NCBI RefSeq assembly: GCF_030060925.1
Contig: NZ_CP045455.1
Coordinates: 992,001-1,056,000 of the forward strand
Length of the DNA stretch: 64,000 nt
Reading direction: 5' to 3'
Source: Spiroplasma sp. SV19
GTDB lineage: Bacteria; Bacillota_I; Bacilli_A; Mycoplasmatales; Mycoplasmataceae
Shown here one piece after another: positions 1 through 64,000 of the stretch (its first letter is position 1; every line of letters begins with the position of its first letter). A model generated the notes under the pieces. That model saw only the letters and a list, made by a program, of their open reading frames with translations. It had not been told where the DNA came from and made no database searches. The translations under genes and the position numbers were made by a program.

Positions 1-581
1 TGTGTTTGGAACATAATAAAGACAATATTTTCAACGCTTTTTGTTTCAGTATTATATGTTGCAAATGCACCATCTTGTCAAGTTCCGTTTTCGCTTGCGA
101 ATCGTTCATCGTTTCCTTGATTCATATGAACATCGTGAACCCCATCAATAGGATCACCATAGCTCATTCCTCATACACCAATTCGATATTTTGAATTATT
201 TAATGTTGGGGTAACAATTTGATTAAATAATGTTTCTAGTTCACTTGGTTGTTCTTTTTCAACATAGGGCAAAATATTGATGTAATTATAATCAAATAAC
301 TTTCCTTTTAAATAATCTAAACAGTATCCATTTTTTCCTCGTGTTAAATTGGTATGAACTGTATCATCTAAAGTAAAACAACGATCAACTATATCGTTCT
401 GAAAGTTTTTACTAACAAAATATAAAACATCATGTGGTTTAATTCGTGAACGAACATTTACATTAACGGTATATGATTGCTCATTTTTATCAATAACCCT
501 CAAATTGAAGTGGGTACTATTTTCCTTAGGATAACAGTCGGTTAAAATTCCTTTTAAAAAAACATAATTATTTTTTTTCAT
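1..581 (-). CDS. DUF2278 (YukJ-like) family protein, 3' end outside window
   Basis: Reading the minus strand from 581 with UGA=Trp gives an open frame that runs off the left edge. After about 130 residues it contains GVWGMSYGDPIDGVHDVHMN, then QGNDERF and NGTWQDGA, the hallmark segment of the DUF2278 (YukJ) family, whose biochemical role is unknown to me. The start at 581 (MKKNNYVFLKG) is preferred over the ATG at 590 because the GGAAGGA ribosome site lies about 9 nt before it and almost touches the upstream ATG. It is divergent from mutM. The C-terminus is cut by the window edge, so completeness cannot be judged. Confidence 0.75.
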
Positions 582-815
582 ACTTATCATATCCTTCCTA
601 TATTTTTAATCTATATGTTATTTATAAAAGATATGTTTATTTTATGAAAATTTTTTTTAAATTACTATTAATAATTTTTTATATCAAATTATTTGCACAT
701 TGATTATAAATAATCGTCAATTATTTGCTTTCTTAATAATGTTCTTAAATTAACATCTTGATTTTTATAAGATATAAAAATAAAATTAAATTATTCATAA
801 GAAAGAGGGAACAAT

Positions 816-1649
816 ATGCCAGAATTACCAGAAGTAGAAACAGTTCGTCGAATTTTAACAAAATATGTCGTGGGGAAAACAATTACTGATTGTCAAATTT
901 TTTGAAATAAAATAATAAAAGCGCCAGCTGATTCAAAGCTTTTTATTAAAGAAATCGTTGGTCAGAAGATTAATCGAATTGATCGGATGGGAAAACATTT
1001 GCTTTTTATTCTTGATGATTATGTTCTAATTAGCCATTTACGAATGGAAGGAAAATACTTTTTTACTAAAAAAGATGAACCAGGAGAATGACAACATATT
1101 ATGGTTCTATTTGAACTTGATCATCAATTTCAATTACGTTATCATGATACAAGAAAATTTGGAACAATGCATTTATATCATAAAAGTGAATATTTACAAC
1201 AAGCACCATTAAATAAATTAGGATATGAACCATTTGATGCACGTATTACTGTTTCATACTTAAAAAATGCTTGGCAAAATAAATCACAGCCAATTAAAAC
1301 AACATTATTAGAACAAAATGTCGTTGTTGGGATTGGTAATATTTATGCAAATGAAATTTTATTTGCTTCAAAAATCCATCCCGGTGAAAAAACTAAAAAT
1401 TTAACAGATCAAGATTATCAAAATATTATTGATAATACAAAAGTTGTTCTTCAACAAGCAATTAATGAAGGAGGAACAACCATTGCGACTTACCATCCTG
1501 AACCAGGAATGGATGGCAAATTTCTTCAACAATTAAAAGTTCATGGGCGGAATAAAATGGAGTGTTTTAATTGTCAAAATAAAGTTGATAAAATTTTTGT
1601 TAATGGTCGTGGGACTTATTATTGTAATTATTGTCAAAAATTAAAATAA
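816..1649 (+). CDS. mutM: Formamidopyrimidine-DNA glycosylase (Fpg/MutM)
   Basis: A 277-residue base-excision repair glycosylase/AP lyase that removes 8-oxoguanine and formamidopyrimidines. It begins MPELPEVETVRR, with catalytic Pro2 and Glu3. The middle holds the helix-two-turns-helix region (VVVGIGNIYANEILF), and the end has a four-Cys zinc finger (MECFNC ... YYCNYC). Length matches the family (about 270-280 aa). Two in-frame UGA codons are read as Trp, which supports code 4. The start follows GAAAGAGGGA at about 5 nt. It is followed by a hairpin at 1652-1683 and seems monocistronic. Confidence 0.95.
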
Positions 1650-1651
1650 AA

Positions 1652-1683
1652 AAAGGCATTCCTTTAATAAGGAGTGCCCTTTA
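1652..1683 (+). terminator. Hairpin after mutM
   Basis: AAAGGCATTCC and GGAGTGCCCTTT pair (one bulge, one G-U) around an 8-nt loop directly after the mutM stop. The stretch that follows is A-rich, not T-rich, so termination efficiency is uncertain. Confidence 0.5.
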
Positions 1684-1719
1684 GAAAAAACTATGAAAAA
1701 ACTATTTACTAACGGATAC

Positions 1720-1811
1720 CTATCTTTGGGTATTACCTTTTAGGAGGCCCATCCATCAGGTAATGATAAGTTATGTTTGTTTACTATATGTTGCCATATA
1801 GTAACTTCATA
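1720..1811 (+). other. Structured intergenic segment upstream of fba
   Basis: The 339-base gap between mutM and fba holds several nested inverted repeats: ATACC/GGTAT near 1722-1738, TTACC/GGTAA closing a G/C-rich loop that contains GGAGGCCCATCC (about 1734-1764), and a perfect 10-bp stem TTACTATATG/CATATAGTAA at 1781-1804 extended by GTTATG/CATAAT. This could be a small RNA or an fba leader. I do not recognise a known family. The rest of the gap (1812-1970) is AT-rich promoter-like sequence with TATAAT-like boxes near 1945. Confidence 0.35.
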
Positions 1812-1988
1812 ATAACATAGGATTTTAAAAGCGGAACAAAATTTTGGCAGATTATTATTTTTTAGTTTTTTTTTTGGTAAATTTTGGTAAATTAAATAAA
1901 CTTAAGAAAATACTTTGTTTTAAGCGATTTTTTAAATAAAAAGTTTATAATAATAATGTGAGATTTTATATTTAGAAGGGACAAAATT

Positions 1989-2879
1989 ATGGGACAAAAA
2001 TATCATACAAAATTAGTTAATGCTAGTGAAATGATTAAAAAAGCACATCAAAATAAATATGCGGTTGGACATTTCAACATTAATAATTTAGAGTGAACCA
2101 AAGCATTATTGGAAGTGGCACAAGCAACAAATACACCAATTATTTTAGGTGCTTCAGAAGGAGCAATTAAATATATGGGAGGTTATAACTTAGTTGTTGC
2201 GATGGTTAATGCCTTATTAGATTCATTGGAAATTACAGTTCCAGTGGCTTTACATTTAGATCATGGTCAGTCAGTAGAAAGTTGTAAAAAAGCAATCGAT
2301 GCTGGGTTTTCTTCAGTAATGTATGATGGTAGTCATCATCCATTTGCAGAAAATATGACAAATACAAAAGAAGTAGTAAGTTATGCAAAAGCGAATGAAG
2401 TTTCAATTGAAGCTGAAATTGGAACAATTGGTGGCGAAGAAGATGGTGTTGTTGGGGCTGGTGAAATTGGTGATCCAAAAGAAGCTGCTGAAATGGTTGC
2501 AACCGGAATTGATTTTTTAGCAACCGGAATTGGAAATATTCATGGTCCATATCCAGCGGGATGACCAGGATTAAATTTTCAAGCACTAGAAGACATTCAA
2601 GCTGCTGCTAAAATTGGGATGGTGTTACATGGTGGAAGTGGAATTCCACAAGAACAAGTTAAAAAAGCAATTTCATTAGGAATTAGCAAAATTAATGTTA
2701 ATACTGAATTACAAATTGCCTTTGCTGCGGCAACAAGACAATATATTGAAGCGGGGAAAGACAAACCAGAAAATGGGAAAGGGTTTGACCCACGTAAATT
2801 ATTGAAACCAGGTTATGAAGCAATCAAAGCAACCTTTGATGAATTAACTACATGATTTGGTTGCAAGGGTAAAGCTTAG
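1989..2879 (+). CDS. fba: Class II fructose-1,6-bisphosphate aldolase
   Basis: A 296-residue glycolytic enzyme that cleaves fructose-1,6-bisphosphate to DHAP and glyceraldehyde-3-phosphate. Family signatures are visible: N-terminal AVGHFNINN, HLDHG (catalytic Asp and zinc His), YDGSHHPFAEN, EAEIGTIGGEED, the phosphate-binding VLHGGSGI, and INVNTELQIA near the end. The start follows AGAAGGGA at 8 nt. UGA-encoded Trp residues occur internally and six codons before the end, so the gene extends to the TAG at 2877-2879. It is followed by a good terminator and is probably monocistronic. Confidence 0.95.
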
Positions 2880-2880
2880 A

Positions 2881-2909
2881 GGACATTTCAATTTTGAAAT
2901 GTTCTTTTT
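2881..2909 (+). terminator. Rho-independent terminator of fba
   Basis: ACATTTCAA (2883-2891) pairs with TTGAAATGT (2894-2902), followed by CTTTTT. Confidence 0.85.
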
Positions 2910-2973
2910 CTGAGAGTTTATTTTCTAACGATGTTAATGTTATATTTATTATAGGACTCAGGAGGGAGAAAAA

Positions 2974-4641
2974 ATGAGTAGAAATAAAAAAACGGGTGCT
3001 GATATTGTTGTTGATACTTTAATCAACCAAAATGTTAAGTATATTTTTGGAATTCCCGGGGCTAAAATTGATAAGGTTTTTGATGTTTTAGTTGATCGTG
3101 GACCAGAACTAATTTTAACAAGACATGAGCAAAATGCTGCTTTTATGGCTGCAGCAGTTGGTAGAATTACTGGGGAACCAGGAGTTGTTTTGGTTACAAG
3201 TGGACCAGGTGCTTCAAATCTTGCCACAGGTTTGGTAACAGCTAATTCTGAGGGTGATCCTGTTGTAGCAATTGCAGGAAATGTTAGTCGCGAAGATAGC
3301 TTAAAAAGAACACACCAGGCAATGGATAATGCTGCTTTGTTTCAACCAATTACAAAATATAGTAAAGAAGTAGTTCATCCAAATAATATTTCCGAAGCAT
3401 TGGCGAATGCTTTTCGTGAAGCAACAACGGGACGAAAAGGGGCTGCTTTTGTTTCATTGCCACAAGATATTGTTAATGCTGAAGATATTAATCATGAGGC
3501 GTTAGTTCTTTCATCTAATTATGATTTAGGTTCAGCATGTGATGAGAAAATTATTAATTTAATTGCTGAAATTAAACAAGCAAAATTACCAGTTCTATTG
3601 TTGGGAATGCGTTCTTCTGATGCAGTTACTACAGCGGCAATTCGTAAAATTGTTGAAAAAACAAAATTACCTGTTGTTGAGACTTTTCAAGCAGCAGGAG
3701 TTATTTCCCGCGATTTAGAACAACATTTTTATGGTCGTGTTGGGTTGTTTAAAAACCAACCAGGAGATATTTTATTAGATCATGCTGATTTAGTTATTGC
3801 CATTGGTTATGACCCGGTTGAATATGATCCCAAAGTATGAAATAAAAATAAAGATAGTAAAATTATTCACATTGATGAAGTAATTGCTGATATTGATAAT
3901 TATTATCAACCAACATTAGAACTTGTTGGTGATATTGCTAAAACTTTGCAAAAATTTGCAGTTGGGTTTGATAAGTTAACGTTAGCATCAAATGAAAATA
4001 AGGTTTTAGATAATTTGAAAACAAAGTTAGAAGATGGTCAAAATTTAAAACATAGTGAAAAATCTGATTTAACACACCCGTTACATATTATTCATACTGT
4101 TCGAAAATTAATTAGTGATGATATGACGGTTACTGTTGATGTTGGTTCATTATATATATGAATGGCTCGTCATTTCCGTTCATATGAACCGCGAACATTA
4201 TTATTTAGTAATGGGATGCAAACATTAGGAGTTGCTTTGCCATGAGCAATTGGAACGGCCTTAGTTCGCCCAGGCAAAAAAGTAATTTCAATGTCAGGTG
4301 ATGGTGGTTTTTTATTTTCAGCAATGGAATTAGAAACTGCCGTTCGTTTAAATTTACCAATTATTCATTTAATTTGAACTGATGGGACTTTTGATATGGT
4401 TGCATTTCAACAAAATATGAAATACAACCGGACATCGGGAGTTGAATTAGGGCCAGTGGATTTTGTTAAGTATGCTGAAAGTTTCGGTGCAATTGGAATG
4501 CGAGTTAACCATTCAAGTGAATTAGAAGATGTCTTTAAAAAAGCGCTTGCTGCTAATAAACCAGTTGTTATTGATATTCCAGTTGATTATAGTGAAAATA
4601 TTTTATTAGGAAAAACATTATTAGAGAAAGAAATCTATTAG
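2974..4641 (+). CDS. alsS: Acetolactate synthase, catabolic AlsS type
   Basis: A 555-residue TPP-dependent enzyme condensing two pyruvate molecules to 2-acetolactate. The N-terminal TPP-binding domain shows [12 protein letters not shown] and [12 protein letters not shown] (conserved Glu), the middle domain follows, and the C-terminal TPP domain carries [15 protein letters not shown] and [13 protein letters not shown], a pattern of catabolic AlsS rather than the anabolic IlvB. No regulatory subunit gene is adjacent, which also fits AlsS. The start follows GGAGGGAG. alsD begins 2 nt after the stop, so the two form an acetoin operon. Confidence 0.92.
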
Positions 4642-4643
4642 TT

Positions 4644-5366
4644 ATGATGCAAAAATATGGGAAAATTTATCAATTTTCAACAATTACCAGTTTAGCAGCG
4701 GGTAACTTTGATGGTGTGCTTGATTTCGATACTTTATTAAAGCAAGGTAATTTTGGATTAGGAACTTTTGATCATTTGCATGGTGAATTAGTGGTTTTAG
4801 ATGGGAATGCATATCAATTGAAAGCAGATGGGAAGGTTAATTTAGTTAATTTAGAAATGACAACACCGTTTGCTTCAGTGGCATTTTTTGAAGTGCATAA
4901 GAAAATTGTTATTTCACAACAATGTAATTATGAAGCAGTACAAAAAATTATTCTTGAAAATTTACCAAGTTTTAATTTATTTTATGGCATTAAGATTAAT
5001 GGTTTGTTTTTAGACATGAAAACCCGAACTGTTTCTTGGCAAGAAAAACCATACCCAACATTGTTAAAAGCAACCGCGCAACAAGCGGTGGTTGAAGTTA
5101 AAAATGTCACAGGCGATATTGTTGGATTTTGAACTCCTGCTTTTGCAAATACTTTGGGGGTAGATGGTTTTCATTCCCACTTTATTAGTACAACAAAAGA
5201 TACTGGTGGTCATGTTTTTGATTTTATATTAAAAACAGGGGTCATTGAAATATGTTATTTTTCAAAAATTGATTTAGAATTGCCAACAACTGATGATTAT
5301 TTAACTAAAGCGTTAATGGGTAAGGAATTACAAAAAGAAATTGAATTAGCTGAAAAAGCAAAGTAA
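4644..5366 (+). CDS. alsD: Alpha-acetolactate decarboxylase (AlsD/BudA)
   Basis: A 240-residue enzyme converting acetolactate to acetoin plus CO2, downstream of AlsS. The zinc-binding histidines are present as FHSHF (His177, His179) and GGHVFDF (His190), with the same 2- and 11-residue spacing as in characterised BudA proteins. Length is typical (about 240-255 aa). One internal UGA is Trp. The start lies 2 nt after alsS with a second ATG next to it, so coupled translation is likely. The unit ends in a strong terminator. Acetoin formation diverts pyruvate and lowers acid load. Confidence 0.93.
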
Positions 5367-5385
5367 TATTTTTAATTAAGTTATG

Positions 5386-5434
5386 CTTAAAAATCTTTAC
5401 AGGGATTTTTAAGTTTTTTTTTTTTTTTTTTTTT
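5386..5434 (+). terminator. Terminator of the alsS-alsD operon
   Basis: CTTAAAAATC (5386-5395) pairs with GATTTTTAAG (5404-5413), followed by an unbroken run of 21 T (5414-5434). Confidence 0.9.
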
Positions 5435-5442
5435 GCAATTTC

Positions 5443-5471
5443 TTGCTTTTTTTTTTTTTTTTTTTTATAAT
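5443..5471 (+). promoter_or_regulatory. Poly-T spacer promoter of the lipoprotein gene
   Basis: TTGCTT (5443-5448) is followed by exactly 17 T and then TATAAT (5466-5471). The whole spacer is homopolymer (20 consecutive T from 5447 to 5466). Length change by slipped-strand mispairing would alter the -35/-10 spacing, as described for mollicute surface-lipoprotein promoters. Phase variation here is inference. Confidence 0.75.
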
Positions 5472-5508
5472 GAAAAAGAAGAAGTATATTACTTTTGGAG
5501 GATTAAAA

Positions 5509-7089
5509 ATGAAAAAATTATTAAGTTTATTAGGGGTCTTTGCCCTAAGCACAACTGGGGCAATTACTGTCGTAAGTTGCAGTTCAAAAGCAGACAACAA
5601 TAATGGTGATGGATCAGAAGAAATCGATGATAGTCATAAGGATGTTGAAATTTTAAATAAAATTAGTGAAAAAGTTAGAGAAAGTTTTGAGAATTTATCA
5701 TTTAAAGAAGATATAGAACGAAATAATCCGTATATGTTAGTAGCATATACCCGAGTTTCTGATAGTATAAAAACCTATCAATTAAATGATAACAATCAAG
5801 ATGATTTAACAATTAAAAATGAGTTTTTAACAACCTTTCGGGCAGTTTTTGATAATGTTAATCGTGAAATTAAAAATGAGTATTCAAATTATTATCCAAA
5901 TAGTAACCCTGTTTCGTTTAAGGAAAGTGATGTTATGATAAACTTAAACTTTATTGATATTCAAAAATTAATTACGTTATCAGGGTTACCTAATATGGAT
6001 GGATTGCAAGCTGTGGCAATTAATATTAATATTAAATATGCAGTTAAATTTAAAGAATTAGTAAGTGATAATGAATATCATGCATCGTTTAATATGACAA
6101 CAGATTTAAAAAAATTTAATTTAGTTAAAGGAGGAGCTTTAAGTTATTTTAATCAAAATATTATTGACTTTTATAAGGACAAGAATCAAATTGATATAAC
6201 TATTGGTGACTTTAAAACTTTATATGATACTTTTAATCTTGATTATAAAAAAGATTTAACTACAATAGATAATATTTATAAAAAAATATTAACTAATTTT
6301 ATTCAAAGCAATACAAACTTAAAGGATATGATTAGTTATAATAAAGATAAAGCATTTTTAGAAAGACAAACTATTTTGTTTGATAGTAATAATGAACGTG
6401 GGTTTTATTATAATGGTGGTAACCCAACTGTATCTGGTGCTTCACGATTAGATAAATGAATTAAAGATAATAATGTTGCGGAAGCAAAAGCAACTGATTT
6501 TGTAAGTTGATATATAAAGTCAGTAGTTCCAAAACTTGCTACTGAGTCAAAACTTGAGTTAGGAAAATTTAAATTCTCATTAGATTATATTAATATTTTT
6601 GGTATGACATTATCTGGTTATTTTAGTAATAATAATACTGATTTTATATCAACAGTTATTTTAACAAAAGAGAAATTAGAAGCAAAAATAACTAATTTTG
6701 CTAATATTGTTGTTGCCTTTTTAAAATATTATAAAGTAAATTTTACAGGAGAGTATCATTTTAATGTCTCTAATAACATATGGAACAATTTAGTTGCAAA
6801 ATATTTGGATAATAAATTAACAAATTATTCATTACCAGTAGCTTTATTTAAAGAATTTACTAGTGATCAAGATATCATTAATCAAAATTTCACAGACTTA
6901 GATTTGGTTACTTTTAAACAAGTAACTGGTTGAAGTATTTGAGAAGTGGCTTATGATAAAAATAAAAATCTTTTTTGGTTTAATGGTGGTGGACGTGATG
7001 CGAGTTTTGTTTTCGGAAGTTCGGAATTTTATTATATGCCGTTTTATTATTTATGAAGTAACCATCGTTATGTTGTTACTAAGATATAG
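5509..7089 (+). CDS. Surface lipoprotein, paralogous to 43980 and 45951
   Basis: A 526-residue protein that starts MKKLLSLLGVFALSTTG and has a lipobox ending VVSC, so it is a predicted membrane-anchored lipoprotein. It shares ordered motifs with the two 545-aa lipoproteins at 43980 and 45951: an N-terminal helical segment, FDNVNREIKNEYSNYY, a VxINLNFIDI strand, and a C-terminal IWEVAY...G segment. Function is unknown. The ATG at 5509 has GGAGG at 7 nt. Four UGA codons are Trp. Expression is probably governed by the poly-T promoter just upstream. Confidence 0.88.
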
Positions 7090-7130
7090 ATTTTAAACAA
7101 TTTCAAATAACTTAATTTTAATTAAAAAGT

Positions 7131-7166
7131 GCCTTCATTGCATATTAAAATGAAGGTATTTTTTAA
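7131..7166 (+). terminator. Terminator of the lipoprotein gene
   Basis: CCTTCATT (7132-7139) pairs with AATGAAGG (7149-7156), followed by TATTTTTT. Confidence 0.8.
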
Positions 7167-7402
7167 TTTAAAGCTTTTTATTACAAATAAGACTTGTTTG
7201 GTCGTAGTATTTTTAAAATTGATATTGATTTAAATAAGATTATGATTTATATTTCATGGTCTAATATTGTAATAATTATTAAAATGATGTTACAATTTTT
7301 TCAATTAATTTTACAATTTAGTTATTTATATTATAAAATTAAATTATAAAGTAAAATAAAAATTAAATTTTAGACAATAATTGAAAGGGAGGACAGTAAT
7401 AG

Positions 7403-10066
7403 GTGACATGATTTAACAAAACAAGTAAAGAATTAGAACAAGAATTTGAAACAAGTTTAAGTTCAGGGTTATCTTTAGAACAAGCACAAGCAAAATTAGT
7501 TAAAAATGGTAAAAATGAATTGCCAAAACCAAAAAATAAGCATTGAAGTTTAATTTTTTTATATTCCTTATTAGATCCTTTGTCAATCCTTTTAATTATT
7601 GCTGGTGTTGCTTCGGTTGTGATTGAAAAAGTTGTTAATAATAGAATTCATGTAATTGATTTTATTGTGATTTTATGTATTGTTTTGTTAAATGCTTTTA
7701 TTCAAACAATTGAGCAGGTTAAAGCAAAAAAATCATTGGAATCATTGAAAAAAATGACGATTCCAGTTGCTGTGGTAAAACGGGATGGTAATATTATTGA
7801 GATTCCAGCTAATGAATTGGTTGTTGGTGATATTGTTATTTTAGAAGCTGGAAAGTATATTCCCGCAGATATTCGTATTTTAGAAGCAAGTAATTTGTTT
7901 ATTGATGAAGCTGCTTTAACGGGGGAATCAGTCCCGGTTGAAAAAAATAGTAATATTTTAACAAAACAAAAATTGGTTTTAGCTGACCAAACTAATATGG
8001 CTTTTATGTCAACGTTTATTACAAATGGGAGAGCAATAGGGATTGTTGTTGCTAATGCTGTTAATAGTGAAATTGGTAAAATTGCAGCGGGAGTAGTAAA
8101 AGCAAAACAAGAAAAAACCCCTTTACAAATCCGATTAACAAAATTAACGAAAGTAGTTAGTATTTTTGCTGTTTTATTAGCAATTTTTGTGTTTGTTTTT
8201 TTCTTACTAACTGATGAAAATAGTTGGCCAGTCAATTTAATGACGTCAGTTACAATTGCCATTGCTGTTATTCCAGAATCATTAGTTGTTATTGTATCAG
8301 TTATTTTATCCTTATCAGTGAAGCGAATGGCTCGCGTTAAAGTTATTGTCAAAAAATTAGATGCTGTTGAAACATTGGGGTCAGTCAATGTTATTTGTTC
8401 AGATAAAACAGGAACCTTAACGCAAAACAAAATGACAGTTAAGGAAGTAATTTTTAATAATGAAACAATGAAGGAAAGCGCCTTTCGTTTTGAAACGGAT
8501 AATCGAGCAGCGCTTCATTTTATTAATTGTTTAACATTATGTAATGATGCTATTAATCAAAAGCAAGAACGAATTGGTGATCCAACTGAAATTGCTTTAA
8601 TTGATTTTACAAGAAGGTTTACGATTAATGAAATTAAATATCGTGAACAATATAGGCGGATTTTAGAAATTCCGTTTGATTCTGATCGAAAATTAATGTC
8701 AACTGTTAATCGAGTTAATAAACAAGAATTTGTCTATACAAAAGGAGCGCTTGATCAATTATTAAAACATTGTCATAAAATTTATTTAAATAATAAAATT
8801 ATTCCTTTAACTGCTGTCATGAAAGAAGAACTACAACAAAAAGTTTTAGAGTTATCAAATCAAGCGTTACGTGTGTTGGCTTTTGCGTTTAAAGAATACG
8901 ATAAAAAAGAAGTGGAAAGTGATTTAATTTTTTTAGGAGCCGTTGGAATGATTGATCCACCACGTCCCGAAGCAGTTGAAGCGGTTAAAAGAGCACATGA
9001 AGCTGGTATTAGAGTAATTATGATAACAGGAGATCATAAAGCAACAGCTTTGGCAATTGCAAAGGATTTAAGCTTAGCAATTTCAGAAGCAAATGTTATT
9101 TCTGGCCATCAAATTGATAGTATGGATAATAAAGAATTACAAGAGAAATTTAAAGATGTTTCGGTTTTTGCTAGAGTCAATCCTGATCATAAAACAAGAA
9201 TTGTTGAGTGTTTGCAATCAATGAATTATGTTGTATCAATGACTGGTGATGGGGTTAATGATGCACCAAGTTTAAGCAAAGCAGATATTGGTGTAGCAAT
9301 GGGAATTACGGGAACTGATGTTTCAAAAGAGGCCGCAAATATTATTTTACAAGATGATAATTTTTCAACAATTATTCGTGGTGTTGAAGAAGGTCGAAAT
9401 GTTTATCATAAAATCAAACGGGCAATTGCTTTCGTATGTGCCGCACAATTGGCGAATGTTTTAGCATTTATTATTATTTCCGTTTCAACACAAATTAAAC
9501 CGTTTGATTCGGTTAATATTTTATGATTTAACTTGGTTGTTGAAACATTAATGGCAATTCCAATTGGTTTAGGAGACAATGATAATCGTCTTATGTTAGA
9601 TAAGCCACGAAATAAAAAAGAATCTTTTTTCACTAATAGTTTAATAACGATTTTATATTTAGCATTTGTTACAGCTGGGGTTGTTATTGCAACATTTTTT
9701 ATTGGAAAAGAGCTCTTTAATAATGTTGAAGATGCTAAAATTGCAACAATTTTAGTGATGGCGTGTTCACCAGTTATCTTTGCTTTTGCTATTCAATTAC
9801 CAAACTATAAGATTAAAGCTCATCATAAAATGGAACCAACTAATTATTATTTATTAGGAGCATCATTGATTGCTTTAACATTAAACTTTTTAATAATATA
9901 TACCCCAGGGCTAAATCTGATTTTTTTATCAACAGCTAATGAAAATAATTTTGGGACTTCGCCGTTATTATCCTGACAAATGTCAATTATCTCATTGGGA
10001 ATGATGGTTGTACCATTATTACTATTATTAGCCTATGATGCTGTTCGTAAATTAATTGGACGATAA
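7403..10066 (+). CDS. P-type Ca2+-transporting ATPase (P2 type)
   Basis: An 887-residue cation pump in the membrane. It shows the cation-ATPase N-domain, the actuator motif TGES (173-176), a transmembrane PES-type metal site (AVIPESLVV), the phosphorylation motif DKTGTLT with Asp334, KGALDQLL in the nucleotide domain, MITGDHKATA, and the hinge TGDGVNDAPSL near residue 613. C-terminal helices complete a SERCA/PMCA-like layout. Calcium is the most likely ion from similarity; the ion is not proven. The start is GTG with GGGAGG 10 nt upstream; no in-frame ATG precedes the conserved N-terminal region. It is followed by two terminators. Confidence 0.9.
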
Positions 10067-10098
10067 AAATAGTTATTTAAATGCAACTATTTTTATTT
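10065..10098 (+). terminator. Terminator of the P-type ATPase gene
   Basis: AAAAATAGT (10065-10073) pairs with ACTATTTTT (10086-10094), overlapping the stop codon and followed by T-rich sequence. Confidence 0.75.
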
Positions 10099-10124
10099 AG
10101 TTAAAACGGGTGAGTAAAAAAGAT

Positions 10125-10162
10125 ACGGGTTTTTCCGAAAAGGAAGAATCCGTTTTTATTTG
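10125..10162 (+). terminator. Second strong hairpin at the prophage edge
   Basis: A 12-bp stem ACGGGTTTTTCC (10125-10136) / GGAAGAATCCGT (10142-10153), with two wobble pairs and a 5-nt loop, followed by TTTTT. It insulates the host gene from the prophage. Confidence 0.8.
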
Positions 10163-10260
10163 TTAAAAACAAGCTTGTTTATTATACATTTAATTAATTT
10201 GTTGGAATAGTAGGTTATTCCACTGTGACAAATCGTTTTCAGTGTGTTTTTTTCTACCCC

Positions 10261-10344
10261 AACATGTTAATAAACATGTTAATAAACAAGTTAAAAAATT
10301 AGTTAAATAATATGTCTAATAACATGTTATCTAACATGTTAAAA
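10261..10344 (+). repeat. Seven 12-bp tandem repeats (iteron-like)
   Basis: Units begin every 12 bp at 10261, 10273, 10285, 10297, 10309, 10321 and 10333. The consensus AACATGTTAATA contains the palindrome AACATGTT; units 1, 2, 6 and 7 carry it exactly, units 3-5 are degenerate. The array ends about 25 bp before the first phage ribosome site, so it may be an origin iteron set or an operator. Confidence 0.7.
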
Positions 10345-10382
10345 AACACTCTATTTTTTAACTTAGACTGGAGGTTTTAAAA

Positions 10383-10817
10383 ATTGCAGATTATAAACAA
10401 AAACTAGTATATGTTTATATGAACCATAACTACGTCAGAGACTGAAAATATGATACGTTTAATTGTAAAAATTGCATATCGCCAAAAACTTATGGTTCCA
10501 GTTGATTACAACCAAAAAAATTAATTTGGCCGGGAAAATTTCCTAACCAGGTAAGATTAGGAATCTATCCAAATCAACTTTACGAAGAATTTACTTTTAA
10601 GAATAATAAGAAAATTATTACCTCACATATTTTAGGTTCTGAATTAATAAAACTAATAGAAAAACAAGCAAGGGGTAATCAATCAGTTTATTTGCGTCAG
10701 ACAAATGATTTGGAAAAAGAAAGTCAATTAAGTTATTCAGAAGATAATAACAAAAGTGCAATAAATACTGATTTTAATATAAGTTTTAGTGATGAGGATG
10801 GAACAAAATGGGATTAG
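10383..10817 (+). CDS. Prophage protein of unknown function, probable ATT start
   Basis: The open frame encodes about 144 residues reading (M)ADYKQKLVYVYMNHNY at the start and SFSDEDGTKWD at the end. A perfect GGAGG site (10370-10374) sits 8 nt before an ATT codon at 10383 in this frame; the first in-frame ATG is at 10419 without a ribosome site. The TTG at 10384 is out of frame. The protein has a CNCKNC-like pair (FNCKNC) and an acidic, Asn-rich tail. I recognise no family. It is the first gene after the 12-bp repeat array and overlaps the next gene by 10 bp. Confidence 0.6.
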
Positions 10818-11029
10818 TTAAAAATTTATTGTATGCAATATATGACGTAAATGATGATTTAGTAGGTATATATGAATCAGTTGAGGAAGTAGTAATTAAT
10901 TACTATAAAGTTGATCCGGATAACCCACTTTTTGAAATTAAAAAAAAATATGTTCATCAAGTTGTTTATCGCACAAAAAAACAATCACATACACAAAGCA
11001 TTAAAATTTATTGTTATAAGGAGGAATAA
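10808..11029 (+). CDS. Small prophage protein
   Basis: 73 residues starting MGLVKNLLYAIYDVNDDLVG. It has a GAGGA site upstream, overlaps the previous gene by 10 bp and is followed after 2 nt by the next. Mixed alpha/beta character with a basic C-terminal half (YRTKKQSHTQS). No family recognised. Tight packing with neighbours supports a real gene in an early phage operon. Confidence 0.65.
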   Translation: MGLVKNLLYAIYDVNDDLVGIYESVEEVVINYYKVDPDNPLFEIKKKYVHQVVYRTKKQSHTQSIKIYCYKEE

Positions 11030-11031
11030 GA

Positions 11032-11145
11032 ATGGAATCAAAACATTATTTTTGGTTAAAGGCATTAGCAAAAAAATATAAGGATGATGAAATTATTTCT
11101 AAATTAGAAACTATTAGAAAAGAATTAGAAGATGACGGATGTTAA
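11032..11145 (+). CDS. 37-residue prophage protein
   Basis: Begins MESKHYFWLKALAKKYKDDE and is predicted to be a single charged helix. It has a strong AAGGAGG ribosome site and overlaps the start of the methyltransferase gene by 14 bp. Function is unknown. The good ribosome site and packed position argue that it is translated. Confidence 0.55.
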   Translation: MESKHYFWLKALAKKYKDDEIISKLETIRKELEDDGC

Positions 11146-11891
11146 TCATAAAACTTTGTTAGGCGAATTATATTTAGGTGATTCAAAAGACTTAATTAAA
11201 AATATACCTGATAATTCAGTAGATTTAATTTTAACCGATCCTCCATATTTTTATGAAAGTATTAATAATAAGAAAAATATGAATCAAAATCAAAAGTAAA
11301 TGCCGTATTTAATAAATTAAATGATGATTTAAATTTAATACAAGCAAATAAAAATATTGATATTGATTTTTACTTAAATGAATTTAAAAGAATTTCAAAA
11401 AAACAACTATTTTTAATTTGAATGAATAAAGAACAAATATTTTATTATATAAAATGAGTAAAAGAAAATGGATATTATTTTGATTTTTATATTTGAGAAA
11501 AATTAAATCCGTTACCATCTAATAATTTTATTTATCAGGATAAAGAATTTTGTATTGTTATTTATAAATATGATTGAAATATGCGTGTTCCTAATTATTT
11601 AACTGAATATGAAAACAAGAAAACATTTTTTCATAGTCCAATCGGCCAAGAATCAATGGACATCCTACGCCAAAGCCTATTAAGGATATAGAATTTTTAA
11701 TTCGTAAATTTTCAGAGAAAGGTGATATTGTATTTGATCCATTTATGGGGAGCGGTACTACTGCAGTTGCTTGTGAAAATTTAGGCCGTAAGTGATTAGG
11801 AATTGAAATTATTCCTAAATATTTTGAAATTGCAAAAATAGAACCACAAACATACAACAAAGATTATTTGAATAGTGAAAATAAAAATTAA
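11132..11891 (+). pseudogene. Frameshifted beta-class DNA methyltransferase
   Basis: The N-terminal frame reads LGELYLGDSKDLIKNIPDNS then DLILTDPPYFYE (catalytic motif IV, DPPY) and stops near 11298. A second frame continues with about 130 residues (IDFYLNEFKRISKKQLFLIW...), ending near 11691. A third frame supplies NGHPTPKPIKDIEFLIRKFS, the AdoMet motif I FDPFMGSGTTAVACENLGRK and WLGIEI. This motif order (DPPY first, then HPTPKP and FxGSGTT) is the beta class of N6-adenine/N4-cytosine methyltransferases. Two one-base shifts, near 11285-11297 and 11655-11665, split the gene, so it is probably inactive. Confidence 0.8.
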
Positions 11892-12015
11892 ATGTTGTTA
11901 TTGCAATAAAAATATTAATCACGGAAATATTGTAAATAAAAATAATAAGAAATTACATTATTTATGTTATAAGAAATTATTAAAAATTAGAAAGGAAAAT
12001 AAAAATGAAAATTAA
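11875..12015 (+). CDS. Putative Cys-rich mini-protein (zinc-knuckle-like)
   Basis: A GTG at 11875 opens a 46-codon frame reading VKIKIKCCYCNKNINHGN and later LHYLCYKKLLKIRKENK. The CCxC...C pattern with an intervening His looks like a small metal site. It overlaps the methyltransferase end and the next gene start. The ribosome site is weak, so translation is uncertain. Confidence 0.4.
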   Translation: MKIKIKCCYCNKNINHGNIVNKNNKKLHYLCYKKLLKIRKENKNEN

Positions 12016-12382
12016 AGTAACGAGAATAATGCGAGGTACTGAACGACCTGTACATAATTTTGAAATAGAAACTAATTTAATAACAGCCTATTTTCCAAAT
12101 CCATATGGATTTGATGAAACATTAATAATGCTTAAACCTTTTGGAAATAATCCAATAAGTGTTTTAGAAACAATAGAAGAGTTAGAATCTAAAATAAATG
12201 GAACATTTAAACCAACTCATTATGTAATTATGAGAACTTATAGTAATGGGATTAAAGAACATGGTATTTATAATTTAGATCAAAAATTAGAAGCGGAAAA
12301 AGAATGTCAAGAACAAAACAAATTTGGTCGTTTTAACTACTGAATTGAACCAAGAATTTTAAAGGTATCGTATGAAAATTAA
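12005..12382 (+). CDS. Prophage protein of unknown function
   Basis: 125 residues, starting MKIKVTRIMRGTERPVHNFE. A UGA at 12341 is Trp, and the frame continues to TAA at 12382, past where a standard-code reading would stop. An AGAAAGGA site precedes the ATG. The sequence appears mixed alpha/beta and soluble. No family recognised. It is packed between neighbours in the early operon. Confidence 0.65.
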
Positions 12383-12410
12383 TTTAGATATTAAAAAGAA
12401 GATATTGTAA

Positions 12411-12626
12411 TTGAAACACCGAAAAATTAGGTGGAGATATCATTACAAATCCGCATTGACATATAAAGCATTATTAGGCCATGAATGGCCTTTAATTGAA
12501 AGATTAGATGAGTATTCAAATTGTAAAGAATGTGAATTAACATTTAAAGTAAAAGTTAAAGTTCAAACTGAATTTGGAGAACAAGAAATAAAAATTGCTG
12601 TTCCATACGAAAAATTAGACCAGTAA
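12411..12626 (+). CDS. Small basic prophage protein, TTG start
   Basis: 71 residues reading (M)KHRKIRWRYHYKSALTYKAL then a hydrophilic part with a CKEC pair (SNCKECELTF). The start is TTG. Directly upstream in the same frame is a 12-codon reading (MKINLDIKKKIL) from an ATG at 12372 that ends in TAA at 12408; a nonsense mutation in a longer gene is possible. No family recognised. Confidence 0.5.
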   Translation: MKHRKIRWRYHYKSALTYKALLGHEWPLIERLDEYSNCKECELTFKVKVKVQTEFGEQEIKIAVPYEKLDQ

Positions 12627-12658
12627 TAGAAGAGTACTCAAAGGAGGAACAAATAAAA

Positions 12659-12964
12659 ATGAAGGTAAGAAAATATGCACTAAATAATAAATATATTTAT
12701 GTAACAAAAGATTTTGACGGGTCAAAATATATATTGGCTAATATTTTATGTAAAAATAAAAATAATGATAAATATATTACTAATTATCAATACTATGGTT
12801 GTGAAATATTATTTTGTAAGGAATTTGCAATTATTATTAATTCTGAAAATAGAAAAGTATGTGAAAAACATTTAGAGAAGGGGAAAATGAAAAAGTTAAA
12901 TGCAAAGTATGTAATAAAAATTTCAAATACATTGGAGTTCAGTATCATACGCTTGTTCAGATAA
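12659..12964 (+). CDS. Prophage protein of unknown function
   Basis: 101 residues, starting MKVRKYALNNKYIYVTKDFD, with a strong AAAGGAGG site at about 10 nt. A Cys cluster (NILCKNKN, YYGCEILFCKEF, RKVCEKH) suggests a small metal-binding fold. The C-terminal 25 residues share DNA with a different frame that encodes a CxxC motif, so the true C-terminus may be altered by a frameshift. No family recognised. Confidence 0.6.
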   Translation: MKVRKYALNNKYIYVTKDFDGSKYILANILCKNKNNDKYITNYQYYGCEILFCKEFAIIINSENRKVCEKHLEKGKMKKLNAKYVIKISNTLEFSIIRLFR

Positions 12965-13002
12965 ATGTTGAGAATTATTGAAAGGAAAATAATTTATGTT
13001 AA
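12859..13002 (+). CDS. Putative CxxC mini-protein overlapping its neighbours
   Basis: 47 codons from an ATG at 12859, with a UGA Trp as second residue: MWKTFREGENEKVKCKVCNK then a His-containing tail. KCKVCNKNF...YH is a plausible zinc-finger half-site. It overlaps the 12659 gene in another frame and the next start at 12996. It may be a separate gene or the displaced C-terminus of a shifted one. Confidence 0.35.
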
Positions 13003-13444
13003 ATATTAAATCAGTAAGGGAAATATCAGGAAAACTTATTGCAAATGTTGTGAAAAAGTTCTTTGTTATTGTAATTGTAAATGAGATAAAGAGCAAGTCT
13101 GCAAATTGCATGGGAAGAAGGTAGAATATTATGTCAAAAATAGTTATAAAATTATTCATAAAGGTAAAACTGTTCAGGATATATTAGAATATCAAAAAAA
13201 TCTATTCGCTTTAAAATGATGAAAAACTATAACATTTTGGAAAGATAAATTTGATGATTTTGCAGATGAAGTATTAAACAGACATCAACAAGAAATTGAA
13301 AATGCAAATGTCTTAGAAAATATTAATAGACTTGTTTGGCAGACTAACGTTGCAGGGGAAATTATATTTTATGGTAAATTAGATTATGAAATTCAAGATA
13401 AAGGTAAGACACTAAAAATATTTGAAACAAAGGAGAATGATTAA
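12996..13444 (+). pseudogene. Frameshifted Cys-rich prophage protein
   Basis: An ATG at 12996, with an AAAGGAAA site, opens MLNIKSV and then meets a stop. The frame shifted by one base from about 13013 is open for 140 codons and reads KGNIRKTYCKCCEKVLCYC then NCKWDKEQVCKLHGKKVEYY. Six or more cysteines and a His suggest a zinc-binding head, followed by a helical region (ADEVLNRHQQEIENANVLEN). The frame has no start codon of its own, so a one-base indel near 13013-13019 has most likely broken the gene. Ends at TAA 13444. Confidence 0.6.
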
Positions 13445-13582
13445 ATGGAAAATAAAGAACTATTAGAACAATTAGTATTGTGCAGAAAATTAATTGTTTT
13501 GCAGTGTGAGTATATTAAAAAAATGGAAGATGAGAAAAATACAAATATTACTCAAAAATTAGTTGAGTCATGAAACAAATAA
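13445..13582 (+). CDS. 45-residue helical prophage protein
   Basis: Starts MENKELLEQLVLCRKLIVLQ right after the previous stop (same A), with AAAGGAG upstream. It contains one UGA Trp near the end and overlaps the resolvase start by 13 bp. Predicted as a single amphipathic helix. Function unknown. Confidence 0.55.
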
Positions 13583-14466
13583 ATTTCATAATTTCTATCG
13601 ATCCTGCAGGAATTGGTAAAACAGGAATAATAATTTATGATGTTAATCAAAAATGTATTTGTCAGCATACTACTATTGAATCAAAGTCAGATGAAAATGC
13701 TGTAGAAAATATTAATAATTGGATTGATAAATTATTGGATATAAAAGATGTGTTAGTTATAATTGAAAATTTTCAAATTCGGCCAAATTTTAAAATTAAA
13801 AATGTTTTATCAACTCCATTATGTATTGGTGGATTAAAAACTCTATTTAAATACAAGTTTAATTGGCCCATTGTTCTGCAAGAACCAAATGTTAGAGGTA
13901 CAATTACAACAAGGTATAAAGGAAATATTAAAATGTCAGAGCATGAATTAGATGCTTGAAAACATTTACAATATTTCTTAAAAAGGAGTTGGATAGGGAT
14001 GCCAAGAGTTCAAAGTAACTTAGTAAATAAAAATATCAAGTCATCAATAAAAAAGAAACCAGTTATTAAAAAAGCTACTAATCCTAGTGTTAAAAAAAAT
14101 GTAGTAAAAAAAGAAGAAATAGAAAAAAAGCGAGAATGAATTAATAAACTAATAATTGATGTTAAAATTCATTCTGATCCAGTAAAAACTAAGATTGTAG
14201 CCAAGACAGCCGGTGGTGTGGAAATAGATGCAGGTTCTGCAGGATGTAGTTGATTTGGAATGAATTATAGTACTTTATCAGTATATGAATCTATATTATT
14301 AACTGAATTCTTAAAACTTAAAAAAGATGATGAAATTAGAGTAACTGGTAGTATTTGAAATACATTAAATAGAATGACAAAAAAGTACTTTCATTGTATT
14401 AGAGTTGAAAGTTTTGAAATTATTAAAAAAGTTCCAAGAACTCGCACCAAAAATAATCAAAAATAA
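13570..14466 (+). CDS. RuvC-like resolvase fused to an OB-fold-like (SSB-like) domain
   Basis: 298 residues in one uninterrupted frame (UGA=Trp). Residues 1-135 look like an RNase H-fold Holliday-junction resolvase: ISIDPAGIGKTGI (Asp11), VLVIIEN (Glu66), and HELDAWKHLQYF (Asp128). From Met144, preceded by an internal AAGGAG site, the chain changes to a Lys-rich linker and then a beta-rich domain with DAGSAGCSWFGMNYS and RVTGSIWNTLNRM, which resembles an OB-fold ssDNA-binding protein. No stop separates the two parts. Both a full-length fusion and a shorter internal product (13999-14466) are possible. Role: phage recombination and DNA-branch resolution. Confidence 0.65.
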
Positions 14467-14547
14467 AATCATAATATATAATTTTAACAGTAGCAGTAAT
14501 GTTACACCCTAAACGAAACGACTTCTCTAAATCAGGAGTTTTTATAG

Positions 14548-14580
14548 AAAATGCAGATTGTGTTCTGCATTTTTTCTTTT
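14548..14580 (+). terminator. Terminator between early and late prophage genes
   Basis: AAAATGCAGA (14548-14557) pairs with TCTGCATTTT (14564-14573), followed by TTTTC and TTTT. It separates the small early genes from the structural block. Confidence 0.8.
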
Positions 14581-14621
14581 TGCATTATACAATCATCATT
14601 GAAAAAGGAGGAATTCAAAAT

Positions 14622-15092
14622 ATGGCAATTAGATATGTTTTAGTTAACGATAATAATGAAGCAGTTGTGAATGAGGATGGTAGTTTAGCAATCCAAACAG
14701 CAGAATTTGTTTTTGCAACACAAGATGAATTAGATGCACATAATGCAGAATTATTAAAAGTTAAAGCAGAACAAGAAAAAAGAATTAGTGAATTAGTATC
14801 CATTTCTGAAAAACAAGCAGAAGAATTAAAGCAAATTGATATTAATAACTATATTAATTCTTTAACAAACGATGAAGATATTAAAACTGTTTTATTTAAG
14901 GCTAAGTATGATTCAAAAGAAGATATTGCTGTAATTAAAGCACAAATTGAAAACAATTATCAAGACTTATTAAAAGTAAAGCCTGTTAATACAGGGGGAG
15001 TTATTGATAACTCAAATGTAAAAACGGATGATGATAAAAATAACGATGCTTCATATATTGAAGATGAGCAAAAAAACAAAATATATTTTTAA
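14622..15092 (+). CDS. Probable capsid scaffolding-like protein
   Basis: 156 residues, starting MAIRYVLVNDNNEAVVNEDG, with AAAAGGAGG upstream. The middle (about 45-85) is a heptad-like coiled coil rich in Glu, Lys and Leu, and the end is acidic and disordered (NVKTDDDKNNDASYIEDEQK). It lies 13 nt before the probable capsid gene; a short acidic coiled-coil protein in that position fits a scaffold. This is inference from position and composition; no family was recognised. Confidence 0.55.
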   Translation: MAIRYVLVNDNNEAVVNEDGSLAIQTAEFVFATQDELDAHNAELLKVKAEQEKRISELVSISEKQAEELKQIDINNYINSLTNDEDIKTVLFKAKYDSKEDIAVIKAQIENNYQDLLKVKPVNTGGVIDNSNVKTDDDKNNDASYIEDEQKNKIYF

Positions 15093-15105
15093 GGAGGAAT
15101 AGAAA

Positions 15106-16200
15106 ATGCCAACACCAAACGATATAAGATTAACACCCGGTTTAGATAAAGTAAAAATTAAATATTTAGATAAATTTGCTGGGATTGTAGCAAAAAAATT
15201 AAATGAAAGTCCAATCATGCAATGAACTGCAAAAACAGGGATTAAAATTGAAAATGGGAGTTTAATTTATTTTAAAGCAGGAGCAGATGAGGAATTAGAA
15301 GCGGCTAGATCAGCAGTTGATGTTAATGCATGAAGTAATATAGAGGGGGAATTAAAAATACCTTTCAATACTGAGTATTCAACGAAAGCAGTTTTATTAG
15401 ATAAAAATGAATATCAGCAATTTAATTTAGACGGTAATCCTCAAGCACTAAATGATCAATCATTATCAGTAAAAGCAGATAAAGTTAGAAAACTAATAGG
15501 TCGTGTAACAATGGGATTATGAATGACAGGAAAAACTGAAGATGGTTTAGATTGTGGAGATGGTCCAGTTACTACACATTCATTTGAATGAAAAACAAAT
15601 TTAGCAAGTAATACCCGTCAAGAAATTGCTGAAGATTTTGATAAATTCCAAAGATTTATGGATTTAAAAATTGAAGAGATCAAAAGAATTGGTATTAATG
15701 ATGCAACTGGAAAAAATGTGCAAGACCCGTATAGAACAGGTGTCACTGTAGATAAAACTAATTACAAAGTTGCAACTTCACCTGATTTTCGTAGAAGATA
15801 TCAAATTTGAGTTTCAGTTTATAATCAAACAGTTACAAATTTACAACAAGATTCATATGGAAATTTAAACGGTTTTGATTTATATGAAGATATATTTTTA
15901 CCATACGTTGGAATTACAACAAAAGGAATGACAGCAAAAAGTAGTTATGGTAATACTAATAAAATTGAAATTATTGAGGGAACTCAATCAGTAGAATTTA
16001 TGTTTATTAAAGTTGGAAATTTAATTAAAGGTAATGTTTTTGACTTTATGTGAGATAAAAAAATTGATAGAACTGAGGCTCATTTAGTTGGATGAAGTGG
16101 TAAATTAGGTGCAGGAACAATTTTTCCTGATGAAATGTTTGCAATAGATTTTGCAAAAGTAACTCCGCCACCTGCACCAACAAAAGGAAAAAACAGATAA
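15106..16200 (+). CDS. Probable major capsid protein
   Basis: 364 residues with an AAGGAGG site. It begins MPTPNDIRLTPGLDKVKIKY and has the mixed alpha/beta, Asn/Asp-rich composition of phage structural proteins, with several UGA Trp codons. Position after a scaffold-like gene and upstream of tail, holin and portal genes supports capsid. The stop at 16198 follows an A6 run (16187-16192); removing one A would join a 50-residue acidic tail, so the C-terminus is probably truncated. No sequence signature proves the HK97 fold. Confidence 0.55.
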
Positions 16201-16348
16201 AAAAGGAAAAAGTGAAAATGATACAGGATCAAATGAAAATAGCAATGAAGATGTAAAAACTGATATGCAAGATAGTGAACCTGTATCTAAATCGGATACT
16301 AATAAAAGTAATAAGAATGTAGATAAAAACAAGGCTACTGGTAAGTAG
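16201..16348 (+). pseudogene. Displaced acidic C-terminal tail of the capsid gene
   Basis: In the frame one base from the capsid frame, DNA after the stop reads KGKSENDTGSNENSNEDVKT, continues SEPVSKSDTNKSNKNVDK and stops at TAG 16346-16348. It has no start or ribosome site. It fits a lost disordered tail of the preceding protein, split by a one-base change in the A-run. Confidence 0.5.
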
Positions 16349-16366
16349 TCTTTTTCCTTTTAAAAT

Positions 16367-17933
16367 ATGCCACTTGGAACAAGCAACACAGCTACTGCAT
16401 ATCCGGTAACGAAACCTGTAAGAATTCCAATTAAACAACAAGAAGATGATTTTCTTAAAGAATTATTTAAGTTTCTAGGAATTCAAGTTTTAGCATTAGC
16501 ACTATCTACAATTACTGGAGGATTAGCATCCGCAATAGGTTTAGGAGCAGGGTTGTCAAATTTCGCCGCCGCATTTATATCTTTTGGTGTAGAAGTTTTA
16601 ACAGATTTTGCTGTTAATCAAATTTATGACAAATTAACTTATGGTATTACAACAAAAAGTACAGCATTGAATTTGTTACCTGCAGTTGTGGGTATTGGAA
16701 AATTAACTCGTGGGTATAGAACTACAAAAATATTGAAATTAGCACAGAATACAAAATTATTAACCAAATTAGGTATTAGAACTGCAAAAATTTAGAAGAT
16801 ATAGTAAGACAAGTTAGTGGTAAAAAGATATTAACATCAGAAAAGTTCTTATTTAATTTTACTAAAAACAACTAATGAAACAGTACTTTATAGTTTAGGA
16901 CAATTAGCAAGAAAAGATTTTTACAATGGTTTTAAAAATTATGGTTTTAATCACATAAACGATTTATTAAAAATTGAAAAAATATTCAAAAAATAAGTCC
17001 TAATTTATTACAAAAATTCCTAGATTAAAAGAAAAATATGCAAATAAAATACTTAGTCAATTTGGACTTAACTCAGATCAAATAACAAAAATTTCAACTG
17101 ATGAATGATATTATGTTATGAATAAGTTACATAAAGCAGGTATAGGAAAAATTTAATTTTATATGCAAATTCAGTTAGAACTGCAAAAATATTTAATAGT
17201 AAAGTAATTAATTTTTTAGGAAACACAACTCAAAAAATTAATAAGATACTAACATATATTAATCCAAATTTTTATATTAAAAAATAACTAAAAAATTATT
17301 AGCACCAATTGAAAAAGAATTTTATCTATTAAACAGAAAATTATTTCACAAGTTCATAATAAATTACAAAAGTTATATTCCAAATTTGAATTAAAAGCAA
17401 TTAAGAAAGGAAAATTATTACCTTTCGCATTTGGATCAGATGTATTTTTGGCAGTTCGTATTGAACCATTATCTATTGTTGGAGAAGTTGCATTAACTAT
17501 TTATTATAAGAATCCAAATTATGAACCAATTATAATAATGACTACTGCTATAAAAGCCGAAAAATTTGTTTTAGCAAAAGAGCCATTTATTTATTACATG
17601 AATAGTGAATGATTTATTGGTTGAGGAACAGAAAGTGGGGGCTTATTTAGTTTAGTTTCATTAGCACCTGACCCGGTTAGAAAAGTTGTATTTGACTCTT
17701 TTAAAATTTATAGAGCAATAGCAAAATTTTAAAAATAAGAGAAGAGTTTAAAAATAACTTTAATAAAAATAAACTTAAAAACTGCAGAAGAAAGTATTTT
17801 TCAAAGTTTATTAGGTGGTGGTTTACTTTTTGAGGGATATAAATTATTTAGAGAAAAAGGTAGTTTAAAGAATTTCATTAAAAGAAAAGGTATATCAAGT
17901 AGTAAAAATATATTACTAAAAAATAAATTCTAA
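16367..17933 (+). pseudogene. Multiply frameshifted large phage structural/membrane gene
   Basis: The first fragment (16367-16795) begins MPLGTSNTATAYPV and holds a long hydrophobic Gly/Ala segment (ALALSTITGGLASAIGLGAG). Homologous-looking reading then continues through at least seven one-base shifts, near 16787, 16858, 16978, 17153, 17281, 17322 and 17728, almost all at A or T runs. Joined, it gives about 520 residues with a basic helical middle, a beta-rich part (FGSDVFLAVRIEPLSIVGEV) and a C-terminal LLGGGLLFEGYKLF segment. Position suits a DNA-ejection or tail-internal protein, but this is a guess. There is no good ribosome site before 16367. Confidence 0.55.
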
Positions 17934-17960
17934 AAAGAATAAGTGATAGGAGGTATTAGA

Positions 17961-18413
17961 ATGTTAACTGAATTATGAGAGGGTGTATCATTAACGGCAT
18001 ATACAGATTTTTTTCCATTAACAGGAAAGATAACTGCTGTTCCTGCAAGGTATAATAAATTTTTTAAAGGTGATTTAGATTTATGATTTAAAACGTTTGC
18101 TTTTTGTGCACAAAATATGATTAATTCTTATTTGAATTATCCATTTTCAAAATTAAAATTTGAAACATTTAAAGATAGATTTTTGAAAAAGACATGTAGA
18201 GATATGGTTTTTATTACTGTTGAGCATTGAACATTCAATAGATCTCCTATTGAGTTTTTTACTTCTGCAACTTTAAACTCAGGGGATATTAATTATTCAT
18301 CACAAAATGACCCTATGGTTACTTGGCAAGGGCTATTACCAACTTATGGTAAATCCTTAGCAAATTTAACTAGTTTAAAAAGATGTTTAGATTTTGTGAT
18401 CAAGAGGGAATAG
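17961..18413 (+). CDS. Tail fibre/collar protein, N-terminal fragment
   Basis: 150 residues with a strong TAGGAGG site: [20 protein letters not shown] ... [17 protein letters not shown]. It overlaps the 18383 frame by 31 bp. One extra A in the AAAAA run at 18378-18382 would give a single continuous protein of about 657 residues with the next entry. The fragment therefore probably is the virion-attachment part of a tail fibre. No family signature was recognised. Confidence 0.55.
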
Positions 18414-19933
18414 ATTTGTCTGAAATTGATTTAGAAGCATACTATACTATTTTTGAGGTGGATGCTATTGTTGAAATTTTAGTAAATGGTGGAACGTATA
18501 TAGATACTAATACAAATAAAATAATACTTAAAGGTTTAAAAGAATTAGATAAAATTACAACAGATCATGAACTTAGAATAAAAGATAATGAAGAAAATAT
18601 TAAAGATAATTCTACTGAAATTAAGACTATTAATAAAAATATTGGTGATGTAAAAAAATTGGAAACTGTTAATAAAATAATAGTTCCCTCAATAAATGAA
18701 CTTAATAAAAATGTGACTGATTTAGCTAGTGTAGTAAAAGTGGGTGGAGATTATAATAATCAAAAGTATATTGGTGAAGACAATTTGCAACCTAAAAAAG
18801 ATTTAATTAGAGACATATTTATAAAATTGGTTGCGGGTCCAAATATTAGCATTGAATATATTACAGATGAAGATAAAATAAAAATTTCAGGTACAAATGA
18901 TTTCAGAATTGATTTATCAACTATTACATTTATAGATCAAGATAAAGAAGATAAATTCCCTAAATTTAGTGATATAACTGATAGCAATGTGCAAATAGTA
19001 GTTAATGAAATTATTAGTTATGTTGATAATGAAATTAAAAAATACAATCCACAAGCAACAATTAATGTTGATTGAACTATGGATACATCAGATATTACTA
19101 CTTCAAAATTAAAGGAATTAGTAGGAAAAAATATAATTGAATTACAAATATTAGCAATAGAAGCAAGTACATTTATTAGAGGAAAAAATAAAATTAATAT
19201 ATTATTTGATATACCAATTCAACCACCTTTTACAACACCATTGTATAGTGGAACTCCAAATACTCAAGTTGAATCAGTAGCATCTAATAGTAATAATGCA
19301 TATATGCAAATAAATGATGATATTTATAAAATTATTGATCCAAATACATCAATAGTAAAATTTCCTAGTTCAATGTATAAAGAAATAGCAGTTGACGATA
19401 CAGACAAAATATATACAATACAAAATGATAAAATATACTCTTCTGATAATCCAAATACTCCTATTGCAACATTACCAAGTGGAGGACAATATAACGCTAG
19501 AATAGCAGTAGCAAATAATAAAGTTTATGTAAGTAATGGGTCAAATATATATTCTTCTGATAACTGAAATACTCCAATAGGAAATTGAAATGTCGCCTAT
19601 ATTTTTAGTTCAAATAATAAAATATTTATGGTCATTAATGCAGGTAATAGTAAATATAACATTGTATCCTTAGATGATCCAAATACAATAATTTTTACTT
19701 ACACAATTACAATAAATTTTCAACCTAGTTATTTTGCAACAGCAGATGGTATTGTATTTTATTTACTAACTTTTGCATCTAATAATACAGCACAAATATA
19801 TTTGTCTAATGATATGAATAATCCTATTAATATTCAAAATGGAAATTATGGACCAAAAGGAATGTCAAATATGGGAACTAGAATAATAGCAGGAATAGGT
19901 GTAAACGTTTATACCTCAGATAATAAAATCTAA
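18383..19933 (+). CDS. Tail fibre / receptor-binding protein, coiled-coil plus beta-propeller-like end
   Basis: 516 residues in one frame (several UGA Trp codons). Residues about 55-115 form a coiled coil typical of trimeric fibres. The C-terminal half has blade-like repeats such as [39 protein letters not shown] and VNVYTSDN, which suggest a beta-propeller or BNR-like receptor-binding head. No ribosome site precedes the ATG at 18383, so the gene most likely belonged to the 17961 reading before a one-base deletion. Followed after 16 nt by the holin-like gene. Confidence 0.6.
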
Positions 19934-19949
19934 GAAAGGGATAATAATT

Positions 19950-20174
19950 ATGGACTGAAATGAAATAATTACTGTAATTATGAGTTGTATAACTGCACTT
20001 CTTGGTGGGGGTTTTGGTTATCAAGTAAAAAAATCAAATAAAAGACAAATAGAAATTGAGAAAACAAAATCTGAACTTGCAGAATTTAAAAGTATTGTAA
20101 CAAAAGATTTAGCAATTCAAATTGAAAATACAAATAAAAATATTACTGAAATTAAAAAGATGTCAGAATGTTAA
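19950..20174 (+). CDS. Holin-like membrane protein
   Basis: 74 residues with an AGAAAGGG site: MDWNEIITVIMSCITALLGG, one transmembrane helix with a Gly-rich end, then a basic coiled coil (VKKSNKRQIEIEKTKSELAE). Size and layout match small class holins or phage membrane spacers. It overlaps the next gene. Functional assignment is inference; in a wall-less host, lysis needs no endolysin, and none was seen. Confidence 0.5.
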
Positions 20175-20434
20175 TAAAAAGTTCTCTTTCAAATAACAAT
20201 TTAAATAATCAAGGGAATATTGATATAAACATAGGAGGTAAAGAAAATGAAAAGATATTTAAAAAAATATGAGTGTATAGTTTAAACATAACTTATAACT
20301 TAACAGCCGGAATTATAACAAAAATTTTTGTACCAAAAATTGATGCTAAAATTCAAGGTTGATTGTATAAAGCATTTGATTGACTAGATAATGGAAAATT
20401 AGATAATTCTTTTCAAAACGAAGAAAAAGAATAG
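20168..20434 (+). CDS. Small prophage protein, possibly frameshifted at its start
   Basis: 88 codons from an ATG that overlaps the holin stop; the conserved-looking part is YSLNITYNLTAGIITKIF then a tail GWLYKAFDWLDNGKLDNS. A much better start, GGAGGT plus ATG at 20249 (MKRYLKK), is one frame away and would join after a one-base change in the A7 run near 20260-20266. So the present N-terminus may be artificial. Function unknown; position is between holin and portal. Confidence 0.4.
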
Positions 20435-20445
20435 AGGTGTTATAA

Positions 20446-20955
20446 ATGGGAATGTTACCATCAAAAAAGAAATTGGATAAAAAAAAGTACGAGATTGAGA
20501 ATTATTACTTAAATTTAGAAAATACAATTAAGCTTAAAAGGGATGTAGTTTCTCAAAAACATAGACGAATTTTAGAAAAACGTATTTATGAAGATAATGC
20601 AAATTTTCTTAATCCTCGTGAATTAGATATTTACATTTATGATCCCGAAACAAAAGAATTTGTAGATCCTATAAAAATTAAACAGTTTTTAATGAAACGT
20701 GATTTTTTAATGAAAAATTTACACAATGAAAATAAAATAAATGAATTTGGAAAAGGTCCTTATTTTATATTTGCTAATGATAATGAATTAAACTTTATTA
20801 CAGTAGATATTTATAATGATGAATATGACGAATTAGGAAATTTGGTTAAAAGTACATTTAATTATGATCCATATAATAAGGATGATAATAAAGTTATGAT
20901 TACAGAAACAATTAAAATTATTAATAAAAAATGGTGCAAATTACACGAGATTTAA
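20446..20955 (+). CDS. Portal-like protein, N-terminal fragment
   Basis: 169 residues beginning MGMLPSKKKLDKKKYEIENY, weak AGAGGTG site. It reads as the N-terminal part of the portal/connector and includes GKGPYFIFANDNELNFITVD. A one-base shift at the A6 run (about 20925-20930) leads into the 20931 frame; with one extra A removed or added the two give about 420 residues. Frame loss probably inactivates the protein. Confidence 0.55.
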   Translation: MGMLPSKKKLDKKKYEIENYYLNLENTIKLKRDVVSQKHRRILEKRIYEDNANFLNPRELDIYIYDPETKEFVDPIKIKQFLMKRDFLMKNLHNENKINEFGKGPYFIFANDNELNFITVDIYNDEYDELGNLVKSTFNYDPYNKDDNKVMITETIKIINKKWCKLHEI

Positions 20956-21704
20956 ATCTTAATCAAGACGGAAATATTACAGATATGTATAAAGACAATA
21001 ATTTATGAAAAGTTTACACAAATTTAGAAAGAACTCAAAATTTAGAAATTGATTTTATGCCGATTGTTATTATTCCTAATCCCAATTATGAAAAATCTGC
21101 ACGTTATGGTTCTGAATTTGCAAGTATTATGGATATTATTGCTGGGAAAATAATGTTAGACCCGTTATTAAATAGTGGTAAATTTACAATTAATACTAAT
21201 GGAGTGACTGGTGTTGTTGATAATGAAATTAGTAGAATGCTAGCCGCTTTTATTGAAAATGATGTTTTATTGGTTGAGGGAGACCCTGATAGTAATTTTC
21301 AACCTGTAGACTATATTCCAGGTAACTTTAAAGGTGAACAATTAACGAGAATATATGATTGGTTACTGACAAACTACTATAAAATGAACAGACATCATGT
21401 GCCGGCAATTGCTAAGGGAGCCCAACAAACAGAAACGGAAGTTGTAGGGGTTAATATTCAGACAAATGCGGCCTATGAACAAATGATTTACATTAGAGAG
21501 GTTAAATTAACTGAATTTATAGTTAAATTAATAAAATATGATAATGCTATATTAAATTCCAAAACATTTGACTTAAAAGATATAGATAAATTAGTTGTTG
21601 ATGTACGTTTGCCGGTTAATGCAACGTTAGAACGTCAATTAAATAATAAGGAAAACGTGGTTAAGGAACCAAAACAAGAAAATAATGAAAGCGGGGAAGA
21701 ATAA
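20931..21704 (+). CDS. Portal-like protein, C-terminal fragment
   Basis: About 257 residues: MVQITRDLNLNQDGNITDMY, FMPIVIIPNPNYEKSARYGS, then RHHVPAIAKGAQQTETEVVG and a helical part. The PxxxxIPNP segment followed by a helix-rich domain and a TE(T/V)xVxG motif resembles portal proteins of tailed phages, including collar-type connectors. It ends with an acidic tail and its stop overlaps the next ATG by 1 bp. Portal assignment rests on pattern and position beside the large tail gene and is moderately sure. Confidence 0.55.
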
Positions 21705-23743
21705 TGAAACCATCTCAAAAAATGATAAATCAAGAAAAAGCAGAGGAGTTTGATGATAATGAGCCAATTGATTATACAATACCTAATATTCCATTAGATT
21801 TTGCGGAACAGTCACAGCAAAGTAGTCCTGATTTATCAGAATTATATTCGTATGATCGCCTTAGAACCCTTTATATTTATAAAATTAATAATCTTGTTAA
21901 GTCATCTAAGAAACCTGCTTTAAACTATTCCCAAAATAGTTTAAAAATAGGTTTTATTGATAAAGACGATTTTATTAAAATAGATGCTTATGAGATAAGT
22001 GATTTTAACCTAAAATTACAAGTTCAGCAAAATACTACAAATCAAGATAACTCAACAACATACGTTATGATTGATGAAAAAGATATAGTATTCAATGAAA
22101 TTTCTAAAAAAGATAAAGAATTTTTAGAATCATATGACTTAAAATTAATATCTATTAACGAGCCAATTACTGAAGATAATAAAAATAATACTTTTATTAT
22201 TGAAGAATACAATAGGGCATATTCACCTGATGGAATTACAGTTTTTAAAACTACTCATTTAGTTAAAGTCACAGATTTCAAATGAAAAAATCAGAATAGT
22301 ATCCACCTAGTTTTACAAAAATCATTACCTGAAAGTACTATTTTTAAAGGAATTAAAATTAAATCTCCTAAGGGAGCATTATTTGGGAATATAAAATCTT
22401 ATGGTGATATAAATGGTATATATTCTTATCCAAAAACTATTGTTGAAAATATTGATTTATTCCCTTTATTTTCAATGCCTATTGAAACTAATCCAGGTTT
22501 AAGAATTTTACAAAATTGATTTGGTAAAAGTTTTTTACCATGAAATATTGCAAAAAATTATGTTAAAGAAAAAGATATTTTAGAATTATTAAGTATAAAG
22601 GATGATGAACCATCTCCAAGACAACAAACTTTTAAAAATGCAAGAGTTATAAAAGGGCGAGTTGGATTCTCTATAACAAATACTAATGTTCCTCCAAATT
22701 GGCCATTAAAAGTTCAAGAATTGCCTAATGATAAAAATGTGGAAAAAATAATTGAGGGAGGAGTTATGGGAGTTTATCAAGCCGGGTGATTAGCAACGGC
22801 TGGAACAAATGACTATGGGGATATAGTCCTTGAATTTGAAGATGCTCCAATTGAGGGAAAATTAAAAGATGTAATGTTAAATTATCTAACATATCGCTAT
22901 AATTATGACCGAAAATTTCCTGGAGCAGAGTATGATGAAAAGGGGAATCCTGTAAATGATTCTGCAAAATTGAGACAAAAATTTGAAGGACAAAAGCCGG
23001 AAGATGTAATAGATGGATTATTTGAAGAATGAAAATTTAATAATCCTACATATTTAATGGAACAAGCAGTTCAAAATTTTAAACAAATAATATATATGCT
23101 TTCTAATTATTCATATACTAGATTAGCGGTTAATAAGGGATACAATGATGATTATAAAATATTGTTACCTTATTATTTTGAATTAATATCAAAACCAGTT
23201 CAAAAAGAACAAGGATATTGAGAATTTACAGATTGTATTGTAAAGTTAAATTCTTTATATTTTGATTTTACAAATCTTAATAAAGTAATATGTATAAATA
23301 AAGACATTTCAGCAAATAAATTATATAAATTAGAAGCAAATTATTATAATTGGTTATCAATTACTAATGAATTAGAATCAAATAAGATACCATCATTAAT
23401 TCCTGGTGAAATAAAATTAGATGATGGTGAATATGGAAAATATCTAGTATCGTTATTAACAACTAATGTTAATAAATGTCTTGAATTATTTTCTAATAAT
23501 GACAGTAATATATTTTCTAGAATAGAAATGGTAAAATTATTATCAGAATTAAATAGTACTGATTTTAAACTCTTATTTGATGATGAACTAAAAGTACTTA
23601 CTCAAATACAAATAACCGGAATATGAACAGAGGGTAAATATGATATTACTATTCTTACAGAAGATATGGAAATAGAAGTATTTGATATAAAACTATTTGA
23701 TAAGATGAATGAGTCTTTATCATTAATTAGTTTAGAAATATAA
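21704..23743 (+). CDS. Large prophage tail/virion protein
   Basis: 679 residues, full length and free of frameshifts, with many UGA Trp codons. It begins MKPSQKMINQEKAEEFDDNE (acidic, disordered), then a beta-rich body (FKTTHLVKVTDFKWKN, RVIKGRVGFSITNTNVPPNW) and a C-terminal mixed domain. Its ATG overlaps the portal stop, so the two are coupled. A tail tube/knob or tail-associated role fits position and size, but I do not recognise the family. A bidirectional terminator follows at once. Confidence 0.6.
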
Positions 23744-23775
23744 AAGAAGTTAATGTTAATTAACTTCTTTTTTTG
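23744..23775. terminator. Bidirectional terminator between convergent prophage genes
   Basis: AAGAAGTTAAT and ATTAACTTCTT pair around a short loop, with T-rich flank on the plus side and A-rich flank on the other. It overlaps the last codons of both convergent genes. Confidence 0.8.
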
Positions 23776-24200
23776 TATTTTTTAAATAAATAATAACCTG
23801 TAATTGATGCGCTTATTCCCGCAATTATAGGTGTGAATATTACAGAAAATATAACGCCTGGACGTACTAATTTATACATTTTCATCATTTTATCTCATTT
23901 TAAATTATCTTCATTAGTTGGGTTAGGCATATATATATCTTTTAACTTTTCAAGACCATACAAATCATTATCTCAGTCTTTTGATAATATTCATCCTACG
24001 CCTGTTTTATTATATATAACTCTTGCAACTTCACTTTTTGTTACATCAAATCCATTTCATTTAGATCATACAACTTCGTTAGTAGGTGTCTTTCCAGTAT
24101 AAATGTCAGCACTAACACTAAGAAGGCTAAGACCAATTATCATAAATACTATTGTAGATATCCATAGTCCTATTGTGGTTCATAAAGTCTTCTTCTTCAT
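23760..24200 (-). CDS. Two-helix prophage membrane protein
   Basis: 146 residues on the minus strand: MKKKTLWTTIGLWISTIVFM begins a first membrane helix, a 70-residue soluble loop follows (TNEVVWSKWNGFDVTKSEVA), and a second helix (VIFSVIFTPIIAGISASITG) ends in KKYKKRS. Both ends are basic. Several Trp codons are UGA. It lies downstream of the structured minus-strand element at 24235-24399. Function unknown; an immunity, superinfection-exclusion or holin-partner role is possible but untested. Confidence 0.65.
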
Positions 24201-24234
24201 TATTATTGTCTCACTTTCACATAATAGTAGGCGG

Positions 24235-24399
24235 TGGGCTCGCAAAATTCCGAAAATTTGAAAAAAATTTTTGGCGCCCCTTTTCAACTTTCTTGGGAAA
24301 ACCTCCAAACGTTTAGTGAGGAGGTTTGTAAGGGTTCCCAATTATGTTTGAAAGAATTCCAAAATCTTTTTTTAAATGTTTGGAATTTTTGCTCGCCCA
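24235..24399 (-). ncRNA. Candidate structured RNA, closed by a stem with tandem G-A pairs
   Basis: The outer stem pairs 24235-24251 with 24382-24399. Read on the minus strand its arms are TGGGCGAGCAAAAATTCC and GGAATTTTGCGAGCCCA, so the only internal mismatch is CGAG opposite CGAG, a classic tandem sheared G-A motif; on the plus strand it would be an unpaired TC/TC. Inside lies a nested stem: TTGGGAA/TTCCCAA (24293-24299, 24335-24341) around AAACCTCC/GGAGGTTT (24299-24306, 24320-24327). A competing stem AATTCCAAA/TTTGGAATT (24355-24363, 24379-24387) would use the outer 3' arm. The segment is clearly more GC-rich than its surroundings. No known family recognised. Confidence 0.45.
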
Positions 24400-24550
24400 G
24401 AATTTTTATTTCTTTATAATTACATCGATCATTTTACCATGTATATTTTAAAATTACAATTTATGCAAAAATTTAAATTTTTATTGTGTATTTTTATTTT
24501 TTAGTTTAAAATTAAACAATAAGTAATATATAAGTAAGGGGTTTAAACAA

Positions 24551-25480
24551 ATGAGTTCATTAAAATATGTTAATGGTAAAGAAACAAAAATTAATCAAAA
24601 TAATGAATTAGATCAGTACTTTACAAAACATTCTATAGCAGAAGAATTGTTTAATATTACAATTGATGAGATTAAAAAATATGAAAAAAATATTAATAAT
24701 TATGTTTGATTAGAACCAAGTGTTGGTCAAGGATGTTTTTTTGACTTATTACCAGAAAATAGAAAAATTGGTATTGATATAGATCCAAAAAGAAAGGATG
24801 TTATAAAATCAGATTATTTAAAATATAATTTACCTAAAGATTCAAAAATAATAGTAATTGGAAATCCTCCTTTTGGAAATAGGGGGGTTATGGCATTAGA
24901 ATTTATTAATCATTCTTTTCCTGCTGATTATATATGTTTTATTTTACCAATGTTTTTTTCAAGTGTAGGGAAAGGTTCTATAAAGTATAGAGTAAAAAAA
25001 TATAATTTAATTTATCAAAAAGAATTAGGGCGAAATGCATTTTATTTAAATAATGGTAAAGAGGTTGATATTAAATGTGTTTTTCAAATATGAAGTAAAA
25101 ATAATTTTGTTAAAAATAATGAATTTAGTTGATATAATTTAAAAAATCAAAATCCTTTTAAAGATATTTTAGAGCTATATACAGTTAGTTTAGCTAAAAA
25201 TAGAGAATGTGGAAAAAAGTGAATTTTTGATGAAAAAGCTGATTTTTATATTAGCTCAACATATTTTAAAAAAAATGAAGTAGTTAAGTCATTTGATGAA
25301 GTTAAATATAAAAGTGGTATTGCAATTAAATATGTTACCAAGAATAAAAATATTATTAAAAAATTAGATAAGATTTTTGTTAATGTAGATTGAAATAAGT
25401 ATAGTAGTAAAGCAACAAATTCTTGTCGTCATATTGGGAAATCACATATATATGAATTATTAAAAGATAATAATTTTTAA
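24551..25480 (+). CDS. Type II-like N6-adenine DNA methyltransferase (gamma class)
   Basis: 309 residues that transfer methyl from AdoMet to adenine. An N-terminal DQYFTKHSIA, motif I EPSVGQG (55-61) and motif IV NPPF (105-108) occur in gamma-class order. The ATG follows AAGGGG. A probable restriction endonuclease starts 29 nt downstream, so this looks like a complete modification-restriction pair carried inside the prophage. Recognition sequence cannot be read from the protein. It is intact, unlike the methyltransferase at 11132. Confidence 0.85.
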
Positions 25481-25509
25481 AATTAATTAAAGGTAAAGGG
25501 CAAATAATA

Positions 25510-26082
25510 ATGGAAAGAAATAAATTTTATAGTCTTATGGATGAATTAATAACTAATAAACATAATGAACTTTTACCAAAAAAAACAGGAAGATTTGCTA
25601 AAGCATGAGATTTTGAAGGAAATGCAGTTGGCCAAATAGGAGAAGAATTTGTTAAACGCATTTTTCAAGATAATGATGCTTTAGTGGAAGAAAACAACAA
25701 AACTATTCATAATGAGTTTGATATTTTATATCAAGGAAATAAAATTGAAATAAAAACCGCAAAAATAGGTAGAAATAAAAGTAGCAATGGAACTTTTCAA
25801 TTTAATGGAATTAATCCAAAATATAATTATGCAATGATAATTTTAATTGGAATTGAATCTGATGTTGTAAAATATAGAATCATTCCTAAAAAAGATATAA
25901 ATTATATTCATAATGATAGACAATATAAAGTAAAATACAATGTTAATGGTGTTGAGAAAACAAAAGCATTAGTTTCTATGAATCCGGGGAATGAAGTTAA
26001 TAAAAAATTAACACTTTCTAGTAAAGAATTATATGATGATATAGAAAATTTATTTATAAATATTAATAATTTATTAAAATAA
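25510..26082 (+). CDS. Probable type II restriction endonuclease (PD-(D/E)XK)
   Basis: 190 residues directly after the methyltransferase. The nuclease core is visible as GQIGEEFVKRIF (Glu45/46), then NEFDILYQGNKIEIKTAK with Asp71, Glu80 and Lys82, the D...ExK signature. The family is otherwise not recognised. Position next to an intact methyltransferase supports the partner role. Its end overlaps the convergent terminase gene by 9 bp. The ribosome site (AAAGGG) is 11 nt away, weaker than for the methylase, which would favour methylation first. Confidence 0.7.
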
Positions 26083-27792
26083 TTTATATCTATATGGATA
26101 AGAACCATAAAATAACGCATCATAAGGGTCTTGATACATTTTTGGATCAGGTATATTTGTATTATTATCGCCAAATTTTAATTCGCTTAAACACTGATCT
26201 AAATGTGGCAGAGATTCTAAATTACCATATACTTTATTTTGAGAAAACATTTTTCTTAACCAGGTAACCCTATTATTAAGTCCTGCATCTTTATTTAAAG
26301 TACTTTTATGTTTAATTGCCTTAAACATTTTTATTTTATATCCTATATATTTATAGAGTTCAGACTGCAGTGTTTGCATAAAATCATGTCCATTGATATC
26401 ATAGTGAAAAGTAGAATCTTCAAAGCCATCAAATTTATCAAAACAGTCGATGATTCATTGTCCGAAATATTCAATTGTTGTTGATAAATTAATTCTATTT
26501 TCAGGTGTCTCAACTTTTTCTTCTATTAAATATTTATTGTATGTTCCATCCTCATTTAATTGATATCCTGATAATAAAAATACAGTGTCATCTTCGCTAC
26601 CATTTGCATAGTCAATTCCGATTGAATAAAAATTAAATTCATATTGTTTGGTTTCTGTATTATAAAAGTTTTCTAAGTCAAACTCTTTAATATATTTTCT
26701 ATAATTTCTTAAAACATAAATGCTTGGATCACTATCGTTATATTCAAAACCATAATACTCAAGTTCATAAAGATCAGGTCTTTCTTCCTTATTTGCAAGT
26801 ACTAATTTTTTTGTAATTTGAGGTATGCTATTTCAAACGGCACCCATAGTTAAACGCAAATTAAAAATCCCTAGTCCATTAAAAGCTTGTTTGTTTTCAG
26901 AATAAATTTGGTTTTTATCTTTTAGGATCTTTTTAATACGATCATTTAGCGGAAGAAAGGGAGTTACAAATTTTTTATAAAATATGTGGTATTTGTCAAA
27001 TGGGTTAAAAGTAAATTCATTAGAATATGTTTTATGAAAATATGTGGTAACAGTTACATATTCTTGTTTTATAAAATCTCATTCTTTAAAAGTTCATTCT
27101 CATTCTTTAATTGGAATAGGGGAATCAAGATCATATTGTTCTACACCATTTTCATCAATATATTTTTCATACGAAACTTTTAGACTCTTTGATCTAAACA
27201 TTGAAATTCGTAAGTTATTATAACGTTTGTCTAGTTCTTTATCTGTTAAAATTTCTTTTTCTTCGGCATGGATCATTTCATCAGTTCATGCAGATAAAAT
27301 CCCGGTTCCTTTTCCTACTTTTCCCATAATTTTATTACCATTTGCATAGCCGGCAAATGCTATTCTTACACCACTAGGAAATATAATTTCGCCACCTTCT
27401 TTTAAATTTTTGGGTCACTCAATACCGTTTTCATTATCGGGTCCTAAATCAATGCCATATTTATCATATAAAAAATTACATACATTTATAGCGTCACCGA
27501 ATGTTGTATCGTCATGAGTGTTTGCATATCTTCTTAAAATATTAGATGATGTATCAAAAAAGTTACATCCTAAAAAGAATTTATAGCCTATATGAACTCA
27601 TGTTTTATGTGTTCCACGCCCTGCAGAGACAAATTTAAAAAAGCAAGAAGATGTAAAATATCTAGCATATACATCAGGTACAAAATCCTTAAATACTTCT
27701 CAATCAAATCCAAAATTATAGTCGCTAAAATTTAAATCATATTTCTCATTTAAATGATAATAACTGGTAGTCTTTTTTTTATTATATGTCAT
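26074..27792 (-). CDS. Phage terminase large subunit
   Basis: 572 residues on the minus strand. The N-terminal ATPase has a P-loop SAGRGTHKT (56-64) and a Walker-B-like ILSAWTDE (Asp171, Glu172). The C-terminal nuclease shows IGIDYANG with Asp394 and a late DPYDALFYG. Together these mark the DNA-packaging motor that cuts and pumps phage DNA into the portal. The start follows AAGGAGG at about 7 nt. Seven or more UGA codons are Trp. It runs opposite to the other structural genes and has no recognisable small subunit beside it. Intact. Confidence 0.85.
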
Positions 27793-27829
27793 TTTTTCCT
27801 CCTTAAACATAGAGTTATAATTATTAATA

Positions 27830-27849
27830 GTTAATATTAATATATTAAC
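27830..27849. repeat. Palindrome between terminase and transposase
   Basis: GTTAATAT and ATATTAAC flank TAAT, a perfect 20-bp dyad midway between the divergent terminase and the ISLre2 gene. It may be an operator or part of the element edge. Confidence 0.4.
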
Positions 27850-27873
27850 TCCTGATTTAGAGGTGTGATTATT

Positions 27874-29071
27874 TTGTTAGAAAAAAGAACTGATTTTATT
27901 AGTTTATTTTTTGCTAAAAAGTATGAAGAAAGTAAGATTCTATTTACAGAAAATATTAAAAATATAGATGATGAAATATTTTCAAAAAAAGAATATAAGA
28001 AAAATGGGTGATTTGTTAAAGAAAAGAGAACTAGAAGAATTGTGGATGAATGAGGCGAATTAATTTATACCCGAAGAATTTACCGTAGATGAAATAAAGA
28101 AAATGAAATATGAGAAAATAAATCCTTTGTAGATGAAAAAATAGGGGTTTTAAAAAGGAAAAAAATAACATTAAACTTAGAATTAAAGATATTAGAATTA
28201 TCAGAGGGGAAAAGACAAAAGGATATTTTGCATTGTTTCCCTTATATTAACTTAACTAGAATGACAATTTCAAATATTATTAGAAAATATGACATTGAAT
28301 ATTTTAGTAGTCAATTATTAAATAACTTTGAAAAAGTAAATTTAAAAATGATTTATATATTTATATTTTTATGGACGAAGGTTTTGTTACTTTACGAGAA
28401 GGTAAAAATATTAAAAATTCAGATGTAGAATAACAACATTTAATACTGGATTTAATTTTAAAGAATGTAAATATAATAGAAAAGTCTTAGCAAATAAAAG
28501 AGGTTTTGTTATATTGAAAGAACAAAAAACGGGTGAAATTAATACACAAGATTATGTTCAACGAATATTAATAGAATTAGAAAAGTATTATATTTTACCT
28601 GAAAAAATTAAGTTTATTGTTGGTGGTGATGGAGATACTTGAATTATGGAAACGGCATCTTTCTTGGAAACAACTTATGTTTTAGATAGATTCCATTTTG
28701 CCAAGGAATTAAAAAATTCCTTTTTAAAAGGACGAAAAACTCAACCTAAAATAGAGTTATATAATAAGTGTTATAACTTATTTATACAGGGTAAATGTGA
28801 TCAGTTATTAGAAATTGCAAAAATTTTTAAGAAAACAGATTTAGCAAGATATATTAGAAATCATCGGCAGGGAATCCAAAATCAAAAATTAGAATATAAT
28901 ATTGGAGTTTCGGCCGAAAGTGATATATCTTGATTTATTAAGTCAACTTTGGGATATGGGGCAAAAGCCTATGCTTATAAAACATATAAAAACTTATTAT
29001 ACTTAAAATTAGCAAAAATGAATAAAATTAATGTATTATCAAGTATTAAAAAATTTTACAATTTTGGATAA
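27874..29071 (+). pseudogene. Frameshifted ISLre2-family (Mbov_0401-like) transposase
   Basis: From a TTG at 27874 with an AGAGG site the frame encodes an N-terminal basic domain (RRIYRRWNKENEIWENKSFV), then a helix-turn-helix-like LSEGKRQKDILHCFPYINLT. A shift near 28355 is needed to read FMDEGFVTLREGKN, another near 28430 to read RITTFNTGFNFKECK. The rest has GDGDTWIMETASFL and LDRFHFAKELKNSF, hallmark segments of ISLre2/UPF0236 transposases annotated in mollicutes as Mbov_0401-like. It ends FYNFG at TAA 29071. With two shifts it is probably inactive. Terminal repeats were not defined. Confidence 0.8.
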
Positions 29072-29226
29072 TTTAAACAAAATAAGTTAGAAATTTATTA
29101 TTTTTTGTCGTGTTAGTAAAAAATGTGTTAATATAATCTTAACAAATAAAGAGGGGTTGTTTCGTTTGGGAACAATAGTTTAATCCTTGTAAGAAAAAAC
29201 CCGTATTCAATTTATTCATCCGTTAA

Positions 29227-29265
29227 AACAGCATAATTGCAAATTAGGCTGTTAAGTTTTATAAT
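29227..29265 (+). promoter_or_regulatory. Promoter with palindromic operator of the HxlR-type gene
   Basis: TTGCAA (29237-29242), a 17-nt spacer and TATAAT (29260-29265). Centred on the -35 box is a dyad: AACAGC (29227-29232) and TAATT (29234-29238) mirrored by AATTA (29242-29246) and GCTGTT (29248-29253). This is a fitting operator for autoregulation. Confidence 0.75.
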
Positions 29266-29292
29266 ATAAATAGTGAAAAGTGGGGAGATATT

Positions 29293-29670
29293 ATGAAACA
29301 GTGCGTAATTGAAAATAAAATTTGTTGTGGTTCTAATTGTCGTTGTGAGAGTAGTTGTTGTGATCACAATGTGGCAACAATTATCAGTTTTGTTAAAATT
29401 ATTTCGCAAAAATGGTCGTTAAAAATAATTAATATTTTAAACGAACAAGAATGTGGTTTTAATGAATTACATCATCATTTAAAAGAATGTACTAGAAAAG
29501 TGCTGGTAGAAACACTTAATAACCTCATTGAAAAAAATATTATTGAGAAAAAGGTTTATCGCAAAAACAATGTGGTATATTCTTCTTATTGTTTAACAAA
29601 TATTGGGTTTGAATTAGTTAGAGTGCTTTATCAAATTAAACGATTTAGTTGTGCTTATCTTGCCGATTAA
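29293..29670 (+). CDS. HxlR-type winged-helix regulator with Cys-rich N-terminus
   Basis: 125 residues. The first 23 contain eight cysteines (MKQCVIENKICCGSNCRCES then SCC), an unusual extension that could bind a metal or sense thiol oxidation. The rest is a HxlR winged helix: SQKWSLKIINILNE, FNELHHHLKECTRKVLVETL, LIEKNIIEKKVYR, YCLTNIGFELVRVL. The start follows GGGGAG at about 7 nt. It has its own operator-like dyad, and a second dyad overlaps the promoter of the permease gene 74 nt downstream, so that permease is a likely target. Confidence 0.85.
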   Translation: MKQCVIENKICCGSNCRCESSCCDHNVATIISFVKIISQKWSLKIINILNEQECGFNELHHHLKECTRKVLVETLNNLIEKNIIEKKVYRKNNVVYSSYCLTNIGFELVRVLYQIKRFSCAYLAD

Positions 29671-29678
29671 AGATTTAG

Positions 29679-29715
29679 AATATTTTTGCAAAATATTTTA
29701 TTTTTCTTATATAAT
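29679..29715 (+). promoter_or_regulatory. Promoter of the FtsX-type permease with dyad over the -35 box
   Basis: TTGCAA (29686-29691), an 18-nt spacer, TATAAT (29710-29715). AATATTTT (29679-29686) and AAAATATT (29690-29697) form a dyad centred on the -35 box, the same geometry as at 29227. Confidence 0.6.
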
Positions 29716-29743
29716 AAATTTAATGTATATTTAGAATGGATGG

Positions 29744-32700
29744 ATGAATATGTTAAATCTTGCAAAAGAGGCTACGCGGGGATTTACAAAAAAAATAACG
29801 CAGTTTATTGGGTTAATTTTGTTCATCATTGGGGCAGTACTAACTTTTACGGCACTTTTTTCAACTGTTTTTCAAGTTAAGAACGGATTAAATGATGTTA
29901 AGAAAAATAGTATCCCGTATCATTATGAAATTCGGATGGATAGTTTGAACATTGATAATAATGTTTATAAAAGAAACCCAAATTGAAAAGTTAATGAAAA
30001 CACACGAGCTTTTTTAGCACAATTTTATGATGTTGCAAAAATTGATACTGATCATTTGACTTTCAATAATATTAAAGCTGATATTTTAGGTTTAAATTGT
30101 GATTTAACAAATAATCAAATTTGTACATGATCAAAAGAACCATCATATTTGAATAAACAAATGGGAACAGCATCTTTTACTGCTTTAGTTAAGAATTTTA
30201 ATGGTAGTATTTCTTCAGCATTTTTAAGTTATATTATTCATCATCCTGTTCAAAGTCAACTAGAAGACTTAATTGGTGATGACAATGTAACATTAAATCT
30301 TAGTTATGATGTTAGTTATCAGTTTGTTGCGAATAATTTAGCAAAAGATACACAATACTTTAATGCTATTGCTGTTAATAAGGATAAAAATTTATTATTT
30401 AATGGTGATAGTTGAAGAGGAAATAATATTTTTTATACTCCCTTTAATCGTGTTTTTGACACAACAATTGGTAGAGCAGTTACTGAATTAGATAAAAATA
30501 ATATTATTTTAAGTAAACAATATGCAGATTATAATTTTTTAGATCTTGGTGGTAATTTTAATTTAGGGGATAATTCAAATTTGCAATTTAAGATTGCAGG
30601 TTATGGAGCGAAGTATAGTAATATTTACCCTAGTCTAGCAAGTTTATCGACAATTGCTAGTGGTAATAAAATAATTGATTTAAGAAATGGGTCATTATTA
30701 TTTATGAATGATATAAATTATAATACGATTAAACAAAACTTTTCGAATGGTGCTGAAAAGATTACGGGGTTTATTAATGTTGACGGAGGATTAACTAGTC
30801 CCCAAAAAATAGCGTTGTTACGTAAGGTTTTAAGTAACTATTTTGTTGCTCCGGATAATGCTATTGTTGCTTTTGAATCATCATTGCCCGGCCAAGTAGT
30901 AATGCTGACAAATACTGGTTTTATTATTAATACTTCAATTGCTGTTGCCTGTTCAATTATTATTTTAATTATTATTGCGTTCTTTATTAAAAAGGATATC
31001 ACTCATCAAAAACGACAAATTGGAGTTTTAAAATCGTTAGGATATCGGCGCCATGAATTGTCTTTTGTTTTTACTTTTAATATCGTTTTTACAACTTTAA
31101 TTGGTTGTTTATTGGGATGAGTTTTAAGTTTACCATTACAAATGTATTTTACTTCTTCAAATTTATATTCAATTGGTTTACCATTATCACTCTTTTATTT
31201 TAATCCGATTATTTTTGTTACAGCAACCATTATTATTCCACTTATTTTTATTGCGATGGCCTTTTTAATTTCATTTATTCTTTTAAGTCGAACAGCGTTG
31301 GATTTAATTTATGATTTAAAAGGATCAAATTTAAATTTCCGCGCTAAAAAAGTAAGAAAAGGAAGAAAATATGCCCACTTTGGATTATCTTTTAATATTC
31401 ATTTATCATTTACTTTTGCTTTAAAATCATTCGGAAAATGAGTCATGGTGTTAGTTGTTTTAGCTTTTTCGTCCTTCTTGTTAATTTTCCAATTAGATGC
31501 AGGAGTTATGGCCCAAGGAATTGTTGATGATTCTTTCCGATATTTTAAAGATGATATAAAATCATATTTAATTGCATCTTCTGATCAACAAGATATTGCC
31601 CAAGAAGCAAACAATGGACAACCTTATAAATGAATTACAACAAATGAACGTGATCAATATTATTATCGAGCACAAGTTTTAGATGATGATAAAACCTTTA
31701 ATTTTCCAGATCCATTAATGTGTTTCTTAAAATTATCAAGTCCGAATCCAACTGATGTAAAAACAAGTTGTGGTGACTTATTAAATATTGCTGGAGACCC
31801 AAGTGGGACGACACTCGTTAAAAGTAAAATTAAATATGATAATAATACGAAGAAATACCCTTATTTAAGTTCTGACACAGTTAAGGCAATTGTTAATTAT
31901 AAAGTTAAAGATAATAAAACTGGGGAATGAATTAATGGATGAGATCGATTAATTGAAATCATAAATATTATCAAGCCTAGTTTAATTAATCAAGGTTTAA
32001 CAGAAGCAGATATTCAAACTATTATTACGGGAATTAATATGATTAATAGTTTGGGTTCATCAACGAATGGGCAATATCCAGATATTTATTTAGGACCATA
32101 TATGGTTTATGACCAAGCTTATGATTTTCCGTATGTATTTTTATCAGCGGGCTGAAGTCCAGATGATGTTAAGAATGCTAGAAATCCTGTTTCTCAATTA
32201 AATGTTGTTGGTTTATCAAGTGATGAAGCACAACGAAATCAATTGTTAAATTATCGTTCTCAAAATACTCGTGCTGATGTTGCACAAAAAGAAGTCTTTG
32301 GTTATAAAATTAATCCTAATCCAGTCGCAAATGATCCGAATATGCCAATTAATGAACCAATTCCTGTGATTTTGGCCAAACGAGTTTATCAATCAATGGA
32401 CATTAATCCTGGTGATATTTTTAAATTAAATGTGCGTATTACAAATGCCATTGGGTATGTTCCTGTTGCTTTTAAAGTGGTTGGTTCAGATGATGCTGAT
32501 ATTAGTTCGGGGAATATTTATATGAACCAAGATTCGTTAGTTACTGTAATGAACCAATGAGTTAATGTAACGGGGAAAGGAATTGTGTTTCAACCTAATT
32601 CATATTATAATGTTGTTGCTTCGCGTGCTAGTCCAAGCGGAATGGCGTTACAACCTTATCGGATTATGTCAGCATTTTCATTAACAGATAATTATGATTT

Positions 32701-33238
32701 TACAATGTTTGATAATAATAAAAAGATTGATTTTACTAATGCCTTTGATTTAAGAACTAATTTAAAATTATTAAATGGTTTGAATAAGGTCTGACCATTT
32801 GATACATTACGGCAAAATTATTCTCAAGGAATGCAAACCGTGCGGGATGTTCTTAATGTATTAGAAGGATTAACAATTGTTATTGTTGCTTTAATTTTGG
32901 CAGTTTTAATTTCAATGGTGCTTGATGAAAACCGACGAACAATATTAACCTTAAAAGTACTGGGATATCCAACATGAAAAATTATTTCAATTGTGCTAGG
33001 ATTTTACTTATTAGCAATTATTATTGGATATGTTTTAAGTTATGTGATTGCACAATTATTATGGAATTTAATTGCTAATGTTGTCTTCAAAAGTACCGGA
33101 ATGCTGTTAATTCCTTCCTTTTCTGCTTATGTTGTTTCAGTTGCCACAGCGGCAATTGGGATAATTCTCTTATTAGTTATTATGGTTGGAATTTGAAAAA
33201 TTAAGAAAAATAAACTAGTAAATATTACATTAGAGTAA
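29744..33238 (+). CDS. Large FtsX/MacB-type ABC transporter permease
   Basis: 1,164 residues, one long frame with many UGA Trp codons. One membrane helix near the N-terminus (QFIGLILFIIGAVLTFTALF), a large extracellular part, then an FtsX core (IAVACSIIILIIIAFFIKKD ... QIGVLKSLGYRRHELSFVF), a second extracellular domain, and a C-terminal FtsX core (LEGLTIVIVALILAVLIS ... TILTLKVLGYPTWKIISIVL). Two FtsX domains in one chain is the known layout of mollicute giant permeases. No ATPase gene is adjacent, so an ATPase must be encoded elsewhere. Start could be 29744 or 29750. Possible export or lipoprotein-handling role; substrate unknown. Confidence 0.85.
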
Positions 33239-33243
33239 AAATA

Positions 33244-33280
33244 AATGTTGTTTAATTTTAAAATTAAACAACATTTTTTC
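33244..33280 (+). terminator. Strong terminator after the permease
   Basis: A perfect 32-bp palindrome (33244-33275) with arms starting AATGTTGTTTAATTTT, followed by TTTTTC. Confidence 0.88.
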
Positions 33281-33396
33281 TTAAAAAATCACTAAATTTT
33301 ATATAATGTCTTATTTTTTGCTAAACTAATTATATAGTTATTGTTATAAAGTGGACCGTAATAAAAATATTAATTAGAAAAGTGGGCAGAGGTAAG

Positions 33397-34485
33397 ATGA
33401 AAAAAATATTTATATGAATAATAATTGCAAGTTCTATTTTTGTTCATAATTTGATAAGTTCAGATAATATTCTTCAAAATGGTCCTTTTTCTTTTAACAA
33501 TATCCAGTATGTTCAAACTCGAATTGAAGGTCTTGATAATATTTTTCGTAATGCAATTGTCTTTGGCAAGGAAAAAGTCTATTTTGGTTCTTCACGAGGA
33601 CTTTATGTTTTAGGGAAAAGTGACACTAAGGCAACTAAAATTAAAGGTATTGATGATAAAGTTATGTTTTTAACGATTGATCAGGATGATAACATTTATT
33701 TTGCAACAGAGGAGAACGAAATTTATCTTTATAAAAATGATAGCTCAATTGTTCAAATTGAGGGTCTTGATGCGGACGCTGATGTCACTGCCCTTGCTTT
33801 AGATAGTATGAATAACTTATATTTGGCAACACTTGCTGGAATTTATTATTTGTCAGTCGGAGAGACAGTTGTTAAAAAAGTTGCTTGAGGTGATTATGTT
33901 GTATTTACATTGATAACTGATCATCAAAATAATGTCTATTTTACAACCAATAAACGAGATTTTTTTTCTTTGGCAGCGAATCAAGACAGTCCAGTATTAA
34001 TTAGCACTTTAGACGAGCCAATTTATGCAATGGTTGTTGATCAAGATAATAATGTTTACTTAGGGAATTACATTTATCAAAGCAAGACGAAGGAGTTAAA
34101 TGAAATTAATTTGCGGGATCGAAGCATATACTCGATTGCTGTTGATGCGAATGATAATATTTATTACTGTAGTTTTTTAGATGGTGTTTATTTTTTAAAG
34201 AAGGGAACAGATCAAGTTATTAAAACCAATTTATTTGGAAGAGAAGTTCAAACCATTGCTGTTGATGCGAATGCCAACATTTTTGTCAATAATAATGAAG
34301 GTCCTTTTGTTTTTCAAGTTTATAATCCCCCAATTATTCCTGACCCTGTTGTTAAACAAAAGGATATGGTAGTTGCTAAAGTTTTGGGTTATGTATTTTT
34401 AGGTACTTCTGGTGCTGTTGGACTTTCTTGTTTGGCAACTTATTTATGAAATAAATATCATTATAAGAAGAGCCGTCGAAAATAA
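33397..34485 (+). CDS. Surface beta-propeller protein, C-terminally membrane-anchored
   Basis: 362 residues. An N-terminal hydrophobic segment (MKKIFIWIIIASSIFVHNLI) acts as signal peptide. About six to seven repeats of roughly 45 residues follow, each with a core like IDQDDNIYFATEENEIYLYK or VDANDNIYYCSFLDGVYFLK, a beta-propeller of the NHL / two-component-propeller sort. The C-terminus has a membrane helix (KVLGYVFLGTSGAVGLSCLA) and a basic tail ending SRRK. It is therefore probably an extracellular propeller held in the membrane, a candidate adhesin or receptor. AGAGGTAAG precedes the ATG. Confidence 0.8.
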
Positions 34486-34584
34486 AAGATTATTTGATAA
34501 GGGTTAATTTGCAACTACTTTTTTATTTAGAGTTCTTAATAATTTACAAAGGCATTGGTTTTTTGCATTTATAATACTAATTTA

Positions 34585-34613
34585 TTGACTTTCCAAAAAA
34601 AATATAATATGAT
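34585..34613 (+). promoter_or_regulatory. Promoter of the rplJ-rplL operon
   Basis: TTGACT (34585-34590), 17 nt, TATGAT (34608-34613), with an overlapping TATAAT at 34603. It precedes the L10 leader. Confidence 0.65.
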
Positions 34614-34620
34614 AGTTAAT

Positions 34621-34780
34621 GGTATTGTACCTTAGTCATCAAAATACCAGAGACAGCAACGGATTTTATTAAATCTTAATTATGTTGCCGAGGCATTATT
34701 GGGATATAGAACAACTACATGTTTTTTATATTATTCAAAATAATGTTTCTGGCAATTAATCTATCTGATTAATTGCCTTT
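34621..34780 (+). ncRNA. L10 leader RNA (autoregulatory)
   Basis: The 5' UTR of rplJ contains AGAGACAGCAACGG, then ATGTTGCCGAGGCATTATTG and GATATAGAACAACTACATG, the usual elements of the Firmicute-type L10 leader, which is bound by the L10(L12) complex. An intrinsic terminator ends it, so control is likely by attenuation when L10 is in excess. Confidence 0.85.
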
Positions 34781-34784
34781 GTTT
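34751..34784 (+). terminator. Attenuator in the L10 leader
   Basis: GGCAATTAAT (34751-34760) pairs with ATTAATTGCC (34768-34777), followed by TTTGTTTT; 27 nt before rplJ. Confidence 0.85.
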
Positions 34785-34810
34785 TATTGAATTATTTAGG
34801 GAGGCGAAGA

Positions 34811-35302
34811 ATGAAGCCAGCAATGAAAATTAAAACAGCAGTTGTTAGTGAAATTGCTAATAACTTTAAGACTGCTAATTCAGCAGTTATTGTTGAATAT
34901 CAAAAATTAACAGTTGCTGAATTTACAGAACTAAGAAGAATGCTTACAAAACAAGATGTAAACATTAAAATATATAAAAATAACTTAGTGAGCTTGGCTG
35001 CTAAAGAAGCGGGATTTGCAGAATTAGATCAATTTTTAACAGGTCCTAATGCTTTTGCGTTTGGTGTAGGAGAACAGATGGCTGCCGCAAAAACTTTGGC
35101 AAAATTTGCAAAAACGCATCCAGCTTTAAAATTAAAAGCAGGAATTTATGAGGGTAAAGTCTTAGATACAAAAGCAATTATTGAAATTGCTTCGTTGCCA
35201 ACAAAAGACGAATTACTTGCAATGTTTGCATCAAGCTTATTATATCCATTACGTATGTTCGCAATAGCAGTTAAAGAAATTGCTAAAACGAAAAGTGAGT
35301 AA
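34811..35302 (+). CDS. rplJ: Ribosomal protein uL10
   Basis: 163 residues of the stalk-base protein that anchors L7/L12 dimers on the large subunit. It shows MKIKTAVVSEIANNFKTANS, VAEFTELRRML, IKIYKNNLVSLAAKEAGFAE and a C-terminal L12-binding helix (AMFASSLLYPLRMFAIAVKE). The ATG follows GGGAGGCGAAGA. Upstream leader and downstream rplL are the conserved arrangement. Confidence 0.97.
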   Translation: MKPAMKIKTAVVSEIANNFKTANSAVIVEYQKLTVAEFTELRRMLTKQDVNIKIYKNNLVSLAAKEAGFAELDQFLTGPNAFAFGVGEQMAAAKTLAKFAKTHPALKLKAGIYEGKVLDTKAIIEIASLPTKDELLAMFASSLLYPLRMFAIAVKEIAKTKSE

Positions 35303-35356
35303 TTAATTTATTCAATATTTTATAGAAATGTAATTCTTAATGAGGAGGAAAATATT

Positions 35357-35722
35357 ATGGCATTATCAAAAGATGATATTATTAAAGCATTAGAAGAAAT
35401 GAAATTAGCAGAATTAAATGAATTAGTAAAAGCAATTGAAGATCATTTCGGGGTTGTTGCGGCAGCAGCAGTTGCAGCAGCACCAGCAGAAGGGGGAGCA
35501 GCAGCGGGACCTTCAGAAGTTGATATTGTTTTAACTGATCCAGGAGCAAGTAAAGTTGCGATTATTAAATTAGTAAAAGAAATTACTGGAAAAGAATTAA
35601 TGGAAGCAAAAGCAATTGTTGATAAATTGCCAGCAGTTATTAAGTCAAAAGTAAAAGCAGAAGAAGCGGAAGAAATTAAAGGACAATTAGTTGTCGCTGG
35701 TGCTTCAGTTGAGCTTAAATAA
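35357..35722 (+). CDS. rplL: Ribosomal protein bL12 (L7/L12)
   Basis: 121 residues forming the mobile ribosomal stalk that recruits translation factors. N-terminal dimer domain (LSKDDIIKALEEMKLAELNE), Ala-rich hinge (VAAAAVAAAPAEGGAAAGPS) and the C-terminal domain (ASKVAIIKLVKEITGKELME ... VDKLPAVIK). Strong GAGGAGG site. Typical length. Second gene of the L10 operon. Confidence 0.98.
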   Translation: MALSKDDIIKALEEMKLAELNELVKAIEDHFGVVAAAAVAAAPAEGGAAAGPSEVDIVLTDPGASKVAIIKLVKEITGKELMEAKAIVDKLPAVIKSKVKAEEAEEIKGQLVVAGASVELK

Positions 35723-35739
35723 TTTAATTTTATTAAAAT

Positions 35740-35785
35740 AAAGCAGGGGTACCCCTTTGCTTTTTTTTTTTTTTTTTTGTAAAAT
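35740..35785 (+). terminator. rplL terminator, overlapping a possible poly-T promoter
   Basis: AAAGCA-GGGG (from 35740) pairs with CCCC-TT-TGCTTT, then 18 T (35761-35778). The same DNA reads as TTGCTT (35757-35762), 17 nt, TAAAAT (35780-35785), which could drive the broken gene at 35815. The terminator function is surer than the promoter. Confidence 0.8.
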
Positions 35786-35814
35786 TATATTATGCAAAAA
35801 TGGGAGTGATAAAA

Positions 35815-36674
35815 ATGCTAATAGATTTTTTATTTGATAGCAAATTTATAAAATTTACTAACCTAATGAGTAATATTTTTCATCAATAACATTTTGAATT
35901 TTTATTTGTTTCATTATTAGCATTTTTGTTCGTATTACTTTTTTAAAAGCAAAATCTTTTAAAACCCCTAGTAATAGTTTTAATAAAACTGAAATTGGTG
36001 TTTTTGTTTTTACTTTTATTAGTAATATTCTAATTTTAAGCGTTTTTAACATTCTAATTCAGCTGTACTTAGTTTCAGTAGCTACATCAACGATTGTTTT
36101 ACTAAATATTATTTTTTTTAGTTTGGTGTTATTTTTTATTATTACAAAAGCAAAATATTTTGATATTATTGTGATTTTTAATAAAATTATTGCTATTTTC
36201 TTTTTAGTTGCTTTTGCTCCAATTATTTTTACTTTAGTTCTTCAAACAATAGTGAAAGCAGAACATAATTTACTTTGTTTAATATTATGAGTGTTTTCTT
36301 ATGTAACTTTAATTGGTGCTATTATCATTAATAATAATACAACTGAGTTAAAACAAATTTTTCGTCGTTTATTTTTTGGTTTTATTTTAATATTATTAAT
36401 TCTAATTTTAAATTTACAGTTTATTGAAAATACAAAAGATATTAAATTATCAACAATCTTTAGTAGCATATTTATGCTTATTTTACTTTGAATTTGGTGT
36501 TGAAATGTTGTGCTAATGAAAAATACTGGTGCAGAGACCCAAAATGAAACACAAAATGAAGAGGATTTAAAATTTTTTGTATTAGCAATTAAAAATGATT
36601 CTTTAATAATGAATAAAACAATTAAGTATACAACAATTATTCTTAATGGTTATAAGCAGGTTCTAATAATTTAA
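35815..36674 (+). pseudogene. Decayed polytopic membrane protein
   Basis: A start at 35815 with a GGGAGTG site gives MLIDFLFDSKFIKFTNLMSN and then an in-frame TAA at 35887. After it, HFEFLFVSLLAFLFVLLF continues, and a missing T near 35945 shifts into a 240-codon frame (FLKAKSFKTPSNSFNKTEIG ...) that contains at least five membrane helices, for example ITLVLQT-like and IFRRLFFGFILILLILILNL, ending at TAA 36674. Two lesions indicate a pseudogene. Function of the ancestor unknown. Confidence 0.65.
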
Positions 36675-36746
36675 TTTTTTATAATAATTTTTAACAAATT
36701 ATTATTTTAATCATCATAACAATTTAATAAAAAGGAGTGAATAAAA

Positions 36747-39074
36747 ATGAAAAAATTACTTTCTATTTTAGGAGTAACAGCATTAACAACAACAAGCGTT
36801 TTTAGTGTGGCCGCTTGTGCCAAAGGAAAAGCAGGACCAACTGATGGCTATTTTGATAGTGAAATTGATAAGATTGATCCAACAATTAGAAATCAAGTCA
36901 AATATACTAGTACGATTGCAAAAATTTTAATTGCATCACGTCATGAAAATATGAATACATATGCTTTTCCAACTTTACAATATTTTTTAAATAATGTCGG
37001 AAAAAATTTAAAAGGTACTTTTAAAACAAAAAGTGGAAAAGAAGTTCAAATTAAGGACTATGTTGAAGAATATAAGAAATTAAATAATATTTTTTATAAT
37101 CCTTGAAAAGCAAGAAGCACAAGCTATCAACCAGAACGGAATAATTATGATTTAATGTCTTCGCTTGTAGCAATGACAAATTTTGCAAAATGAAACACAG
37201 AAGAAAATCAGGGGCATCCTACTAAGGATGAAGATCCGACAACTGGTCGTTATCCTGAATTTGAAGTAAATCCAAATTTAGGATGAGCACAATATGATAC
37301 TGGGGCTTTAGCAAACACTTTATCTCAGAAGTCAGATTCAGTTAAAGCGTATATTCAGAGATCCAAGACATGAAGTAGTTATTATGACTCTTCAACTGGG
37401 CCATATGCTTCAAATATTCTATATCATAATTCTTTGAGTAATCCACCAACCACATCTGAGCTTTCATATAAAGATGGAGGAACTGAGACTAAATTTGGAA
37501 AAGCGGTTGCAAACCAGTCAAGTTCATTATATGACTTGTTTGGTTTAAAATATTTTGATGAAGCAATTACAATGTTAGGACAATTTGGGCCGGGCCTAGA
37601 ATTACCAGTTACAGCTTCTTTAGCACAATTATTACCAATTGTTCAAAATAACCGTTATGGTGAAAAAACAGCAGGGATTTTCTTAGCGGCACCTTTTGTT
37701 ATTTTAGGTACTATTAAAGACAAATTATTTGATTCTAATGGCAAGGTTAAAGATGATAGTCCATTGTTGGAAGTATTTGATCGTGCAACAATTGACAATA
37801 CTGTTCTTAAAGTTGAAAAAGAAAGTGATGGTGAAGTTGATAGTCCTGATAAAACAATTGAAAATATGAATTTATATAATATTTTATCAAGTCCTGTAAT
37901 GGCAAAAGCAATGAGTGTTATTACACAACAGCAGCCACAATATTTGGATTTAACAAGTACTAATAAAGACCATAAAAATGCATTTTTAAAATGATATTCA
38001 GTGTTAGGCAATTGATTTACAGCTGCTTTAGCAAAAGAAGGTTCAAAATTTGATGTAGAAAAATTTAATACAGTAATGTCAAAAACAATCTATAAGGGTG
38101 TTTTAAAATTCCAAACACTAGTGGGGTTATTTGCAGAAGATACTGTTGTTGCTTTAATGCGAACATTATTGCAAATGTTAAATTCAGGTAGTTTTGATAT
38201 GTTTAACTTATTAAAAGGAGTTGCTGGATTTGCAAACTGGTTTTATACTAGCAATGATCAAGGACATTATAATTTGAATCTTAAGAATGTGCAAAAAATT
38301 GATGATGTCTATAATAAAGGTCCGCAAAAAGCTGGTTTTAGTGATGACTTAATGGCTGTTGATCCAAAAAGTGAGTATGCTAAATTTATTTTAGATAATT
38401 ATGGTTTTAATGAACAAACAAATCAGTATGAATCAGGGTCATTATTTGACATGATTAATATTTGAGCACATGGAGGGAATAACACTTATCCTGAACATGA
38501 AGCAATGCATAAATTTATTACTCAAATTTTGGATTCACAAAATGGTTATATTGGGGTATTAACAAATCAAATTAATCAAGCGATGGCTAATGACTGATTT
38601 GATAATATCTTCTTAGATCGAAAATGATATATTACAGCATCTGGTAAAGGTGTGGATGGTAAGACATTAGGGGCAGTAATAACTAATGGTCGTGTAACGG
38701 GAGTTAGATATCAATTAGACTATTATGGTCCAAAAGATGCTTCAACAAAATTAGCGCGTCACACTAAACCATTGGGATATACTGATCCGGCTTCAGGGAA
38801 TTCACCTTCATATGTGGAACAAGAAAAGGATGCAACAAAACGTCATAATATTGCGCCAGAAGGACAAACATGAACTGATCAAGACTGAGTTGATTACGAC
38901 GGGTTAGGAGATAGTTATTTAGAAAATAGCGAAAATATTAAATATAGTTATGTTGTTGAATTTGATAATAAAGCCCGCTTTTTATATAATCCCGGCATTA
39001 AAGATGATTTAACAAAAAATTCATATTTACTGAGTGATTTTGCCTGATATTATAACAACACACGCTACTATTAA
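36747..39074 (+). CDS. Large lipoprotein (MOLPALP-like)
   Basis: 775 residues with signal MKKLLSILGVTALTTTSVFS and lipobox VAAC. The body has FGKAVANQSSSLYDLFGLKY, LPVTASLAQLLPIVQNNRYG and a C-terminal aromatic end (WYYNNTRYY). It resembles the mollicute lipoprotein paralogue class named MOLPALP; this is from pattern memory and only moderately sure. AAAGGAG site. The giant permease starts 35 nt downstream, which suggests a transporter-lipoprotein operon. Confidence 0.8.
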
Positions 39075-39109
39075 TTAATAGTTACATATAAAGAGGGAGA
39101 GGTTAAAAA

Positions 39110-42100
39110 ATGCTGCTATTTTGGCAAACATTAAAGAGTATGTTTAAGCAAAAAGCACAGTTAACTATTTTTATAGTATTAGCTGCTCTTTTGACATTGT
39201 TAGCCACTTCATCATGAATTGTTAACACGCGTTTAACTAATGCATATTCATTTATGGGGCAAGGAACTTTTACTTATGATTATTTATTAAAATTTAATGG
39301 TAAAAAGAAAACGGGGTCAAATGTTGAAACAATTACACCATGGTTTGCTTTTAGTAATGATTATCATTTGATTACTGATGTTAATGGTAATAAAACAACA
39401 TTACCTTATGTGCATCTTGGACCAAATGGAGCATTAAAAGCATTAGATGATAAGAATATTGATATTACATTTACTTATAACGCTACAAATAAAGTTAATA
39501 GTATTGTCTTTAAAGATTTAGATTCTAATGCTCCTGTTTTTTGAAATAATGGGTTGTATCGTTTTAATTATCAAAGTGAAGCCTTTCAAAAATCATTAAT
39601 TGGACAACTATATGATCAAAATGGTAATCTTTTTGACCATAATAATCTAAGTTTAATTGAAGGATTTATGAATAATTTTACGCGTAGTGATATTTCACAA
39701 AATACAATAAATTTAGTTATTGCTTATTTAAATCAAGAATTTGCGGATCCAAAAAGTGAGGGTGACACAACACTAAAACAAGCAGTTACTGCTTTTGTTA
39801 ATACGGGAATTAAAAAATGGACTAAGGATGTTGATTTAGGACAAGGTGACCCAGCGGAGATACCTAAAAAAGAGAACATTGAACAAGAACTATTTACTAA
39901 CGGATTAAATGGTGATTTAAGTTTTTTAGCAAAAGATACTTCACAACCTTTAATTAAAATTAATCTTTATTATTCACCAAGTATTAGTAATAATCTTGAT
40001 GTTGGATATAATAACAATATTGGGAATGCCGCTTTTAGTGTTAATGATTTTTATAATCAAAATAATAAGAATAGTCTTTTTAAAAATCAACCATATGGAC
40101 CCTATGGTTTTACAAAATCTTATTATGCTTTGGTTGCCAAAGTTTCTAACTTTTCATACCAATTACGTGAACAATACGAATATTGAGATTTAATTTCTAA
40201 TCTTAAATACAAAATAATTAATTGACAACCATTGTTAGAACATAATCAATTAAAAATTATGGAACGATATTCATCATTTGATCCAACTAACCCAACTAAT
40301 GATGTTTATGTTGTTATAACGCCACAATTTGCTCGTAGTCAAAAGTTAAAAGTTGGTGATGCGATTAAGATTGGTGAAAATAACAATCTCTTTGTTGGGG
40401 CAATTGGTGGTGATCCCGCTAACATTTATCCAACAATTTATGATACTGATATTTTTCCCAACCCAAAAACGGATGGAATTATTTATGTTTCTGAAAATGT
40501 TTATCGAGGGGAAAGTATTATTGCAAATGCCGAGATTGAGGAAAATTCAACTTTATATATTACCCATACAGGAAATGATAAGAGTGCAGATGTCGCAACT
40601 TTTAAAAATTATTTAGCAACTGATTTTCGAAGTTTAAATAAACCAGATGATAAAAATGCAGGCTTGCAAAGTCGTGATGCGACAAAATTAGTTTATCTTC
40701 GTTATAGTTTACTGAGACAAACAATTAGTATTTATCGAACAATTACCATTGTTTTATCAGCAGTTTTCTTAATTATTTTAATTTTTACTTTAGTAATTTT
40801 AATTAAAAAAATTATTAATCAACAAAAAATTGAAAATGGAATTTTAAAAGCAAATGGTTATAGTGGTCTAACAATTGCAAGTTCTTATTTGGCACATGCA
40901 CTTGTTGTCACGGGCATTGGTGTTCCCCTTGGGTGAATCATTGGTGCTGTTTTACAGTTTCCAATTATGAGTGTTTTCAATAATTATTTTGTCATTCCAA
41001 CAAATTATTCGTTTTCTTTAATTCCGTTTGCAATTTGTTTTGGAGTAATTGGTTTGGTTAGTAGTTTATCAATTTTAATAACAGCAGTTCGTCAGTTGAT
41101 TATTAGTCCATTAGATTTATTAAACCCAAATAAAAATGTTAAGACTTCAAAACTAGTGAATTCAATTAGTAATAGTTTTTCATTTAAAAAATTTACAACT
41201 AAGTTTCGCTTTGTCATGATGGCGGTATCAACGAAAAAAATTGGTTGGTTCTTTTTAACATTTTTTATTGCTAGTCTTTCCTTAACATTTGCAACCTTAA
41301 TTCCTACTGCAATCAGTAAGTTTAGTAAAGATTATTATGCTAATTTAAATTATAATAATGAATATAATTATACTAATGTTGTTGGTAACATTCCGTTTAG
41401 TCGTTATCAAATGTATGACTGAAATGGACCAGACTATTCTGATAGTTCAGCATATCCACTTGAAAAAAATTCTTTAGTTAGTGATTATTTATATAATGGG
41501 AAGTGACTATCAACAACAGCTGACATTAATGCTAATAACGCACATTTGTATGCTCAACAATTAAATAATATGATTATTTTTAATTTTATGGTTGGAAAGG
41601 GAGCAAGTTTATCAATTGGGACCTTTTATGATATGTATAATCGTTATGGGCAAAATGTTGATATTCGAAATCAAATAGATACATTGTTATGTTCAACAAT
41701 GCCACGGGCATTTGGGAAACAACCAGTTAATCCAACCGATCCAAATATTGTTGATCGCTGAACTTATTGTGCACAATATGCAACAAGTGATATTATGCCT
41801 GGGAAAATTAGAGCAATGTGATTGAAAAATGAATTAGCAAAAGAACAATTTAATTTCACTTTTGGAACTTCAACTTATAATACTAGAAATGAAGATGTTT
41901 ATACAGGATATACGGCAAAAATATTAGATTCAAGTTTTGGTCTTTCAACATATGGAATTAATGCAAATAATAAGACAATTGTTTTTCCTAATCAAAAAAT
42001 TAAAAATGTATTAAATGATAGTAAAGATTTAAATATTAAATCTGATACAATTCCAATGGTTGTGAATAAAGCTGCTCAAATTAGATATAATTTAGAAACA

Positions 42101-43351
42101 AATAAGATAATTAATACAACAACTAATGTTAAACAATTACAATATTGTGAAAATGGAAACGATTGTGCTGTTCCTACAACAACTTGATCATATGAACTTC
42201 CAAGTGGTTTTGTTGATGATAATATTAATCCCTTTACGCTTGATTTAACAAAATTAACAATTGGGAAACAAAACCGGTTTGGTTTTACAGGTAAAAATGG
42301 GACAGTGCAAGATTATTATAATATTAAAAATTTTGTGCTAAAGTTACCAGTAAATGCTTTTAAACCAGGTGAATTTATGAATACAACAACTTCAGCAACA
42401 ACGGGACGAACTTTGCCAGGATTATTAGACCCTAATCCGGCTCAGAAGGACCAACAAGTAGTAAAACAAGTTGGAAATTATTATGTGATTCATCCATTTG
42501 ATAATAAATTTGATAAAGAGATTAATGGAATTGGTGATTTGACGAGTGGCTTTCCAACTAATTGATATCGCGAAGCATTGCGTCAGGGCTTGTTAAAAAT
42601 TGGGACAACAACTAAAAATGTTAAATATCAAATCATTGGCGTTCAAAATTCTTATGATAAACCACGAGCATATGTTAACCAAATTTTAGCTAATAAGATT
42701 CTTGGCTTTGACACAAATAGTAGCCAAATGTATGATAAGAAAGATACTAATCCGTTATTATGGTTTAATGGTAAATTTAGTAAATATCCAGATCAAGTTG
42801 ACCAAACAACACGCTTTAATCTTTCTTCACTTGATGGTTCTTACTCAATGATTGACTTTATGAATGGTCAGTTAATTGGTGGCGTTGGTGACACTGATTA
42901 TTTAATTATTAAAGCTCAAGTTATTCAAAAACTTGCTTGAATTTCAAGTATTTTATCGGTTATCTTTGTTGTAATTACAACTATTACCGCGGTTATTATT
43001 GTCTATATTATGACAGAATCCTTTGTTAATACCTTCTTGAAATTTATTGCGGTAATGAAAGCGTTAGGTTATTCAAACCGGGAAATTAATAGTTTGACAT
43101 TAGGAATTTTTACTCCTTTCGCTTTCTTGGCATGAATTTTAGGTGTTGCAATTATGTGATTAATATTATGGTTGGGAGTTTATGGCTTTACTTCAATTGC
43201 CAAAGTAATTATTCCGTTTGGTTTCCCATGACTAGCATTGCCAATTACCTTTGTTTTAATGGGGGCAATTTATTTAGTTACTTATTGGATTTCAACTTAT
43301 AAAATTAACCATATGAGTATTCAAGAGCAAGTTAATGCTAATGAAGTATAA
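39110..43351 (+). CDS. Giant FtsX/MacB-type ABC transporter permease
   Basis: 1,413 residues in one frame. Near the N-terminus one helix (QLTIFIVLAALLTLLATSSW), then a large extracellular domain, an FtsX core (ITIVLSAVFLIILIFTLVIL ... KIENGILKANGYSGLTIASS), a second helix and extracellular domain, and a final FtsX core (LSVIFVVITTITAVIIVYIM ... AVMKALGYSNREINSLTLGI). It has the same architecture as the 29744 permease, so the two are probably paralogues. It directly follows a lipoprotein gene. No ATPase nearby. Substrate unknown. Confidence 0.85.
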
Positions 43352-43380
43352 ATCTAAGATTTTCTTAGATTTTTTATTTT
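43350..43380 (+). terminator. Terminator after the giant permease
   Basis: AATCTAAGA (43351-43359) pairs with TCTTAGATT (43363-43371), followed by TTTTATTTT. Confidence 0.85.
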
Positions 43381-43444
43381 GTCATTTTTTAAGCTTGTTT
43401 TTATAACAATTGTTTTTAATTTTTATAGAAAGAGTTCTTTTTAC

Positions 43445-43472
43445 TTGTTTTTTTAAAAATAATTGTTATAAA
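43445..43472 (+). promoter_or_regulatory. Promoter of the small membrane gene
   Basis: TTGTTT (43445-43450), 16 nt, TATAAA (43467-43472), 32 nt before the ATG. Confidence 0.5.
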
Positions 43473-43504
43473 TAATAACAAATAGTAAAAAAGGGAAAAG
43501 ACTA

Positions 43505-43888
43505 ATGAAAAACAAATTATTTAAAGGGTATTCAATTTTATATTTTATTTTAATTGTTATTTATATTATTTATAATGCGACTATTCTTGATGATAATTTA
43601 GCAATTAATAATCATTTTTATTATTCATCAGTTGTAATGTTCCTTTTTCTTTATTGCCTTAAAACTAAAATTGAACTTTTTACATATCTTAAAAAAAGAA
43701 CAGAACAAATTAAAGTCTTTTTCTTTCAATGTCTAATAATTAGAGAACAATTAGCGTTAGTAATTATTTTAAATATTTTTTTATCAAAGATTTCTAAATT
43801 TCGAATTGAACTATTATCTACTAATTTTCGTAATTCGAAGTATATTAGTCAATTTAAAAAAGGACATGTACCACCAGAGTTTAAATAA
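43505..43888 (+). CDS. Small membrane protein of unknown function
   Basis: 127 residues, AAAGGGAAAAG site. Two N-terminal helices (YSILYFILIVIYIIYNATIL; YYSSVVMFLFLYCL) and a third hydrophobic stretch near 85, with a basic C-terminus ending KKGHVPPEFK. No UGA codons, so the frame is the same in either code. No family recognised. It lies between the permease and the lipoprotein pair. Confidence 0.6.
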   Translation: MKNKLFKGYSILYFILIVIYIIYNATILDDNLAINNHFYYSSVVMFLFLYCLKTKIELFTYLKKRTEQIKVFFFQCLIIREQLALVIILNIFLSKISKFRIELLSTNFRNSKYISQFKKGHVPPEFK

Positions 43889-43979
43889 TAAAATTTAAAA
43901 TTTACGAAACAATAATTGATATTGCACCGCCAATAATTTTTTGAATTAAGTAAAAATATTTCAAAAAAGGAGAAACAAA

Positions 43980-45617
43980 ATGAAAAAACTATTAAGTATT
44001 TTGGGGGCAATAACATTAGTTGGAGCTGTTACGCCAAATGTTATATCATGTCACAATAAAAAAGCTGTTAATAATGATAATACTGGTACTGTTAAAGATT
44101 TAGAAGTATTAAATGAAATTCAAGCAAAAGCAACTAAAAAAATTACTGAGAAATTAAAAACAAAAATGTATGTTGATAGTTTGAAAAATAATTTAGGTAA
44201 AATTTTCACAAAAGTAAATGATACTAACCAAACTTACCGCTTAAAATTAACTAGTGGTGATGATAGTCAATTAGGTGCTTATTTTATTAATGATTTTAAA
44301 AATGTTTTTGACAATGTTAATCATGACTTACAAAATGAATATTCAAATTATTTTACTGACAAAATGCCATTAACATTAGATGATGATCGGAATGAAATTA
44401 ATGTTACTTTTATTGATGTAACTGCTTTAAAAAAGAAATTTCCAGTTGATATTAATCCCGAGCCCTTTGCGGCGGTTAGAGTCGATTATAAAGCATCAAT
44501 TCATTTAGAATTTAAAAACTTATTTCTAAGTTTTGAATTAGCAACGATTTATAATGTCACAGAAAATGCTACTGCTTTAAAAGCTATTTCAGATAATACA
44601 ACCGCTTTCTTATTAAAAAATGTTAAAGAGTACTTTGCAAAATTAGAAACTGTTAATTTTAGTGAAAACGAAATTTTTAAGTCATTATATGATAAAGGAA
44701 TATGAGATTTTTCACAAAGCAGTAATGAATTAAATGAAACTTTAAAAAACTCATTTAAAGAGTATCTTGGCAGCAAAAAAGAATTTAAAGACATTGAAAT
44801 AACTTACAATGCCGTTGATTTAATGACAAAATCAGCGGAGGGAGATTTAAATAGCAAAAATAAAGGATATGATGGCATAACAAACAACTATAAGCAAAAG
44901 GACTTAACATTATCTAAATGAATTGGGCCAAAAACAGATGGATGAGAAGATATAGGGGCGATTAGTACTAATGATTTTGTTAAATTTTATCGAAACAATA
45001 TTGGAACTGCCTTTATGGGAGATAATTCAACCGATTTAAGTTTAGGCTCATTCACCATCAATTGAAATTATATTAATATTTATGGAATGGGTTTATCAGG
45101 TAATGTTAAAAGTACCGACGGAGAAGATTTAATTGTCACTTTAAATCTTTCCCAAGCAGCAGTTGATAAGAAACTATCAAATTGAGGAAAAATAATTATT
45201 ACATTTATTAAATATTATGGTGGTAAAACTATTAATGGTCCAAAAAACATTTTTGGTATTACTGACCAACTTTATAAAGAAATATCGCGAAAAAACCAAA
45301 AAAATGGATTAAGAGATGTTACTAAACTTTTAGTTGAAAATTTCAGAGAGTCTGATGATGCAAAAGATTTAGAAGATCTTGATTTATTTAATTTTATTGT
45401 TCATCCCCAAACACCCCAGAAATATCAAGGGATTACCATTAACCGACGTTTATTTTGAGACAGTTTAGGAGAAAAACCATGAGCCGTTTTATTCACATTT
45501 GGTGAAGATTTTAATACGGGCTTATATTATTCAATTGCATCAACGGATGGTAAATATACTGGTCGTCCAGCTGATGGGATTGTTTTTGGAGTTGAATTAA
45601 AAACAAATAAAAAATAA
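43980..45617 (+). CDS. Lipoprotein, tandem paralogue A
   Basis: 545 residues, signal MKKLLSILGAITLVGAVTPN and lipobox VISC. Alignable over the full length with the next gene (same length, 545 aa): FDNVNHDLQNEYSNYF, MPLTLDDDRNEINVTFIDV, FAAVRVDYKASI, WGKIIITFIKYYGG, and a C-terminal WAVLFTFGEDFNTGLYYS. Also related to the 5509 lipoprotein. AAAGGAG site. Surface protein of unknown function; tandem duplication suggests antigenic or adhesive roles. Confidence 0.85.
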
Positions 45618-45950
45618 CATTTTAGAATAAAAATTATCAGGTGTAATGTTGTTATTGCAATTATTAACTTGAAGTTATTTTAAATTACAAATAAAAATAA
45701 TATTTAAGATTTAAATTTTAAATAAATTAAAACAAAAACTAATGAAAAATAAAAATATATATGTTGAGAGCTATAAAAATACTGTTATAAAATTATAAAA
45801 CACATTCTAAATTAGACTTAAATAATAAAAAAGTTTTAGAAAGAATCAGTATTAAATTACTGTTTTTTTACTATTAATAAAATTTTAAACAAAATAATTG
45901 TAAACTTTAATTTTGAAAATAGAGTTTATGATTTTGAAAGGAGAAAATAA
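45618..45950 (+). other. 333-base AT-rich gap between the paralogues
   Basis: No gene, RNA signature or strong terminator was seen. It is almost pure A/T, with several possible -10 boxes (for example TATAAAATTATAAAA near 45785) and an AAAGGAG site just before the next ATG. Confidence 0.4.
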
Positions 45951-47588
45951 ATGAAGAAACTATTAAGTATTTTGGGAGCTGTAACCTTAGTTGGGACTGC
46001 TGTACCAAATGTTATTTCATGTCATAATAAAAAAATAACCAATAACAATGAACTTAATACAAAAGATCTTGAAGTTTTTAATGAAATTCAAATAGAAGCT
46101 ACTAAAAGAATTAATCAAAAGATTAAGAACAATGCTTATGTTGACAGTTCAAAAAATAATTTATCAAAAATCTATTCCAAAGTAAACAAAGGAGATACTG
46201 AACCTTATCAATTAAAACTAAGCAATCCAGAGGACAATAAATTAGCGACTTATTTTATCGATAATTTTAAAAGAGCTTTTGACGGTGTTAATCGGGACTT
46301 ACAAAATGAATATTCAAATTATTTTGTTAATGAAATGCCATTAACATTAGATGAAGAAAGAAATGTTGTAAAAGTAACTTTCATTGATGTTGAAAACTTA
46401 CGTGATAAATTTCCAGCTGATGTTAAACCAGAATTGTTTTCAGCAGTGCGTGTTGATTATAAAGCGACAATTCAATTAAAATTTAAACAAATGTATGCTA
46501 GTTTTGAAGTATCAAGTATTTATAATGTTGCAGAAAATGTTTCAGCATTACAAGTTTTTTCAGACAAAGCTGTTAGTTTTTTAATTAAAAATATTAAAGA
46601 CTATTTTAATGAATTAGAAAGCACTAATTTTAGTGAAAATGAAATCTTTAAACCATTATATGAAAAGATAAATTGAGATTTTTCTAAAAATACTGTTGCT
46701 TTAAATGATACATTAAAAAATGCTGTTAAAAACTATATTGCAAGTAAAAAAGAATTTAAAGATATTACAATAAGCTATAATGCTGTTGACTTACTTGAAC
46801 AAGACCAAAAAGGGGATTTAACCTTTGAAAATAAGGGATATGATGGTTTATCAACATCTAGAGATCCAAAAGAGTTAACATTATCAAATTGAATTAAAGA
46901 GAAAGGACCAGAATGAAAGGACCTTGATGATATAACAGCAAGTGATTTCACTAATTTTTATAAAACTAGAGTTGCTTCAGTCTTTAATGTTGATGATAAT
47001 ATTGATTTAGTTTTAGGAACATTTAAAGTTAAATTAAATTATTTTAACATTTATGGTTTAGGTTTAACTGGGACAGTAAAAAACAAAGATAATGAAGATG
47101 TTACAATTACTTTAAACTTATCATGTTCAGCAATTGATAAAAAATTAACAAATTGAGGGAAAATAATTATTGCCTTTATAAAATATCTAAATGGGGCGTC
47201 AATTAATAGAAACGCAGTTAATTTTGGAATACCAAAAGAAATATATAGTAAAATGTGAACAAGAAACCAAAAAAATGGTCTAAAAGATGTTGCAAAATTG
47301 TTAGTTGAAAGTTTTAAAGCAACTGATGAAGTAAAAGATTTAGAGGACCTTGAGTCATTTAATTTGAGATCACACCCTTTATTTGAAAAGGTTAAAGGTG
47401 AATCTATTGCTAATGATAGTAGCGTCTTATCTTGAAATAATCAAACACTAGAATGTTGAGCAATTTTATTTACCTTTGGCGAAGATTTAGACACTGGATT
47501 ATTTTATTCGTTTGCTTCCAGACAACAAAATGCTGAAATTGGAACAGAGAACACTGGTGTTAATTTGAGAATGTTTAGAAAAGTTTAA
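45951..47588 (+). CDS. Lipoprotein, tandem paralogue B
   Basis: 545 residues, signal MKKLLSILGAVTLVGTAVPN and lipobox VISC. Same segments as paralogue A: FDGVNRDLQNEYSNYF, MPLTLDEERNVVKVTFIDV, FSAVRVDYKATI, WGKIIIAFIKYLNG, WAILFTFGEDLDTGLFYS. The region after residue about 30 and the extreme C-terminus differ most. Product of a local duplication. Predicted outer-surface lipoprotein; function unknown. The stop codon lies in the terminator stem. Confidence 0.85.
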
Positions 47589-47612
47589 TTTAAAAGTTAA
47601 ACTTTTTTATTT
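47579..47612 (+). terminator. Terminator overlapping the paralogue B stop
   Basis: AAAAGTTTAA (47579-47588) pairs with TTAAACTTTT (47597-47606), followed by TTATTTT. Confidence 0.82.
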
Positions 47613-47796
47613 TGCTTACTAAATCTTTTTTTGTCTAAATAAATTACTTTCCGTTTAAAAAATAAATAATAAAGATAAGAAGGATTTTTATTATGAAAGA
47701 ATTGATTCAAAATGGGGTAATAGTTCAATGTTATTAATGATAAAATAATTGTGACAAGGGAGTGTACCCATTAAATAGGACAAAATTTTATTTATT

Positions 47797-48662
47797 TTAT
47801 TTTCTTAATGATACCCTAGTTGTATTATAAAATTCAATATATTTTTTAATAATAATTATGTCTTTTATTTTATTTTGGGTATTCTAATTATTATAGAAGG
47901 TTTCACACTTTAATCTAGCATGGAAACTTTCTTGCACAGCATTATCAACTGGAGTAGTTATTGCTGAGTAACTTATTCTAAATTTATATTTTCTACAGAA
48001 TTCGATGTACTCTGTAGCAGTATAAATTGAGACTTGATCTGAATGAATTATTAATTTCTTCAGATCTTTTTTATTTGAAACTGTTGCTATCGCTTTTAAT
48101 AAAGTGTTTATTAATACTGAAGTTGTCATTGAATCTGAGATTGTATAAGCAATTACTTTTCTTGTTGCTAAATCAATGAATGAAATTAAATTAGATTTTT
48201 CAGTATGCTTATGTTTAATGACAGTTACATCAGTACTTCATACTTGATTTGGTTTCAATTGTTTAAATTTACGTTTTAGTAAATTCTTTTTGTTTATTTG
48301 GCTTAATAATTTTTTAATATGACGGGAACGATTTTTTCAGTAGAAAGGTATAATCCCGTGTTCTTTAAAGATTCGTTGAAGACGTTTTTTATTAACCGCG
48401 AGATTGAATTTCTTAAATAGGTAAATTTTTCATCTTCTTATTCCAAAGGAGCTAAGAAATTTGTTATTAAGTTTTTCATTTTGAATAAGGGTAATAATTC
48501 CTTCATCGGCTTTTATTAATGAATTTTTTGCTTGTAAATAACGATAATAATTTGACCGTGTAATTTCAATAGCCTCACATAATAAATTAATTGAAAAGTA
48601 TTTTGTATGGTCTTTAATAAATTTTATTTTTTCTTTTGTTGTGACCGGATGAAGGTTTGATA
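47797..48662 (-). pseudogene. IS3-family OrfB (DDE transposase) with a nonsense codon
   Basis: Reached from OrfA by a -1 slip at A-AAA-AAG; the frame then reads VSNLHPVTTKEKIKFIKD. The core has NQVWSTDVTVIK (first Asp), LIIHSDQVSIYTATEYIEF (second Asp) and DNAVQESFHARLKCETF (Glu). A TAG at 47884-47886 interrupts before NTQNKIKDIIIIKKYIEFYN, the usual C-terminal YIxFYN end, and the full frame closes at 47797. Loss of the last 30 residues probably inactivates the element. Confidence 0.75.
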
Positions 48663-49025
48663 CTTTTTTAAGATTTGATTTTTTGCTTCAAGTTTCTGTA
48701 TTTGTTTTTTTAAATCTAAATTAATTTTCTTATTTGTTTTTAATTGAGTGTTTTTTGCAAGCAGTTGCTTTTGTTTCATCTTTAGACTACGCAAATGATT
48801 TAGTGATAATTGTAAGATAGTTTTTACTGTCTTATTAGACACATTTTCATCTTGTAAGTAATCTGTTTGTTTTGAATGACTAATTCATGTTGCTAATGTA
48901 CCAATTGGAATCGAATATTTTATTGATATTAACTTGTATGAATAATGATTAAGATAGAAATTTTGTATAATTTGATTTTTTAAGTCTTGATCATATTTAT
49001 TAAATTTTTGTCCTTTTTGTGCCAT
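48624..49025 (-). CDS. IS3-family OrfA
   Basis: 133 residues: MAQKGQKFNKYDQDLKNQII starts a helix-turn-helix domain (YSYKLISIKYSIPIGTLATW), followed by a long leucine-zipper-like coil (NLDLKKQIQKLEAKNQILKK). It binds the IS ends and, through the overlap with OrfB, supplies the N-terminus of the OrfAB transposase. The frameshift heptamer AAAAAAG (48663-48669, minus strand) lies 13 codons before its stop. Confidence 0.8.
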
Positions 49026-49117
49026 TGTGTAAACTCCTCTTAAATAGTATTTTATCTTTTTTTCTGTCCTCATTTAAGGGTACATATCCCCCAAAACGGG
49101 TGCAGTGATATATACTG

Positions 49118-49162
49118 AAAAAAGCAATTTCTATTGCTTTTTTTTTTTTTTTTTTTTTTTTT
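49118..49162 (+). terminator. Hairpin with a 25-T tract
   Basis: AAAAAAGCAA (49118-49127) pairs with TTGCTTTTTT (49134-49143); T run 49138-49162. The T tract also lies where a promoter spacer could be, but no well-spaced -10 was found. Confidence 0.7.
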
Positions 49163-49257
49163 AAATAAAATTAAAATAGGAAAAACTTAACACTGAGTAA
49201 AAATAAATACTGGCGGTTTATAAAACAATAATATTAATATTATTTTAGTTTAAAAAG

Positions 49258-50978
49258 ATGGAAGTGATTATATCGTATAGTGTAATAACGAGTATTAAAC
49301 TAAACAATCCAAAGACAGAATGTGAGAAAATAATGAATGAAGATTTAAATAATGTTAGATATCAAATTTTAAAATATGAAAATGATTTAGATAAATTTGT
49401 TAGTGATTTATATTATTTTAGTAACTTATTGGAAACACTTAAAAAGATTTTAAGAATCATTTATCAGATTTAGCTATTTTAAAGAAGAAAATCACGTTAA
49501 AAGAATATCAAACTAATTTAAAAATATTAAAAACTTTGTATAAAACAAAGATAATTGAATTAAAAAAAGATGTCATTAAAATAGGTGATTTATGTACAAA
49601 CACTTTTGATAAAAACAGCACTTTTAAAAAAGAATATAAGCTAGTACTTAAACAAGAACTTATTAAATTGAATATTGAAATCAGAGTGTTAAATAAAACT
49701 GTAAATTTAAAAGATACGACAATGTTAGAAAAATTAAAAATTGAAAAACAAAAAATAAAAAAGACAGTTAATACTAAAACATTGTTCTGATTAAGTGGCA
49801 TTAGTTTGCCGTTAATTATTATTGGGGCATTATTAATTAACTACCTAATATATTTTCCAAAAACAAGAAATCAAAGTTTTGATTCAACAAAACAAGAATA
49901 TTTGATTGCTTTTATCATTGTTTTAATAACTTTATTAATTATTATAGGTTATTTTATTTTAATGTTAAAAGTTGTTAAAAAAATTTATATGGATCGAGAA
50001 AAAAATATTTTTAAAATAACTGCAATTGGTTTTGTTGGATCTTTTTTAGATACAATTGGTGTTGGAAGTTTTGCTGTTGCAACAGCAGGATTAAAGGTGG
50101 GCAAAGTTGTTAAGAATGATTCGTTATTACCAGGAACATTAAATATTGGCTTAGGAATCCCAAATTTAATTGCTGGAACAGTTTTTGTTGCGGCAATTAA
50201 TGTTTCTGTTTTAACATTAGTATTATTGGTAATTGCTGCAATTTTCGGGAGTTTTATTGGGATGAACTTAGTGAAAAGAATTAGTGCTAAACATATTAGT
50301 TTAACAATGGCACTTGTTTTAACAATTGTTGGAATTTTAATGATTTTAACACAATTGGATCTTTTACCAAGTGGTAATAAAACTGCTTTAACAGGATGAC
50401 AGTTTGCGCTTGCCTTTGTTTTATTTGCAATTTATGGTGGTTTACAAGCATTTGGGATAGGATTATATGCGCCCGCTTTAGCAACAATTGCCTTATTAGG
50501 AATGGATATTAAAGTTGCATTTCCAATTATGACATTAGCCTCAGGCTCAGCCTTTCCAATTGCTGCATATTCTTATTATAAAAATAATAAATACCAACCA
50601 AAAACAGGTTTTGGTTTGATGCTGGGTGGTTCTCTTGGCGTAGTTCTAGCTTTTTTAACAGTTTTTGTTGGAATTGAAGTTGGCTTAAATGTTAAACCAG
50701 ATGTTTTTACTAGTTATTTAAAATGGTTAGCAATCATCGTTGTTTTTTATGTAGCTGTAATGTTATTATTATCTTATCTAAAAATTAGAAAAAAACCAGA
50801 TGTCAATAAAATAATGACAAGAAGCAAAATATTTTTGCTTGAAAATTATGACAAATGAAATCAAACTTTAGTTAAGCATCTTGATGATTATTTAGTGTCA
50901 TTTTATAGTAAAAAACAATTTTATAATGATTTAATTAACAATACTTTAGGAAAGGAAGATAGAAAAAAATGAAAATAG
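49258..50978 (+). CDS. TauE/SafE (TSUP)-type permease with coiled N-terminal extension; one frameshift
   Basis: The first frame (from 49258, or from an ATG at 49333 reading [20 protein letters not shown]) ends near 49473. One extra A in the run at 49441-49445 would join it to the long second frame: [20 protein letters not shown], a coiled coil to about 49790, then eight or so membrane helices with [20 protein letters not shown] and [20 protein letters not shown], typical TSUP half-repeats, and a second half-repeat ([20 protein letters not shown]). These permeases carry sulfite, organosulfonates or other anions; the substrate here is unknown. It overlaps ald by 10 bp. Confidence 0.65.
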
Positions 50979-52081
50979 GAATTCCAAAAGAAATTAAAGC
51001 GCAAGAAAATCGCGTTGGGGTAACCCCAAGTGGTGTCATTGAATTAGTAAAACATAACCATAATGTTTATGTGGAAACAAATGCTGGTCTTGGCAGTGGT
51101 TTTAGTGATGAAGATTATCAAAAAGCCGGAGCAATTATTTTAGATAATCCTGCTGAAATTTGAGCAAAGGAAATGGTCATTAAAGTAAAAGAACCATTGG
51201 AAAGTGAATATAAATATTTTTATGAAGGGCAAATTATTTTTACGTATTTCCATTTGGCTTCAAATAAAACATTGACCAAAGCTTTACTTAATGCAAAAGT
51301 TACGGCAATTGCGTATGAAACAATTCAACTTGAAGATAAATCGTTGCCACTGTTAAGACCAATGAGTGAAGTCGCTGGAAGATTAGCAGTTATTAATGCA
51401 ACGCATTTTATGTTTAAAACAAATGGAGGTACTGGATTATTAATGAATGGAACACCGGGAACAGAACGAGCAAAAGTTACTGTCATTGGTGGGGGAGTAG
51501 CTGGCACTGCTGCTGCCGATATGGCAGCAAGCATTGATTGTGATGTTACACTAATTGAATTTAATGAAAATAGAATTCGTGAATTATACCATTTATTTGG
51601 CAATAAAGTACATATTTTAAAATCTAATCATGCAAATATTGAAAAAGCAGTGTTGAATAGTGAAGTTGTTATATCAACGGTTCTAATTCCGGGTGCTTCA
51701 GCACCAAAGTTAGTTACTGAGGCAATGGTTAAAAAGATGAAGAAAAACAGTATTATTATTGATGTTGCTATTGACCAAGGTGGAAGTGTTGAAACAGTTA
51801 CGAAAGCAACGACTCATAATGATCCAATTTTTATTATGCATGATGTAATTCATTATTCAGTTGCAAATATGCCAGGTGCAGTACCAAGAACAAGTACAAT
51901 TGCTTTAACAAATGCAACAATTCAATATGCCTTAGTAATTGCTAATATTGATTTTAAAACATTATGTAAAACACAGACAGCAATTAGAAAAGGGGTTCAA
52001 ACATTTAATGGTAATCTTGTTGTTGCTCCGGTTGCTGAAGCACATAACTTGGATTATGTGGATGTTTTATCAGTTTGTTAA
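50969..52081 (+). CDS. ald: Alanine dehydrogenase
   Basis: 370 residues catalysing NAD-linked L-alanine to pyruvate plus ammonia. Start [20 protein letters not shown], catalytic VIKVKEP (Lys74) and FTYFHLASN (His95), Rossmann motif [20 protein letters not shown], and [20 protein letters not shown] near the C-terminus are all present. Length is the family's. AGGAAAGGAAG site. It overlaps the TSUP gene, so translational coupling is likely. A strong terminator follows. Confidence 0.95.
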
Positions 52082-52109
52082 ATTATTAGGATAAAAAATT
52101 TTTATAATA

Positions 52110-52143
52110 AAAATAATTGAAGTTTGTTTCAATTATTTTTATT
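52110..52143 (+). terminator. Terminator of ald
   Basis: AAATAATTGAA (52111-52121) pairs with TTCAATTATTT (52128-52138), followed by TT and T-rich sequence. Confidence 0.85.
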
Positions 52144-52357
52144 TTTAAATTAAACTTTAATATTTTAGTTTTTATTTATTAATAGGAAAGTTGAATTTTT
52201 TGTAAAATTAATAATTATTTTCTTAAGTGTGTAAAAATTATTTCTAAAAATTAAGGTGACAGTAATGAAGAGCTGGGACTAGTTGATTTTTTTTTACTAT
52301 AATTTATTTTAGACTTAAAAGTTATAAGTACAAAAGGAAAAAACGGAGATAGTTAAT

Positions 52358-53509
52358 TTGAAGAAAATATTTTGCTTATTAGCAGTTATTTTCCCTATAG
52401 TTACGGGTTTTAGTTTAGCTTCTGCTAATTTATGATGACAAGAAACAAAGAATTTAGCTTTATTGTTAAAACCAGCTTCAATTATGACAAATAACAAATG
52501 GGGATTAAATAGTTTACGTGGGTATGATGATGGTTTAATGCCGTCAATTCGCAGTAATGTTATGATAGGTTTACAAAATAACTTAGGAACAGCAGTTGTA
52601 AAAAATTTAAATGTTGAAATTTATTATGGTCACGTTGATGATAATAATTTTTATAATGCAAAAGCAATTGATTTTAATGATTTTACTAATACTAATTATA
52701 TTTTTTGATTTACTGTGGGAATTTTTGCAACAGAGAAAAGTGCTTTTACTGGTCACAAATTTTTAGAATTTGATTATCGTCCAACTTGGGATTTTGCTGA
52801 TAGTAAATTTGTTAAATTTGACAATTCAAGTGGAACAATTGATAGTGTTGCAAAACTTGTTACTAATTGAAATAAATTATTAAATAATAAAATAGTTCTT
52901 GATAATTTTAATTATCAATTTCAAAAAATGGATTTAGATATTACTGCGGGAATGGAATTACAACCAGGACAAATGGTCCTTAATCAGGACGTCAGTTTTT
53001 TTATGAATCTAAGCGATGCTTTTGCTCCTGAGCAAAATGATTTGCTAACAATAACCCCGGCGTTATTTAAGTATATTCCTGAACGTTTGTTAACATCATT
53101 ATTTAAAATTTCAAACCAACCTTTTACGATGCAAACAGCGCCAGTTATTAAAATTAAAAGTAAAGATTTTAAAGATCATAATTTTGACTATGCAATTCTA
53201 AATAACGATGTTACTTTGGAAATTAAATTAAATAGTTTATATGTTGACATGAAGCAATTTGTTGTTAATGCTATGCAAGATATTTACAACTATGCTTTTT
53301 CCATTGATGCTTTTGAATTGCAATTCCGTAAAAATGGTTATTCTGATCCTATTTTATTGGATGGTGACACAAATTTAGGTGATTTATATACTTTTACTAC
53401 GCCAGATGGTGGTAAAAAGCATTGAGTTTGATTAGAATTAATTAATGCGAAAGATACTTCGCTTGACTTAAGTGCTTTGCCAGGAGTCCATTTAGGATTT
53501 AAGGTATAG
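52358..53509 (+). CDS. Exported protein of unknown function, related to the 55740 lipoprotein
   Basis: 383 residues from a TTG with GGAG at about 9 nt: signal peptide (M)KKIFCLLAVIFPIVTGFSL then ASANLWW, no lipobox. The segment LNVEIYYGHVDDNNFYNAKA matches LKVNVDIYYGYQVSPNQDYL in the lipoprotein at 55740, so the two are divergent paralogues. Beta-rich composition. First gene of a tight cluster (10-nt gap to the next gene). Function unknown. Confidence 0.75.
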
Positions 53510-53519
53510 GGGGAGTAAA

Positions 53520-55727
53520 ATGATGCGACAGTTATCATTTAAAAAAATTATTCAAATTTTATTAGTTATTGTTTTAATTCCACCATTTGTTATGGTGGTA
53601 ATTAGTTGTAGTCGTTTAGGAACAAACGATTCTGGTGGTGGTAGTAATGGTCAATACGATAACCAGTTTAATTTTCAATATGGTTGTGGTAATAATAAAA
53701 ATATGTTTCCAGATGATAATTCTTATTTTCATACTTTTTTTGGTGATTCAAAATTTACATATAGTGCTTACAACGAAGATAAAAATGGCAATCCGATTTT
53801 TTATGGGAACCGCCAGGATGTTTTAAAATGTAGTAATGATAATCCAATGTTAACATCTTGAAAAAATCAACATCTTAATGCCCAATTGATTTTATTGAAC
53901 AAAGAAGAACTGACGATGTATCATGATTTAGAAGTATCTATTACTAACGATAATAATGATTCAAATATTGTTAGTGATGCAGTTTTTTTAACTTATATTA
54001 AAGCTTTCCCAAATGCAGCAAGTTCTGATCGTTATATTTACCCTGGTGTGCAATATATGCCAGATGCTTTAGGCGAAAAAACTCTTGCAGAAATGCAATA
54101 TGATGTTCAACCAATTTGAATTAGTATTTTTGTTGGATCAAAAGCTAAAACGGGAACTCAAAACTTTACCGTAAAACTTACTTTTACTTTTGATAAACAA
54201 GTAAAAAAGCAAATTGAGCGCAAGTTTAGTGTTAATATTAAAAATTATTTGTTAGAAACTGATGATTCTAATAAACCATTAAGTGAACGATTTGGATTTA
54301 GTGCTACTTCGTTTCCTTCTAATGGGATGAAATATATTGATACTGGAAATAATTTAAGGCAAAAGAATTTGGATGCAAACAAAACCTCAGTAGCAGACAA
54401 GGAAGGTCCTTTTGACAATAATTTACCATGATATTTATCAGCAACAATGCGCCCATATTTGCTAGCGCATTTAAAAGCTTTGAAAGAGTCAAATACATTT
54501 TATTTATATGGTCCTGGTTGAAATTATCAATTAATTCAATGAGCAGGAAAATTAAATAAACCAGGTTGAACGGACCAACAGTACGAAGATTATATTAAAA
54601 GTAGTGATTTAAATGTGGTATTTAATGATCCCGCTTGAGAGTGAGAATTTGATTTTAATGCTTTTGATGAATATTTAAAGGTGGCAGCCCAATTGGGATA
54701 TACTGAGTTTATGTTTTCTGCCATGGAACCGGGTTCTTTTAGTTTCTTTTATCTTAAAAATGGTGCGCAAAAGGGACCACAACGAGAATTTAAAGCGGAG
54801 TTAGTGAATTCAAGTAATGGAATGCCAGGAAAAAATTTTGAAGCATATTTAAATGCTATTCATAGTAAATTTATTAAAGCATTATCAAATCATTGGAATG
54901 TTATTCGGAATAAACCAGAATATCTAACACCAAATGGGAAACAAATTAGTTTATATGAATCGTTTGATGAATTAGCTGACAAAACAAATGAGTTAACAAT
55001 GAAAAATGTTGCTCAAAATGATCCGTATGGGGTTATTAAATCTAGTGTTTTTGCTGGTTGGCGGTTTCGTTATAATCCTTTTGATGAAGATGATATTCAA
55101 AATATTTTTTTAAACAAGTATGATCAAATGATTTTACAATACCGAGAAATTGTTGAAAAATTTAATAATATTAATATTTATAAATTACGAAGTAATATTA
55201 TTCGCCGAAAATCTTTTGGAAATTCAACAATGATTTATACTTCATGAAATAATTTTCCGGCCGCTTATATTCAATCAGATAATAGTGAGCAAGTTTGAGG
55301 ACCATTAATGGCTTATAAATTAGGTGCGAATGGCTATGTTCGTTGATCATTTGACTTATATCGTGATGATTATTATGCCAAAAAAGAAATGAATGGCCAA
55401 TTTGAATCAGGGGATGATAATTTAGTGTATGTTGGTAATATTAACGGGCCACGTTATAGTGTTCGTTATAAAAATTATATTGATGGAATGGAAATGGTTC
55501 ATAAAATGATGAAATTAATGGAGTTGTATCCAGATAAAAAATATGATTTAAATCGTGCTTTAAATGCCATTGGATTTCCAGCATCTACAACAAGAGATAA
55601 TAATTATAAGTGATATCCAGATCATTTTACTTTAGATGATGTTGTGTTTGAACAACCTGGGTTAAATTATCATAAAACAATTGGAGAACAAGTATATGAA
55701 TTATTTATGTATGTTAATTCATTATAA
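53520..55727 (+). CDS. Lipoprotein with GH123/DUF4091-like domain
   Basis: 735 residues. Signal MMRQLSFKKIIQILLVIVLI, lipobox VISC. The N-terminal third looks like a beta-sandwich. The C-terminal half resembles glycoside hydrolase family 123 (DUF4091): an FDEYLKVAAQLGYTEFMFSA barrel strand, an Asp-Glu pair in YESFDELAD (Asp483, Glu484) where the family's catalytic pair is expected, and GANGYVRWSFDLYRDD near the end. A surface N-acetylhexosaminidase-like role is plausible but not shown. GGGGGAG site. Gaps of 10 and 12 nt to the neighbours support an operon. Confidence 0.65.
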
Positions 55728-55739
55728 AAGGGGAGCTAT

Positions 55740-56924
55740 ATGAAGAAACTATTAATGACATTATTGACAGGAAATATTTTATTAACAAGTGTTGGGACAG
55801 TAGTAAGTTGTGCAAGTCCATATACTGAGCAACTTGATTTTGATTTAACTAATATTGATGAAACAGTATTTCAAAATTACGATTGAACAGTTGATCAAAT
55901 GTTAGGTAGCGAACTTGGCGGTTTTCAAACATTACGCAGTACTGTTCTTGAAATTATGCAAAGTAATTTTTATACAATGAATATTTTAAAAGTTAATGTT
56001 GATATTTATTATGGTTATCAAGTAAGTCCCAATCAGGATTATTTAATTGATTTTAATGCTGTTCGTAACTTATTACCAATAACTTATTTTTCAATCCATA
56101 TTACTCCAAATAATCAAGGTAGTTATCTTAATGAAAAATGAATTACGGTTAATACTAATGTTGATTTAAGTCAATTAAGTATTTTTCAAAATGAAACACT
56201 ATTTTATTCAAATAATCCGGTGCCAATGGATAGTGTTAAGTTAATGGAGGGTTTTGCTCAAAGTATTAATCGAATATTACAAACTGACCAAGGTTACGAA
56301 GAAATTGTGACATACTATAGAAGTAAAAAGATGTGAAACGATAATAAACCATTACCAAAAGGTTTCTTTAATTTAGAAATTAATGCTAAACAAGATGAAA
56401 GTGCCTATCTAAAATTTGATGCTCCAACTGCAAGGCTAGTTTTTGACCCAACAGTTAAGGATAGTAGTTATAAGGCAATGCTTGATGGTAAAGGTTTTGC
56501 CTTTAAACAAGAAACAACATTTTTATCAGTTTGGAATGTCACGATTGAAAGCAATGATTTTAATGCTAATGATTGACGAAATGTTGATTGAAAACCTGTT
56601 CCAAATAAAACATATGATGGGACAACAACTGTTCAAGACGTTGTGGCTGATGTTACTAAATATTTAGTTGAATGATCAGCACATGTGCATAATTCCCATT
56701 TTATGCAACCACAAGATGTTGAAGTAATTTTAAAAAAAGGAGCGCAAGCAACCGCCAATGATCCTTGACCATCAACAACACAGTTAAAAGACTTATGAAA
56801 ATCTAGTGCGCACGGTAATTTACCATATGTTTTTGCTTGATTTAAAGATAGTAAGAAAAGTTATATTAAAATTAATAATAAAGTGGGTAGTGCTGGGACC
56901 CATGTATCTTTTAAACTAAAATAG
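55740..56924 (+). CDS. Lipoprotein, paralogue of the 52358 protein
   Basis: 394 residues. Signal MKKLLMTLLTGNILLTSVGT, lipobox VVSC. It shares the IYYGxx...IDF block and overall order with the exported protein at 52358. Beta-rich and Asn/Asp-rich. AGGGGAG site. It lies 12 nt after the GH123-like gene and 18 nt before the membrane-protein gene, so it should be co-transcribed. Possible substrate-binding or scaffolding partner of the GH123-like protein (inference). Confidence 0.78.
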
Positions 56925-56942
56925 GAGGAGAAAAATAGCTTT

Positions 56943-58214
56943 ATGACAGATTTAGTTTCTTTAAAATATTTTATTGTGTTAAATGTTTTATTTTTCTTTT
57001 TTGCTAGTAGTTGAGAAGGAATTTATTTAGGCAAACATTTTAAAAATAGAAAAAATAGTGATAAGTTTATTGTTGGTAAGATGTTTTACTTTTTATTAGC
57101 TATGATTAATCTTGGGTTACTTTTAAATGTAGTACAATTATTTTGCTTGTTTTTAACATCAAATTTTACTTTTACAACTAATTATTTTCCAACATGAAAT
57201 TTACTTTCGCGGCAAATTTTTTATGCAATTATCACCGCCTTTAGTATTTTTACTTTTGTCTTTTTCTTTGCAATAACATATTTTTATCAATGAAAAACTG
57301 TTATTTATTTTAGTAAGCAAGAAATTAAAAGTATTTTCAATGAATATGATTTATTGGATAATATGGTTCAAGTAATTAACTTTAAGCAAGTTAGTTTGCT
57401 ACAATTTGCTAAAAAATATTTTATTTATAAAACAAATAGTAAATTTTATCAGCAAATTATAACTTTCTTTAAATGTAATTTTAAGGAAATTAATGAGAAG
57501 TTTCAAATTTCAACAGTAAAAATCCTGCGATTAAAACATTATTCTGCAGAAAAAATTAATTTTCTTTTAACAAAAGAGATTATTTTGCAACGAATCTGAA
57601 CATGGTTATATTTTGAAAAAATTATTAATCTTTTGTTAATTCTTTTTAAATTAACTCGCATCCTGCTAATTTGCTATATTTTCTTGTTGGGTGTTTTTCA
57701 ATGAAATTCTATGGCTTGATTATTTTATCGTTATGATGGAGTACATTATCTTTTGAACATAAATAATATTGTTTATGTATTAAGCATCATTGTAATTATT
57801 CTTTTTGCTATTGAGTTATTATTACAAAATTTATTATGTGCAATAAATTTAATTAATAAAAACTCCTATGAAATTATGATGAATTTATTAAAATTTGTTT
57901 TTCTAATTGTTACCCTTGGTTTATTTAGTTATTTTTTTAGTAGTCTGAATGCTTATGTGCAATATTTGAATTTAAAAAATGATGATCCAACAATAAAACC
58001 TAGTTTAATTGTTGAGCGACTATTATTTTGATTACAAAAAGATTATTTACAGGGGATGGGCTTTTTCTTATTATTCTCTTTAATTTTTAGTGGATTTGAT
58101 TTAATTTTTGATTGTTATGCTTTCACTCGTAATAGTTTAGCGCTTAACATTGGCAAAGGTTTTAAACGCGTGGAGCATTTGCGAGAGTTATGCAAGATAA
58201 AATGAGATGCATAA
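56943..58214 (+). CDS. Polytopic membrane protein of unknown function
   Basis: 423 residues with a GGAGGAG site. At least six membrane helices: YFIVLNVLFFFFASSWEGIY, FYFLLAMINLGLLLNVVQLF, AIITAFSIFTFVFFFAITYF, IINLLLILFKLTRILLICYI, IVYVLSIIVIILFAIELLLQ, FFLLFSLIFSGFDLIFDCYA, with a basic cytoplasmic loop of about 100 residues between the third and fourth. Last gene of the surface cluster. No family recognised. Confidence 0.7.
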
Positions 58215-58248
58215 AAAGATTTTTATTTATTGTTGACTAATTTAATAG

Positions 58249-58254
58249 TATAAT
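58249..58254 (+). promoter_or_regulatory. -10 box of ssrA
   Basis: TATAAT 8 nt before the mature 5' end. TTGACT at 58233 is only 10 nt upstream, too close for a standard -35. Confidence 0.5.
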
Positions 58255-58262
58255 TAAAGTAT

Positions 58263-58687
58263 GGGGATGTTCTGGTTTCGACAGGAATGATCTACTAGTA
58301 TCGGCAGTAGTTTGGCAGACTATAATGCTTCTAGGTTTGAAGAAACGCAAACAAAAAACAAAAAGAAGACAAAGTTGAAATTCCAGCATTTATGATGAAC
58401 AATCAATTTGCTGGTTCAATGCTAGCAGCTTAATTCCTCGTTGTTAGAGGATAGCTAGCCGTAATAATCGTTAATTGTAGGTTATTAACCATTATCGTAT
58501 CTCAAAACTTAATCTAATAGGAATTCTAATTGATAATGTTAGAATTTTGAAAATATCTATTATCTAGTTATTTAATTAGTTGTCTAGTCCTACTATTAAA
58601 TAATGAAACAAAGATGATTAGACTAAACTGTAGAAGATATTAGAAAGTTGTTTGTGGACGCGGGTTCAATTCCCGCCATCTCCACCA
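58263..58687 (+). ncRNA. ssrA: tmRNA
   Basis: The 5' end GGGGATGTTCTGG and the 3' end GCGGGTTCAATTCCCGCC then CATCTCCACCA form the tRNA-like domain; GGGGATG pairs with CATCTCC (one G-U), and CCA is encoded. The tag frame opens with GCA at 58347 and ends with TAA at 58431-58433: 28 residues starting ANKKQKEDKV and ending NNQFAGSMLAA. Length 425 nt. It rescues stalled ribosomes by trans-translation. Confidence 0.97.
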
Positions 58688-58701
58688 TTTTTTATTTTAA
58701 G

Positions 58702-58745
58702 TACTTTTTAAAATTTATTTTTAAGGTCGTAAATTTTAAAAAGTA
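58702..58745 (+). terminator. Perfect 16-bp inverted repeat after ssrA
   Basis: TACTTTTTAAAATTTA (58702-58717) and TAAATTTTAAAAAGTA (58730-58745) with a 12-nt loop, then TTTAC. Probable terminator; the T tail is short. Confidence 0.65.
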
Positions 58746-58804
58746 TTTACAAGGAATGATATAATAAAAAAAGATTTATACATTGTTAAATGAGGTGAAA
58801 ATAA

Positions 58805-60844
58805 GTGGGTAATATTTTAAATATTATTTTTGTATATTTATTTTTTATATTTATTTTTGCTTTCATTTATGTTTTTACATGAGGCTTGGTGCGAAATTAT
58901 TTTGCTCGTTTTGTTATTTATTATCAAGCAGTGATTGGTGGTGTTTTTGCCATTTTAGTTATTATTGCGCAAGGTTTAATTCCGGTTTTTGTTCCCCCAA
59001 AAGCGGGTGAAACCAATACGATGATTGTTATTAATATCTTTTTGCCAATAATAGTTTGTTGGATGATTGGTGTTTTTATTTCCTATTTATCAACAATTTT
59101 ATATACTATTATTATTTTTACCTTTTTATTTGGAATATTACCGTATCTACCTAATAACTATTTTTTACCCTTAGTTGACACATCTAATATTATTATGATT
59201 TCAATTCTTTATGGTTTAAGTTTAATTATTATTTTTATTAGTTGATTTTTTAAATGAACAAAATGAACAAGTTGGTCATTATTAGCACTAGCTTCTTTTA
59301 TCACAACATCGATTATTATTTTAATTCAATCTCGAATTATGGTTGTCTCTGCGAATTTAGTAAAAGAACTTCATGTTTTAGTGTGAATTACGATGAGTTA
59401 TTTTGCTTATAGTATTTGTGGAATTATTGAATTAATTTATATCCATGCTTTAAAATTACAAAATATTATTGAATATGATCGCAACAGTTATGTTCGTGAA
59501 GCATTGGCACATGATGCTATTTATAATGTTATTCATAAAAATAAAATTCGACATGGTATTTACTTTACCTTTATGATTAATAATGTTGAAAAACTAGATC
59601 GTTTTTTAAGCAGTAGTATTAAAAATAAAATTATTGATTTAATTTCAAATCAAGTTTTTACTTTATGAAAAGATCAAAATGTCTTATTTTTTAAAGCAAG
59701 TTTAAATCATTTTGGAATTTTTGTGCCACTTGATCAAGCCAAAAAACTTAATATTGGCAACATTTTATTGCATAACAAAAGTAAATTACGACCAGAAGCT
59801 GACTTATTAAAAGAATTTGAGATTTTGTTAAGCCAAGTTAATACTAGTTTTATTTTAAAAAATTACAAAATAATTGTTAAATTACAAGGATATGCTTCGT
59901 TATATGGTTTGCAATCAAATAATTTAGATAAGTTGAAAGAATATAACATTGCTACTGCGGATAACCGTCTTAATATTGAATATTTAAATCAAGTTATTTT
60001 TGTTGATCCCGAACATATTAAAGAGTTATCAAATCAAAAGCGGAGTATTTTGGCTTTAAATGAACATACTCAATTAGAAAAAATTGTTAGTTTATATTCA
60101 CCAATTGTTAATGTTAATAATGATTTTAAATTGGTTTACCATTATAGTAATAATTTAGTAGATGGCGTTGATAGTGATACAATTTTTACTAAAAATATTA
60201 ATAATTTTGGTGGTCTTGTTCATGAAACAATGTTAGTTCGTTTTAATGCAGCTTTAAATATTAAAAATTTTCGGAAGTTGGATAATTATTTAGAACAAAA
60301 GTTATTTATTACTTATCCCGCTAGTTTTATCGCTAGTGAACAATTTAATTTAAAAAAATTTGCCACAAAATTAATTGAATTAAAAATTAAGCCTTCAAAT
60401 TTGATTTTGACATTTGATTTGATGGAAACTGGTTTTGACCCAGAACAGTTTAAAAAAAATCTAACTGCAATCAAAAACATTGGAATTGAAGTGGCAGTTA
60501 AAAATTTTGGGGGAATTGATACGGAATTAAATAGTTTGTATTTTTATGAACCTAATTATGCTATTTTTGCCCCAACTATTATTCGTGAAATGTTTATTCA
60601 TTTACATTATCAAAACTTAATTAAAGAGTATATTATTTTAGCAAAAAAAATTGATGTTATTTTAATTGCCCCACAAGTTAATAGTTATTTAGGGTATAGT
60701 AAATTAAAAGAATTACAAATCGATTATATGTTTGGTTCATTGTTTGGGGTTTATGATGAACCGCAACTTGAAGTTAGCCGTGAGATAAAATTAGCTTTAT
60801 TAAAGAATAAAATGAAAGGATTACAAAATGAGACTAAGAAATAA
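58805..60844 (+). CDS. Membrane protein with degenerate GGDEF/EAL-like domains
   Basis: 679 residues from a GTG with GAGGTG upstream. The N-terminal 210 residues form about six membrane helices. Next comes a region like a degenerate GGDEF domain (SYVREALAHDAIYNVIHKNK ... FLSSSIKNKI). The C-terminal 240 residues follow EAL-domain order: ETMLVRFNAALNI, LILTFDLMETGFDPEQFKKN, IGIEVAVKNFGGIDTELNSL, YAIFAPTIIREMF, LQIDYMFGSLFGVYDEP. Metal and catalytic residues are missing: KNFG (566-569) replaces DDFG and no EAL motif is seen. It is most likely a catalytically dead sensor or scaffold. It overlaps trmB by 17 bp. Confidence 0.65.
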
Positions 60845-61478
60845 ACCTTGGGCCCAAGAATATATTGAAAGCAATCCAACTGTTGCCATCCAAAATCCAA
60901 CAAAATATCAAGGACAATGAGCGAAAACTGTTTTTAAAAACAATCATCCATTAAATATTGAAATCGGAACGGGGAAGGGTGACTTTATTGTTGCATTAGC
61001 AAAAAAATATCCAGAACAAAATTTTTTAGCAATTGAGCGCTATGTTTCAGTTTCGGTTTTGGCTTTAAAAAAAATTGTTGCTGCAGATTTAATAAATTTA
61101 AAAATTATTACTTTTGATGCTGTTATGTTATTAGATATTTTTGCTCCGCAGGAAATTAATAAGATTTATTTAAATTTTTCTGATCCCTGGCCAAAGGCCC
61201 GTCATGAAAAACGCCGGTTAACTAGTAAAAAATTTTTAGAATTTTACCAATTAATTTTACAGCCAAATGGTGAAATTCATTTCAAAACAGATAATGACCA
61301 GTTATTTGCTTATTCATTTGAGTCTTTTCAAGCAAATAATTGAAAAATTATTGATTATACGACTGATTTATATCATAGTAAGTATCTTGAAAATAATATT
61401 CCAACTGAATATGAGCGTCGCTTTGTTCAACTTGGAGAAAATATTAACTATCTTTGTGCTCAAAAAGCGTCACCTTAA
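60828..61478 (+). CDS. trmB: tRNA (guanine-N7-)-methyltransferase
   Basis: 216 residues that form m7G46 in tRNA. AdoMet motif IEIGTGKGDFIVALAKKYPE, the family signature LNFSDPWPKARHEKRRLT, and a C-terminal TEYERRFVQLGENI are present. Length is typical. The ATG lies inside the 3' end of the EAL-like gene, so translation is probably coupled. UGA Trp codons occur. It converges with the YigZ-like gene 16 nt away. Confidence 0.95.
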
Positions 61479-61494
61479 TTGCATGGTTGTTTGC

Positions 61495-62046
61495 TCATAG
61501 TCTCAAAGCGGGAATCTCTGTTGTTGCAAGACGAAATGTATAACTAATTGGTGCATTAAAAGTTTTTGTAATTTGAATTATCTGATAATGATAATTTAAA
61601 TATTCATCAACAATTTTAATTTTACTAATAGGAAATTGCATAGTAATTTCTATAGTTTCTAAATAGGGCACTAATTCCCTATTTTTTAAATTCATCTTAA
61701 CACTGTTTGCATAAGCACGGATTAACCCGCCTGCACCTAGTTTAATACCACCAAAATAGCGAATAACTAAACAAACAACATTGGTGAGATGATAATGTAA
61801 TAAAATATCTAAAATTGGTTTTCCGGCCGTATTGGTTGGTTCACCATCATCATATTTTCGGATAATATTTTGATTTTTTCCAATAATATAAGCATAACAA
61901 TTATGAGTTGCGCTTAATTGCTGATTTGCTTTAATAAAGGCAAGCGCCGCTTTTTCAGAGGTAACTTTTTGGAGCAAACAAATAAAACGTGACTTTTTAA
62001 TATTTATTTCATTAATAATAGTGCTATTTTCTTTTAACTCTTGCAT
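61495..62046 (-). CDS. YigZ/IMPACT family protein
   Basis: 183 residues: KKSRFICLLQKVTSEKAALA, HNCYAYIIGKNQ, DDGEPTNTAGKPILD and the signature RYFGGIKLGAGGLIRAY. The family is thought to act in translation control or protein/peptide handling; the molecular role is not settled. C-terminal ferredoxin-like domain is present (ITMQFPISKIKIVDEYLNYH). Divergent from ung, convergent with trmB. Confidence 0.92.
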   Translation of the reverse strand: MQELKENSTIINEINIKKSRFICLLQKVTSEKAALAFIKANQQLSATHNCYAYIIGKNQNIIRKYDDGEPTNTAGKPILDILLHYHLTNVVCLVIRYFGGIKLGAGGLIRAYANSVKMNLKNRELVPYLETIEITMQFPISKIKIVDEYLNYHYQIIQITKTFNAPISYTFRLATTEIPALRL

Positions 62047-62201
62047 TTTTTCCCTACTTTATTTTATTAATAATCTATAGTAATTATATCTATTAAATGA
62101 TTAATATTTTTTTGTTTTAAAAAAGTTTTTGATATAATTAACTTGCAAAAAATGAAAACTAATAATTACTATATTTAGAATAAGTAATAGGAGATAAGCC
62201 A

Positions 62202-62864
62202 ATGTGAATAAAGTATGCAGTTGGTTGAAGAGAGTTTTTTGATAATGAAATTAAAAAACCATATTTTCAACAATTGTTAAAAAATATTGATAGTGAGTAT
62301 GAGAAAAATATTTGTTATCCTGCAAAAACAGATATTTTTCGGTTATTTACTTTAATTGAACCAAAAGATATTAAAGTTGTGATTATTGGCCAAGATCCAT
62401 ACCACGGACCAGGGCAAGCTAATGGGTTAGCTTTTAGTGTTAATGCTGGTGTTAAAAATCCACCAAGTTTAGTTAATATTTTTCATGAATTGAAAAAAGA
62501 TTTAGGGGTTGATCACCATGCTAGCGGTAATCTAGATCATTGAGTTAAAGAAGGTGTTTTTTTATATAATACCATTGGGAGTGTTGTTGCCAAGACCCCA
62601 CTAAGCCATAAAGATATTGGTTGGACAACTTTTAGTCAGAATTTAATTATTTATTTAAATCAAATTCGGGATGACATTATTTATGTTTTATGAGGTAATT
62701 ATGCGAAACAATATAGTGAGTATATTACGAACAAAAGTAATATTATTAAGGGTTCGCATCCATCACCTTTTAGTTATAATTTATTTAAAGACCAACAGTT
62801 TTTTCTTAAAATTAATAATTTGCTTTTAAAAAATAAAAAAAACATAATTGAATGAAAAATGTAA
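62202..62864 (+). CDS. ung: Uracil-DNA glycosylase
   Basis: 220 residues of family 1 UDG, removing uracil from DNA. Water-activating motif GQDPYHG (63-69, Asp65), FSVNAGVKNPPSLVNIFHEL, VLWGNYAKQYS and the DNA-loop GSHPSPFS. The start ATG (MWIKYAVGW, second codon UGA) follows TAGGAGA. Second base-excision repair glycosylase in the window beside mutM. Confidence 0.96.
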
Positions 62865-62938
62865 TGTATAATTGTATTATGTAAAATATTGACTCCACAA
62901 AAGTTTTATTTTATCAGCATATAGATTGCGGGGATATT

Positions 62939-63895
62939 ATGAGTTTATTAACAACATTTAGCGATATATCGAAAATCTTATATAGTAATAAAATGGCATA
63001 TATTGCTAGTGGAATAATAGGCGCACTTTTTGTTATTTACGCTGTTTATAATGGTTTGTATTATTTAATTAATCCGAAACGTTATCATGGAATTCGTTTT
63101 ACAACAAAAAATATTGCATATATTACAATGTTATCAGCAGTGTCAGCAACAGTTACAATTATTATTTCAGTAACAGTGCCAATTACTGTTTTTCCGCCCG
63201 TTCGGATTGCTTTTGAAGGATTAATGGTAAAAATTAGTGGGTTTATCTTTGGCCCAATTGTTGGGTTATTGTCAGGAGTAGTAACAGATTTAATTGTTAT
63301 GTTATTTGTTCCTTCTTATATTCATGTTGCGTATATTATTGTTATTGCTTCATATGGTTTTTTATCAGGATGTGTTTCCTCAATTAACCGCGCCGTGGGA
63401 AAACATAAATGAGTTTTATTTCTGTTAACAAATATTTTTATTGTAATTTTTGCAACTTTTGCGGGAGTAATGACATGATTTTCACCAGTTGAAACAATTA
63501 CCTTATTTGCGGGGTTAGAAGTTAGCAAAGTTGTCTTACTTTATATTATTGGTTTTGGAACTGGGGGGACAATTGCTATTATTTGAATAATAATGTTTGT
63601 TTATCGCCACTTTGATAAAACCAAAAAACGCTATTGAGATTTAGTGGCCATTATTATGTTAGCTGTTATTAATGAGTATTGAGTCACAACACTAATATCC
63701 GCCTGGGGAGATATTGCATTTTTAACAGTTTCGCAAAACAAAACAAGTGGAACTGATGGTTATGGAGTAACAATGATTTCACGGTTGGCAATGGCACCGT
63801 TAAAAGTTCTATTTAATTCAGCAATTATTTATATTACGTACCGGGCTGTTTCACCATTGATCCATAAAGATACTAATGCCAGTTTACAGTATTAA
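62939..63895 (+). CDS. ECF transporter S component-like membrane protein
   Basis: 318 residues. Hydrophobic, six or more helices. ITMLSAVSATVTIIISVTVP, PVRIAFEGLMVKISGFIFGP and VGLLSGVVTDLI give the pattern of energy-coupling-factor substrate-binding (S) subunits, which work with a shared EcfA/A'/T module encoded elsewhere. The substrate (vitamin, folate-like or other) cannot be told. GGGGATA site. It ends in a clear terminator. Confidence 0.75.
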
Positions 63896-63905
63896 AAGAT
63901 AATGA

Positions 63906-63935
63906 AAAAATAACTTTATTTAAGTTATTTTTTTT
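63906..63935 (+). terminator. Terminator after the S component
   Basis: AAAAATAACTT (63906-63916) pairs with AAGTTATTTTT (63922-63932), followed by TTT. Confidence 0.85.
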
Positions 63936-63985
63936 GTTTATGAATATATAATGGTAGTAGAAAAAATAGAATGGAGATGAAAATA

Positions 63986-64000
63986 ATGAAAGTAAACCCG
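63986..64000 (+). CDS. Start of a further gene, cut by the window edge
   Basis: An ATG with a TGGAGATG site gives MKVNP before the sequence ends. TATAAT occurs about 40 nt upstream (near 63945). Identity cannot be determined. Confidence 0.45.

Follow-up and report, generated by a model that had tools for sequence, protein, structure and literature searches.

Introduction

The vlp tract of Mycoplasma hyorhinis is a run of A, and variation at the vlp site of Borrelia proceeds by recombination. In the vlp promoters of M. hyorhinis the homopolymer forms the spacer between the -35 and -10 boxes, and every lipoprotein gene has a promoter of its own (Citti and Wise 1995, as relayed in PMC2268961). 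As cited in PMC2268961, vlp, maa2 and vmm are the mollicute precedents for slippage promoters. Mycoplasma mycoides carries poly-TA in its lipoprotein promoters at several loci, and the length of the repeat differs between strains (PMC3053259). In the vpma family of M. agalactiae the genes are switched by Xer1 inversion at one promoter, and the T-tract beside the -10 of that lipoprotein promoter was shown to play no part in variation (PMC2268961). The Borrelia vlp expression site, a single site on a linear plasmid, has a poly-T promoter with a run of 46-174 T (PMC2525819).

The locus described here lies in a stretch of 64,000 nucleotides (the window) contained in the complete genome of Spiroplasma sp. 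SV19 (1,456,516 bases). It resembles vlp of M. hyorhinis in having a homopolymer between the -35 and the -10 and in that the lipoprotein genes each have their own promoter. It differs in that T rather than A stands on the sense strand, the loci are dispersed round the chromosome instead of clustered, the coding region (5509-7089) is not built of repeats, and switching in SV19 is a prediction from sequence. As with the vmm/poly-TA promoters of M. mycoides, several lipoprotein loci have a simple repeat in the promoter, but there the unit is the dinucleotide TA at five or six loci, whereas in SV19 it is T at at least 20. A T homopolymer directly upstream of a lipoprotein -10 is common to SV19 and vpma, although vpma relies on one promoter and Xer1 inversion and its tract is without a role. 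At the Borrelia site, too, the promoter region of a surface lipoprotein contains a long stretch of T, but this is a single plasmid-borne expression site and its run is far longer. The hallmark of Xer-type inversion (Vpma, Vsa) is one promoter next to a cluster of silent genes that have inversion sites in common; this arrangement was not encountered in SV19, since the loci are dispersed with promoters of their own and no strong inverted repeat was found at the promoter at 5443.

Results

Promoter anatomy upstream of the lipoprotein gene

The following elements were located at and around the promoter.

5385..5434, forward strand: intrinsic terminator at the end of the upstream gene, with a hairpin at about 5385-5413 and a T21 tail at 5414-5434 (from folding; hairpin kept in the nearest relative, G010)
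5443..5448, forward strand: -35-like box TTGCTT (from sequence); TTG is the fixed anchor, and the run begins with the final two T of the box
5447..5466, forward strand: homopolymer T20 (from sequence), of which 17 T (5449-5465) make up the putative promoter spacer
5466..5471, forward strand: -10 box TATAAT, 6/6 (from sequence), retained in the orthologue of the nearest relative
5497..5501, forward strand: ribosome binding site GGAGG (from sequence)
5509..7089, forward strand: lipoprotein gene, 526 aa, signal peptide MKKLLSLLGVFALSTTGAITVVS followed by the lipobox cysteine, Cys24 (LP_plasma match; 26 genome matches)

The run of 20 T has GCAATTTCTTGC before it and ATAATG after it, and the elements stand in the order GCAATTTC TTGC, T20, ATAATG, the GGAGG site and the ATG at 5509. 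The sequence confirmed the initial annotation in that exactly 17 T of the run stand between TTGCTT and TATAAT. The -10 at 5466 is perfect, while the -35 at 5443 is weak (3/6 vs TTGACA); for this reason a consensus promoter scan requiring 4/6 reported no promoter at 5443-5471. The T-run at 5447-5466 is best explained as the -35/-10 spacer of a promoter belonging to the 526-aa lipoprotein gene itself. The mechanical list of open reading frames puts the start of this gene at the TTG at 5443; the ribosome binding site and the lipoprotein signal place it at the ATG at 5509. The window DNA reads with TGA as tryptophan.

We assign the T21 at 5414-5434 to the terminator of the acetolactate decarboxylase gene and place it outside the promoter. 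The hairpin 5' of it folds with -11.1 kcal/mol (z -5.0) and is still there in the nearest relative, where the T-run of the terminator has only 8 T. That the T20 is instead the tail of a second terminator, with GCAA-TTTC-TTGC as its hairpin, is hardly credible: a 4-bp hairpin does adjoin the run, as comparable ones adjoin a minority of tracts, but its fold is weak (-2.3 kcal/mol, z -0.9), a second terminator would be redundant behind the strong one at 5385-5434, and the orthologue in the nearest relative has TTGC-Tn-ATAAT without this hairpin. The terminator reading of T20 was rejected on the weak fold and the loss of the hairpin in the orthologue.

The lipoprotein and its family

The protein encoded at 5509-7089 is matched by the NCBIfam model LP_plasma at 3.8e-8. 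Against spiralin_LP it reached 28.6 bits (cut-off 140), in the N-terminal part only, which does not place it in the spiralin family, and no substantial array of tandem repeats was found in its coding region. The initial annotation had counted a family of three copies. This holds inside the window only; the whole genome contains 26 matches to the protein, distributed round the chromosome. The two other copies in the window were said to lack a T-tract, and upstream of both this proved correct:

43980..45617, forward strand: distant paralogue, 28% identity, no upstream tract (genome protein matches; tract survey)
45951..47588, forward strand: distant paralogue, 28% identity, no upstream tract (genome protein matches; tract survey)

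A protein search of other genome contigs gave no match to the lipoprotein, and a search of viral contigs for other strains of the locus gave none. The upstream neighbour encodes an acetolactate decarboxylase with 83% identity to the Spiroplasma poulsonii enzyme; in an alsD neighbour search S. poulsonii MSRO_BK was the sole match, and no lipoprotein follows alsD there. Plasmid pSNTEN_3 of the Nesidiocoris symbiont sNten (AP029042.1 4135-5712) carries a 75% relative of the lipoprotein, annotated as hypothetical and without a T-tract.

T-tracts form a distinct class across the genome

All 66 tracts of the whole genome were surveyed, and background statistics were obtained on a 464-kb sample. T-runs of 12 or more number 66 in the genome; all are 15-36 long and none 12-14. 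In the 464-kb sample there were no T-runs of 11-14 and then 21 of 15-34, where first- to fifth-order extrapolation predicts 0.2-0.7 runs of 15 or more. In all 21 the T stand on the strand with most of the genes (77%), and no A-run in the sample exceeds 9. At 25 of the 66 tracts TTG lies within the 5 nt before the run (shuffles: mean 3.1, maximum 9), and a TATAAT-like box (at least 5/6) follows directly 3' in 44 (shuffles: expected 26, maximum 39); both are present at 24 tracts (36%) vs 2.7% of short T-runs. Terminator-type tracts with a clear hairpin account for 8 of the 66, sometimes with a promoter tract next to them, as at 5385-5471. Two further tracts in the window are:

35761..35778, forward strand: tract of promoter class, TTTGC T18 GTAAAATTATATTATG (run survey; T17 at the equivalent place in the nearest relative)
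49138..49162, forward strand: long T-run, GCAATTTCTATTGC T25 AAATAAAAT (run survey)

The gene behind the T18 (MLIDFLF..., window 35815-36674) has its frame broken after about 24 codons, while the copy in the nearest relative is intact with 286 aa; it is either a real pseudogene or the product of an assembly indel. A repeat of 190-260 nt (91-96% identical) lies upstream of the tracts at window 49138-49162 and at genome positions 70828, 703722 and 906178, and is perhaps a mobile element remnant carrying or sharing the tract. Some genes have two successive T-tracts (genome 381290/381370, 1140172/1140250, 120838/120870, 1192341/1192361). A near-identical double-tract module of 78-108 nt stands upstream of two lipoprotein loci with its lengths swapped (T20+T16 vs T16+T20).

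Tracts are enriched at lipoprotein genes

For the counts that follow, genes were called by simple means and lipoproteins recognised by a simple rule for the signal peptide. In the whole genome a tract lies within 260 nt of at least 20 lipoprotein genes. In the 464-kb sample a tract was present at 7 of 23 lipoprotein genes vs 10 of 448 others (p 3.6e-6, odds ratio about 19). The tract-bearing lipoprotein loci are dispersed round the chromosome, each with its own promoter. Two further lipoprotein copies have a tract and a broken start frame; at both (genome 283542 and 1455121) the break falls in a short A-run directly behind the ATG, and a second slippage site, decay or an error in sequencing could account for it.

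This enrichment at surface lipoproteins, together with the specific placement of TTG at the 5' end of the tracts, speaks against a fixed design, in which a stiff, easily melted T-rich spacer would set basal strength at lipoprotein and some other promoters, with drift in length tolerated and the -10 doing most of the work. A tuned T-rich element would also tolerate substitutions, whereas the tracts are pure homopolymer and avoid 11-14 T. Such a design would account for the tracts at non-lipoprotein genes and has parallels in the vpma T-tract, which exists without switching (PMC2268961), and in the T-rich lipoprotein promoter regions of Borrelia (PMC2525819). It also agrees with the ordinary promoters of SV19: among 128 tract-free TATAAT sites, the number with TTG was only slightly raised at spacers of 16-17 (7 and 5 vs about 3), and from this weak signal the -35 may matter little in SV19. 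On balance the fixed design appears rather unlikely.

Tract length differs between paralogues and species

Where both boxes could be placed, spacers ranged from 13 to 26 and were 16-18 in 11 of 24; the window gene, with 17, is therefore among those in the expected on-range. The orthologue in the nearest relative (82% identity) has TTGC-T18-ATAAT with a spacer of 15, and 29 reciprocal tract pairs were found between the two genomes, in flanks only 72-75% identical. Within the SV19 genome, close paralogues have tracts of T17/T22 (94% over 1.5 kb), T20/T24 (93%) and T16/T24 (88%), a gap of 4-8 T. Variation in length is thus seen between species, as one genome against that of the nearest relative, and between paralogues.

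All 44 tracts of the nearest relative have 16-18 T, 30 of them exactly 17, in promoter and terminator classes alike, and other members of the genus seldom have T-runs of 19 or more. This uniformity suggests that sequencing or the calling of a consensus reached its limit in those records, or else that the species differ. Exact lengths are provisional, in the SV19 genome too. Could the differing run lengths be mainly sequencing or assembly artefacts, with no real variation behind them? The uniform lengths over all tract classes, the scarcity of genomes with runs of 19 or more, and the frame breaks in some SV19 genes, at short homopolymers or elsewhere, would fit such a view. However, all of the 14 genus genomes surveyed have tracts of 15 or more T, and 29 tracts recur at orthologous places; therefore the tracts are real and only their exact lengths are doubtful. 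A purely artefactual origin of the length differences appears very unlikely.

Discussion

A putative slipped-strand switch

The initial annotation saw in this locus the architecture of phase-variable lipoprotein promoters. Part of this stood: the homopolymer spacer is real, many lipoprotein genes have one, and lengths differ between close paralogues and between species, which is what a vlp-type switch predicts. Whether the tract acts as a switch is less certain, as the vpma T-tract has no such role (PMC2268961). In SV19 the repeat fills the -35/-10 spacer, surface lipoprotein genes lie downstream and MutS_I is absent, a supporting rather than strictly defining feature of slipped-strand promoters. 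MutS_I was not found in the SV19 genome and was found in 11 of 14 controls; its absence is in line with unstable tracts. These results suggest, with a probability of roughly 60%, that SV19 has promoter switches like those at vlp of M. hyorhinis, dispersed over the genome and acting through slipped-strand changes in spacer length. Doubt comes mainly from the M. agalactiae counterexample (PMC2268961) and from the ordinary promoters of SV19, where the -35 signal is weak.

Beyond the anatomy of the sequence, the steps of the switch are modelled on vlp, maa2 and vmm (cited in PMC2268961). Slippage of the polymerase in replication would add or remove T. RNA polymerase, by analogy with vlp of M. hyorhinis, would initiate well at a spacer of about 17 and poorly otherwise. 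The lipoprotein gene would then flip on or off at random, the assembled copy having the on-length. Each tract-bearing lipoprotein gene may switch by itself and, since at least 20 have their own tract and spacers range from 13 to 26, a cell would show a random mix of surface lipoproteins. The wider proposal of a phasome, in which these independently switching promoters and the tract promoters of other genes yield combinatorial surface variation, is put forward tentatively, at somewhat less than even odds.

Significance for Spiroplasma

T-runs as such are not new, because long ones occur in 85 of 119 genomes of the order, common but patchy. No description of T-tracts in Spiroplasma lipoprotein promoters was found in the open-access papers searched; what is added here is the systematic position of T-tracts in these promoters. 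The tract loci make up a ready list for reading tract lengths out of strain data that already exist. Promoter phase variation via repeat slippage is known in vertebrate mycoplasmas. Spiroplasma is a largely arthropod- and plant-associated genus, and insects are not known to have antibodies. If the switch is true of at least 20 loci in Spiroplasma, surface bet-hedging would go beyond escape from antibodies.
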